64,000 nucleotides of DNA, taken from assembly GCA_002104935.1 (NCBI GenBank), contig MCGT01000003.1, positions 744,001-808,000 of the forward strand, given 5' to 3'. The notes beneath the pieces were generated by a model. It searched no databases, had not been told where the DNA came from, and saw only the letters and a program-made list of their open reading frames with translations. The number at the start of each line of letters is the position of its first letter. The first letter of the stretch is position 1. This stretch comes from Hesseltinella vesiculosa. Its lineage: Eukaryota > Mucoromycota > Mucoromycetes > Mucorales > Cunninghamellaceae. Below are positions 1 through 64,000 of the stretch, one piece after another. The position numbers and the translations under genes are program-made.

Positions 1-764
1 TCAAAACAGACGAAGAATTTGTCGTGACCCCACTTTTGCCCTCCAAGAAGCAGGTTGGAGGTGGTGATCAAGCCCAAACTTCTCGTAAACGCAAAGGTAA
101 CTCTTAGGTTTAACCATGGATAGCCATCGACCCATTCTTTCCCACTCACTCCCATTCTCGACATTAGCTAATGATTACATTGCTGCCCCGAGCAAATCCA
201 AACTTCGAAAAGAAAAAAGCACGATCTGCTTTGGCTGCCGCGAAAAGGGCCATTCCGTCGAGAACTGTCCCAAGAAGACGTCAGAGCAAGGCATCTGTTA
301 CAACTGTGGCTCGACCGAACACTCTTTGAAAAAATGCAAGAAACCGCGCCAAGGCAGTAAGTTACTGTTGGTTGCCATGGCCTTTGCCGCTCCAGAGCTC
401 ACCTCTATTTTTCCATTCTTTGCCAGATGCTCTGCCCTTTGCGAAATGCTTTGTGTGTGAGGGCCAAGGTCATCTAGCTGGCCAGTGCCCAAAGAACACA
501 AAAGGGCTGTATCCTAATGGAGGTGGCTGCCGCTTCTGCGGCCAAGTCGACCACCTTGCCAAGAATTGTGCGCTGACCAAGGACGATGCTGGCACCACCG
601 CAGTGGGCAAGATAGATCTGGACCAAGGCGCCGATGATGATGACTATCACATCTTTGTCAACGAAAAAACAAAACTTGACCAAGAGATCAAGGTCGAGAA
701 AAAGCAATTCGCTGTTGCCGCCACCACCGCCAAGCTGCCCAAAAAGAAAGTCGTGAAATTCTAA
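1..764 (+). CDS. CCHC zinc-knuckle protein, ZCCHC9-like (5' partial)
   Basis: The gene enters from the left edge, so its start is missing. Exons read <1-96, 168-356 and 427-764, joined by two short GT-AG introns whose phases agree. The visible protein has a basic stretch followed by four CCHC knuckles: CFGCREKGHSVENC, CYNCGSTEHSLKKC, CFVCEGQGHLAGQC and CRFCGQVDHLAKNC. It ends in an acidic patch and a lysine-rich tail (KKKVVKF). Four knuckles, with an LPFAKCFVC-type linker before the third, match animal and fungal ZCCHC9, a nucleolar RNA-binding protein. The yeast Air1/Air2 TRAMP subunits are related in motif but have five knuckles. An RNA-binding role is an inference from the family. The next gene is convergent, with about 120 bp between the stops. 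Confidence 0.8.
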
Positions 765-886
765 ATCACCGCTCTCTGCTCTCATTTTGCATTTATCAAT
801 TCAACCATGCTTTTAATAAACCAACATATGTACAACAACACTAAAAGCAACGTAAAAAAAAAAAAGAAGGATCCAGCGTAAGGTGA

Positions 887-1857
887 TTATCGATCATCGT
901 CGTTTTCACCTTCTTCATAGGCACTGTCCAATTGGTGGAATGAGTCGTCTTCGTAGCTTTGTTCATAGTCATGCTCGTCCTCGTCCTCGGTATCGGTGTC
1001 ATCGTCATATTCGTGGTGTGTTAAGCCCTGGATTTGCATTCGTCCTAATGTCGAGCTATTATTCGAGAAAAAAGCTCCATGAGAAATCAAGCCCACGCCT
1101 GGCCCTTGAGTCACATACGTCAAGTCGTCTGTGTCCATCGCTTCTGGTCCGGTCACCTTGATTTGCTGCATCTGCTTCTTGAGCGACAGCTCCTGTAAAA
1201 AGGAAAAAAAATCAGATCACAGGTGTCACCTTCTAACTTTTTCATCTGTACCTTTTCCTGCTTCGTCAGGGTTTCTTGCAAGTGTACGGATTCACTCAGG
1301 CTGATCATCTTGGAGCGTGCCTGTCATAATAAATAGAGTTAGGGGTATAAAAAAAAGTGGCCAGCTTGGCTCTCTGATTTACCATCATCCCTCCTGGGAC
1401 GGTCGAGCCAGGCTGCAATAGGTGGTGCAGCTGATTGGCGGTTGCAGAATGCTCGTCGATGGATTTTTTTCGCATGTTGCGTCGGTACTTGTCTTTCAAA
1501 GAGAGGTTGGACACTTGGTCCACTACTTTTTCCGTGTCTTCAGGAGTGTAACCAGGTTTCAGCAGAGCGTTGAGCTGCGCAAGCTTTTCCTTGAGACGGG
1601 CACCTTTGTCTGGGAGCGTTGCCAAGAGCTGTCTGTATAAAAAAAAGGTCAATCAACCCAAGTCTTAAGCCGTGTAGGTACATCTATTTCTAGGCTTACT
1701 TATTATCCAGCATTTTAACCGTGCGGTCTCGTAGCTCAAAGAGCTGTTCCTTAGGGAGCTGATCAAGAGGTGTTGTATAAGAAGAGGACATGCCTTCCCC
1801 CAATCGACTAGCATGGAGCTGCGACTTGCTTAGCCGACGAACTGGTGGTTGCATCAT
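887..1857 (-). CDS. POLR2M/Gdown1-like protein (RNA polymerase II-associated)
   Basis: Four exons close in phase: 1857-1700, 1632-1383, 1320-1252 and 1192-887, giving 260 residues. The N-terminal half contains QLPKEQLFELRDRTVKMLD followed by LPDKGARLKEKL. The middle has SLSESVHLQETLTKQEK leading to a KKQ-rich helix, and the C-terminus is very acidic (DDDTDTEDEDEHD). The order of an ELR helix, an LPDKG motif, an LS-E-S-LQ helix and an acidic tail resembles POLR2M/GRINL1A (Gdown1), which binds RNA polymerase II and blocks TFIIF. This is recalled similarity, not an alignment, and the protein is shorter than the animal one. The intron phases and the acidic tail support a real gene. It reads away from the downstream end of the Fanzor gene on the same strand. 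Confidence 0.6.
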
Positions 1858-1918
1858 GGTGAAAACAAAAGTTATCGTTGGTAAAAAAAAAATATAGGCT
1901 ATTGAAACGGTCGGGGGG

Positions 1919-1997
1919 TATGCAAAGAGTGAAAGCTAGCTTGAAACGAGAGAAAAATATGCAAAGAGTGAAAGCTAGCTTGAAACGAGAGAAAAAA
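1919..1997. repeat. 39-bp tandem duplication downstream of the Fanzor gene
   Basis: Two adjacent copies of a 39-bp unit start at about 1919 and 1958. The core ATGCAAAGAGTGAAAGCTAG occurs at 1920 and 1959, and each unit ends in an A-run. The copies look identical apart from the final A-tract length. The repeat lies between the stop of the Fanzor gene (2170) and the start of the POLR2M-like gene (1857). It is therefore in the 3' region of the former and the promoter of the latter. It is not a CRISPR array because there are no spacers. Confidence 0.9.
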
Positions 1998-2169
1998 AAA
2001 TTGTTGCCTGTCTTCCACTATGGAAAAAAAGAAAACTCCGTTACCAATCAGAACGTGTGTTAAGTGTTGGCTAAAAGCACCAGTTACTGGATAAAAGCAT
2101 TAAACACGTTCTTGCCAGAGCAGACGGTAACCCCTTTTGCAGGGTTGCTTTGGTGAATAAATATGAAAA

Positions 2170-5100
2170 CTAAGCGGTAGGAGAGGTTGGAGGGTGTCGG
2201 CGTGGGCAAAAGGCCAGGGGGCGTTGCTTGTGTTGGAAAAAGTGTTGACCAATGGACACCATATTGCAGGCCGCCATGACATCCCGGTCAAAGATGACCG
2301 CACAGGAGCTGCAGCGCAGAAGTCCATAAATCTTGCCACCATTCACGACTGGGTTTTTGGTTGGGCCATGGCAGATAGAGCAGAGCTGCATTGAAGAAAA
2401 AGAATGAGCCACCTCGTTGCTGACATGCTTTTTTTTTTTTACCCACCTTGCTTGTTTTGAACTCATTCAGTGAGATAACAGCAAGCTTGCCCTGTCGTTG
2501 TCGGTTTTCCAATTGGTCAAACACCAGGGAAGACGAGCCAGGAAGTTGCTTTTTGAGCGGGGCGGCGACCTTCCGGCCCTTGAGGCCATCACCAAAGAGT
2601 ATTAATGGAACTCTTTCGCTGGGAAACTTTGTCACACCGTGACGAATGCGTGTGTTTGGCTTCATTTGCGGTGCAGGTCTACAATGGAAAAATAAGCCCA
2701 CCTGGACCTCCTGAATACTACGACAACTTGCCTCTTTTCTTCCATTTCATTGATCAGATCAATGCGGTGGTCACGGTCGAGGTCGCGTTGGGTGCGCATG
2801 GTATGTAATGTTGCTTCCCATAGATCCATCGCCCCAGGTAGCATCGAGCCAGCAGAGTATTTTAACAGATTTTCGGTCTTCACGATAGAAACATCCAGCG
2901 CGGCAAGGTGTTCCACCATCGCCTTCTTGGCCATGCTGATCTTGAAGGCCTTTTTCTTCCGAGCTTTCTTCTGACGCTTGCGCCGATTGCGGTGGGTACG
3001 TTTGCGGTGGCCACGCACATTGCGCTGGGACTTGACATACTTCTTGGACAGTCCAGCAAGAACACTGGCAACGTATGCGACACCCCGCTGGTGCTCTCTG
3101 TAAGCATTGAAGCGGTCGATGGAATGCTGAAGGCCGTAAAAGTCGAAGAAGAGCGGGAGACGATCGAGCAGGTATTGGATTCGGATGGCATATTCGGAGG
3201 CGCTGGTGCTTCGGTGGGAAGGGATGGCAGCCTCCAGCTGATGGAACGGTAATTGCTGACCTCGGAGAGAGTATGTCGTGGAAACCTTGCGTCGTTCCAA
3301 TTGTTGGATTCGTCGCTGCGTTCCACATTGCGAGCGGTATTCCTTTGCAGAAACTTTGATGACTCGGTAAGGCAGATGGTGAGACTGGGGGATCGGGGTG
3401 GTAGGATCGGCATCGTCAATCATAGGCATTGAGAGATTTCCTTGTTCCATATCAGTGCTGCCAGTGGCGTTGTCAAAGTCCTGATGTTGATGTGCAGGCT
3501 GAGCAGTACGAATAGGACATGGGGTGTCGATAGCCATTTGTTCTTCGTCATTATCGTTATCGGGTTCACCTTCACCTGCAGAGTCTTCGTCATCCCGGGT
3601 TTCAGGGAGCATAGAAAGTGGATAAGGGGTGCCATAGCTTCCGGTGACGATGGCACGGCGGCCTGGATCGACGGCGACCATGTCGAAGCGATCGACCAGT
3701 TCGGTATCCCAGTGGTCCAGGCTGGGCAGCTTCATCGTTGGGCGATGCGTGGTTGGCAAACGAATAAATTCAAAGCAGCACGAAACGCCATCACACCAAA
3801 TGTGGCAAGCAAACAGTGGACGGTTGTATAGTATACCCTCAAGCATGTCCTGGACACTAGGTGAGAAGAACAAGAAAAAAGTTGGAAGTTGTTTTTTTTT
3901 TTTTTTTTTGGTGTCTGCAAAACTTGCCTCCCGTACCCAGGGCCGCCAAAGTTGAACTTCTCCATGTGGAACACCTTGAAAAACATGGGCAAGGCACGGA
4001 TGAATGCGGCGTCGGGTTCACCAGCCATATCATTGTTACTTGCTTCACCACCAGCGGTAGCCACAGCGTGACCAGGAGCATCGCATTCGGCTAGGTATTT
4101 GATCGTGTCGGGTAGGATGGGGATGAATCGGCGTCCAAAGTGGGGCTCAGGAAGGATGGTAAGCTTTGGGCATTTTTTGGGGTTAGCATTGGGCTGGGAC
4201 TTGTACTGCTCGTATTGCTTGTTGATGTTGGTGTAGACAAGCAAGGCACTGCTAGGATTTCGGGACAGAGTTGTTGATGTCAATTTACCAACGTAGTGGG
4301 GTTTCAAGGCCAGTGTTTTCGCCTTCACATCGGCAATCGCCGCTTCTTCGGCAGACACGCCAGGGACACTGTTTGTGGCCGATCCAGATGTGACCCCTGA
4401 TTGAGGGTGGGAGGGTCTTTCTGCGAAGTTTGTGTAGATGTCATCCACCTGCTGGTCAATATGAGGGATCTGAAAGAGACAAAAAAAAGTCAGAACACAT
4501 TCCCTTTTTTGGTACCGCCCTTTTAAAAAACTTACTTGGACATCCGTGATGGCAAAGGAGAATCGAATAAACTTCTTGACCTTTTTCTCAAAGTCGATCA
4601 CCAAGCAATTGGAGTAAGCGGTGGCAAGCGTTGACAAACATGGCCCAAAAGTACCTCCATAGAATTTATGCGGGTGATGGAAGTGAAGGCTGCGGTCATC
4701 AGCAGGAATGAGTAGGGCTGCATTGTCGAGCGGATTCATGCCGTGGTGGTCGTTAGGGTTGTACACGATGTTTGGGTGGTCGCGGACAAACTGGTTCCAG
4801 TAAGGCAGAAAGGTGGGAGGAAGGCTTCGCAGGATGTGAGCGTTGGTGATCCCCGGTCGCCGCGGGTTACGGGGATAGATGAGCTGCGAGATGGACAGGA
4901 GACCGTTCTGGCTGATCATGATGCTTTTAAAGTCAGACGGGTGAGTGAGAGCGAAATGGTTGATAAACAATTGGAGGCGGAAAAGGATGTTCTTGTTGCA
5001 GGCGCTGGTCGATTCTATGTTGCGCTTCAAAGCGAGCTTGAAAGGCTGCTGGACGGCATCTTCAAAGCTTTTTTTTATCGTGTAGCGCTCACCACCTGGC

Positions 5101-5513
5101 ATCATTTCGTTGATGTAATCCTTCTTGTTCATGCGATGGTAAGGACAGAGACGGCTGGCAGACGAACAGTGTCCCATTTGGCCGCATGTGGCACACGGTC
5201 CCACAGCATCAGGATTTCGCTCATCTTCTTGGCGCTGCCGTCTCCCCTCGGCGCGATCGTTTTGTTCCTGTTGTTGGGCACGTCGTTGTGGCGTGGGCCC
5301 AGTTTCCCGTCCTACGAAGATGGGTACAGAAAAAGACATGATTGAAGTGATGGATGACTTACGTTTGCGATAGACTTTTGCTTGTGACCAAACAGTGTAG
5401 AATTGTTCGGTGGTCATCCAAGCTTGGCCCAACTGATCAGGCAACGCCCGGCGGAAATCTTCTTCAGGGATGTGGCACAGAGTTACGTAGACGGATTGAA
5501 GAAGCGATTGCAT
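2170..5513 (-). CDS. Fanzor-family RNA-guided DNA endonuclease (eukaryotic TnpB homolog)
   Basis: Six exons close in phase: 5513-5363, 5311-4536, 4469-3928, 3856-2732, 2678-2447 and 2385-2170, giving 1013 residues. Residues 90-106 form a CCHC-like knuckle (C90, C93, H98, C106) after a basic, Gln-rich stretch. The RuvC-I motif is VAVDPGRR (Asp553). A Lys/Arg-rich block follows at about 700-730, then LILFGDG (894-896). Next come LNEFKTSK (Glu937), a zinc ribbon C944-x2-C947...C967-x2-C970, and RuvC-III DRDVMAACNM (Asp977). This order, with the Glu just before the zinc ribbon instead of the TnpB RuvC-II position, is the known Fanzor arrangement. Fanzors are guided by an omega RNA usually overlapping the gene's 3' end; no such RNA can be proved here. 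Introns 3 and 4 fit GC-AG donors (AG|GCAAGT). Intron 3 could instead use GT at 3936, which keeps phase and costs three residues. The gene looks intact. Nuclease activity is inferred from the family. Confidence 0.88.
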
Positions 5514-6995
5514 CAGGGAAAGATAGAAATTGAGCAGAAATAAAGAAAAAGATAGAAGAGCCTAGATAAACAAACAAACAAAAAGAATCGCGTGTTGCGG
5601 AAGATCAAACCAATGTCATGCCAGTGAGCATGACCGCCAATCACATCCTTAGCCCTTTTTTTACTACGTACCTTTCTTTTTGAAATATAAAATGAAGTAG
5701 CGTACCATCAATGATAAAGGTAGCACTCTTTGCCTATCTCTATTGCTCATTTTACTGTGCTTCTTAAATAAAAACTTAACACTGCCTGGCAAACCAAACC
5801 ACGAAAAAAAAAAATTCAGGCCCCAGAGTCATCCTCAGTTAAACAAAAATGCTCCAGATTGGAGAAGTTGCGACTATCCATATCATTCTGTCTATTGCAT
5901 GCCTCTCCCTATGCCTTACCATGCTTGGTCTATAAATCCAAGGTGGTAAAAATAACATGCTTTGCAGAAAGATGCGACAAATTCTTTTCTGCAAGCGGAT
6001 CATGTTAGTGCGCTTAGTAGCGCATATGCAGCTGGCTATTTGATTGGTTGCGCTGTTTTTTTCTTCTCAAATTTTCCATAGTGCTTCAGCAGCGAACATT
6101 AAAAAAACCTGACCAATCAGCATGTTCAGTTTGCTGCGACTTTTTGCAGAATATTGCAGCAGGAGGACGTTTCCTCCTCTAGCTCGTCATCCTAACATCC
6201 CATCGTTCTTTATCTTTGACCATGTATACCTGACACTATAGCAACCAAACGAACCGACAGATACCTTGAAAATGGACTTCTGTTCCTGTTGCGTGCAAGC
6301 ACGAAGACGACCAGTGTATGACGAGTCAGCCTGATACTTCCGACGCCTTCGTTGGGTCATCTCGCCCTGCAAAGCTTACCGATCTCCCGACAAACGCCAC
6401 TAGATTCCCCTAAATATGTTGTACTGCTTACCGGTAATGTGCCCACCATAACACCACCACCCCACGTCCGACGGTTCACCATCCACTATCGGTCCAGAGC
6501 TGTTTGAACCTGGTAGCCATGATATCCACACTATGGTTACGATCGCCCCAAATGAAGAAGACACAGGCAGCAATGTCACCTCTACCACAAACACAATTTG
6601 ACAACCGCGTAGTTGCATTCTTTTTTGTTCTGGGACTTGTTCCTTCCCATGGGCACTTGATCTACAGCTTTTTGTCTTTGCCTTCCAACGACCAGAGATT
6701 TCCAACTATCTGTGTAAAGGTACATAGAAGCCTCACTTACGACCCACATCATTAATATCTACGAAGCTGCAAGGACACCAGCGTCAAACGCAAGGATGCT
6801 GCGCGAAAATTCGTCCTTTTCAAAATTCAAGAGGCCGCATTTCGGCGCGATTTGTTTATTTGTTCTAGAGCTTGGTTGACAACCCATTTCAGCAGCACGC
6901 AATCGTGCGAAAAACAGAGCAAGGGTATGATGAAGAAACAGCAAAGAAGTATGGTATGAAAAAAAATCGAGAAAAATGAGGATGGAGGACAATGG
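5514..6995. other. 1.5-kb stretch without a resolved gene
   Basis: This lies between the Fanzor start and the SAC3 stop. It is AT-rich near the Fanzor gene and more balanced from 6190 to 6760. On the minus strand, a short ATG ORF at 6650 (MGRNKSQNKK...) and open stretches down to 6187, including an Arg-rich segment ending near 6190, are separated by GTAAGC-like donors at about 6430 and 6380. No combination closed in phase with a recognisable protein. On the plus strand, 6504-6755 is open but unconvincing. It may hold a small unrecognised or decayed gene, plus the promoter of the Fanzor gene. Confidence 0.4.
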
Positions 6996-9900
6996 CTACA
7001 TAAACAATTGACGAGCACGTCGTTCGACTTCCAAAAGGCATTGGTTCACAGCACTGCTGATCATCAGGCCGAGATCTACACAAAAGGGTGTCGGTCATGG
7101 TGAGGTTCATGTTCCTCGGACGCTCCGTTCTTTTTTTTTTTTTGCTACGGTCTTACCATCACAGGGTGTTCGTTGATCGACAATGTTCTTGGGGGTCAAC
7201 TCCGCTAGCCAGAGCTTCCCATGTTCATTGGCCAAAGCGCTAAGATAACGCAAAATGAGCCTCAAAAGTAGGTGCCATCCGCAGGCCATGGCGTTTTTTG
7301 TTTTGTTTTTTTACCTTGTCATCGATTGGCTACTGTCGGCCATGTCTACACTGAAGCTGGGTAACAAAAATGGAGCCCAGTTTAGCGGCAATTTCTTGAT
7401 GTGGTGGTTGTAGTTCTTGATATATTGATTGGCAATAGCGAGGTTATCTCTGACGGAAGCTAGAAAGTAAAGGAGGAGTTTTTAGTCTTTCGGTTATTCC
7501 CCGCGGTCTGTCGCTATACCTTTATGTTGCAAGGTCAGAGAGCAAGATTCAATGCCGTGAATGGCAGATCGATAAAGCGCATAGCCTTGGCTGTTCATAC
7601 GCAGCGGCTGGTTGCTGACAGTATGTTCACAGAGCCATTTCAGTTCTTCATCCAGGCGGTTAATGATGGTTTGAGGATGCATAACCAATATATGATAATC
7701 AACAATCGCGTCAAGACTGGCGAATTCCAGCCAAACCGGCAGCTGCAAAGAAAAGAAACGTCAAATTCCAATGCCCAATGTTATGATCGTGTCTAGGTTT
7801 GTTACCATTTCAACCACTTGATCCAATGACTCTGTATTGGGCCAGTAGGCAAAGACAAAAGGCACGCGTACTTGCGGGTTGAAGGCCTTTAGCTTCTCAA
7901 CAAAATTTCGGAGCCGGCTGCGTTCCGTTTTCCAATAGTCGTGCCTACGGAAGAGCCAAAGGAGAGAAGAGGGAGAAAGAGAAGTGCGTGTGTGAATAGG
8001 GCTGTTTTCCATTGTCCTTGTCAGGGCCCACTTACGCATGGAGGTCGTCCGAGTGAGGATGTGGGCGATTGGTCGTCAAACAGAAAATCACAGCACCCAA
8101 TTCATTCACGGCCTATTGCAGATGGAATGTCATGAACCTGCACATAAAAATCACTTCACTGACTTACCTTTCCAAAAATTTCGTCTTGGTTCGTCAAACT
8201 GCGGACGGCAATATGGCAGTCAGGATGATATGTCACCCTGGTGGTGGCTGGCTGCTCCAAACCCAAGCGGTGTGCAAACCAGTCAGCAGAAGGCTCTTCT
8301 CGGGTTTCCACAGCAATCCAAAGCTGCCAACCAGGGCGGGATTCGTTATGCAGTAACTTCTCGGCCAAGGGTAGTCCTCTACTACGGATTGTTTTGTAAA
8401 TCATGTCGTTCACAGGTACGCTAGCCCAGATATCTTGATCGTCGCAGTCCTGGAGTGGCAAACACACGTTAGAACTATGGAGCTCCGTATTTTTTTTTTT
8501 TGGCTGGGATTACCATGTTGATGTGTAAAGCGCGCATCTGGGTATCCAAGGCCTTGGCTGCCCTGCTGGTATAAGTGTCGGCGTTCATGGGCAGGAGCAT
8601 GGTCGAGGCTGGGTCTGGTGCAGCAGTAAAAAGGCGATTGTCCAGCCGAATCTGGCGACAGAAGTGCCAATATTCCGCACGCTGGACTTCAGCTTGGTGG
8701 CGTTGAGCAATGCGCTCACGGACACGGCGGAGCCAGGGGGTGACCCATTTGATGGCAAGCTGGCGTTGTCGATAGCTAGCGGCAACGGTGTGAGAAGCCA
8801 CGTCGTTGAGGATGGTCGAGACTAATTGCTCGATGAAAGTATCTCGTGCGGCAGTGGCAGTGGCGGCCAAGCGACGTTGCTTGGCACTATCGGCATCGCG
8901 ACGGAGCTGTTCAGCCAGCTGGTCTTGCTTTTTCTTCAGAGCAACCAAATCGATTTGGGGTGGGGTAATGGCCGGTTGAGGGACAAAAGAGGCTACAGAT
9001 TCGCGGATCGCGGGAGGAGCAGCGGGTAAGGAGACGGCAGGCAGCGGTGGCGGCTGAACTTGTGGAAGTGGTGGTGGAGGCTGTTGGGCTTGCTGCCGCT
9101 TTCGCACGAGCTGTTCCAGGGCAAGCCGTTGGGACTGGATCTGCATTTCCAGCTGAGCTCGCTGTTCCACAACTTGGGCTAATTGCGCCCGCTTTTCCTC
9201 TTGTTCCGCAAAGGAAGTATAATCGGTGTCGTCGTGGCTGGGCATGGCTGTGCCCATCATGTCGTTGGCTGCGGCGGAATAGCTAGGCATTGGAGAGACG
9301 ATGGAGGAGGCAGACGCGGCTACAGAACGAATGGAAGCACGTGATGGCAGGCTTCGGGGAGAAATCGAGGCGAGCGAAGGCGACGGCATGATACCATTGA
9401 CAATGTCTTCCAGCCTTGTGCCGAGCTTCTTGGGTTCGACCAGTTGAGAGGGCTTGGGCTTTGGATTAGACAGCGGCTCTGGAATAGGAGGAGAAAAATA
9501 ACCATGGAGGCATGAGCATTGATTTCATCTTTCTGTTATAAAGCCATTACCGATGAAGAACGGCACTTTTGTTCGCACGTGCCGTTGGTTGAATTGGACT
9601 TGCCCGTTTTCCAACTTGAGGCCATAGAGGGCGGCATCCGAGGTAAAGTCATCCTCGGAGTCGTAGCCAAGGACACGGATCACATAGTCAATGTCAGGCC
9701 CAGTGTTAGGGCGGTAGACCAGATTCATGGCTTTCAAAGCACCCTTGCGAACATCGGGAAAGTGGGCTTCTAACATGCAAGCCATAAGAAAAGGGGTATC
9801 GGGGTCGGCGACCAGGTTGAAGAACTGAGCATACGAGTTTTGACTGGCTTCCACGTTGTGTGGTTTATTGCGGCGAGAGGAAGTTTCCATGATTTCGTTG

Positions 9901-12147
9901 TTGCGCTGCATGATCGCTGAGAATTTCAGCGCACGGGTGACCAGTGGGTGGCGGAACACGCTGGGAGGCAACGATTGGGTTTGACGGATGGTATCAGGAT
10001 CACGGAGGTGACTGATGATGTTATAAGCGCGGAATTCAGGTTCATTGGGCATGTCGATCCTATGTTCTTCGCGCAAATCGTCGTAAAACTCCATCAAACT
10101 GATCAGCACTAACAAAAAAAAAAAGCAGTGAGTCATATTTTTTTTTCGTGTTGGTCTTCTTTCGCCTGCCCACCTTTGTTGAGCTGTTCGGTTTCCTGTT
10201 GGATACTGAAGCGTTCTTCGTCCAGACCACAAAGCTCGTGCAGGGCCAAGATGTGAAAGCGGGCGATACGTTCATGGGCTTCGATAGCATAGCGGTCACG
10301 GATGTTCTGCAGCGTAAAGTCTTGGCGAATGGAGCGCGTTCGGTCACGGATAAATGGGTGGCATTTTTCCACGGTGTAGCTGGGTAAGACGGTGCCGACC
10401 AGATAATCCAGGGTTTGCAGCAGGACCAAAGGTGATCGCACGTCGCTTGGCAAGGGCTGCTCATTACCAGCCGCCGATCGACGGTACCTCTTGACAGCCT
10501 TCTCAGGATCCAACTCTCCGTTTTCATTCTAACGGAAAAATACGTCAGGTCTTCGGGTCACCCAAGCCTCCTTTCTTACCATTTCCAGCGGGTCCAGGCC
10601 ATTTTGCAACGAACGCTCGACCATTTCAAACCTTGGACACATGGCTTCACAGGTCCCGCGGAAATCAATGGCATCTTCCAAGGTCGTGGGGGCCAGCGGG
10701 TCCTGGATCAGACCTTGCTCAATAGCCTCACGGCGCTCTTCGATTCGGTCCTTTTTCATCTGTGGCGAAATTAAAAGAGAATTTGGTGAGCTCCCATGGT
10801 GATTTGGTTTCGCTGCTCTTCTGCTTACCGCTTCATAGGCCATGGTGTCCATTGAATTTCCAAATCGAGCAGCTCTATCGGATTTTGTCACCGGTTTTCT
10901 CGGTGCAGCGCTGTCGTTGTGCAGGATCTAGTGGTGGAAAACCATGAAAACATGGTAGAGGGGGAGTTAGCCAGAAAGTGAAAAAAAAGGGGGCCAGTAA
11001 ACATAAAGGGGAAGGTTACCTGGGGAGGTTGCGCTGATAATGGAGCAGCTGCGGACAGGCTGTTTTCGGTGGCAGCCGTCTGCATATGCATACGTCGAGA
11101 TTGCTTTTTCTTGACAGGGCCCTGTTGGGCTGAAGGTGTTTGGTGCGTTGCATCGTGGGCCGGCACAGTGGAGGGTGCAGCAAAGGCGGCAGCGAAAGCG
11201 GGTGGGCGAGGCTGCTGTTGCTGAGGACGAGGTGGACGTTGGGTCGAGAAGGTATGGCTTTGTTGGGGCGTCCGTTGGTTAAATGGGGGGCGTTGTTGGC
11301 GTTGTTGTGGCCGCTGTGGCTTCTGGAAAGGTGAGGGCGACTGTGCCTGATTGAGGTGTGCTTGAGTAAAAGGAGAGGCAGTTGACTGCTGTTGCTGTTT
11401 TGCTTGGGAAAAAGGAAATCCAGGCGTCTCTGCCTGAGCAAAAGGGGATGCATTGGATTGTGGCTGACCAAACGGAGAAGCAGCCGGCTGTGGTTGCTGC
11501 ATCGTCTGACCAAATGGAGAAGCAAGTGGTCGATGCTGTGTCTGACCAAACGGAGAAGCAGCAGGGTGCGCCTGAGACTGAGCCATGGCCGGGTCGGGTT
11601 GCGCAAAGGGCTGATGTGTCTGACCAAAGGAGGACGCGGGAGAGGGCTGATGTCGCTGTGAATGGGCAAAGGCACGGGCGGGCGGGCGTGATTGATTAAA
11701 GGTGGCAAACGGGGACGCACCTTTTTTCGGGCCATATTGATTGGCATGACGAGGAGCAGATGAGCCAATGGCATCATCCAAGGCTTGATCCAGAAAACTG
11801 CCACTGTCGATGGATGATTGTTGTGGTCGGCCGCCTCCGAAAGGGCTGGCGGTGGGATGCCCAAAGTTTGATTGCTTCTGCCGGGCGCCACGGAATGGTC
11901 GATTGTTGGGTTTGGCAAAGGATGATTGTGGCTGCTGGGGTCTACCAAAAGCGCTAGCAGACGAAGGATTGCCAAAGGATGACTGTTGTTGTTGCGCCCC
12001 ACCAAAAGGGCTGCCAGAAGACGGATGGCCAAAAGATGATTGGCCAAAAGCTAGAGCGGCTGGTCCATTGTTCATCCTGTTTGACGATCCTTGTGGGAAG
12101 GCAGTTTTATGGTGCGAGAAGAATGATGGTCGGGGGTTATCATCCAT
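6996..12147 (-). CDS. SAC3: SAC3/GANP family mRNA export factor (TREX-2 scaffold)
   Basis: Thirteen exons close in phase: 12147-11020, 10927-10829, 10759-10580, 10528-10174, 10108-9551, 9478-8514, 8449-8168, 8112-8036, 7944-7806, 7742-7520, 7459-7315, 7260-7157 and 7075-6996, giving 1444 residues. Residues 1-376 are a low-complexity Gln/Pro/Ser region with repeated FG-type motifs (SPFG, SAFG, ASPFGQ), as expected for a nucleoporin-like N-terminus. The SAC3/GANP domain follows from about residue 440 and includes FRGTCEAMCPRFEMVER. It continues through a long helical region containing LVADPDTPFLMACMLE. A coiled coil (EEKRAQLAQVVEQRAQLEMQ) and a Pro-rich linker come next, then a C-terminal alpha/beta region resembling the GANP C-terminus. 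The family scaffolds TREX-2 (Thp1, Sus1, Cdc31, Sem1) at the nuclear pore for transcription-coupled mRNA export. The FG-like N-terminus plus a long C-terminal half is closer to animal GANP than to budding-yeast Sac3. Presence of a histone acetyltransferase fold was not verified. Confidence 0.9.
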
Positions 12148-12564
12148 CTCTACACGAAAAACGATAAAGGGATCGATTGAAGGAAGAAAAGAAAAAGAAA
12201 AAAAGGAAGCGCTCAGTCAGACCAGAGAGAATAGAAAAGAGCTTTCAAAGAGCGACGCTTCCATGGCAGTTTGACGCAAGGAAGATACCTTTGTTTCCTC
12301 CTACAATTAAACTTTTATCGATATGAGCTGCTTTCCATGGTAATACCAGCGAGATGGCATGTATTCCCGAGAGTAGCACGAATGCTCTTGCTTAACTTGT
12401 GGCCAAGTCGCTTAGCGTAGACCTTGCGAGCTAGAAATGTCGTGCTGGTGCCTGTCTGCGATGGCATGTTCCCTGTTCAGCACCGCAGCACCTGGAGGAC
12501 CTTGATATAGCCATCATCAAGTGCATATTTGGCTGTAACTCGATGGCGATTGAAGTTAGATACA

Positions 12565-12601
<37 letters not shown>

Positions 12602-13614
12602 GGGGATATTCCAGTGAGGACCTTCCCTGAGGCGATCTGGCCATCGACGAAAATCTGACGTGCAGTCATTGACGCCAGATTTGGAAATCAAATAGCATAG
12701 AGTGGTCCATGATTCTAAGTAAAAGCAGGAGGCTTTCTGGTGTCGTGAAGAGGAGCTTGACATATACAACCGGGGGTCGCCAGGCGGGAACAGCATGCTC
12801 GTTGGGCGCTCTCTTATTAGCCTCGTCTAATGTAAGTGATAGAAGCCACCGCCATAGCAGAAAAATGTAGCCCCGTTCATCATTTTTTAGTCGAACAGCG
12901 TTTGACACATGGAGAAACATCCACACCTGATACAAGTAGACTGAGATGAAGTGGGGCGCCGTGGATACTGGAATTGATTATATGATCGTGCAAAATTAAT
13001 GATGAATGCTGCAAGTCAAAGAAGAGGGATATAAAATAAAATGAAAATAGAGGCAGCAGAAATTCATACTTGGTCCTGTCGCTCGGTTGCTGGGCTTGTG
13101 GCATTGATCAGGGGCTACGGTCTAAATGCTGATCAGCGGTAGACATGCATCAGCCCATGCTTAAGGGCCAGCGGCCAACTTCAGTGCAAAATTTCTGCCT
13201 ATGGCATCAATAAGAACAAGGTAATGAGCATTCCATCCTAACAGCATCCTCCAATTTCACGTCTTTGTACCGGCACAGAGATGAGCTGGATGCATCCATC
13301 ACCAAAGCAAGTCGCTTGTCTGGACTTGGATTTCTAGGGCTCCAAACAGAAAGGGCAGTGGCAAAATAAGCGTATTTGGCAACAAGCCCAAAGAGAAAAG
13401 ATAGAAACTGATATCAATGACAAGCATTGCAGGAAACTTACCTTGTGGAGATGCCATGGACGAAACAGCAAGGAAGCGCGCAGCAAGCGACAGGAAGAAA
13501 TTCAATTTGAAGGAGCGCCAATCTGGTTTGTGACGCTGGTTTGGCCTTGTTTTTTTTTGTTCTGGTTCTTTTTTCTCCACTTTTTTTTTTTTTTTTTTAA
13601 CAACCATATCCAAA
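12148..13614. other. 1.45-kb stretch without a resolved gene
   Basis: This lies between the SAC3 start and NDUFS6. It includes a run of about 28 T at 12570-12597. The minus strand has suggestive open stretches: 12935-12666 (contains LTLDEANKRAPNEH and VVYVKLLFTTPESLLL), 13104-12880, and a 50-codon ORF from about 12466 to 12318 starting MPSQTGTSTTF. Their junction phases do not agree with any splice combination I tried. They may be exons of an unrecognised gene or remnants of one. The last 150 bp must hold the NDUFS6 promoter, and the first 150 bp the SAC3 promoter. Confidence 0.35.
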
Positions 13615-14219
13615 ATGCTTCTCCAAACCGTTGTGCGAAGCCGCGCTTGTTTCCGCTCGACTATGATGAAGACCGCTTCATACTCGGCCTTGCGATTACA
13701 ACCCACTGCCAAACCCATTGAAAACAACCTCGAACAAGCTCCTGGCCGCAAGGATACTTGGGCTCCTGATCAACGTCCCAAGAGCGATGCTATGACTGGT
13801 CCTCGTTTCGAACAAATGGATCTGTCCACCCAAGTAAATGAAAAGCCACAGCATACCCTGGCGACCTTGCCCATGCATGAGAGACTCATTTTTTTTTTTT
13901 AGCCCAACCCCATGGCTGCCATTGACCTCATTGCCGAAGAACCTATTCGCATCGTTCACCAACGTATTGTGTCTTGTGATGGTGGTAAGTTGATGTTTGT
14001 TTTTGTCTCATGAAAGCGCTGATGCATATTGTTTTTGTTATCACAAGGTGATGGTGCTCTTGGTCACCCCAAGGTCTACATCAACTTGGTAAGGCACTCT
14101 CGTCCTTCCTAGAAATGAGCAAACTGACTTTTTTTACTTCTTATGAATAGGACAAGCCTGGTGCTCACGCTTGCGGCTACTGTGGTATCCGATTCCAAAA
14201 GCCGGAAGAACACCACTAG
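13615..14219 (+). CDS. NADH:ubiquinone oxidoreductase zinc-binding subunit, NDUFS6-like
   Basis: Four exons close in phase: 13615-13833, 13903-13984, 14048-14088 and 14151-14219, giving 136 residues. The N-terminus is basic and hydroxylated with few acids (MLLQTVVRSRACFRST), a plausible mitochondrial presequence. The C-terminal half has EEPIRIVHQRIVSCDGG, GALGHPKVYINLDKPG and HACGYCGIRF. These supply the Cys/His ligands (C, H, C-x2-C) of the zinc site of the complex I 13-kDa subunit. The family sits in the peripheral arm of mitochondrial complex I and is needed late in its assembly. The exon 3 to 4 junction falls inside the zinc-binding region. The stop is 245 bp from that of convergent ARG5,6. 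Confidence 0.93.
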
Positions 14220-14464
14220 ATCACCCGCTTTGCTCTTTCCAACTTGATTTTTTTTTTCTAGATACTCCAAATTTAACTCGTTCATTTTCGTCATGACCTT
14301 TTTTTTTTCGAAAATAAAAAAAAAATGCTGCAAAAAAGTCACCAGGACCCCCAAGCCGAAATGCTATGTGTTTGATTTTTACAATGGATGCGGAGAAATT
14401 AAAGGGTCTACCTGTTTTAAGAGGGTCTACGACAGGGGAAGATATGCAAAAGAAGAGAGCAGGC

Positions 14465-17697
<3,233 letters not shown>

Positions 17698-19046
17698 ATG
17701 GCTGGTGAAAAAGGAAAGGTCTGTCTCGCTTACTCTGGTGGTCTTGATACCTCTTGTATCTTGGTGTGGTTGATTGAACAAGGCTATGAAGTGGTTGCCT
17801 TCATTGGTGATGTCGGTCAAGAAGAAGACTTTGAAGCTGCTCGTGAAAAGGCTTTGAAGATTGGTGCTTGCAAGGTGTTTGTGGAAGTAAGTGGTCTTGC
17901 TAAGGTGGTCATAGGTTATTCACCCTCGGTTTTTTTTTCGTGACGATAGGACTTGAAGGAAGAATTCGTCAAGGAACAAATCTTCCCTGCCATTCAAGCC
18001 AATGCTATCTATGAATCTGTCTATTTGTTGGGTACCTCCTTGGCCCGTCCCATCATTGCTCGCAAGCAAATCGCCATTGCTGCCCAAGAAGGCTGTCAGT
18101 TCGTGTCCCATGGCTGCACTGGCAAAGGCAACGATCAAGTCCGTTTCGAATTGGCCTACTATGCTTTGAAGCCTGACATTCAAGTCATTGCTCCTTGGCG
18201 CCTGCCTGGTAAGCTTTTTGTTTTCTCGCGACACGTGTGATCTGACTTTTTATTAGAATTCTATGATCGTTTCGCTGGTCGTAAGGATTTGTTGGCCTAT
18301 GCTGCCGAAAAGGGCATCCCTGTGGCCCAAACCACGGCCAAGCCCTGGTCCACCGACGAAAACTTGTTCCACATCTCCTATGAAGCTGGTATTCTTGAAG
18401 ACCCCAACGTCACTCCCCCAAGGACATGTGGAAGCTGACGGTCGATCCCGAAGAAGCCCCCAACACGCCTGAACGCATCACCATCTCTTTTGAAAAGGGT
18501 ATCCCTGTTAAGGTTGTCAACCACAATGACAACACCGAAGTGACCGAGCCCGTTGCCCTGTTCACCTACTTGAACACGCTGGCCCGCCGCAACGGCATTG
18601 GCCGTATTGATATTGTTGAATCTCGCTTTATCGGTGTCAAGTCGCGTGGTTGTTACGAAACCCCTGGTGGCACCATTTTGCGCACTGCCCACAAGGACTT
18701 GGAAGGCCTGACCCTTGATGGCCATTTGCGCGCCCAACGTGACCAAAACATCACGGTGCCCTACTCTCGATGCCTGTACAATGGTCTGTACTACTCCCCC
18801 GAGTGCGAATTTTTGGCCCAATCCATCCCCTTTACCCAGCGCAATGTCACTGGCGATGTCAAGGTCAAGCTATACAAGGGCAACACCATCATCGAAGGAC
18901 GTGTTGCTCACGGTGACGGTGCTAAGCTCTACGATATGATCGAATCTTCCATGGATGAACATGGTTCCATTGTGCAATCCGACGCCACTGGCTTCATCAA
19001 GACCCACTCCATCCGCCTCAAGAAGTTCACTCCTGCTTCCCAATAA
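17698..19046 (+). CDS. ARG1: Argininosuccinate synthase, interrupted by a one-base frameshift
   Basis: Exons are 17698-17886, 17950-18208 and 18257-19046. The enzyme joins citrulline and aspartate using [21 protein letters not shown] is the ATP-pyrophosphatase P-loop, followed by [27 protein letters not shown] and the C-terminal region [17 protein letters not shown] are also classical. The first two exons splice in phase. In exon 3 the frame that reads EDPNVTPP ends at a stop about 25 bases later, while the next frame continues as [16 protein letters not shown] to the normal C-terminus. The shift lies in the C run at 18415-18419, which is one C short of the conserved reading. This could be an assembly error in a homopolymer or a true null allele. 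Everything else looks under selection, so I favour sequencing error or a very recent mutation. Confidence 0.9.
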
Positions 19047-19621
19047 TCGGGTCGGCAAATCCACTCCCTCATTCATCATTAGACTTTTTGTCACCCCATT
19101 GTTAAAAAATAAACCCTTGTATATAATATTTTTTTTTGGGCTGGTTTCTCTCCCTCAGTGACCAATGCCTATGAAAAGAACCGCTGTGAACATCCCAGTG
19201 CCACACAGAGCTGTCCTAGATCAGTGCCACTTTCTTGCATGCATGTCAAGAAAAAAGGACCGACCTTTATCTTTTGCCTAGGAAGCTGGGCATGATCCAA
19301 AAACGGCGGCCCTACGGATGCCTCACCGATGCCAGAACCTGTCATGCCCAGCTCAAGTAGAAAGGGCGTCTATCCACCCACTGCAGGGAGCGGGGATAGT
19401 AGTATCTTTCATCCATTCAAAAGCTTTTTGTTTTCAGAGCATGGGAAGGGAGGTTGACGCTGGGACATACCTCCAGGGCAAGGCTGATGTTGTCACTGGA
19501 GAAGCATTGACCGTCGGCAAGCTATTTTATTTCTACACAAATCCTCTTCTCAGGGAGAGAGAGGGGGAGTTACACGGCTTTGAGGGAGACGGGAGGGTAT
19601 CGAGAGAGCGGATCTGAAGAT
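19047..19621. other. Intergenic, no gene seen
   Basis: This is the convergent space between ARG1 and the RRM gene. AATAAA at about 19108 is a plausible ARG1 polyadenylation signal. A palindrome-like TTGCATGCATG occurs at about 19236. No ORF or RNA gene could be supported. Confidence 0.5.
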
Positions 19622-20076
19622 TTACGCTCGATTATTGCTTTGGTGTGATCGTTTGGTCTTTGGATGGGAATCCGATCGTTTGGGCTTTGGTTCTGAGCGG
19701 CCGGTTGTCGGGTGTGCGTCCGAGCCTTCGAGCTTGACTTCCAGCGGTTTCTTGAAGAGGGGGGATTCGATCTTGATAAACTGTTCGTTGATGGCATGCT
19801 TGGCATCATTTTGGTGTTTGAACACAACGAATCCGAACCGTAAAAGCGCAGTTGATTCAGGGCACTGGGTAAAAAGAAGAAGAAGAAGAAGAAAAGGATC
19901 GGTATACAGCTCCAGCCAGGGATGCCAGTGTTTACCCTCATAAACTTGTACTCTATCAGATCACCATACTGTTGTAAAGATCGAAAGACTTGTCTTGCTT
20001 GGGCCAAGGAAGTGAGAGGCTGATTGCATCGAAAAAAGCACCGGGTAGGCGAGATTTTCGTCAGACTTGGTCGCAT
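19622..20076 (-). CDS. Small RRM protein with probable mitochondrial presequence
   Basis: Two exons, 20076-19936 and 19864-19622, meet in phase 0 and give 127 residues. The start was chosen at 20076 because the protein then begins MRPSLTKISPTRCFFR, basic and free of acids, as in a mitochondrial targeting signal. One RRM follows. RQVFRSLQQYGDLIEYKF is its first helix and second strand, and LLRFGFVVFKHQNDAKHAI carries the RNP1-like strand. The C-terminal 35 residues are basic and hydrophilic (RSEPKPKRSDSHPKTKRS). Single-RRM mitochondrial proteins of this size occur across fungi, mostly uncharacterised; RNA binding in mitochondria is inferred. The open frame continuing upstream of 20076 runs through a poly-T intron-like tract and lacks an ATG, so it was left out. 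Confidence 0.65.
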
Positions 20077-20276
20077 GTTCAGGAAAGCTGAAAAAAAAAA
20101 AAAAAAAAAAAAAAAAAGAATCGTCGGAGCGGCTCTCTGGGCAAGCAGAATGGCTTTTTGTGTCAATGGCAAGGCGACACAATCAGGGGCTAAACTAGTG
20201 TTTTTTTTATCTTGTTTAATTTGTTATTGGCACGGTAGAAAAACACCAGAGAAGCAAGCTGGAATGAGTCTTGTTA

Positions 20277-20792
20277 TTAAGTGGGGAAATGGACTTGCTG
20301 GTTTAAAAAGCGGCTAAAGGGCTGGGCGGGGTCCAGCTTGACAGTGGCAGAGTCGTCAGACGCGGGTATCGAGGAAGCAGGGGAGGAAGGTAAGATGGTG
20401 GACGTGAAGCCAAATTCAGTGTTGGGCAAAATGGATGTGTAGCTTGGCGCATCGCCCCAGTTGTCGTCAGCCTGCTTGATGTGGCCTGCGTTGGAAGGCT
20501 GTTGCCAAGATGGAATGGAAAAGAGGGTATCGACTGGACCTTGGGATGCATCCTCCCAAGGTAGTTGGGCGCGCGTTGGCAAAGATGACGACCAGCATGG
20601 CTGGTCTTGCTTTGTGACATTCATGCCTGCGACCTGGTTGGCAAGCTGATCGGATGGCTGCATGGAGACGCCAAAGATGGCATGGGTGGTGGGTTGAGAC
20701 GGTGATTGATTGGGATTGGGTGGTTTGAGATGGGTTTTTTGTAATCGAGCAGTAATCTCGTCGTCATCTTGTGGCTCAGTGGACATGGCCAT
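20277..20792 (-). CDS. Hypothetical protein, Ser/Pro/Gln-rich
   Basis: This is a single-exon ORF of 171 codons. The start could be 20792 (MAMSTEPQ) or the second Met at 20786. It begins with an acidic patch (STEPQDDDEI) and a short helix (ARLQKTHL), followed by disordered sequence rich in S, P, Q and N. Short aromatic motifs recur: WEDAS, IPSWQQP and DNWGDAP. It ends FSRFLNQQVHFPT. I recognise no domain. The WxD and NW motifs in disordered context suggest a linear-motif adaptor, but that is speculation. It lies between the RRM gene and the membrane protein gene, all on the minus strand. Coding status rests on length and composition only. Confidence 0.5.
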   Translation of the reverse strand: MAMSTEPQDDDEITARLQKTHLKPPNPNQSPSQPTTHAIFGVSMQPSDQLANQVAGMNVTKQDQPCWSSSLPTRAQLPWEDASQGPVDTLFSIPSWQQPSNAGHIKQADDNWGDAPSYTSILPNTEFGFTSTILPSSPASSIPASDDSATVKLDPAQPFSRFLNQQVHFPT

Positions 20793-21026
20793 GGTGGAAG
20801 AGAAAAAATAGTGAGAACAAAAAAAAAAAAAAATGGCAAAGTGAGCTTCAGTTTTAAAGCCCCGACGCAGGCTGGCACAAAGACAGAAAAAAAGGGAGGC
20901 AGTGTTTTTTTTTTCGTGTCATTTACTTTGGATCGTTCCAAAAATAAAAAAATAAAAAAAAAACTATACAAAGATGCATAACAAAAAGCTAAATACATGC
21001 ATTAAATAAACGAGGGAATGTACAAA

Positions 21027-22865
21027 TTAAAAATGCTCGACAAAACGACTGGCTTTGGAGGAACCTTCGTACCAGCTGTTTCTTGGGGAGTGGGTGGAGG
21101 AGGCTAGGGTGTGAGAGGGCATGCTGGGGTCCAACGGGACATGCTTTTCCAGGTCAGAGAGTGCAAGATTCTGTTGGGATGGAGACATCTGTGGAGGGCT
21201 GATGGGTGGGGAGGGCGGCGTAGCCTCCAGGGGAGCGGAGATGACCCATCGCGGCTTGGCCACTCTTCTGGATGACTTCCGTCGAAACACCCCTGAGATG
21301 GCACGCTGTAATTGGGCTGACCAGGTGCTGGCGTTTTCGCCATGATCGGGTACGTCGATGCTTTGTGCGGGGTCGGTGTGGTCGCGTTGCTCGTCACTGA
21401 AACGATGGCTGTCCTGGACCAGGGACTGGTGGAGATCTTGAGACAGGCGTTTGGATTTCTGGCAGTGGCGGTAGATTAGCATCAAGGTCATGCAGACAAA
21501 AGCGGCGCCAAAGACCCCCAACAGAGTGGCGAGGATGACGACCACAGTGCGGCTGTAGGAGGCAGAGGCGCCTGTAGTGGGCGTGGTGGTCGCGGCGGAG
21601 GAGGGCGACAGGAGCGAGGCAAGCCAGGAAGGTGCAGGCAAGAACTGTTCCGAGTCCATGTTCCAGAAACGCAAGGTGGTGGCTGCGTCGACCGAGGCTG
21701 AAGCTTGTCGCTTCCGTTGCTTTTTCACGGCGGTTGTCGTGGCTGAGGGGGCCTGCTGACCACCATAAAACACCAGCCATCGATAGATTTGCGTGACGGA
21801 GCCTCCGCTGACGGGCTCGTACGACGGTTGATCGGCGGTCCACAAATCAAAAGCGGGCATATGCGAGCCTTGGTGCTGCGTGCTGATGTTCATCCACCAA
21901 AAGAAAAGGGGCGAAGACGAGACCAAGGAAGGTGCGGGCGAGGTCCAGGACGGGATGATCATGATGGTGTCATTGGTGGGATTCGATTGGATCCATTGGG
22001 GCTGGAGGGCGTTGGTATGCTGGGTTGAAAAATTCGTGAGCGAGCCGAGCCATTGTTGCCGAGCGTTGTCAAAGCAGTAGACAAAAACGAGCTGCTGCTG
22101 CACATCCAGTTGGAAGAAAAGCGAAAAAGCCGACAGGGCAATCAGGGCGGTACTGCCTTGGTCGGGTAGCAGGGGTGAGTACCAGGAAGAAAGGGACATG
22201 CTGGCGTGGGACGAGGCGGTGAGGGCCGTCCAGCTCCACTGAGACGCATTGGTTGGCGTGGCGTCCAAGAGCCAAGAAGAAGTCAGGCCGGTGGATGTAT
22301 TGGCAGCCATAAGCAGAAAGACATCTTGGGAGACAGGGGCAGCCGCGAGCCAGCGAACGGCAGAGGCAGCGGCAGAAGGAAACGGTGGGCTTTGCATGGT
22401 GTCGAAAGGCATGGATGACCAGGTGCCGCTGGACAGAGCGAGGGTGGTGAGCGACGGGTCGGACTGCAGGAGCAGGGCTTGGCCAGCGGACGTGGTCATG
22501 CATACAGCCGAGGTTGGCAGGATCAGCGAGTTGTTGATCCAAGTGGTGGCAGGCGCAAGTTGAAGATTGTCGTTGAGGTTGAAATTCAGGGCCAAAGACG
22601 CGGTGGTGGGTTGGTTTGTCGAGGCGTCTTGGCCGAGTAAGAGATAAAGCAAGTTGTTGTCAGTCAAGGCACAGTGATTGAGTCGAGGCAGGCCAAGAGA
22701 AGCAAGGCTGGTCGGTTCAACAGTATGGACCAAACCAGGAAGAGTCCAAGGCATCGCCGCGCAAAGCCGACTGGCATTCATGAGCCATAATATGTTGTAC
22801 CACAAGCAGACTTGCCGCCAGGTCGATTGTTTCATCACCAGCTCCTTGACGATAAATGCTAGCAT
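21027..22865 (-). CDS. Single-pass type I membrane protein, function unknown
   Basis: A single uninterrupted ORF of 612 codons. The N-terminus carries a hydrophobic signal (WYNILWLMNA), with an alternative start at M11. A lumenal or extracellular region of about 400 residues follows, rich in S, T, W and NxS/T sequons. Spaced LTTLALSSGTWSSMPF and WLVFYGGQQ phrases recall kelch/galactose-oxidase-type beta-propellers, common in fungal membrane proteins. One transmembrane helix lies at about residues 440-465 (VVVILATLLGVFGAAFVCMT), followed by RHCQKSKR. The roughly 145-residue cytoplasmic tail is rich in Ser/Pro (PPSPPISPPQMSPSQQ) with basic patches and probable phosphosites. The propeller call is weak; the topology is clear. 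No catalytic residues can be identified. Intronless, unlike most neighbours. Confidence 0.75.
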   Translation of the reverse strand: MLAFIVKELVMKQSTWRQVCLWYNILWLMNASRLCAAMPWTLPGLVHTVEPTSLASLGLPRLNHCALTDNNLLYLLLGQDASTNQPTTASLALNFNLNDNLQLAPATTWINNSLILPTSAVCMTTSAGQALLLQSDPSLTTLALSSGTWSSMPFDTMQSPPFPSAAASAVRWLAAAPVSQDVFLLMAANTSTGLTSSWLLDATPTNASQWSWTALTASSHASMSLSSWYSPLLPDQGSTALIALSAFSLFFQLDVQQQLVFVYCFDNARQQWLGSLTNFSTQHTNALQPQWIQSNPTNDTIMIIPSWTSPAPSLVSSSPLFFWWMNISTQHQGSHMPAFDLWTADQPSYEPVSGGSVTQIYRWLVFYGGQQAPSATTTAVKKQRKRQASASVDAATTLRFWNMDSEQFLPAPSWLASLLSPSSAATTTPTTGASASYSRTVVVILATLLGVFGAAFVCMTLMLIYRHCQKSKRLSQDLHQSLVQDSHRFSDEQRDHTDPAQSIDVPDHGENASTWSAQLQRAISGVFRRKSSRRVAKPRWVISAPLEATPPSPPISPPQMSPSQQNLALSDLEKHVPLDPSMPSHTLASSTHSPRNSWYEGSSKASRFVEHF

Positions 22866-23241
22866 GGCTCATAACTGCTCGTTAGTGCTTGTTAGTGTCT
22901 ATAAAAAAGTCTAAATAAATAAAAAAAATAAAATAAAATAAAAAAAAAGGGGGAGAAAGAAAAAGAAATCGATGGTTTTGCACTTCAAAATCGCCTTGTA
23001 CATTCAGCCACATGACCATCGTTTTTTCCTATGGAAACACCAAAAAATACGCAGCTAACCTTGTAAGAAGAGACATGCATGTAGGACAAAATGGCATCGA
23101 ATTTATTCAAATTATCCAAGCAGACGACGCCCATTTTTCTATTACACGAGGGAAATCAAAGAGATATGAAGGTTGGATTTGGGGGGGGGGGTTCTAAACA
23201 TGGTAAACGTGGTCAATGGCTAAAAGATCAAAAGATTTGAT

Positions 23242-23706
23242 TTAACCAGAGGCCTTCTTGCTATAAACGCAAATAGAAAAATAAAAAAAAAAAACAATGA
23301 GATATCAGGCCAAAACAGACTTAGCACATCCTTTCTTTTTTGTTATGATTTCTGTTGCACTTACAATTGCCAGTAGCAGCCTTTGAGAAAACGGTATCAC
23401 CATCAGCCTCAACTTCTAAATTTATCTTTTTTTTTTTTTTTTGTTCTTTACCGAAGAAAGGAGCACCAAAGCCAGCACCGAGGTAGAGAGTCATCTTAAT
23501 GGCAAGACCAGCACGGTTCTTGGTGTTGAAAGGAATGTTCTAAATCAACAAAGAGAAAATCACAAAGTTGAGTTTTTTTTATACTGAATGGCGAAATCGT
23601 TTACTTGGCCGTTGGCGTTTTCAAAGTGGTACAAGTCAGAGCGCATGACTTGACGAGTAGCCAAACGAGAACGAATAGCAGATCGGGCAACAGTGTTAGC
23701 GAACAT
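23242..23706 (-). CDS. COX8: Cytochrome c oxidase subunit VIIc (yeast Cox8)
   Basis: Four exons close in phase: 23706-23605, 23539-23452, 23380-23365 and 23260-23242, giving 74 residues. A mitochondrial presequence (MFANTVARSAIRSRLATR) precedes the family core: FENANGQNIPFNTKNR, then the single transmembrane helix with GAGFGAPFFG, then CYWQFKKASG. The third exon is only 16 nt. It was chosen because the longer alternative from the TTTAG acceptor at 23429-23425 gives a non-family tail and breaks the final phase. The 16-nt choice restores the conserved aromatic segment and the short Lys-rich end typical of the family. This is a small nuclear-encoded subunit of complex IV in the inner membrane. 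The gene is divergent from LYS9. Confidence 0.88.
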
Positions 23707-24230
23707 GATGAAGTCAAATTAAAGAAAAGAAAAAGAAAACAAAAAACAAGGCGGGGTGTCACAACTGTGACGGAAAAAATTTTCGCTGGGCAGGGGCACC
23801 AGCTGCTGCTGGCCATGACCATTTCTTGTTGGAAATTCATGGGCAGGCTTCACACGCTCCAGTTAACCTGGCCAGCCAATCAACGGCCTTAATCCATCCC
23901 ATATGAAAAAAGTGAACTTTAACGCCTCGTTCTTGAGTCATGGACCATGCCTCTCCCTGTACTTTAGCTGTCATTCACATAAAAAGGCTTCTTTTCTTCA
24001 CCGACACTTCCCACGGACGCAATGCCTTTTTATTTTATTTTATTTCATCCTACGTGGATGTGTCATGAAGATCAATCCGCACGCACCAAATTTGGAAAAT
24101 CTAACGCTGGCGCATCTCGAAAAGTTTTTCACGCTTTGGCTAGTCTTAACTTTTTTTTTTCTTTTTTTTCAATACTCTTCTTTTTCTTTCTCTTGTTTTT
24201 TTTATAAACAACATATTCTGATTACACAAC
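23707..24230. promoter_or_regulatory. COX8 / LYS9 divergent promoter with a GCN4-type site
   Basis: The 524 bp separate the two start codons. TGAGTCA at 23934-23940 is a perfect Gcn4/CPC1 core, 291 bp upstream of the LYS9 start and 228 bp upstream of COX8. Long T-rich pyrimidine tracts occupy 24150-24200, just before LYS9. The same heptamer stands in the ARG5,6/ARG1 promoter, which supports general amino-acid control of LYS9. The motif is seen; the binding is inferred. Confidence 0.6.
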
Positions 24231-25976
24231 ATGTCTGAAAAGTAAGTGTCATAAGTGAGATGGACAGCCAAGGTGGCATGGACAGACATCTTATCACGCT
24301 TGCACGCTTTGACAGGAAGATCCTCTTGCTTGGTTCTGGCTTTGTGGCCGCTCCTTCTGTTGAATACTTGGTGCGTCGTCCCGAAAACAAGGTGACTATC
24401 GGTAAGGCAAAAATCAAGCTACAGCTTATCGCAAAAAGTGAAAAGCGGCGTCTGACGTTCTTCTCATTTTTTGACACGGACCGTGTGAATTCCAGCCAGT
24501 CGCCGCCTTGCCAACGCTCAAGCTTTGGCTCAAAAGTACCCTGGCACCGTGGCCGTGACGTGCGATATCAATGATGAAAAGGCCATCGAAGACTTGGTTG
24601 CTCAACACGATCTTGTTATCAGGTAAACGCTTGGCGGGTCTGTACAACCAAGAGGGGCTCTGACACCTGTCATTTTTTTTTCTCACCCAGCTTGATTCCA
24701 TACATCTACCACGCTTTGGTGATCAAGGCTGCCATCAAACACAAGAAGAATGTTGTCACCACCTCTTATGTGTCCCCTGCCATGATGGAATATGACCAAG
24801 CGTAAGTCGTTTATCAACCATCCACCGCGGCTCATTCTCTTGCTAGTGCCAAGGACGCCGGTATCACGGTCATGAACGAAATTGGTTTGGATCCTGGTAT
24901 TGATCACTTGTATGCTGTGCGTACCATTGAAGAAGTCCACCAAAAGGAAGGCAAGGTAAGTTCCCCTTCTTGATTGGTTGTCGGCCTTTGCTCACTGTGT
25001 TGCGTCAGATGATGGAATTCATCTCCTTCTGCGGTGGTTTGCCTGCTCCTGAAGACTCTAACAACCCCTTTGGCTACAAATTCTCTTGGTCTGCTCGTGG
25101 TGTGTTGCTGGCCTTGAACAACACCGCCAAGTACCTGGAAAACGGCAAGGTGGTGGAAGTGTCTGGGACCGCCTTGATGGACTCCGCCCGTAAGCTGCCC
25201 ACCGGCTACCCCGGCTTTGCCTTTGTTGGCTATGGCAACCGCGACTCTACACCTTATGACAAGCGGTAAGTTTCGGACACGTAGACGAGGATGGGGAATT
25301 GACCTCTGACCCATACACTCGTAGCTACCACATCCCTGAAGCCACCACCATCATCCGTGGTACTCTCCGTTACGACGGCTTCTGTCAATTTGCCAAGGCT
25401 CTTTTCAAGCTTGGCTTCTTGTCTGAACAACCCTTGGCTCACTTGGCTGCTGACGCCTCTGACATTGCCTGGAACCAAGTAGTGGCCCAAGCCTCGGGCG
25501 CCTCTTCCACCAATGCCGACGATCTCCGTGCTGCCATCATTGCCAAGTGTGATCTTGCGAACGACCCCAACCAAACCGCCATTCTCGATGGCATGCGCTG
25601 GATCGGTTTCTTCACCGACAACAAGGTGCACCGTGGTGGCAACCTTTTAGATACCTTGTGCGCCACCTTGGAAGAAAAGATGCAGTACGAAGAAGGCGAA
25701 CGTGACATGATTTTCTTGCAACACCGCTTTGAAATCGAATGGAAGGACGGCTCCAAGGAAACCCGTACGTCCACCTTGGTTGAATTTGCTGATCCCAACG
25801 GTTTCCAAGCCATGGCCAAGACTGTTGGTGTGCCTTGTGGTATTGCCACCCAGCTGATCCTCGATGGCAAGCTCACCAAAACCGGTGTCATTGCTCCCAT
25901 GTCCTCGGATATCAACGATCCTATCATTGAGCTTCTTGAAAAGGAAGGCATTGGTATGATTGAAAAGGTCTTGTAA
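24231..25976 (+). CDS. LYS9: Saccharopine dehydrogenase (NADP+, L-glutamate-forming)
   Basis: Seven exons close in phase: 24231-24241, 24316-24401, 24496-24622, 24691-24801, 24847-24955, 25009-25265 and 25325-25976, giving 450 residues. The first exon is only 11 nt. The N-terminus has the Rossmann motif KILLLGSGFVAAPSVEYL. Downstream landmarks are HDLVISLIPYIYHALVIKAA, NEIGLDPGIDHLYA and FISFCGGLPAPEDSNNPFGY. The enzyme makes saccharopine from aminoadipate semialdehyde and glutamate, the next-to-last step of the fungal alpha-aminoadipate lysine pathway. Length matches yeast Lys9 (about 446). The promoter shared with COX8 carries a GCN4-type heptamer. No anomalies in the coding sequence. Confidence 0.96.
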
Positions 25977-26225
25977 GTTTCTATGCTTTAGAATAAAAGT
26001 AATAAAGGGAAGGCTATTCCCATTTGTGTCTAAAAAAAACCAGACAGGAGGCAGAAAAGTTGGGAATAGGATGTTTTCAATTTTGGCGTCCGACGCTGTG
26101 AAAACGTTCTGCCGGCGAAAAGGCGCTGGAAAAAAAAAAAAAAAAAAGTTTTTTCAGTTTTCCCGCTCGCTTTTTTTTTTTTTGTTTTCTTTTTCGTTAT
26201 CACCCCTCCACACATTTTCGTGAAC

Positions 26226-27735
26226 ATGTTCTTGTCTCGCACTGCTGCTACTGCTATCAAGGTGAACGCTTTGTCTTCTATCAAGGTAAGTGTCTAGTAC
26301 CATTGTAGAGGCGAGGATCCAAAAGAAGCAAGATCCATGGATGAGAAGCACTGGGCGATATTGGGAAAACGACGGGCTTTTTCAATCAACTCACCGTGCT
26401 TATTTAATCTAAATAGGCCAATGCCATGCGCTCTATCACCACCGCTACTCCTTCCTTGACGCAAGCCTTCAGCGCCCAAAAGAATGAAAATGTAAGCATC
26501 ACTAAAAAAAAAAAAATGTCGGGCGACAACCATCTCAACGCTTTTTTTTTTCTGCTAGGGCAACTACTTGGTGACCATGATTCCTGGTGATGGTATCGGT
26601 CCTGAAATCTCCAACTCGGTCAAGAAGATCTTTGCTGCTGCCAAGACCCCCATTGAATGGGAAGAAGTCGATGTCACTCCCATCATTGTCGAAGGTAAGT
26701 CAATGGCGTAGACGGAACGCAGGCGACTCACCCTTCCCGACTAGGTAAAACTGCCATTCCTCAAGAAGCCATTGACAGCGTGCGCAAGAGCACCGTTGCT
26801 CTCAAGGGTCCTCTGGCCACCCCCATTGGTAAGGGCCACGTGTCATTGAACTTGACTCTCCGCCGTACCTTCAACCTGTACGCCAACGTCCGTCCCTGTC
26901 GCTCTGTTGCTGGCTACAAGACCCCCTATGAAGATGTCAACACCGTCTTGATCCGTGAAAACACCGAAGGTGAATACTCTGGCATTGAACACGAAGTCGT
27001 CGACGGTGTCGTCCAATCTATCAAGTTGATCACCAAGGAAGCCTCTGAACGTGTTGCCCGCTATGCCTTCACCTATGCCGAAACCGTCGGCCGTGACCGT
27101 GTCACTGCTGTCCACAAGGCCAACATCATGAAGCTTGCCGATGGTCTCTTCTTGGACGTCTGTCGCCAAGTCTCCAAGGAATTCCCCAACATCAAGTTTG
27201 ACGAAGTCCTTTTGGATCGTGCCTGTCTCCACATCACCTCCGACCCCTCCTTGTACGCCGATACCGTCATGGTCATGCCCAACTTGTATGGTGATATCTT
27301 GTCTGACATGTGCGCTGGTTTGATCGGTGGTCTTGGTTTGACTCCCTCTGGTAACATTGGTCGTGATGCCTCCATCTTTGAAGCCGTCCACGGTACTGCT
27401 CCCGATATCGCCGTAAGCCTGTCTGCTTTTGTCTTTTCTGGTCTCTCACCTTTTTTTTTTCTCCTCTTAGGGTAAGGACAAGGCCAACCCCACTGCCTTG
27501 TTGTTGTCTGGTATCATGATGTTGCGTCACATGCGTTTGATGGAACAAGCTGCCAATGTTGAACAAGCTGTCTTCAAGACCATTGCTGAAGGCAAGGCCT
27601 TGACTGCTGATTTGGGCGGCCGTGCCTCCAACACCCAATTCACCGACGCTGTCATTGCTGTAAGTTCATATATGAAAGATAATAATAATTGGAGGAGGTT
27701 GCTCACTCGTTTTTTTTTTCCAGAACTTGCATTAG
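26226..27735 (+). CDS. IDH2: NAD+-dependent isocitrate dehydrogenase, catalytic (IDH2-type) subunit
   Basis: Six exons close in phase: 26226-26285, 26417-26491, 26559-26694, 26745-27412, 27471-27659 and 27724-27735, giving 379 residues. A mitochondrial presequence ([16 protein letters not shown]...) is spread over two exons. The beta-decarboxylating dehydrogenase core has [11 protein letters not shown], the substrate loop [28 protein letters not shown] and [35 protein letters not shown] is closer to the catalytic Idh2 / IDH3A type than to the regulatory Idh1 type. The enzyme is allosteric TCA-cycle IDH in the mitochondrial matrix and supplies 2-oxoglutarate. The last exon encodes only NLH plus stop in 12 nt. 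Its stop is 131 bp from that of the convergent J-protein gene. Confidence 0.94.
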
Positions 27736-27865
27736 ATGTCACCTTTCCCCTCCCTTTTATACTTTCCATTCATTTCATTTCGTTGTCTCCATCCCCCCCC
27801 CCTCAGCCATTTGTGTTGAATCAAACCCCCAAGGAATAAATAACCATTTTTATTTTGCCATAGAC

Positions 27866-28528
27866 TCAATCTGTTTTTCGTTTCTTCTTGCCTTTGTTTA
27901 AGAAGCTGCGCCAGCTATTGACGCGTTGCTGTCTTGTGTCCTCCCATTGCTTGTCTTGTTCAATCTTGCGCTTGCGATCCACAGCCGCCTGTTCCTTTTG
28001 TCGGGCTTCTTCACCTTCTTTCTCCATCTCCCGCTTCAGCAGCTTTCGTCGTTTGAGCTCATGTTCCACCAGCAGCTGTTTGAGCTTGCGCTGGACATTC
28101 TGTTGGCCTTGGGCGGTTGCTAAAAACGGATACTCGGCCTTGTCGACAATGTCAATCGAACATTCATCGTCATACTTCACCGACGTCACATGCACCTTCT
28201 GCCCCTTTTCCTTGATCAGGTCGACCTTGGCTTCCAGGATCATCTCCATCAAAAACAACAGCCGGCCCTTTTCGTTCAATGCTGATTCTGCCTGCTTCAG
28301 TCGAGTAAATGCCTCGGGGGCATCTTTGTGCTTGACCTTGTCTGGATGGATCTTGAGTGATTTCTTGCGGTACGCCAGCTTGAGATCTTTGGCTGTCGGC
28401 ACCTCATATGGCATCTCCAGAATCCCAAATGGATCCAGCTTGAATGCACCCATGATCCGCTCTATTTCCAGATGTTTTTCCGATTCAGACACATATCGGC
28501 TAATATCAATGTCGTCAGCTTCTGACAT
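27866..28528 (-). CDS. DnaJ-domain protein, DNAJC8/Spf31-like
   Basis: A single exon of 220 residues. The J domain spans about residues 30-90: DPFGILEMPYEVPTAKDLKL, then AYRKKSLKIHPDKVKHKDAP with the diagnostic HPD, then FTRLKQAESALNEK. A long basic, charged helix follows (KRRKLLKREMEKEGEEARQK), ending NSWRSFLNKGKKKRKTD. That layout, with a J domain near the N-terminus and a long basic helical C-terminus, is that of DNAJC8 and fission yeast Spf31, linked to the spliceosome. The C-terminal KKKRK is a probable nuclear signal. The gene is divergent from PPIL4, with a long poly-T tract between them. Confidence 0.88.
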   Translation of the reverse strand: MSEADDIDISRYVSESEKHLEIERIMGAFKLDPFGILEMPYEVPTAKDLKLAYRKKSLKIHPDKVKHKDAPEAFTRLKQAESALNEKGRLLFLMEMILEAKVDLIKEKGQKVHVTSVKYDDECSIDIVDKAEYPFLATAQGQQNVQRKLKQLLVEHELKRRKLLKREMEKEGEEARQKEQAAVDRKRKIEQDKQWEDTRQQRVNSWRSFLNKGKKKRKTD

Positions 28529-28668
28529 TTATGTTGTCAATGATTTACACAAAAAGGGAGAGAAAAGATGAGGCCACTATGCCGCTCCTTTTTTTTTTTT
28601 TTTTTTTTTTGGTTGTTTTCTTTTTTTTTTTTTCTTACTTTTTCTTTTGTTCCGCAACACGTATACCA

Positions 28669-30156
28669 ATGGTAAGCTTGGACAGCGAAGCGAGGACAGG
28701 ATGGGTTGAGGACAAAATGAAAAGTCTACAGCATTCATCATGACTTTTTCCTACATAGTCTGTGCTGCTCGAAACATCGCTGGGGGATATTGTGATTGAT
28801 CTGTATACGGAGGAATGCCCTAGGACATGCCTGAACTTTTTGAAGCTATGCAAGATCAAGTACTACAACTATGCACCATTCTACAATGTTCAACGGGGCT
28901 TCATGGCCCAAACTGGCGATCCTTCTGGCAAAGGAGATGGCGGCTCATCGATCTTTGGGATCCTTCATGGCGACAAGGACCGCTTCTTTCCCGCCGAGAT
29001 TCAACCTCACCTCAAACATAACCGCAAGGGCACCGTGTCCATGGCCATGTCGGGTGGCACCGACGATGTAGGGCTCAGCGGCTCGCAATTCTTCATCACC
29101 TTGGCCGATGATCTGGATTACCTGGACGGCAAGCACACGGTGTTTGGTCGTGTCGAAGAAGGAATGGAGGTGATCGACAAGCTAAACGAGTCCTACTGCG
29201 ACGCCCAAGGCCGACCCTTCCGGGACATCCGCATCCGCCACACCGTGATCCTCGACGACCCTTACGATGACCCTGCCGGCTTGCAAGTCCCTGACCAGTC
29301 ACCCCTACCGACCAAAGACCAACTCGAATCAATGCGCATCGGCGAAGACGAAGACATTGAAGAGCAGGGCGACCCAGAAGAGCTGGAAAGACGCAAGCGC
29401 GCGCGCGAGGCCAAAGCCCAAGCCCTGACGCTGGAAATGGTCGGCGATCTGCCGTTTGCCGAAGTCAGGCCCCCCGAAAACGTCCTGTTCGTCTGCAAAC
29501 TCAACCCAGTCACCCGTGACGAAGACCTGGAACTGATCTTCTCCCGCTTTGGCCGCATCAACAGCTGTGAAATCATCCGCGATCGCCAAACCGGCGACTC
29601 TCTGTCCTATGCCTTTATTGAATTCGATGAACGCGAAGCTGCTGAAGAGGTATGGAATAGCGCACACGGCCCCCATCGCCACTCACTTTTTTTTTTCTTT
29701 TTCAACTGTCCCCTCTAGGCTTACTTTAAGATGCAGTCTGTGCTCATCGATGACCGACGTATCCATGTGGACTTTTCCCAGAGTGTGTCCAAGCTCCACA
29801 CCGACTGGGTCTCCAAGCGCATGGCATCCGCTGGGCAAAAAACCATGGGCGGCTTCGATTCGCTGCAGAAGCGCACCAAGTATCGCGACGCCCGTGAACG
29901 ACAGCGGGGCGACGATTATGATCTGGTCATGGACGAAGACGACCGCTCCGACCGTCGTGATCGAGATCGATCACGACGCAGCCATCGCAGCCGCTCACCC
30001 ACCCACCGCTCCGACCGCCGTTCTCGAAATGACAAGGATCGCTCTGACAAGGACCGCTCTGGCAGAGACCGCTCTGAAAGACATCGCTCAGACAGAGACA
30101 GGGATAGACATGCCCGAGATAGACACGACCGCCACGACAAGAGGCGGAGGTCGTGA
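28669..30156 (+). CDS. PPIL4: Nuclear cyclophilin with RRM and RS tail (PPIL4 family)
   Basis: Three exons, 28669-28671, 28759-29649 and 29719-30156, give 443 residues. The first exon is the ATG alone; splicing yields [20 protein letters not shown], matching the family N-terminus. The cyclophilin domain (about 2-160) has [19 protein letters not shown] and [20 protein letters not shown]. Active-site residues should be checked, since this family is often catalytically weak. A linker ([15 protein letters not shown]) leads to an RRM at about 242-320 with RNP2 LFVCKL and RNP1 LSYAFIEF. The tail has [20 protein letters not shown] and then a long R/D/S-rich segment. PPIL4-type proteins associate with spliceosomes. 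A decayed copy of its 3' part lies at 41.4 kb. The convergent neighbour is uL4m. Confidence 0.94.
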
Positions 30157-30312
30157 ATGCTCAAGTACATAAATTCACATTGCAACAAGTTAATCGAATT
30201 AATTTCATTGCGGGGATGGGTCTATCATTTACAGTGGAGGGGAAAGAGGAAAAAAAAAAAAAAAGAAGGAAAGAAAGATGGATGATATCATGAGGAAATG
30301 GGGAGGGCGGGG

Positions 30313-31195
30313 TTATTGAGGCGTCAGAGCAGCTTCCAAGATGTCAACAGCACTCTTTTCCAAAAACACCTTGTCGTACGACAGCAAATCCAGCGCGTTG
30401 GTTTCCTCGACATAGATGACTTCGCATCGGGGCAGGTTGCGGGCAGCCAATTGAAGACGGTCGTTGTCGCTGTTGATGATCATTAAAAAGGTCTGGTCTT
30501 GGTGTTGATGGGCTTCTGACAGCAACTCGGCCAGGTCACGGGTCTTGAGCGAGTCGACCGAGTCAAACGTCTCCACGATGCTCAGTTGGTCTTGGGCATA
30601 TTTTGTGCTGAGAGCCACACGCAGGCCAAAGTCTTGAACTTTACGAGGCAGCTTGGTACCAAAATCACGGGGCTTGGGACCAAAGGCAATACCACCACCG
30701 GTCATATGGGGAGCCTTGCCGTCACCCACACGAGCTTTACCGCGACCCTTTTGGGGTGCTTGCTTTTTGCTGGTACCAGCCACTTCGCTGCGGGTCTTGG
30801 TCGATTTGGTGCCTTGTCGCATGTTGTCTCGTTGCCACACCACCACTCGATGCAGAATGTCCTTTCGCAAAGGAGCCGCAAACACTGTGGAGCTGAGATT
30901 CGTAATCGATAAAGGTTCATTGGTTTTAAAATCTCGGACAAAAGCTTGGACGGTAGGTGCCAGCACTACATCAAGGCAAGCGTCAGTGGTTTCTTCTTTC
31001 ATTTCAGCGGTTTGTGTCCTACCTTTGGGGACCGAATCCTTGGCAATCGATGCAAAGGTGCGTTGGGACATCTACGAAAATAAACCAAAGGTGAGATTTT
31101 TTTTTTCTCGTCAAAAAAAGGACATCCACTTGTCCTTTGCTTACAGGCACCAATGAGCGAGATACTCGGCCAGAGAAAGTAGGAAGGATATTCAT
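30313..31195 (-). CDS. Mitochondrial ribosomal protein uL4m
   Basis: Three exons, 31195-31145, 31071-31023 and 30965-30313, give 250 residues. The N-terminus [17 protein letters not shown] is a likely mitochondrial signal. The uL4 core shows [18 protein letters not shown], the extended-loop segment [19 protein letters not shown] and [18 protein letters not shown], then the Rossmann-like C-terminal part. The second intron (31022-30966, 57 nt) is a multiple of three without a stop. A read-through form would add 19 residues. I favour removal because of good splice ends and a smoother join ([14 protein letters not shown]). It is a large-subunit mitoribosomal protein. A fragment of its 3' part seems to survive in the degraded copy near 41.82-41.87 kb. 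Confidence 0.93.
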
Positions 31196-31442
31196 GGTGG
31201 GATCAATCAAGGAACAACGGTAAAAGAAAAAGAAAAAGCTTGCCAGCTTTTTTTTTCCAGCCTTGACCCCCTGTGAGGCCGCTGCAACCCAGTGCTCACA
31301 GCTGTCAGAAAAAAAAAATAAAAGAGCGCTAACCAAGCCACCATCCTCGCTGCACCATCGTTTTTAGGAGGGCTGTCCCCACTGCATAATGCCCTCCTCG
31401 AACGTGTGGATGTGGATAGCTTGGTTTAGTGTATTTTATTTT

Positions 31443-32235
31443 TACAAATATTTGCTTAGGATTATTTTGGCCTCTTTCCCGTTGACACCTCGGTATCCTT
31501 GGCCTTGGGTTTGACAAGGGTCGACAGGTCGTTGACAGGCGCGTCAGGGTTGGAAGGTTTGGCCAGTTCTAGCTTTCCATCGTTGTTGAGCATGCCGCCA
31601 AACAGGCTCTGAGGATCACCTTGGCCTCCTTTTCGGATTCTCTCTACGTTTCAAGCTCTTGGTTCTACACAAAATAAATAAATAAAGAAAAAATCGGCCA
31701 TCCTCTCCGGCATGCCTTGTGGTCTTGCAGTTTCTTTCATATGGGGTATCAAGTGGTTGACTTCTTGGATTTCTTTCTTTGCCTCATCGGAAGGTGCTTG
31801 CACGCCTTTACCTTTACCTTTACCTTTGCCACTGCCGTTGCCAGAGCTTTGTTCTAGCGCTCGGATGCGGCCATCCAAAACTTGCACCACCTCCTTGTGC
31901 GCCAGATCTGGCAACACTACGTTGAATTTTTCTGTGAAAAGGGGGAGGGGGATAAGACAAACCTCGCATCCGTGCATCGTTCCTTCTTACCCGTTTCCAA
32001 GGACACGTCGCCAAGGCAGAGCAGGACATCGGCAAGCTTGAGTTTTGCAGCTTCGCCTTCGTCCTTTTCAAAGATAATCCGAGCAGCGTCCAGGATTTGC
32101 CAAGCAGTTTCGAAATCGTCTTGTTGGTCATCTTCGTCATCGTCCTCATCAGATTCATCGGCGGCAACCGTCGAGGTGAAAGTGGGCTGGTCGTCAAAGT
32201 GGAATCGAGGGTTACTGACGCTCACGACCATGAAA
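31443..32235 (-). pseudogene. Truncated NASP-like SHNi-TPR gene copy
   Basis: Strongly similar to the complete NASP gene at 41993-43356 but decayed. It keeps the acidic exon (TVAADESDEDDDEDDQQDDF), then EKFNVVLPDLAHK. It jumps directly to EVVQVLDGRIRALEQSS, so roughly 45 codons of the TPR region (the NEALPDLKKALEIK...SLEQMH part) are missing. The last exon reads NPDAPVNDLSTLV...TGKRPK and stops early. The first exons are absent. Upstream sequence after the conserved CCATTTGCTTCAGGGACAG changes abruptly to F-box-gene sequence at about 32290. No functional SHNi-TPR protein can be made from it. Confidence 0.8.
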
Positions 32236-32241
32236 CTACAA

Positions 32242-32650
32242 TCAGTATCGCCACCTTTTTTCGTCCCTACCATTTGCTTCAGGGACAGGAGAGGAACTTG
32301 GGCTGGAGGGGCAGGAGTTTTGGCCAGAGGAGGAAGAGGAGGCAGACCATTCGCCTGGTGTTGCTTTCCCACTCATCTCCGTCCACACGACCCGGCTTTC
32401 ATGCTTCAAACAGTTGGCACCGCTGGCAAATGCTGTATACCAGCGGCTTAACCAGCGGCTTAACCAGTTCAAAATAATCAGCTTGCTGCCGGTCGAGAGC
32501 GAGCAGTTTCCAAACCGGGTATCGACAAACGGTCTCCCGAAACAATGGCGATACCTTGCTTACCGTAATGTGCTCTTGGAACGGTAAGTAGCTTAGTATG
32601 ATTAATAACAATCCCAACGGTTGCGAGAGGAAGGCAGATCGACCTGGCGT
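32242..32650 (-). pseudogene. F-box gene fragment fused to the NASP fragment
   Basis: Residual coding sequence matches the intact F-box gene at 45339-45860. LLLIILSYLPFQEHITVSKV, CRYPVWKLLALDRQQADYFE and VVWTEM-GKATPGEWSAS are all recognisable. A frame change lies near 32395, where the frame ends in CQRCQLFEA and resumes as KHESRVVWTEM. KPLVKPLV is an internal 12-bp duplication seen as AACCAGCGGCTT repeated at about 32448-32470. The Ser/Gly-rich tail runs into sequence homologous to NASP exon 2. It is a decayed member of a local family. Confidence 0.75.
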
Positions 32651-33214
32651 TGGTTTTTTCTTCTCATTTTTATTGGTCAGTTCCTACTGGTTTCAAAAAA
32701 ACCTCTAAAGGAATTCACAGATCAGTTCTAAAGTTACACAGGGCTTTGGATTCGGTGTTTGAAAGTTTGTATTTGACACTCATGCGATGGTTGCCACCAA
32801 GACACCTTCACGAACTGGTTTGGAGCTACACAACATAAAAGAATTTTTAAAACCCAACTTGGAACATATTTCCATTTTACCCATTGCCATCCACAACTAC
32901 AACTCGTATAGTCGGGGGATATTTGTGTCTTCTGTAACACATGATACCCGTGATAGTAAATACGACACATGGACCAACAACCATAAAGACAATCACAAAC
33001 CATGGGAAGTCAGCCATTTGTAAAAAAAAAAAAAAAAAAAGATTTGTCTGGGTAATTTTTGACGCGACTATGAGAAAAAAAAGGAAAGATTATAATAAAA
33101 CATTTATTTTGTGTTAGTGCACTATTAGGGATTAAATAAAATGACTTACTACTGTGAGTGAGTGGTTTTGGTATACGTGCAGAGAAAAGAAAAAGAATGA
33201 AAAGAAAGAAAGAA

Positions 33215-33491
33215 AAATGACGCTTCTCTTTTTGGCTATTTTGTCTATCACTTCAACCCGGGTTCTTACACGCATGTCACAATTTTTCTTTTGGAACCTG
33301 ACATTAAAAAATTCAAAAGCACGCCTCTCTTCCTTCTTTTTTTCTTTACTTCCCCTTTTCGACCTTATTCATTCATGTTTCTATCAACTCAACCCAACCA
33401 TCATGACATCGCGCAACATTGGACGACTATCTAACACTGCAATTCAGCGTTACATTGAATGATACGATGTAGATGGAAACAACAACTTCCC
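33215..33491 (+). repeat. Left terminal inverted repeat of the MULE (inner part)
   Basis: This matches the reverse complement of 36911-37165, including the transposase start and first 30 codons. The match runs from GACGCTTCTCTTTTTGG through CACGCCTCTCTTCCTTC to GATGGAAACAACAACTTCCC, with scattered differences and small indels. The left copy carries the GGAAGA to GAATGA change that makes a premature stop. Confidence 0.85.
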
Positions 33492-36400
33492 AATGACGGA
33501 GCCTCATCCACGATTGATTCAAAGCGACCCTGCTGTCTCAGATGTTGCACCACTTGCCCGGTGTTCCGATTGCAAGTGCAAACGGTATCTACCCGAGTTT
33601 GAAGGACGTAGATGCTGGTACCGTACTTGCAAACGCTGTCGAAGCAGTGGCACTCGCCAACGGAGCCCTCCTGCTGAAGCCATGATCCAATGGAACGACC
33701 TCACTGAAGTCTACTCGCAATTCAGCAACAGTGTTGTCTTACCTCTCAACATTTACCTTCCTGATGATCTTGCAAGCATGCCCGAAGATTGTATCATTCG
33801 TCATGTGATCACGCATGTCTACGAAGTCACTGGCTTCGAATTTTATCTAGAGATGATCAGCTACCCATCAAGACGCTCTGCAATCGCATTATATGCCTCT
33901 TGCATCAACTCCAGTAGCCTCCAGCAGCAAATACCAGGTAACTAATCGGTACATATTAGTCTTTTTATTAATATTGAGTGACAACTCACGCTTTATGTAT
34001 ATTGTCAGAAAGGACCCTCCGGCGCTTACACGACCGTATGGTAAGATATGACTGCAACAGTCGGCTGATCGGCTTTGTGAATGTTCGGCAGCACGGATTC
34101 ACTGCACCTTGCGCCACGAAGACAGCTTCCACCCCCTAGAAATATCGACTCGCCGCCCTGTTGATGATGACGTTCGACGCTTCATCCATAGTTTCGCCAT
34201 TAGGCGAAGCCCCGCGACTGTGCACGACGAAGCGAGCGCACATTTCCCCGATGCCATGTTGACGTATGCGCAAGTATATTATTGGTACTAGCAGTCCCTT
34301 GAACGGTATTACCGATGCGAAGATAATGCACTGCGCTCCGCTAATCGCCTCTTGCAACTATATGAGGCTAACAACTTTGGACAGGTAAAGAAAGGGGAGA
34401 GGCAAATGGCAAAAAAAAAAAAAAAATTGCCAGGAGAAATAAGTGAGGGAGGTGGAAATTGGTTGTGAGACGGTGGAGCCATAGACCTTGCTATTATAGT
34501 TTAGGCACATCACAGAATAAACTGACGCTCAATCGAATGATTTTTTTTCTGCGTGCTTTATTAGCTGACATTTGGTAACGACGGAGAAAATCAGGACATC
34601 AGCTTTAATACCCCATTCTTGTTCGTCTGCACTGGTATACGCCGTGATGAAATAAGTGAACTTCACATCGATTCACCTGTCAAGACAAACCGTGAATCAT
34701 TTGAGCTCTTTGCTTTAATTGCCACCGTCAGAGGGTCTGGATTTCCCGTGGTTTACCTCCTTGTCAGGCGCCCAATTGGCCCCCGCTGAAACCAAACCAA
34801 AGAAGAAGAAAATGAAGAGACTGATAGTTATAGAGTCCACACCCTCAATCTATTCCTGATGAGTTTAAGAGATCGACATAGGCTTGATCCCACTTTTATT
34901 TTCTGCGACAATGTCAAAGATCAACTGAATGCAATCCGAAGCGTTTTCGGTCCCGAGAAAATCTGTCTCTGTATTTTGCACATCAAGAGAGCGATAGATC
35001 AATACCTCGGAGAGCCGTCCAGAGGCTTGGTTCTTTTCAGAAATTACAGCCCTACTCGTGCACGAGACGAGTTTGATTACGTAGACCCTGATTTCATTCC
35101 AATCGACGTTGGCTGCTTCAAACGGAATGGTTTGTGACTCGACAACAAGAACGCATATAACTGAAATGGTCGGTAAGAATTACGACCTCCATCATCATTT
35201 CCCTGTGCTCTTGCAAAATGGTAAGAAAAGGCAAAAAAAAAAAAAAAAAAAATTATGCATCGGTACGTTTCCTCTTTTGGATTTTTTTTTGAAGATGCCA
35301 GCGCAGCACCTCTCGCTTCTCCAGCACTATCTCGCCACAACAATCCCACCAAGCAGTAGTGCATTAAATCTATCGGTTTTGCCGTGACAGGAATTTGGTC
35401 CTTGTTTGGGTGTACCTGTACAGCAATTGGTATACCATCAATGAATGGAATACGTGGACCCGAAGCACAAGAGATGCAATCCCATCAGCAAAAACAGCCA
35501 TGATGGTTGAATCGCACTGGCAGGTGCTGAAAAGGGGTTTTTTTTTTTTGCAGTTTGCATTTCATCAAGTGTATTGATTCTTTTTTTTTTTTTTGGTCAA
35601 CTCAGAGTGGACCTCCATCATAATGAAAAGATTGCACGACGGGTGACAGCTCCATCATGGGAAAATGAGTTTCGCAACGAATGGGCAACCTTGGCATCAA
35701 GAGCAGTTCCCGATGATAGGGAGTCACTATACGAAGTGGATGCTGCCCGTTGGATTTGCGGTTGCGCTAATTTTGTCCATAGCCGCTTCCTTCTCTGCAA
35801 GCACCTTGTGCATCAGCGCCTTGAATAGGTAACAGTATGGGTCTCTTGACACCTCGACGAAATGTCATTATGAGGAACCTTCTCCCTCATACGTCATGCT
35901 TGTCCCTGTAAGTCACTGTCCAGTCCTCCCCTCCAAAAAGAATATGTTTGACTTACATTTATTTTAAAAATAGCGCGACAATGCTCCTCGATTTGAGCAA
36001 ATGGCAACACTCACCCCATACATTTTAGTGAACCTAGCTGTGGATCTTGCATCATCACGCCCAAGAACTCCACCAGCTGACTTCTCTGCGATTCCCTCCC
36101 CTCCAACTCTTCAATCACCCACCGCGCCACCACAAACAACCTTTTTTGCCACCTACCGGTGTCACTGATGATGATGTCCTCTTCATCCCGCCAACAATTG
36201 CACCATCCTACCAGCACTCTCCCCAACCCTCGCAACTCCTACCCCATCGCTGTTCTCGGCCACCCTCCCCGGAGAACGGCCAAACTACTACCTTCATTGA
36301 GATCCATGATAATGATGATGGTAGTGAAGATACGACAGTGCAGCCTACGAGACAACAGCGCCGACGTGTTCAACCAATGCAACCGACAGACGGGGAATTG

Positions 36401-36619
36401 GTGGAGCGTCTTGAAGTTTTCATGCGCGATTCCAGGAGAAGATGCCAACAGCGCCAGCAAGAGAGAGGGTCGCTGGTATCTGATGACCATGCAGTCCGTG
36501 AGTTGGAGCAAGCATTGGCTCAAGAGCGTGAGGCGTTAACACATCGCCTGCAGCAAATCGACGAAGAAATAACGCAGCATCGCCAGCAGATTCTTCGTAG
36601 CAGCCATAGACGAGACTAG
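33402..36619 (+). pseudogene. MULE transposase, broken by stops and frameshifts
   Basis: Fragments read in order. MTSRNIGRLSNTAIQRYIE is followed by a TGA, then a Cys-rich N-terminal domain (ARCSDCKCKRYLPEFEGRRC, RTCKRCRSS). Next are a DNA-binding-like region, a frame change at about 34100, HIDSPVKTN (first catalytic Asp, about 34670), FIFCDNVKDQLNAI (second Asp, about 34908) and MVESHWQVLKR (Glu, about 35510). A SWIM finger CGCANFVHSRFLLCKHLV (about 35759-35813) and a Gln/Arg-rich coiled-coil tail to 36619 complete it. Intron-like gaps with poly-A/T tracts occur at 34385-34564 and elsewhere. Stops interrupt at about 33460, 34137, 34289 and 34786. The D-D-E triad and SWIM finger place it in the Mutator superfamily, known for cut-and-paste transposition. 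The Glu/Arg tail could be element-specific. Confidence 0.8.
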
Positions 36620-36910
36620 CTTAATCAACTTGACAACGATGAGCAAATCTACTTGACGGTATTGCACAGCAGGTACGAGAATATTTGCCAACCGAACAAG
36701 TCTCACGATTCGATGATGCAATGGCGCTTGACGTTGACCGCTACTCGGAGGGAAGTCGCAAACACAATCGGGCAAACCATACGCTTCGAAACTGGAGGGA
36801 TGGCACACGGAATAGATTACACATGTCATTAGATGGTGTCAGGACATAGCGTTCGATAATCGTCCAAGACTGCTTAGCTGTTGACAGTGCCGTCCAATAA
36901 AAGGCGTGGT

Positions 36911-37190
36911 GGGAAGTTGTTGTTTCCATCTACATCGTATCTTCCAATGTAACGCTGAATTGCAGTGGTAGATAGTCGTCCAATGTTGCGCGATGTCATG
37001 ATGGTTGGGTTGAGTTGATAGAAACATGAATGAATAAAAGGTCGAAAAGGAGAAGTAAAGAAAAAAAGAAGGAAGAGAGGCGTGCTTCCCAATTTTTTTT
37101 ATACCAGGTTCCAAAAGAATCTGGGTAGAGGTGTAGACAAAATACCCAAAAAGAGAAGCGTGTATCTGTGAATTCCTTTAGACTGCCAAG
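36911..37190 (-). repeat. Right terminal inverted repeat of the MULE
   Basis: On the minus strand it repeats the element's left arm, including the start MTSRNIGRLSTTAIQRYIG. It still reads RYIGRYDVDG where the left copy has a stop. It ends with the 19-bp motif TCTAAAGGAATTCACAGAT shared with the far left end. The sequence inside it on the minus strand (PPRLLLDGTVNS) does not continue as transposase. Confidence 0.85.
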
Positions 37191-37199
37191 GTTTTTTGC

Positions 37200-37530
37200 A
37201 CAACAGTACCTGCACTACACAACACACACACTTCACACCAGCTACAGTGCCACCCATACTATGCAGTGCACACCAGCTGCTGTGACCTGCAACCCTGTTG
37301 CGGTGAAAAGCAGCAGCGATGATGTCCACCCTGCCAAAACCGCCACCATCAGTCCAAGTGCTGACCAGTCACCCAGAGCACAACAGCACCAGCTCTACAC
37401 AGCACACACACTTCACACCAGTTACAGTGCCATCCATACTAGCAGTGCACACCAGCTGCAATGACCTGCGACCGTGTTGCGGTGAAAAACAGCAGCGATG
37501 ACACGCACCCTACCACAAGCACCACCAAAT
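37200..37530. repeat. Two imperfect copies of a roughly 180-bp unit
   Basis: Copies begin at about 37200 and 37380. Shared landmarks are ACACACACTTCACACCAG, ACAGTGCCA-CCATACTA, CAGTGCACACCAGCTG and GTTGCGGTGAAAA-CAGCAG. Identity looks like 85-90 percent. It abuts the right end of the MULE. Open frames across it (Thr/His-rich) reflect the repeat's composition and are not taken as a gene. Confidence 0.8.
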
Positions 37531-37544
37531 AAAAAATCAGCCAT

Positions 37545-37735
37545 CCTCATCGGCGGCCACCATCGAGCTGAAAATGGGCTGGTCGTCAAAGTGGAATCAA
37601 GGGTTACTGACGCTCACGAGCGTGAAACTACAACCACCTTCTTTTTTTGCCCCTACCATTTGCTTCAGGGACAGCTTACTTTGCTACGGTTTCCTTTTTA
37701 TCAATGGCATCGGCATTCTCTTGAGCAGAATCCAA
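37545..37735 (-). pseudogene. NASP gene fragment (exon 2/3 region)
   Basis: On the minus strand this matches 42816-43000 of the NASP gene: the DDQPTFTS-like exon start, the intron, the CCATTTGCTTC-GGGACAG exon end and the AIDKKE segment. It is a third, very short copy. On the plus strand it then runs into the sequence that begins the 37768 repeat unit. It has no coding potential of its own. Confidence 0.75.
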
Positions 37736-37767
37736 AATATCCGAGACGCTACGTCTCCTTTTCTTTT

Positions 37768-40700
37768 TTACTTCAGCCTGTATCAGGTTAGGAAAGTGAA
37801 GCTTGAATAATCAAGTAACCCATCTTCATACAGATATCAACATGACGTCTCTCATCCTTTCTTTTCTCTTTGATGTTTTTACAGCATTATTTGCCCTGTT
37901 CACTGATGGCAATTTAATAGGTATATGATATGGATATGTATACGTAATCATTTTTCTTTTTGCTTCCCCTTACCTTTTGGGTCGGAAGGGGAAGGGCCAG
38001 GAGAGGGACTTGGGCCAGAGGAGGAAGAGGACGACCCAGATGACGAGCCCCAGGAAGACCTGGATGACGAGCCGGAGGAGGACCCGGATGACGAGCCGGA
38101 TGAGGAAGAGGAGGTAAGCCATTCGCCTGGAGCACCTTTCCCCTTCATCTCCGTCCACACGACCTGGCTTTCATGCTTCAGATAATCAAACAGTTGGCAC
38201 CGCTGTCAAATGCTGTATACCATCGGCTTAACCAGTTCTAAATAATAAGCTTGCCGCCGGTAGAGAGCGAACATTTCCAAACCGGATATCGGCAAACGAT
38301 TCCCCGAAGCAATGGCGACAGCTTACTTACCGTCACTTGCTCTTGGAACGGTAAGTAGCTCAGAATGATCAGTAGCAACTCCAAGGGCAGCGAGAGCATG
38401 GCAAATCGTCGAGGTGTTGGATTCTTGGATGGCTTTTTTGTTGGTTTTTTACCCATTTTGTGCGGTATGTGGGAAAAAAAGAAAAAGAGCATTTTCCAAA
38501 CCGGGTATCGACGAACGATCCCCCGGAGCAAAGGCGACAGCTTACTTACCCTCACTTGCTCTTGGAACGGTAAGTAGCTCACAATAATCAAAAGCAACTC
38601 CAAGGGCAGCGACAGCATGGCAAATCGTCGAGGTGTTGGCTTCTTGGATGGTTTTTTACTGGTTTTTTACCCATTATGTCTGTGGGAAAAAAAAGAAAGA
38701 AAGAAAAAAAAAACGACCTGTCAATGCGCGTTTTCAATCCCCTTTTTCCTTCTTCTCATTTTTATTGGTCAGTTCCTGCTGGTTTCAGCTGTTTTGGCCA
38801 TCATTTTTGATTAACTTTGGTTGCGTAGTTTCAAATGCCACTTTTTTTCCCATCGTTTAATCATGTTTTTTGCTCCATTTCTGTTTACCCACGATAAATC
38901 GACAGTGAAACGGTATTGAAAAGGCGTTCTTGGTTTCATTTTAATGATTAGAATCAAGGCTATCCGATGGTATACATAAGTATTAATACTGACAGAGTAA
39001 AAGATTCTCAAGTTATTGTGTCACCAAAACTCTTCAACTGTTTCGAACAAAAGGGCGACCCCCCCCCCACAATCACTCGCACAATAGCGCTCTGTTTTTT
39101 TCCATTCATTGACACAAGACATCACTTTTAACTTCAAATACACCTGGTTGCGTGTAAATGGATGAAAAAAAAAAGTAAGATGTTTTGAGGAAAAATAAAG
39201 GCCACCCACGTACGAGTCAGTTCCGAAATTGGAGTGTCGCTTGAGTTATTATCGGGTATCTGAATCACATGATAGTATAGTCGTTTGCCTTGACAATGGA
39301 CTTCTTCAATCAACTGGGGGAGAGCAAGGTTTATAGAACCATTCGGGAGACCCGCAAAATGACTGAGAAGTGCGCGAAAAAAGTAAAATCTAGTGCAGTC
39401 CTCGAAAAAAAGGGCAAGTCCTTCCTTTTTTCTTTTTCATTTTCTTCCTTCGCTTGGCTCCCTGTCTTCTTTTTTTCCTTCTCCCCCGAGGCTTTCAGGC
39501 GCACACTTGAATAGAAATCAAAACGGGTATACACCAGTTACCTCTACATAGCCATACCTGGGCAACCAACCTTCAAGCTGAGCTAGATACTGGCACTTTT
39601 TTTTTAAATACAGAAATGTGGCAACCAAAAAAAAACATCAATAAAATAATGGAAAAAAGGGGGGATTTGAAACTACGCAATGATCGATCGATGCCATCGA
39701 TCGTGGGGACGAAGTGATTTCCATATTTGTGGTCATGGGAAAGTGAGTCCCCCCCCCCCCAATTTTTTTCCTTTTCGTTTTTTACTTCGTGGTCGGAAAC
39801 CTTTGTCCTCCAGGTTGTTCATATGATATTTGCATAGGCTACATTGATGAACGGCCGCAAGAGATTCTGGAAGTCCTACTCTTTGTTGTATGCATTCATT
39901 TGTATGCAGTAGGTAGTAGGGGTGAAGGCGGTAAGTGCGCTTATCAGTGGCTATTGCCGGAGACCTTGGATTTAAGCTCGCCTTATGACGTCTCTTGGTA
40001 ATGAAGGTGAATCGCCAACGATTGACTCCTCAACAGAGGGTAATTCCTCACCGGAGAGATGATGTAAATGTTGGCCAAGTTTGGGGTTCTGCTGCTGTTG
40101 CTCGCAAGCAGGTGGGGTGCTAACCCGTGGTCTTCCTGCGAAAGTAACGGCACAATTGACTGCATTTAGTCGTAGTATTGGTCGTCTCGGGGGCAATCCC
40201 CTTGATGGTAGGCCGGAAAGAAGTGTGGGCCAGGAGGTCACAATGCTACAGGTGATTGGTTGCAACACCTGTGAACCTTAAAAATCACGAAAGAACAGCA
40301 CTGGCGATCTATGGCAGCCAAGCTCGTAGTGGTTTATCTGTTCAAGAGGGGAATTTTAGCTGAATGAACAGCACTACCGTTTGCTCTGTAAGTGGTGTCA
40401 CTCCGGCAAGGGATAGTCATAGGGACAAAGATGGCTTCTGGTGGGGAGGATTTCCACCCTCTGAAAAAAAGAAAAAAAAAATAAACCAACCACTCAATAA
40501 AAAAGTTTTACAATAAACACATTCCTCATTTACTTTATTTTTTGATCGTTTAGTTTCTTTTTCCTACAATTAAATGGCAAAGGAAGAATACTTTACCGGG
40601 CGGGGGTTCCTCCAGATCATTCAGGTGAGCAAGTGATCTCTATTAAAAAAAAATAGAGTGCCGCCATTCACATGGCCAGTAATTTTTAACTGCTTTTGTC

Positions 40701-41390
40701 AAGCTGAGGAGAGCTACTTTGAAGCAGGAACAACATTGGAAGAGCTATACTTTCCAAAATGGATGGCCGTGCTCGCTGATGACGAGCTGTCTCGTGTGCA
40801 CCAGCCAGGAATCAAAGGCAGAGTGGGTATTCTGAATATGGCAATCCATTTTCTTTTGAGAAAAAAAAAATTACACAAACGTGCACAGCAGTTTTGAGTG
40901 ATAGGATCGATGTGACATTTTGTATGGGTGCGCAAATGCATGGACGATGGTGGTGCTGAAAAGATCAGGTCGATTAGTAAAAGTCGCCCAGCCAACTTTG
41001 GATGAGCTTCGTTTTGGCACCTCCGATTCACCAGCTAAAAAAAATGGAAAAGCGGCCGTTTTCGCCAGAGGATCCCCAGGCCATTTGATTAAAAAATCAC
41101 TAGGTCACATGATTGATGTTTTCATTTCATGGTATGGCTGCCCCAGTGGCTCCAATACAAGAGCAGGTGTCTAGGGTGGTAGCTTATTGTCACGGCCTTC
41201 TGTGTGCGCCTGCCATTCTTTTTAGTATCCATGGCACACTTGCTTATGTTAAAAAAAAAAGCTTCAACCTGGGAACGAAAACGACAAAAACGAAAACGCG
41301 TACAAATGCCAGAGCGGTTGCTTTTTTTTTTCTTTTTCAGTCTCCTCATCTCTTCACCTTCTTTTTTTATATTTTGGGTCTCCAAGCGCT
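37768..41390. repeat. Large repeat unit I (pair of 45166-48535)
   Basis: Segments in the same order and orientation recur at 45166-48535. They are CAGCCTGTATCAGGTTAGG plus the F-box gene (37770-38820 versus 45168-46015), 39780-40480 versus 46915-47600, and 40560-41390 versus 47725-48540. Identity is high, with point changes and small indels. The stretch 38820-39780 differs between units. Apart from F-box sequence I see no gene in it; 39780-41390 holds only broken frames. A plus-strand ORF at 39293-39514 (MDFFNQLGESK...) is not recognised. Confidence 0.8.
37948..38618 (-). pseudogene. Ser-rich F-box gene copy, broken, plus an extra 5' partial copy
   Basis: The minus strand holds one full-length relative of the 45339-45860 gene: MGKKPTKKPSKNPTPRRFAM, F-box, PVWK, a frame break near 38265, VVWTEMKGKGAPGEWL and a Ser/Gly tail ending PKGKGKQKEK. 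Immediately upstream, in frame, stands another F-box start (MLSLPLELLLIIVSYLPFQE), so two F-box domains are read in tandem from 38618. The frame break after CRYPVWK ends the protein early (CSLSTGGKLII). The tail ORF at 38160-37948 stays open. Probably non-functional, though the short tandem F-box protein could still be made. Confidence 0.7.
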
Positions 41391-41866
41391 TGACATCCGC
41401 TGGGCAAAACACCATGGGCGGCTTCGACTCACTGCAGAAGCGCACCTACTATCGTGACGCTCGAGAGTGACAGCGTGGAGACGATTGTGATCTGAACATG
41501 GACGAAGGCGACAGCTCTGACCGTTACGGAGATCGAGATCGATCACGACGAATCCATCGCAACCGCTCACCGTTTCATCGCTCCGGAAAGGACCACTCGG
41601 AAAGAGACTGCTCTGGCAGAGATTGCTCCGAAAGAAGCCGCTTGGACAAAAACAGGGACAGACATGCCAGAGACGGACACAACCGCCACGACAAGAGGCA
41701 GAGGTCATGAATGCAAATACATAAATTCACATTGCACCAGCTTAATCGAGTTCATTTCATTGCGGGGATGGGTCTATCATTTACAGCTGAGGAAAAAAAA
41801 AGATGGAAGATTTCAGCGCGTTGGCATTCGGAGCAGATTGCTGGCAGCCAACTGAGGATGCTTCAG
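41376..41866 (+). pseudogene. PPIL4 3'-end copy joined to a uL4m fragment
   Basis: This matches the PPIL4 last exon and downstream region (29811-30240): [20 protein letters not shown], then a TGA replacing Arg, then the R/D/S repeat region reduced in length and ending HDKRQRS. The 3' flanking sequence up to TCATTTACAG is also shared. From about 41812 a short stretch (CAGCGCGTTGG...GGCAGCCAA) matches the antisense of uL4m (about 30387-30455). Almost all of uL4m is missing. No start or upstream domains are present, so it is not functional. Confidence 0.8.
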
Positions 41867-41992
41867 CCAAGCCACCATTCTCGTTGCGCCACGGCCATTT
41901 TTGGGATGGCTGTCCCCGCTGCATCATGCCCTCCTCGAACGTGTAGATGTGGATAGCTTGGTTTAGTTTATTTTATTTTTACGGAGATTTGC

Positions 41993-43356
41993 TTAGGATG
42001 ATTTTGGCTTCTTTCCTGTAGTTGGCTCGGTATCCTTGGCCTTGCGCTTGACAAGGGTCGACAGGTCGTTGACAGGCGCATCAGGGTTGGAAGGTTTGGC
42101 CAGTTCTACCTTTCCATCGTTGTTGAGCATGCCGCCAAACAGGCTCTTAAGGATCTCCTTGGCCTCCTTTTCTGATTCTTGCTTGGTTTCAAGCTCTTGG
42201 ATCTACACAAAATAAATTAATAAATAAATAATCAGCCAACCTCTCCGGTATGTCTTGTGGTCTTGCCTTTTCTTTCATATCAGGTATCAAGTGGTTGATT
42301 TCTTGGATTTCCTTCTTTGCCTCATCGGAAGGTGCTTGCACGCTTTTGCCTTTGCCATTGTCAGCGTCAGAGCTTTGTTCTAGTACTCGGATGCGGCCAT
42401 CCAACACTTGCACCACCTTGTGCATTTGCTCCAGTGACTGGGGAATGTCATCCGAGAGCTCCAGTGCCAGGGCGTATTTGTAATGGATTTCGGCCAGTTG
42501 GCGGTCATCGGCAGCCAGCAAGTCGCTCTTGATTTCCAACGCCTTTTTCAGATCAGGCAATGCTTCATTGAATTTTTCTGTGCACAAAGGGGGATGAGGC
42601 AAGCTTCGCATCCGTGCATCGTTCCTTCTTACCCGTTTCCAAGGACACGTCGCCAAGGCAGAGCAGGACATCGGCAAGCTTGAGTTTTGCAGCTTCGCCG
42701 TCGTCCTTTTCAAAGATAATCCGAGCAGCGTCCAGTATTTGCCAAGCAGTTTCGAAATCGTCTTGTTGGTCATCTTCGTCATCGTCCTCATCAGATTCAT
42801 CGGCGGCAACCGTCGAGGTGAAAGTGGGCTGGTCGTCAAAGTGGAATCGAGGGTTACTGACGCTCACTAACATGAATCTACAATCAGCATCGTCGTTTTC
42901 TTTTTTTCGATCCTACCATTTGCTTCGGGGACAGCTTGCTTTGCTTCGATTTCCTTTTTATCAATGGCATCGGCATTCTCTTGAGCAGAATCGCCTAATA
43001 CGGTGTTGCGCTCGATGGCCGATTCGAGCAGAGCACGACCATATAAAAAGTACGCGTCTCCACTAGCAGGATCCAGTTCACCATGAAGCTCATCGCTATG
43101 GCAAATAAATAAATAAAAATTCAAGCGGTCACCATGATGTTTGTATTTTGATGGCAACCATAAGGCGCAGCGTGACGATGGTCAAGATCAAAAAAAAAAA
43201 AAAAGGAAGCATACAGCATCCACTCAAGAAAAAGGCTTACAGTTTTTGGCATGCTTCGCTAAGTTTGGAAGTACACGCATCAAAGTCGCCTCGCTTAAAG
43301 TCGTCTTGTCCTTCGGCAATCAATTGCTCAATGCTCAGTTCAGGTTCGTCGCTCAT
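41993..43356 (-). CDS. Histone chaperone of the NASP/Hif1/Sim3 (SHNi-TPR) family
   Basis: Exons are 43356-43241, 43095-42917, 42866-42633, 42577 to about 42247, and 42202-41993. The first four join in phase. The N-terminus MSDEPELSIEQLIAEGQDDF starts the first TPR. SDAYFLYG-type helix pairs (GDAYFLYGRALLES), a strongly acidic insert (DESDEDDDEDDQQDDFET), and KLADVLLCLGDVSLE / IHYKYALALEL helices follow. IKSDLLAADDRQLAEIHYKY is the SHNi-TPR signature region. The last exon is EAKEILKSLFGGML... with a basic tail (VKRKAKDTEP...KKPKSS), a likely nuclear signal. The family binds H3-H4. The exon 4 donor is unclear: neither CAAGACATACC nor GAGAG|GTTGGC closes in phase, so the 3' end may already be damaged, or reading continues to a stop at 42189. 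It is the only near-complete copy here. Confidence 0.78.
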
Positions 43357-43664
43357 ATCGGTTATTGCAGAATTGCAGAAAGAGAAAAAAAATTGGCGGC
43401 AGGCGGCCGCGACTTTTTTTTTTTTTTTTGGCCAGGAAAAAGGAGGCGCTTGTGATTGTTGATTGGCTGGGTAAGCTGCGATTTTGATTGGTCCTTGGCT
43501 TGTGCTGAATCATCAAAGCCCACGGATTTTTTCGCAGTTTGAAGGTCATGACAAAGCACTGCATTCTTTATTTAGGTTCGCTTTGCTTTTGCCTCTTCTC
43601 TTTCTTTTCATTTTTTTTCCCCAATACTACCTTCCCCCCACTCATTTATAGATATAGAACCACC

Positions 43665-44390
43665 ATGCCTACTGCTTTGAACAAGGACCGTCCATTGATT
43701 GTTGGCCCCGAAACGCCTGTCTCTCCATACCCATTCTCCATCAGCGGCACCGTTGTCAAAGGCTTTGGTCGAGGGTCCAAGGAGCTTGGCATCCCTACCG
43801 GTAAAAAGAGCATAAAGGAAGTGGATGGCCAGACTAACAGATTGTTGTCGTAGCCAATCTGAATGATGATGCTCTTGAACGGTTGTATCAAGGGTTGGAC
43901 TTGGGTGTTTATTACGGCTGGGCTCAAGTCGGACCTCTCAACTCCACAGTATACCCCATGGTGATGAGCGTTGGCTGGAATCCATACTACAAAAATGAGA
44001 AGCGATCCGCTGTAAGCAAGCCTATTAAGGTTTTGGCGGGAAGGGTGCCAGGGTCTTTTTTTTCCGGGGCCACTCATTCTTTTTTCTATTTCCCAGGAAG
44101 TTCATATTTTGCACGAATTCCCTGAAGACTTTTATGGCAGTGAATTGAAAGTCATTGTGATGGGCTACATTCGCCCAGAACAAAACTATCCCTCTCTTGG
44201 TAAGTAAAAAGGAGGCAGTGGCAAAAGGGAGGAACACCCAGACGGAGGGGCTGACCGTTGACCCGGATTTTTTTTTTTGTTAGATGCATTGATTACTGAC
44301 ATTCACACGGATATGGAAGTGGCACGACAATCGCTGAAGAGACTTGCCTATGAAAAAGCTCAAACAAATCCTCTTTTCGTTGGCCAATGA
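43665..44390 (+). CDS. FMN1: Riboflavin kinase
   Basis: Four exons close in phase: 43665-43800, 43854-44011, 44097-44199 and 44284-44390, giving 167 residues. Signature elements are [20 protein letters not shown] with the PTAN motif (completed across the first splice), [48 protein letters not shown] and [13 protein letters not shown]. The enzyme converts riboflavin to FMN with ATP. The size fits a monofunctional eukaryotic kinase without FAD synthetase. It is single-copy, embedded between two copies of a large repeat, and diverges from the NASP gene (308 bp between starts). Confidence 0.96.
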
Positions 44391-45165
44391 TTTATCCACT
44401 CACCCTGTTACCTCATGATACTAGACGGCGCGACGGCCTCGGTTTTTCTTTTAACCACTTTTTTTTAATAAGCAATAAAATTCTACCCTGTCCTTATATC
44501 ATACGACGCACTTCTAGCCAGCGACTCTTACTGAATGTTTATTGGCATCCTCAGGTGGAGGTCTGAGCTCGCTTCGAATCATTGTCTTTCTCGGACCTTG
44601 CTAGCTCTTGATGGACAGAAAGCAAACCATCCAATCCCAAGCCCATGAACCAAAAGCGTGCGCCTGCCTTCCAGCTCGTCACTCGTCTGTCTGAGAGAGT
44701 TGTAGTTTTAATCAGACTCAATTCTCATCATTTTGAACTCGTGTGCAAAACTTGTAGTAAATCGACTTTAAGCAACTTCGCACTTTGTGATTTTTGATCA
44801 GAACACCTGGGGATCGCCAGGCGAAATTGGCCGACATTCCATTTTTTTTTAGCTGGGGAGGTGTCTGATCAAAAGATAGCTGAGCAAATTTTCATCCATC
44901 GACCTGAATTTTCACAGTATCATCATCCATATATTCAAAATTTCACATCGATCTAATCCCCCAAAAGTACTATGCAGCGTACATTTTTTTAATAAAAAAA
45001 AATTGAGTGGTCAACCAAGTCGAGCTTGACGAAGGCGATCCAGCTTGTAAAAGAGCCCTGGTCGCTCCAAATAGCATATTTCCCTTCATTTTGAAAAAAA
45101 AGCCAACGCAGTAGGATAATGCTTCTGCTCACTTTCTCATTGTCATTCTTTTCATTTTTTTACAT
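44391..45165. other. Intergenic, AT-rich, no gene seen
   Basis: The stretch begins with FMN1 3' sequence (AATAAA near 44474). Afterwards it is moderately AT-rich, with poly-T/A tracts at 44842-44850 and 44978-45003. Only short frames are present. From 45166 the copy of repeat unit I begins. Confidence 0.5.
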
Positions 45166-48100
45166 CAGCCTGTATCAGGTTAGGAAAGTGAAGCTTGAAT
45201 AATCATGTAACCCATCTTCATACAGATATCAACATGACGTCTCTCATGCTTTCTTTTCTCTTTGATGTTTTTACAGCATTATTTGCCCTGTTCACTTATG
45301 GCAATTTAATAAGTATATGATATGGATATGTACAGTAATTATTTTTCTTTTTGCTTCCCCTTACCTTTTGGGTCGGAAGGGGAAGGGCCAGGAGAGGGAC
45401 TTGGGCCAGAGGAGGCAGAGGACGAAGAGGAGGACGAAGAGGAGGCAGACGAGGAGGCAATGGCTTTGAGCTGAGCTGGGAACAAGCTCAACTCTTTTTT
45501 GCAGAAAGCGCAAAGCCATTCGCCCGGAGCTCCTTTCTCCTCCATCTTCGTCCACACGACCCGCCTTTCATTCTTCAGAAAATCGAACTGGTGGCACCGC
45601 TGGCAAATGTTGTGTACCAGCGGCTTAACCAGTTCGAAATAATCAGCTTGCTGCCGATTGATCTGGACAGCGAGCATTTTCCAAACCGGGTATCGACGAA
45701 CGATCCCCCGAAGCAAAGGCGACAGCTTACTTACCGTCACTTGCTCTTGAAACGGTAAGTAGCTCAGAATGATCAGTAGCAACTCCAAGGGCAGCGAGAG
45801 CATGGCAAATCGTCGAGGTGTTGGATTCTTGGATGGCTTTTTTGTTGGTTTTTTACCCATTTTGTGCGGTATGTGGGAAAAAAAGAAAAAGAGAAAAAGA
45901 AACGAGTCTAATCGACCTGTCCATGCGCGTTTTCAAATCCCCTTTTTTCTTCTTCTCATTTTTATTGGTCAGTTCCTGCTGGTTTCAGATCAACGTTCAC
46001 TCTGTTGATTTTTTTGATTCCAAACTTTAATTTGAAATGACTATGGCCATTGACAAGTCCCCCCATTTTTTTTTATTTTTAGCTTTCTTCATTTTAAGAA
46101 CAATGGAGACAATGAAAACAAAAGGGGCGGTCTAGGTTGCAATGTCTGATTCAGAAAGCCTTTTTATTCTTTGTATCCTTACGGACAACCTTGGTCCTTA
46201 GCTTTAAAATAAATCAGATACGCTACTCAATACCAGGTGTACTTCATTTCATATAGAAAAAAAATAAATAGCTACAAGAAAACGATGTGGGAAAAAAAAA
46301 TTGAAAAAAAGGGGGGGTACTTCTTCTCCCTTTGCTTAATCGGCAACAATAAAAGGTTGACTCACTTTCCATTTTTGAATACGTCGCAGTGGAAGACACT
46401 TCTTCACCCCCCCCCCCCATTTTTTTCTCTCCCACATCCATTCTTTTTTATTTTAAAGAGTGAGAAAAACATTAAACTGGCAGGGTAAATGACCACCACA
46501 CATTGCAATCGATGTTTGTTCGAGTCTATGACTTCACCTTTTTTCAAAGGTCGTATGAATGGAGATAAGACAGGATGCTAGTGGCTAAACTTTGCTGTTT
46601 TTCTTGTTGACATGCAAGCCATGCGTTGGAGCTGTTGAGACAAAAAAAAAGAGTGGTGAGGCGTAGCACAAAATGGACTGAAGGCCTCGAGCGCCCACCA
46701 AGAGCAGCCGCCAACTTTTTTTTTTCCCTGACACTTTTTACTGTCAAAATCGGTTACACAACTGTCCATTCTACTTTACCAAATTTGGTTCAGTTCAACC
46801 CATAATTGAAGAACAATGGAAAACCTGATGAGTCATGATTGCCGCAGTTGTTTTTTTGAGATAAAGGCGATGTTTTCCAATTCATGTGTTTTTTTTTTCT
46901 TCGGTCGTTTTTGACTTCGTGGTCGGAAACCTTTGTCCCCAGGTTGTTCATATGATATTTGCATAGGCTACATTGATGAACGGCCGCGAGAGATTCTGGA
47001 GGTCCTATTATTTGTTGTATGCATTCATTTGTATGCAGTAGGTAGTAGGGGTGAAGGTGGTAAGCGCTTATTGTTGGCCATTGCCGGAGACCTTGGATTT
47101 AAGCTCGCCTTATGGTGTCTCTTGGTAATGAAGGTGTATCCTCGACTATCCTCAACAGAGGGTAATTCCTCACCGGGGAAATGACGTTGAGCTGTATCCG
47201 CCAGGTAGGGGGTTCCGCTGCTGTTGCTCGCAAGCAGGCGGGTGCTAATCCGTGGTCTTCCTGTGAATTAACGGCACAATTGACTGCATTTAGCGGTAGC
47301 ATGGGTCGTCTCGGGGGCAATCCCCTTGATGGTAGGCCGGAAAGAAGTGTGGGCCAGGAGGTCACAATGCTACAGGTTATTGGTTGCAACAACCTGTGAA
47401 CCTTAAAATCACGAAAGAACAGCACTGGCCATCTATGGGAGCCAAGCTCGTAGTGGTGTATCTGTTCAAGAGGGACATTTTAGCTGAATGAACAGCACTA
47501 CCGTTTGCTCTGTAAATGGTGTCACTCCGGCAATAAGGGATAGTCATAGGGACAAAGATGGCTTCCGCTGGGGAGGATTTCCACCCTCTGAAAAAAAGAA
47601 AAAAAAATAAACCAACTATTCAATAAAAAATGCTCTTACAATAAACACATTCCTCATTGACAATCCTAATCCCCAATGAAGAGCAGGCATGGGCTGAGAA
47701 AAAAAAGACTTTCTTTATTTTTTGATCGTTTCGTTTCTTTTTCCTACAATTAAATAGCAAACGAAGATACTTTACCGAACAAGCCGGGAGGGAGATCTCT
47801 ATTAAAAAAAATAGAGTGCCGCCACATGGCCAGTCATTTTTAACTGCTTTTGTCAAGCGGAGGAGAGCGACTTTGAAGCAGGCACAACATCGGAAGAGCT
47901 AGACTTTCCAAAATGGATGGCCGTGCTCGCTCATGACGAGCTGTCTCGTGTGCACCAGCCAGGAATCAAAGGCAGAGTGGGTATGCTGAATATGGCCGTC
48001 CATTTTCTTTTGAAAAAAAAAAAAATACGCAAACCTGCACAGCACTTTTGAGTGATAGGATCGATGTGACATTTTGTATAGGTGCGCAAATGCATGAACG

Positions 48101-48535
48101 ATGATGGTGCTGAAAAGATCAGGTCGATTGGTAAAAGTCGCCCAGCCAACTTTGGATGAGCTTCGTTTTGGCACCTCCGATTCACCAGCTAAAAAAGATG
48201 GAAAAGTGGCCGTTTTCGCCATGGGATCCCCAGGCCATTTGATTAAAAAAATCGCAATAGGTCATCATTCCATGGTATGGCTGCCCCAGTGGCTCCAATA
48301 CAAGAGCAGGTGTCTATAGGGTGGTAGCTTATTGTCGCGGCCTTCTGTGTGCGCCTGCCGTTCTTTTTAATATCTGTGGTGCACTTGCTTATACTATGTT
48401 AAAAAAAAAAAGCTCACCTGGGAACGAGCTTACCTGGGAACGAAAGCGACAAAAATGAAAACGCGTAGGCCAGAGCGGTCGCTTTTTTTTCTTTTTCAGT
48501 CTCCTTATCTCTTCACCTTCTTTTTTTATATTTGT
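45166..48535. repeat. Large repeat unit II (pair of 37768-41390)
   Basis: The unit is collinear with 37768-41390 as described there. It ends in the shared TATCTCTTCACCTTCTTTTTTTATA motif at about 48506-48530, after which unit I continues into the PPIL4 fragment and unit II into the F-box/LRR gene. The sequence 46021-46915 is specific to this unit and is AT-rich without a recognisable gene. The plus-strand frames at 46933-47184 and 47181-47399 have counterparts in unit I but differ by indels, which argues against constrained coding. Confidence 0.8.
45339..45860 (-). CDS. F-box protein with Ser-rich C-terminus, intact family member
   Basis: An uninterrupted ORF of 173 codons. A basic N-terminus (MGKKPTKKPSKNPTPRRF) precedes an F-box at about 20-60: MLSLPLELLLIILSYLPFQE, VTVSKLSPLLRGIV and RRYPVWKML. 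The middle has a Cys/His-containing part (NICQRCHQF, CAFCKKEL) that could bind a metal. A Ser run and a Pro/Ser/Gly tail end in DPKGKGKQKEK. F-box proteins recruit substrates to SCF ubiquitin ligases; the substrate domain here is unrecognised. At least three broken relatives lie within 14 kb. M20 is an alternative start. A GTAAGTAAG string inside the F-box is splice-like but reading through preserves the domain. Confidence 0.65.
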   Translation of the reverse strand: MGKKPTKKPSKNPTPRRFAMLSLPLELLLIILSYLPFQEQVTVSKLSPLLRGIVRRYPVWKMLAVQINRQQADYFELVKPLVHNICQRCHQFDFLKNERRVVWTKMEEKGAPGEWLCAFCKKELSLFPAQLKAIASSSASSSSSSSSSASSGPSPSPGPSPSDPKGKGKQKEK

Positions 48536-48543
48536 TTGGCCAC

Positions 48544-50341
48544 ATGAAAAAACGATCGATCGCATCCACGTCCAATTCGACAACTGAGCAAAGAAAGAAC
48601 AAGAAACAGGCTTCGCAGCGAGCTTCTTGGGAATATTATATGGAAGACGGCAAAGAAGCATTCAAAACAAAGGATTACACACGAGCAGCCGAGTACTTTA
48701 CGTCAGGCCTGACGCTTGAGCCCAATCAATTGATCTTGCTGGACTTCCGAGCAGCCACTAATGAACATCTGAAGCAATGGCCGGCAGCTTACCAAGATGC
48801 CAAGACAATGATTCAACAACATCCCACGGCGGCCAAAGGCTACCTGCGCATGGGCAAGCTCTTGACCGATCGACCCTTCCTCTCGCCATCCAACAACCTC
48901 ACAGCCCTCAAAGTCTACCGCAAAGGATGCAGACTGGTGTCTTCGACCGATCCTCTCTCTTCCCTGTTAAATACCCTGAAGGAAAAGATGGAAACGCGCG
49001 CTGCCATGCTTAAAAACACCAGGGACCCCATGAACATCCTGCCTTACGATGTCCTTGACCTGATCTTCTTCCACCTGCCCTTCCATCGCCGCCTGGCCTG
49101 CATGCTGGTCAGCAAGACCTGGCACCAATTCTGCGTCTCTTGGAATGGCATGTGGCGTGACTTGGATTTCAAGACAGGCGCCCGCCGCAATGTCTCTCGA
49201 CGGGTCATGGCTCAATACTTCAAGTATGCTCATGGCAACCATGTGCGCAAGTTTGTCTTGGAAGACCCCCAAACCGCCCCTCATGCCCTCAATCTCCTTC
49301 ACCAATACAATTGCCTCTACCTGAAGCACTTGAGTAAGGCTGCCTTTTTCTTTAAAGAGTGGGCCTCTCATTCGCGTTTTATTTTTTTTCCCTTCTCTAG
49401 CTTTGGAATGTGACGAGATTGTCTGTGCCAGATTGCTGGAGGTGCTTCCTCACATTGGTGGCCATTTAACACACATACATCTGGACCTCCAGCTTATGCG
49501 AGACGACGTTCCGTTTGTTCAGGGCTTACTGGAAGCTTGCCCAAAGGTGACACACTTGTATGCCGGCTTCGCACCGTTGTTCCGTCCCCGTCTGCTCGAC
49601 ACGCAGTCAAAGGGCGATCCAGTCGTCACCCATCCACTACAGCATCTGTACATTTACGGCAACCACGATATCGAATGGCTCCAGCAGTTCGCAGCCATCT
49701 GTCCACATTTGACCCACTTAATCACCAACATCGATGGCTGCCGCCCTGGCGACTTGCTGCCGAGCTTCCCAGAACTGCAAGTCCTCAATTTGGCCGGCCA
49801 TCTCTCCTATGCTCGTCCAGACTGGGACCTCCCTTCCACGCCTGCACAACCTGGCTTACGTGAACTGTTTGTGCCGTCCACAGCCGACTGGACCGGTGTT
49901 ACCGAAGCAGTGATCCTCCCAAGCCTGCCCACCCTCCAGGTCCTGCGGCTGCCGTGGTGCCCTCTTCACGATTGGGACGCTCCAGCCTCGGATCTTCTTT
50001 TGGAGTTGGATATGTGCCATGGTCAGCTATCGGAAGGCGAGCTCATGGGCGCGCTTGCGCTCTATCCCAACCTCCAACACGTCAACCTGGCCTACCATCC
50101 GGCTGTCACCGACGACGTTGTTCACGCCCTGGCCAAACTGAAACAGCTGCGGTTCCTGGACATATCCAACTGCTGGGAGGTCACAGGCTATGGCGTCCGG
50201 GCCCTCGTGGACCAGCACGCCAGCACCTTAACAAGCCTCGTCATCGAAAACTGCCACAATGTCAGCCCTGATGCCATCGAGTACTGCCGTTCGTTGCTTG
50301 GCCGACGCCTTTTTTGCACATTTTCTTTTGGACGACGTTAA
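48544..50341 (+). CDS. TPR / F-box / leucine-rich repeat protein, Pof3/Dia2-like
   Basis: Two exons, 48544-49333 and 49401-50341, join in phase and give 576 residues. After a basic start, TPR helices occupy about 25-140 (YYMEDGKEAFKTKDYTRAAE, NQLILLDFRAATNEHLKQWP). An F-box follows at about 165-205 (MNILPYDVLDLIFFHLPFHR, LVSKTWHQFC). Leucine-rich repeats then run to the C-terminus (LQHLYIYGN, LQVLNLAGH, LQVLRLPWCPL, LQHVNLAYHP, LRFLDISNCWEVTGYGV). The TPR, F-box, LRR order is that of fission yeast Pof3 and budding yeast Dia2, SCF receptors at replication forks that help disassemble the CMG helicase. It begins right at the end of repeat unit II, so its promoter is repeat-derived sequence. Its stop is just upstream of an AT-rich gap. 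Confidence 0.88.
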
Positions 50342-51326
50342 TAAACAGGTCCGGATTCATTGAAGCGTGCGCCTTTGCCGTATCCCCCGATGCTGAAGTG
50401 AGAGAGCGTTGTATAAATGCCACTAAAAAGAGCCACAACCATCCAATTCCTCGCCCCAATAGCTCTCAAATACACTTTATCCATGCAGTCTAGCCAAGTG
50501 GGAAAAAAAAAAAAAAAAAAAAGAGGCCTGGTGACAACTAGTTCATTCAGGCAGCCGAGGCGCACCGTCCAAGATTGCTGCCTTGCCTTCCCCTTGCCAG
50601 TGCCGGCACCTGCACCTTTCCATCTCCTCCTTACCAACCACCCCAAGCCTTGATACCATCCATTGCCTAACAGCGCCGTCTGTTCAAACTGCGCTACTTC
50701 TTCAGCTCCACCGGAAAACCACTGTTGCCTGTGACCAGAGAATGGCCCTCACCCTATTTGATCTCCGCCGCTCTCACCAAAAGCTGCTGGCAACTTGTGT
50801 ATGATCTGGAACGGTGACGGGTGATTCAACTGTCGCCAAACTTTTGCATAAAATGAGGACAGGACGGCAGGAGAAAAAGGAGCCGAGGCACAGCATCGTC
50901 CGAAGATGGGGCAGAATGTGGGCAAGCGGGTATCCTCATCAAATGCTTGGGCATCCTTTCGTTTCTGGCGCTTCGATCTTGGCACCACATGTGAAGTAGC
51001 ACATGAAGTTTTTGATGAATGTCGAATTTTGTGGTTCATCAGCCCCCCCCCCAAAAAAAAGAGCCCCTACTTCAATGTCCGAAGCAGGGCGGAATGTGGG
51101 CACACAACTTCACTGGCACGCTGACAGCCTTGGCGAAAAGGCTGATCTGGACGGGGTGAGTTTCTTCTTTGTTTATTTACTTGGATATGAGCATCAATAA
51201 GAAAGTGTCTACATTATCAAAGGGATATTCGGGATGAGAGGAGCAGCGTGAAGAGTGGATAAAAAAAATAAGAATAAAATGAAGCGTGATCAAAAATAAG
51301 GGAGGAGGGAAACAGGGCGCGCGGTT
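50342..51326. other. Nearly 1 kb without a supported gene
   Basis: This lies between the Pof3-like gene and ARL1 (convergent). A 21-nt poly-A run lies at about 50502-50522. Short frames on both strands are present: 50417-50653 plus, 50338-50646 minus and 50749-51054 minus. None has a recognised domain or consistent splice pattern. A C9A8 homopolymer pair sits at about 51044-51060. Confidence 0.5.
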
Positions 51327-52436
<1,110 letters not shown>

Positions 52437-52593
52437 TGGAAAGCAAACAAACAGATGAAGAAGAAAAGGAAAGAAAAGCACTCGCCTGAAAGGAAAAAGA
52501 AAAAAAAAAGCGGAGTTGGACCTTGTGCTCTTTTCGTCTCTCACGCTTGAAACGCTGTCCTTTTGCTTTTCTTTTCTCATTCGACACAAGTTA

Positions 52594-55500
52594 ATGAACT
52601 ATACAAGCCAACCTGTCACTCCCAGAAGCGACAATCAACGCATCCTATTAGACGAGGCACTCAATGCTGTCACCCTTTATGGACGCTATATGCGTGGCGC
52701 AATAGTAGGTTAAAAAAGAAACGACGCTCACTTTTTTGCATAACCCCTGATGGCGCTTCCTTTTGCGTGTATAGAATCATGATAAACTACTAGAAGTTCT
52801 GAAATATTCAGGCATGTTCTTGACTGAAATGCGAACATCTGTGTTATCTCCCAAGTCTTATTATGAATTGTGTAGGTGCTACGGCAGAATCCATCAATAA
52901 GTCTTATCGCCGCTTTTGTATTGCTTCACGTTTAGACATGATGACGTTTGACCTGCTGCAGCGCTTGCTGGTATATTTCGAGGACATCCATCAATCGGAG
53001 CAACAACATTTAGCTAGTCTATATGAAATGGTGCAAGGGGCTGGCAATGTGATTCCTCGGATGTACCTCATGATCACTGTTGGGGTAGCCTTTATGAAAC
53101 AGCCGGACGCCCCTGTCCCGGATATTATGGATGATATGTTGGAAATGATTCGCGCTGTGCAGCACCCGATGCGTGGACTGTTTCTTCGCTATTATCTTGG
53201 GGCTATGACCAAAGACGACCTGCCAACGAGCTTGGACGCCTCGTAAATGCGTGGGGTGGGCTCCACGAGCGCAGACATTCATCTTTCCTCCGTTTTTTAT
53301 TGATAGCCATAGATCAAGAAACAATATCCAGACAAGCATCCGCTTCACCTTGACTAATTTTATCGAAATGAATAAGCTCTGGATCAGGCTACAACACTAT
53401 GGGCATTCACGAGATCGCGAAAAACGCCTTGTAGAAAGAAATGAACTGCGCATTCTCATTGGCGCCAATATTGAACGACTCAGCCAGCTGGAAAATCTTT
53501 CGTTGCCAATCTATCAAGCAGTACGTCCCATTCAATGAGGCGTAAATCGCACTGAAACCACTCATCCTATTTATTTATTTTGTCTATTTGTACTCTTAGG
53601 ATGTTCTTCCTGGTTTGATGGACGAGATTATTAATTGCAAAGACGTCCTTGCTCAGGAATATTTGATGGATGTGTGCCTCCAGGTAAAAAGCAGCATTGC
53701 TGGGTATCCAACGTTTTCTAACCACACACACACACACGCACACGCTAGGTGTTCCCGGACGATTTCCATTTGCGCACGCTCGATCACTTGTTTGCCACGA
53801 CAGCCAAGCTACACCCGCGGACCAACATCAAGCAAATCATTCTCGCCTTGATCAAGCGGCTCACAGTCTTTGCCCAGGGTGAAGTTGAACAGGAAGAGGA
53901 AGCTCTACACCAACAGGAACAAGAGCTCAGCCTGCCCTCAGCTTCTGCCAGTTCGGAACGCTCGACAAAAACGCCCGAAAGCACTCACACGCGCACCACC
54001 CAGATCGCACCCGGCTCGACCGCCAACGACGTCACAAAAAGCAACAACAAGGTCACTGAGCCCGAGCCAACCTCTGACAAACCAGCATTGACCGGCACAC
54101 ACGAATCTGATGTGGAAGATCAGTGCAAGGCCACAGAAATCAGCTCGCTCGACGAACCAGCTGTGGTCCACGGGATTCCCGAAAACGTTGCCTTGTTTGA
54201 CGTCTTCTGGGAGCAGATCACACAACTGGTCGAGGTAAAAAGGAAATCGGCTAAAGCGTATTGTACCACAAACCATTGACGCATGTCTTTCCTCTCACAT
54301 CTAGGCGCGGCCGGAACTACAGATCCAAGATATCGTCGAGTTGCTAACGGCGTTGACCGGCCTGTGCTTGACGTGTTACCCTGAACGTTTGACTTACATT
54401 GATCAAATCTTTGCTTTCTGCCATACCCAATGTCAACGACTTGCCCATGCCAAAGACCTCCAAGACAAGGCAACACAACAGCACTTGCTGCAGCTGCTGT
54501 CACTTCCCATGGAATCCTATCCGACGATGCTCACCTTTTTGCAGCTGGAGCAATACGTGCCCCTGCTGGAGCAGCAGACCTATGCGATGCGCTACCGCCT
54601 GGCTGTCACCCTGGTCACCACGTGTGTCTCCCAAAGCTCGTATTTCTCCACACCCGACCAAGTCAATGCTCTATTGGATCGCTGCCAAACATTGCTACAC
54701 CCCCAAGCTGACATTGCACAAGTCGATGACCTCCCTGCCTCGGTCGCCGATGGCCTGCACCTGGTGGCCAAGCTGATTCCTCTGTTTTATTCCACTGACA
54801 ATGATACCCAATTCTTGGTAAGTTCGCCGGGTTGGGTGGGAAAAAAAGGCATTGCTGACCCGCTCTTTATTCGCCGTCTGGAATAGCTACTTTCTGCCGC
54901 CAAGCGTCATCTAGGTACCGAAGGCGATCATATCCGCTACACATACCCGACCTTGTTTTTCTCTGCCTTACAGCTGGCTCGACGCTATCAGAAAGTGACA
55001 GACCAGGTAAGGCACGCTGTTTTTAGACTCCGTGCCGTTGACCGTACGTCTTATGGCTGGTTTTTTTTTCTTTTTTTTAATAATGTTTAGGACAGCAGCT
55101 GGGAAAAGAAAATTACGACCCTGTATCGATTTATCCATCAATGTGTCAATTTGGTGTGTGACTCTTGTCCTGGCATGACGGGCCACTGTTTGCGGCTGTA
55201 CATGTTGGCTGGACAAAGCGCGCAAGAAGCTGCGTTCGAGGACCTGGCGTACGATTTTTACGTGCAAGCCCTAGGTGTCTATCAAGAAACCATCTCCAAC
55301 TCAAATGATCAGTACCAAGCCTTACTCAGCATCATCGGGTCCCTGCATCAAAGCGTTGGCCTGGGTAATGATAACTACCAATGGACGTGGTTGATTACCA
55401 AGGTCACACTCCTAGGCTCAAAATTGCTGAAAAAGCCCGATCAGTGCCGCGCCGTGATGTTTGCCAGTCGCCTCTGGTATCAGTTTGCACAGCGAGATCT

Positions 55501-56104
55501 AAGCAACTTGCAACAAGACGAAGACTCAACGACGGGCGCCGACGATCTGTCCCAACAAGACGGCGATGGCAACTCTGAATCAGGCGACTCCGAATCAGAC
55601 GACGAAAAATCGGCAGAGCAAGAGACCCAACATGCTCCGCCCACCCCACGCCAGTACCTACGCATCCGTGAATGTCTCCAACGAGCCCTAAGAACAGCAA
55701 GCAGCTGCATGAATCTGTTAACCAGTGTAGAGCTGTTGCTGGAAATCTTGAACCTGGCCCTCTTTTATTTTGACCACGATCATGACTTGGTAAGTCGCAA
55801 TAGAACAAAGAGAAGCTGCCTGCTGACTAGACTTTTTCGTTTCTCCTTCACAAAGTTACCTGCCGCCATGATCAACGAAATTATTTTCACGACACGAACC
55901 ACGCTAGATCAAGTGGATAAGAACGACCATTACCCATTCACGTCCAACGCCTCGTCCCTCTTACCCTTTACGAACGACATGCCGGTCAGCACCATCCTGC
56001 ACAGCCTCGAACGACAATTCAACAAGACGTGCAAGGATATCCAGCATTACCAAGAGGCTGTGGATGACGACGACCATAGATACAAGCAAATCCATTTAAT
56101 ATAA
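52594..56104 (+). CDS. VPS35: Retromer core subunit Vps35
   Basis: Ten exons close in phase: 52594-52704, 52775-52871, 52936-53242, 53307-53520, 53600-53683, 53749-54234, 54305-54817, 54887-55006, 55091-55789 and 55856-56104, giving 959 residues. The N-terminus has the Vps26-binding region with AGNVIPRMYLMITVG (PRLYL-type motif), HPMRGLFLRYYLG, and EMNKLWIRLQHYGHSRDREK. CKDVLAQEYLMDVCLQVFPD and KLLKKPDQCRAVMFASRLW mark the solenoid. Two poorly conserved insertions stand out: an acidic, Thr/Ser-rich stretch at about 330-400 and another acidic stretch (DGDGNSESGDSESDDEKSAE) near 820. Retromer recycles cargo from endosomes to the trans-Golgi. The last intron (66 nt) would stay open if retained. 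A CA-rich microsatellite at 53722-53741 sits in intron 5. Confidence 0.96.
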
Positions 56105-56203
56105 TGAAACGATACGTCTTTATTCGGGGTGCTAAAAGTTAAAAAGTACTATACGGAGGGAGGAAAAAATCTATACAATGAAAAATCTATCGCGCGCGTG
56201 AGC

Positions 56204-57545
56204 TTATTTCGACATCTAAAAAAAAAAAAAAAAGGTTAAGCACCAAGAATATCATGCAGGTCCAGGCTTTTCTCTTTTTACCATCATCTTGACAAATTCT
56301 TCATAGTTGATTTGGCCATCACCGTCCTATTGAAAAGAGAAAAAGTGGAGGGGATGAGCTGAGGCTCAAAATGAGAGAGTTGCAGCTTACAACATCGGCT
56401 TCGCGGATCATTTCATCGACTTCTTCTTCAGTCAACTTTTCACCTAGAGGAAAGAAAAAAAAGGGTTGGCTCCCTTTTCACAAGAGTGCTCCAACACTTA
56501 CCGAGGGAGGTCATCACATGTCTTAATTCAGCAGCAGAGATGAAGCCGTTGCCATCCTAAAAAAAGGGGGGGCGGGTGAATGGGAGTGGGATGGATCGGT
56601 CAATGACATTACCTTGTCGAAGACCTTGAAAGCTTCCTGGATTTCTTCTTGTGAATCGGTGTCCTTCATTTTTCTACTCCCAGTATAAAATCAGTAACTA
56701 GCTGGTAAAAATTATATCATGCAACGGTACCTGGCCAGCATGGTCAAAAATTCTGTAAAGTCAATCATGCCATTGCCATCCGAGTCTACTTCGTTCACCT
56801 GGAGATAAATAAAAAAATAAGTTCAGCAAGGTATGATGGACCCATCCTTTCAAAACACCAAATAAATCCTCCTTCAATATGCCAAGACTTTCTGTTTTCC
56901 TATCTTTGCTGACCCCACCTCTTTTCCATTTTTTCCCCTTGGCACCCATCCCAATTCTCTCCTCTATCTTCGTCTTTTTTCCCACTTTGCTCTCTCTACG
57001 TTCGCCTATTTTTGATTACATCTTTCAATCCTCTTATCCCTTCACCCTTTTGGACTAGACGTCACGCTCCCACCACCTTTTTCTCCTTTGCACCTTCTCC
57101 TCTTCCCCCCCCTCTCCCTTTTTTACACGGTCCGGGCCTCCTCCCCTTCCTTGACCCTTCCTCCCCCCTTTTTTTTTTGTTCCAGCACGCAAAGAACGCA
57201 GATCCAAATTGCCCATAAAAAAAAATAAAGGAAAATCCACACTTACCATATCTTGCAATTCGGCTTCGGTGGGGTTCAGGTTGAGAGAACGCATAACAGT
57301 ACCCAATTCCTTGGAGGTGATGGAACCATCGCCATCCTTGTCAAACAACGAGAATGCTTCTTTGAATTCAGCGATTTGTTCTTCAGTCAGTTGATCGGCC
57401 TGGCAACGTTAAAAAAAAAAAGGTCAGAACAAGAAAAGGAAGCGGAGGAAGGACGATCAAGATCATATGCCTTGTTTTCAAACACATTCTTGCCATGCAT
57501 CGCCTTTTCCTCGGTAGATATGTTTCCTAATCAGCAACTTACCAT
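56204..57545 (-). CDS. CMD1: Calmodulin
   Basis: Eight exons close in phase: 57545-57543, 57399-57247, 56798-56731, 56673-56613, 56556-56502, 56443-56391, 56326-56282 and 56215-56204, giving 149 residues, exactly the family length. The first exon is the ATG alone and the last is 12 nt (MSK plus stop). The four EF-hand loops are [12 protein letters not shown] (21-32), [12 protein letters not shown] (57-68), [12 protein letters not shown] (94-105) and [12 protein letters not shown] (130-141). All have Asp at position 1, Gly at 6 and Glu at 12, so four functional calcium sites are expected. The sequence is close to animal calmodulin, unlike the divergent budding-yeast form. Intron 2 (57246-56799, about 450 nt) is unusually long for this window and pyrimidine-rich. 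Confidence 0.98.
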
Positions 57546-57741
57546 TTTTGATGAAAAAGAAAAAGAGTGAAATGGGAACACGAAAAGGAAAGCAAGAAAA
57601 AAAAAAAAAAAGTAAAGAGAAGACAAATGAGCGAAAAAATTGCGACCGGGATTTTAAATTGGTCACAGTTTCACAGAACTCAATGACAAGGACCTTTTCC
57701 TTTTCAAGCCGTGGCTGACTTGGTTACCACACAGACGCCAA

Positions 57742-57984
57742 TCATGGACACTTGGCGTTTTTTTTTCTTTTGTTCTTTGCAAGCTTCAGTGCCTTGCCGA
57801 TCATGCCATAGCGCCATAGCGCGTATTTGCCTTGATAAGTAGAACCTTTTGCCACGTTGCACACGTCCCCTCGTCCATGGCGCCAACGACCGGATTGAAT
57901 GCCCGTCATGCAAGCTGCCTCCAATCGACGTTTCCATTGAAGGCTTGGTAAATGCGTGTTTAATAGGCATTTTTGATTTCCCAT
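57742..57984 (-). CDS. Small basic hypothetical protein
   Basis: An 80-codon ORF rich in K, R, W and G, with LPSLQWKRRLEAACMTGIQS, GRWRHGRGDVCNVAKGSTYQ and a basic end (LKLAKNKRKKNAKCP). The composition suggests a small RNA-binding or mitochondrial ribosomal protein, but I recognise no family. It starts 157 bp from the divergent SPOUT1-like gene, a plausible bidirectional promoter. An overlapping frame in the same place is also open (57970-57704), so coding status is uncertain. Confidence 0.35.
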   Translation of the reverse strand: MGNQKCLLNTHLPSLQWKRRLEAACMTGIQSGRWRHGRGDVCNVAKGSTYQGKYALWRYGMIGKALKLAKNKRKKNAKCP

Positions 57985-58141
57985 CTCGTCCGTCTCAATA
58001 ATAAATAATACGCAATGAATACTGTAAAGCGGCAGGATCCCAGCCCGCTTCGGGCGTCTGTCGCAGTTGAAAAAAAGGCGGAAAACCAGAAAAGAGTTTT
58101 TTTTCTTTTTCTTTTTTTTTCTTCGTTACCAAAAGCAAAGC

Positions 58142-59423
58142 ATGGGGCAAAAGGTAAGTCATGGTTGAGTCCTGATCAAGAGAAGCACAGATCTAAGCCA
58201 GCATTGGCTCCCCCTATATTTAGAGGAAGCAAGTCAAATCATTCAATAGTCAGATCTTGGCTGGGCCTGAGTCCGATCGCCATCGCCACAAGCAAGCAAG
58301 AGTGGTCAAGGAATTACCAAAAGGACGTCCTCGAAACTACACAGTATCCATTGCTATCCCTTGCAGTGTGATTGCTGCTGCCCCTACCTTGGATCTGAAG
58401 ACGATTCTTGCTGGCCAGGTAAACTGATCGCTTTCGCTTTCTTTTTTATTTTTTTGCTAATCTCCATGGTCATTTTCTCAAGATCGGTCGCATCTGTGTC
58501 ATTTCTAGCATCGATGAAGTTATTATTTACAACGATCAAGCCCACCAAAAAGACGATGCCACTGCATTTTTGGCTCGTGCTCTGCAATACATGGAAACAC
58601 CCCAATACATGCGCAAAACCCTGATCCCTGTTCACCCTGATCTGAAAGCCGCCGGCCTGCTGCCCTTGTTGGAAACAGCCCATCACCCTGGCTTGGAAGA
58701 CGTCACCCGATTCCGTGAAGGCGTAACCATCGGCCCCTATCACAAAGAAGGTGGCACCCTGGTGGACATTGGCTGCTTCCAGCGCGCCAACGTCGAACCT
58801 TCCATTCAGCAGGGCGTTCGCGTCACCGTCGAATTAACCACTCCTTTGGCTGCCAAAGATACCAGAAAGGGCCAAGCTCCATTGCCAGCCAAAGTCATTA
58901 GTCCCAAAGTACCTCGAGAAGCTGGCTATTACTGGGGCTACAGCATCCGCACCGCCGCCTCTCTCTCCGAAGCAAGGAACGACTCACCCTACAAGGAAGG
59001 GTACGATCTGTCGATTGGTGTCAGTGATCTCTCTGGCCAAGATGTCCATGGCTGTTTGCAAGGTCGCACCACTCCTTTCAAGTACAGTCTTTAAAAAAGG
59101 CAGCTTTACAGGTTCTCATCACCTTCTATTTTTAGGCATTTGCTGATTGTCTTTGGTGCGTCAGGCGGTGGATTGGAAGAGGCCATTGATAGCGATGAAA
59201 ACTTGCGCGTCAGTGGTGAAGATGCCAAGCTGCTGTTTGATATTCTCGTCAATCCAAGCCAAAACTTGGGAACAAAATCACTACGACTCGAGGTAAAGCA
59301 GTAGAAACCAGAGCTCTCTCCGCCTCGGTCCAGACGGTCAATTGACTTCATGTTCGCTGATAGGAATCGCTTTCTTTGACGATGACCACTCTGCAACCAA
59401 TGATCCGGAAACTAGAAGGCTAG
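58142..59423 (+). CDS. SPOUT-domain methyltransferase, SPOUT1/C9orf114 family
   Basis: Five exons close in phase: 58142-58153, 58224-58418, 58483-59081, 59136-59292 and 59364-59423, giving 340 residues. The first exon encodes only MGQK. Family landmarks are GRPRNYTVSIAIPCSVIAAA, ILAGQIGRICVISSIDEVII, FLARALQYMETPQYMRKTLI and FREGVTIGPYHKEGG. VRVTVELTTPL within the inserted OB-like domain, EAGYYWGYSIRTAASLSEA, and the knot-forming GYDLSIGVSD and HLLIVFGASGGGLEEA follow. Proteins of this family are SAM-dependent RNA methyltransferases with a trefoil knot; the human member also acts at spindle poles as CENP-32. The substrate here is not known from sequence. All expected blocks are present. Confidence 0.92.
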
Positions 59424-59781
59424 GCTGTGTGTTTTACAGCTACTTTAAAAATAAATGACCAAACTCCTTGCCAGCAAAGGGAAGAGCTTGTAAGCTCGAC
59501 TTTCGATTTGTCCTAACTGATTTTGCTCTTCGACGCGTGCTTACTGAAGATAGGTTGACAGCCTCGACAACGACATTTACGGCGTCACAAAGACTTGAGT
59601 CAATTTTTTGAGCATCAAAAAATCATAACTGCATACAAGTGCTTGCGAAATGATGCTGTCAAGAGCATTCACCCGATTTGCCAAAGGGGAAGAAAGAAAT
59701 GCGAGCTGCGACTTTTATTTTTTTTTTTTTAGCCTTTTGCCTTTTTCGTCCCACTTTTTTTTTTCCACTTGTACCATATCC

Positions 59782-61605
59782 ATGTCCAGCACACATTTGG
59801 AAGATGAAGATGAACAGAAACGATTGCTAGATTCTATCCCGCAGCTTGCTTCCTTTGAAGATCACAAGGAAAACATTACACCACGACGAGAAGGTCGATC
59901 GGCTCGACAGCTGGAGAAAATGTACCAACAAAGCGATCCTGACCGGCGACAAATGATTCGCCAAGGACGAGAAGCTTTTCAGCGTGAGCTGGACATGCTT
60001 GATGAACTAGACGATCCCTTGGATGTGTATGTGCGGTATCTGCATTGGACCATGGACACCTTCCCGCAAGGCAACAATCAGGAATCCAAGCTGGCGGATT
60101 TGTTCGAGAAGGCGGCCCAACGATTCAAGGATGATCCTCGCTATCGCTCTGATCCAAGATACCTGAACTGCTGGATACAATATATGTCTTGGACGGACGA
60201 CCCCAAGGACGTGTTTGTGTATCTGCTTCGCAAAGAAATCGGCACCACGCTTGCCCTATTTTATGAACGGTACTCGGCCATGTTTGAAGATCGCCAACGG
60301 TATGTTTCTGTTTCGTTTCTCCAGGGCAAAATGATCTCATCTATTCTTTTTATTTTCTTCTTGCCACTTTTTCGTCGTGGTGATAGCTATACAGAAGCCA
60401 AGGATGCCCTGAAACTTGGCATCGAACGCCAGGCCCAGCCTTTGGCTCGATTGCAGCGGGGCCTCGTGCAACTGGAAGAACGGATCGCCTATACCCAACC
60501 AGCCTCAGCAACCTCGTCATCCGCTTCTTCCACTCATCGCTCAGCCCTCGGCTACAAACTTGACACCTTGCATCCTCGATCCATGCATATGAATGTCTTT
60601 CACAACATCCGCCACAGCATGCCCAGTCTAGGCCCATCCCCGCACCGGTCACTTGGCAGTATGCTATCCCTACCGTCACCCAGCCGTGCCGGTTTAGCAT
60701 CGTCGTCATCTAGCAGGCCTCATGACGACAACTCGTTCAAGGTGCTTGTAGAAAAGGATGAGCCACGAGTACCCTTTGAAAACGTCTTACCCAGCCTGCT
60801 GTCCAGTCACGATCCAATCGTCGCGCCACCGCCTCGGCATCGCCAGCGTCAAGAAAACGCCATCAGTGTCGAGCCCTTTGAAGGCGCAACCTTGCCTCAA
60901 CGATCACGCGACCATGCATCCATGCCAACAGATTCCTTTGCTGTCTTTACAGATGGCCATGATGTATGTTTTGCTGATGTCTGGATGAGCATTTATTTAT
61001 TGATTGATTTATTTTTGTGGTTGCAGGAAGAGGACGAAACGCTGGGATCCGATGCTGCAGCTCCGCCAAAATGGTCGCGCCTGAAGGGCTACCTTGAGCG
61101 CAATCGACAAGTCTCAGCCTCTACACACCGTACCATCCTCCAGGAGCGTTTCAACTCGGATCGCTTTATTGCTCTTATGGATACCAAGCAAAATGTCGAA
61201 TTCATGGCTGCCATCAAATCATGCATGGGCTCTGGCCAACGCCACCCCATCAGTTTTGAAGAGATCCGTACGACCATGCAAATGGATCGTACTGGACAGC
61301 CACAAGCCATCAATGGCATAGCAACTCAAAAGCCTGTGACCACAGAATTGGAAGGTAAAATCGGAACGATGGAAGGGCAAGAACCTGAATTTTTTTTTTT
61401 ACTCTGGGTAGCCATTATACCGATCGACCTTGGCAACCACACCGTATCGCATACGATGAATCAAACCACAGAGACGCTTGCTGCCAACCTCTTGGTCGGA
61501 GGCCTATTTAATCAACGTAACGACAGCGAGGATACTTTCGACCAAGAAACAAGAGAACAGGCAGCCCCTCGTGTCAAGCGACAACGGTTCCATAATGAAA
61601 ATTAA
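59782..61605 (+). CDS. MAD3: Spindle checkpoint protein MAD3/BUBR1-like, no kinase domain
   Basis: Four exons close in phase: 59782-60299, 60387-60963, 61027-61354 and 61412-61605, giving 538 residues. A KEN box lies at residues 29-31 (DHKENITP). The Mad3/Bub1 homology TPR region follows at about 55-210: REAFQRELDMLDELDDPLDV, YVRYLHWTMDTFPQG, LFEKAAQRFKDDPRYRSDPR and YLNCWIQYMSW. Then come a Ser-rich linker and SFKVLVEKDEPRVPFENVLP, similar to the conserved FxVFVDE-type motif after the TPR, and a C-terminal part without a kinase. This architecture is that of fungal Mad3, the mitotic checkpoint subunit that inhibits APC/C-Cdc20 through KEN boxes. A second exact KEN was not found; RQRQENAIS has QEN instead. 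Start at 59782 was chosen because upstream sequence is intron-like pyrimidine-rich leader. Confidence 0.9.
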   Translation: MSSTHLEDEDEQKRLLDSIPQLASFEDHKENITPRREGRSARQLEKMYQQSDPDRRQMIRQGREAFQRELDMLDELDDPLDVYVRYLHWTMDTFPQGNNQESKLADLFEKAAQRFKDDPRYRSDPRYLNCWIQYMSWTDDPKDVFVYLLRKEIGTTLALFYERYSAMFEDRQRYVSVSFLQGKMISSILFIFFLPLFRRGDSYTEAKDALKLGIERQAQPLARLQRGLVQLEERIAYTQPASATSSSASSTHRSALGYKLDTLHPRSMHMNVFHNIRHSMPSLGPSPHRSLGSMLSLPSPSRAGLASSSSSRPHDDNSFKVLVEKDEPRVPFENVLPSLLSSHDPIVAPPPRHRQRQENAISVEPFEGATLPQRSRDHASMPTDSFAVFTDGHDVCFADVWMSIYLLIDLFLWLQEEDETLGSDAAAPPKWSRLKGYLERNRQVSASTHRTILQERFNSDRFIALMDTKQNVEFMAAIKSCMGSGQRHPISFEEIRTTMQMDRTGQPQAINGIATQKPVTTELEGKIGTMEGQEPEFFFLLWVAIIPIDLGNHTVSHTMNQTTETLAANLLVGGLFNQRNDSEDTFDQETREQAAPRVKRQRFHNEN

Positions 61606-61663
61606 AAAAAGGCAGCTTTTTTTTTATTTAATCTATACAAAGAGGGGATGAAGGTGAAGCGGT

Positions 61664-62395
61664 CTATTTCTGGCCAGCGCTCACACCTTGGGTGGCCTTG
61701 GCGACGGTGGATAAGAAAGCGGTTTTTTGGTTCAAGTCGTACGAGGCATTGGTGCCAACCAAGGAGGTCAGGGCGTTAGTGGGCAAGGTATCAGGCCAGG
61801 AAATGGATTCCCCCACAGACACGTATCGAGAGTAGTCACCGAGCTTGAGCTCGCTGTCCAACGGTTGCTCTTGTGTTTGATCTTGTTGGCTGTCGATTTG
61901 TTGTTCAGACAAAGCCAAAGTATCCCAATCAATATCCTTGTCAATGAATGTGGTTGCTCGTCGAGTGGGTGTGGCGGCGATCCCATTGCGCTTGGGCATG
62001 GTACGGGGCTTGGCTTGCTTTTGCTGTGATCGCTGTTGTTGTGGGCGAGATCGTTGGTTGGGTTGGTTGGATTGGTTGGGTCGGCCCGATTGCGTCTTTC
62101 GTTGAGCTGGCGAGCTGGCTACGGCATCATCGAACTGACCAGGCTTGTCTTGGCGGCGTTTTTGGTTGGAACGGCGTTGCTTGTTTTCGCTTTTGGCTTT
62201 CTCTCTGCGTTGAGATTGGGCAAGGAAAGCGCCAAAGACATCGTTGGCCTTGCCTTCCATGATCTTGCCACGGCCTGTGCCACCTAGACGCTGTGATAAG
62301 GGAGCAGCAGCTTCAGAGCTTGTCGATTCATAACGGACAGCAAATAATGTAGGGCGAAGCTGTTGGCCCAGGCGTTGGGTATGGGATCGAAGCAT
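61664..62395 (-). CDS. Probable mitochondrial protein, basic and Gln/Arg-rich, unknown function
   Basis: A single exon of 243 codons. The N-terminus MLRSHTQRLGQQLRPTLFAVRYESTSS is a classic mitochondrial presequence with an R-x-Y cleavage context. A disordered basic middle (NKQRRSNQKRRQDKPG, QSGRPNQSNQPNQRSRP) is followed by a more ordered C-terminal 90 residues with IDKDIDWDTLAL, LKLGDYSRYVSVGESISWPD and TLPTNALTSLVGTNASYDL. I do not recognise the family. The composition fits a mitochondrial translation or RNA factor. It diverges from SPT5 (164 bp between starts) and converges with MAD3 (58 bp between stops). Confidence 0.7.
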   Translation of the reverse strand: MLRSHTQRLGQQLRPTLFAVRYESTSSEAAAPLSQRLGGTGRGKIMEGKANDVFGAFLAQSQRREKAKSENKQRRSNQKRRQDKPGQFDDAVASSPAQRKTQSGRPNQSNQPNQRSRPQQQRSQQKQAKPRTMPKRNGIAATPTRRATTFIDKDIDWDTLALSEQQIDSQQDQTQEQPLDSELKLGDYSRYVSVGESISWPDTLPTNALTSLVGTNASYDLNQKTAFLSTVAKATQGVSAGQK

Positions 62396-62559
62396 GTCTA
62401 AATCTAAAAAAAGTGGAAAAAAAAAAAAAAAAAGTAGGGGCTAGGGGGATGGAAAAACTGTTTTGCTCCCGGAAAGGCAAGGTCAGTCACTTTTTCAGAC
62501 TCCCAAAAAAAGTGAGCTTTTCGACTTTTAGTTTTTTTTTCTTTCCCAAACCTTTTTTA

Positions 62560-64000
62560 ATGGCTCGCAAACGTACCGGAGAAGACGTCCGAGAAGAAGA
62601 GGAAGAGACGTACGATCGACGATATGACGATGAAGAAGTTGATGATGAAGAAGACGATGAAGAAGAAGTGGTAAAGCTGGAAGAAATGATTAATACGAAT
62701 GGCCCTTGCTCAACCACTGGCAAACTCATTTTTATGATTAGCGTCCTAGCAAACGAAAATACAACCCTTTCATTGATGAAATGGCTGTTGTCGATGATGA
62801 AGATGAAGAAGAAGATGAAGATGAAGATTATTCAAAAGAAGGCAAGTGACATAAGTAGGATGGAAAGAGATCCGTGCATACGCTGACACTTTCGTTATCG
62901 CCCATGCTTTCCGATGCTTAGATGGCTTCATCGAGGAAGAATCCTCAGAACTTCCATCGGCTGCCGATATCCAACGACGACACATGGATCTGGATCGACG
63001 ACGACGAGAAGTGGAAGACATGGATGACGAAGAAGTAGCTGCCTTTTATGCAAAGAAATACGGCGGCCGCAAGAACCAAGGCTACAAGTCATCTCAAGAT
63101 GTCCCTCAGCAATTGCTCTTGCCGAGCGTCAGCGATCCTAATCTTTGGGTTGTTAAATGCAAGGTAAACCACCCCAGTGAACGAGAAAACAGACAAACTG
63201 ACTCGGCTTCCTGCAACATTTAGACTGGCAAGGAAAAGGACATTATTTTTGGCATGATGAAGCGTTACTTTGACCGCCAGTACAGCGACAACCCCCTGGA
63301 TACATTCTCGGCCTTCTCCAAGGACTCGCTCAAGGGTTATATCTACATTGAAGCCCGCCGCCAAGCCCACGTCCAGCAAGCGCTGGCCAACATCCCCTAT
63401 GTCTATCAAAGCACACTCAACCTGGTGCCAATCAAGGAAATGGTCGACACCATCAACGTTGTGCGCAAGGAAAAGGAAATCCCCGTCGGCAATTGGGTGC
63501 GTGTCAAGCGTGGGAAATATGCGGGTGACCTGGGCCAAATTCTTGAAGTGTCGGATGCACAGGACTGGGCCATTGTCAAGCTGGTACCTCGCCTCGACCT
63601 CGACAAGACCGAAGCTCCTACACCTCCCACAACCCCTGGCGACCCATCCAAGAAGGCCACCGATAGCGAACGTCCTCCTCAACGCATCTTCCACCCGGAA
63701 CGCCTGTCTAAACAGGCGAAATACAGCTTGCAACGAAAAGGAAAGTACTGGGTCTTTAACGGGGACAGCTACTACGACGGCTACCTTGAAAAGCGTCTCA
63801 AACTGGTGGCTCTGCAGACCGAAAACGTCAACCCAACCTTGGACGAAATTGCCAAATTTGCCGGCGATGATCTAAACATGGAGGACGGTGGCGAACGCAC
63901 CCTGGACCTGGCCATGCTGTCAGCCCAAGCCGTCAACGATGGCCATGCTTCAGCCATGTTCCAAAACGGTGATGTGGTGCAAGTCATTGAAGGCGATCTG
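62560..64000 (+). CDS. SPT5: Transcription elongation factor Spt5 (3' partial)
   Basis: Exons are 62560-62670, 62742-62841, 62922-63163 and 63224->64000. The first 110 residues are very acidic (REEEEETYDRRYDDEEVDDE and further D/E runs). RRHMDLDRRRREVEDMDDEE then leads into the NGN domain: LPSVSDPNLWVVKCKTGKEK, then a helix and strand to YIYIEARRQAHVQQAL and NLVPIKEMVDTI. KOW1 follows (EIPVGNWVRVKRGKYAGDLG), then the linker and the start of the next KOW region. Spt5 with Spt4 clamps RNA polymerase II and governs pausing and capping. The second intron begins GC (AAG|GCAAGT), a GC-AG intron. The remaining KOW domains and CTR lie beyond the window. Confidence 0.95.

Follow-up and report, generated by a model that had tools for sequence, protein, structure and literature searches.

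The window analysed here, meaning the whole 64,000-nucleotide stretch, carries a spliced gene on its minus strand. Six predicted exons, joined with agreeing phases from position 5513 down to 2170, encode 1013 residues and a stop codon: exon 1 (5363..5513), exon 2 (4536..5311), exon 3 (3928..4469), exon 4 (2732..3856), which holds RuvC-I, an acidic insertion and a basic stretch, exon 5 (2447..2678), with an FGDG stretch and a displaced glutamate, and exon 6 (2170..2385), which includes a TNB zinc ribbon, RuvC-III and the stop. Introns 3 and 4, two of the five, have GC donors (GCAAGT), a detail absent from an earlier sequence-only reading of this DNA; the six-exon, 1013-residue model proposed there is reproduced, as is its statement that no stop or frameshift interrupts the gene, the window copy being one of 11 with open frames and usable splice sites among 21. 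Non-zero length differences between the window copy and 20 others are divisible by three in 14 of 22 cases for exons, in contrast to only 10 of 48 for introns (hand counts), which supports the exon-intron model.

The same reading had called this an intact gene for Fanzor, a eukaryotic relative of the CRISPR nucleases, with a displaced RuvC-II glutamate, which is borne out and can be stated more exactly as Fanzor1. Its three catalytic residues fall precisely where it had put them in the spliced protein and are invariant in five families of this genome: Asp553 of RuvC-I (minus-strand codon 3667..3669, in VAVDPGRR), Glu937 as the displaced RuvC-II residue (2462..2464, minus, in LNEFKTSK) and Asp977 of RuvC-III (2281..2283, minus, in FDRD). 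The C-x2-C...C-x2-C ribbon it described beside Glu937 is also in place (Cys944, Cys947, Cys967 and Cys970). DPG of RuvC-I (553-555) is invariant across the five families as well, and the alternative glutamate lies six residues ahead of the zinc-ribbon CxxC (E937-x6-C944-x2-C947); FGDG of the window protein sits where TnpB usually carries its RuvC-II glutamate. The displaced glutamate does not, however, by itself separate Fanzor from prokaryotic TnpB, as that reading had claimed, since the same DPG and alternative-glutamate arrangement is reported in a clade of IS607 TnpBs (PMC10711439).

Pfam finds a Cas12f1-like TNB domain (PF07282) in the window protein (35.2 bits, E = 1.4e-8, cut-off 26.3 bits), and all five families match it. 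The exon 6 frame alone does match Pfam, and neither the exon 4 frame nor the exon 1-3 frame does so alone. A profile search gave as best PDB match of a five-family profile (the window protein plus four families of the same genome, 26-45% identical to it) the Guillardia theta Fanzor1, GtFz1 (9cer, 9ces, 9cet), at 1.5e-5, a remote likeness all the same, followed by LaTranC at 0.0094. The GtFz1 match consists of three collinear segments with TDG, DPG and the E-x2-TS-x2-C region, whose E-values taken singly are 0.043, 69 and 25. The window sequence by itself matched only LaTranC in the PDB (0.0031) and only IS607 TnpB in NCBIfam (0.0042, 16.1 bits against a cut-off of 350). No PDB match was obtained with the exon 4 frame alone or with one divergent family, and the Parasitella parasitica Fanzor1, PpFz1, was not among the PDB matches of the window protein, the five-family profile or that divergent family. 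When a protein database was searched, 0 of 7998 scored candidates passed E 0.001 with the spliced window protein as query, and 0 of 8000 passed E 0.01 with the five-family alignment. The TDG motif, which belongs to the Fanzor1 WED domain (PMC10711439), reads CDG in the window copy; its counterparts in the four remaining families are SDG, TDG, TNG and TDG. On sequence grounds the window gene is a Fanzor1, because the best profile match is a Fanzor1 and the spliced gene has a eukaryotic, non-IS607 transposon setting; the assignment also draws on two motifs described in PMC10711439, DPG and the alternative glutamate.

At 1013 residues the protein is longer than most Fanzor1 proteins, which have 600-700 (PMC11423790). 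Near the N-terminus, residues 90-109 (5136..5195, minus strand) form a zinc-knuckle-like stretch, C-x2-C-x4-H-x7-C; in excerpts compared with Pfam zf-CCHC_6 (cut-off 22 bits), 43 residues from a related family, described below as family B, pass at 25.5 bits and the window excerpt fails at 13.5. Residues 566-650 in exon 4, following RuvC-I, make up an acidic insertion, about 85 residues long and containing proline, that is absent in two other families of the genome (F27 and F29). It is placed like the roughly 100 extra residues inserted into RuvC in PpFz1, likewise a fungal Fanzor1, where the insertion is a cyclophilin-binding FRI domain (PMC11423790). The third catalytic residue of GtFz1 is Asn (PMC11423790), in contrast to Asp977 in the window protein.

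The gene lies within a mobile element of 4,068 bp (2016..6083, minus strand). Its terminal inverted repeats are CACTATGGAAAA on the plus strand at the gene-3' side (2016..2027), where the end is exact, and its counterpart at the gene-5' side (6072..6083), which is often ragged in other copies. GAAG, in gene orientation, flanks the repeats on both sides as a target duplication (3' copy at 2012..2015, 5' copy at 6084..6087). The termini are of CACTA type, CACTATGG in the window's family, here family A, and CACTACGGG in family B. Because the element leaves just 154 bases of noncoding room on one side of the gene and 570 on the other, there is no space for a transposase gene. The 5' noncoding region (5514..6071, minus strand), presumably the promoter side, diverges from the window copy by 3.2%, vs. 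3.4-9.6% in the five introns, and is variable in 132 of 554 columns, slightly above exons.

Searched with the exon 4 reading frame, the Hesseltinella vesiculosa assembly (27.05 Mb, 85 contigs) gives at least 108 matches with an E-value of 0.001 or lower. Long exon 4 matches number 22 among the matches listed, the window's own counted, and the others are 86-99% identical. All 20 close copies fetched align across nearly all of the element, from 2009-2014 to 6044-6091, at 91-99% identity, and four older or internally deleted relatives (within L033-L037, with internal deletions in L033 and L036) were partly seen. The genome thus has some two dozen mobile copies that closely resemble one another, the window Fanzor among them. 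The sequence-only reading had treated 2170..5513 as a chromosomal gene that may be active or domesticated and had proposed a copy-number search. The gene stands, and those coordinates are its coding part; a solitary or domesticated state gives way, once copies are counted, to a mobile family with defined ends and many members, the element as a whole spanning 2016-6083. Purifying selection acts on the Fanzor protein: pN/pS pooled against the window copy is 0.30, an uncorrected value from 20 non-independent comparisons in which broken copies are counted, and together with the 11 open frames among 21 copies this argues for protein function.

Element edges were compared in the 23 copies of family A that have both ends, namely the 20 whole copies, the window and two read at their ends. 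GA directly follows the gene-3' end in 22 of them (GG in L015), and a few show single changes in the last repeat bases; the gene-5' end, unlike the exact 3' end, is often altered. A GGAAAA anchor near the 5' end is kept by 17 copies and missing from six. In 11 of the 17, GA stands exactly ten bases ahead of the anchor on the 5' side, vs. 0-2 copies at each of the other 14 of 15 offsets tested. The corresponding chance P of 5e-10 (at 1/16) flatters the pattern, which was first noticed by eye in these same, related copies. The base before the register GA is T or C in 11/11, and the full CACTAT is still present in nine of the 17 anchored copies. Since the 3'-end dinucleotide recurs on the 5' side, it is taken as target sequence, and we read pyrimidine-GA as the insertion motif and predicted TAM; in the window this would be TGA at 6086..6088 on the minus strand.

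An exact abutting repeat of at least four bases was found by script in 6 of the 23 copies, or seven with L014, whose repeat of about 12 bases was read by eye, vs. 12 of 506 mismatched pairs; an exact abutting target duplication is thus missing in 16 or 17. In L013 and L023, ten target bases stand in for GANN and the repeat's first six bases. L021, C46, L027 and L018 cannot be put down to plain duplication, because the register GA is present there and the bases after it differ from the 3' flank. In L011, L010, L018 and L027 the bases from GA to GGAAAA do not fit the consensus repeat, and they fit the 3' flank at best in part.

The 3' noncoding end (2016..2169, minus strand) is a candidate omega RNA scaffold, as suggested by its conservation and by blocks shared with family B: 27 of its 154 columns are variable among 21 copies, vs. 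96 of 299 in introns. The flank just beyond the duplicated GA (1994..2013, minus strand) is, from its position, the predicted guide. A precedent is a guide RNA that comes from the 3' repeat, its role given as unknown (PMC10432273). The window's 3' end folds no better than shuffled sequence (z = -0.89; 38 of 200 shuffles folded as well). RNAalifold on six family representatives gave -5.6 vs. -0.6 for column shuffles (sd 1.1), a control weakened by gaps. No Rfam family and no tRNA were found within the 64-kb window.

Family B comprises five copies, one of which was compared as protein and is 45% identical to the window protein. Its CACTACGGG-type ends are followed by CA after the 3' end in 5/5 copies and have GC before the 5' CA in 4/5 (by eye). 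Three of the five have abutting duplications of 3, 3 and 8 bases, the last in copy C66, which has lost 5' bases; in the remaining pair, CAACC and CAA are found again at a distance of two bases from the element (all by eye). Seven other CACTACGGG ends were fetched, of which four resemble the family B tail (one over 25 bases only); the remainder may be chance matches. Further tails, in L068, L070, L072 and L073, end in CCCGTAGTG, followed by CA in three of the four, which hints at additional families of the A/B type. The genome also holds at least three other Fanzor1 families (F39, F27 and F29, at L052-L055 and L061-L064), whose ends look, by eye, TA-flanked and CAGT-type, which suggests a different, Tc1/mariner-like carrier. 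The idea that the exact-3' pattern is common to all Fanzor families here was dropped on account of these three.

The window element belongs to a kind already known, given the Fanzor1 elements of PMC3627910 and the transposase-less Spu-1 of PMC10432273, and is probably best described as a Fanzor1-only, non-autonomous DNA transposon. The explanation that we favour, with somewhat better than even confidence, is that a transposase inserts such an element and that Fanzor with its omega RNA cuts empty sites, which are then refilled. The transposase, encoded elsewhere, would most likely insert the element at V-Y-GA-NN sites. The 3' end and the adjoining flank would be transcribed together as omega RNA, with the guide beginning just after the duplicated GA and GA closing the scaffold; as the inverted repeat and target duplication are predicted to lie inside the Fanzor1 guide-RNA scaffold (PMC10711439), pyrimidine-GA would be the TAM. 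Loaded with this RNA, Fanzor would recognise and cut the element-free site, in which pyrimidine-GA precedes the guide sequence, and the cut would be refilled by copying from the element-bearing chromosome. A filled site would escape cutting because G-GA, not Y-GA, precedes the guide sequence there, and the element would in this way spare itself. Homing of this kind was put forward for TnpB and has been brought up for Fanzor too (PMC10432273). The pyrimidine-GA motif could also reflect transposase preference alone.

A further reading, which we offer tentatively and think rather improbable, makes the spread both guide-registered and one-ended. The omega RNA end would be exact against TAM-derived bases and the other end loosely joined; the dinucleotide, GA or CA, would be the 3' part of the TAM, common to target and element, and the preceding base would tell an empty site (Y-GA) from a filled one (G-GA). 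Weak pattern searches of the genome did not find a transposase with matching ends. One pattern search returned 33 matches vs. 6 in its control (25 already known, 8 others), and another returned 37 vs. 62. Neither DNA nor pattern search found the shared 3' end outside Fanzor copies, as a MITE or partner element.

The ragged edges also admit one-ended copying, beginning at the precise gene-3' end, running to the 5' side and joined there by microhomology, which would leave truncated 5' ends and longer duplications and may itself depend on the Fanzor cut. In L013, L023 and L014, 5' loss goes together with target duplications 7, 9 and about 12 bases long, microhomology of 3-4 bases is seen in L013 and L009, and the 8-base duplication and 5' loss of C66 are of the same sort; Chlamydomonas Fanzor1 elements, too, are 3'-intact and 5'-truncated, with 7-19 bp duplications (PMC3627910). 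However, free truncation would not fix GA at ten bases from GGAAAA in 11 of 17 copies, and the full CACTAT survives in nine of them, so that we rate this rather unlikely. LINE-driven, RNA-mediated spread would likewise yield an exact 3' end, a variable 5' end and variable duplications, resembling target-primed reverse transcription, but the 3' end has no poly-A tail and all five introns are kept in 20/20 other copies, none of them intron-less. This intron retention refutes it for the copies aligned, and for the family it is very improbable.

An ordinary hitch-hiker, moved by a CACTA-like transposase with Fanzor taking no active role, is unlikely, even though the repeats start with CACTA, 3-bp duplications abut the element in two of the five family B copies and the CACTA transposase family PF02992 is matched at seven places in the genome. 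CACTA (EnSpm) transposons make 3-bp target duplications, whereas those of family A are of 4 bp or more, and the pN/pS value and open frames argue for protein function. The open frame and conserved catalytic residues would suit a domesticated host gene, but that reading, contradicted by the 23 copies with both ends, by divergent relatives in the same genome and by the target duplication of the window copy, is scarcely credible.

Among the systems described so far, Spu-1 (SpuFz1) of Spizellomyces punctatus is likewise a fungal Fanzor1-only element with inverted repeats and no transposase between them (PMC10432273). It occupies 42 loci, 19 of them full-length, has 134 ghost elements and is about 2.1 kb long, with one open frame (PMC10432273); the window element has 4.07 kb and five introns, and only a few internally deleted copies were seen in its genome. 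Fanzor1 elements have been described in Mucor, Rhizopus and Phycomyces (PMC3627910). CRe-1/2/3 of Chlamydomonas and MCi-2 of Mucor resemble family A in having target duplications, intact 3' ends and 5' ends that are truncated or fuzzy; however, the ends of the CRe families are shared with Helitron2, and no repeats can be recognised in MCi-2, in contrast to the CACTA-type inverted repeats and pyrimidine-GA motif of the window family (PMC3627910). In the mainly non-subscription Fanzor literature, family A, its CACTA-type ends and its pyrimidine-GA register were not met with in the accessible parts of PMC3627910, PMC10432273, PMC10711439 and PMC11423790. According to PMC10432273, it is unknown what Fanzor does for the element that carries it, and the element edges described here suggest how Fanzor elements choose landing sites, the ragged 5' ends being the likely footprint of the copying step. 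Because one genome holds two related multi-copy families with different end dinucleotides, and intact frames in family A, TAMs should be predictable from insertion sites.

Elsewhere in the window, the reading frames at positions 1-764, beside the element, contain several CCHC zinc knuckles as judged by eye and look like an ordinary neighbour gene. Just outside the element, within 6600-6860, lies a dispersed repeat some 180 bp long. The matches listed for it number 40 with its own, the remaining 39 being 75-82% identical, and two of them adjoin the Fanzor copy in L021.
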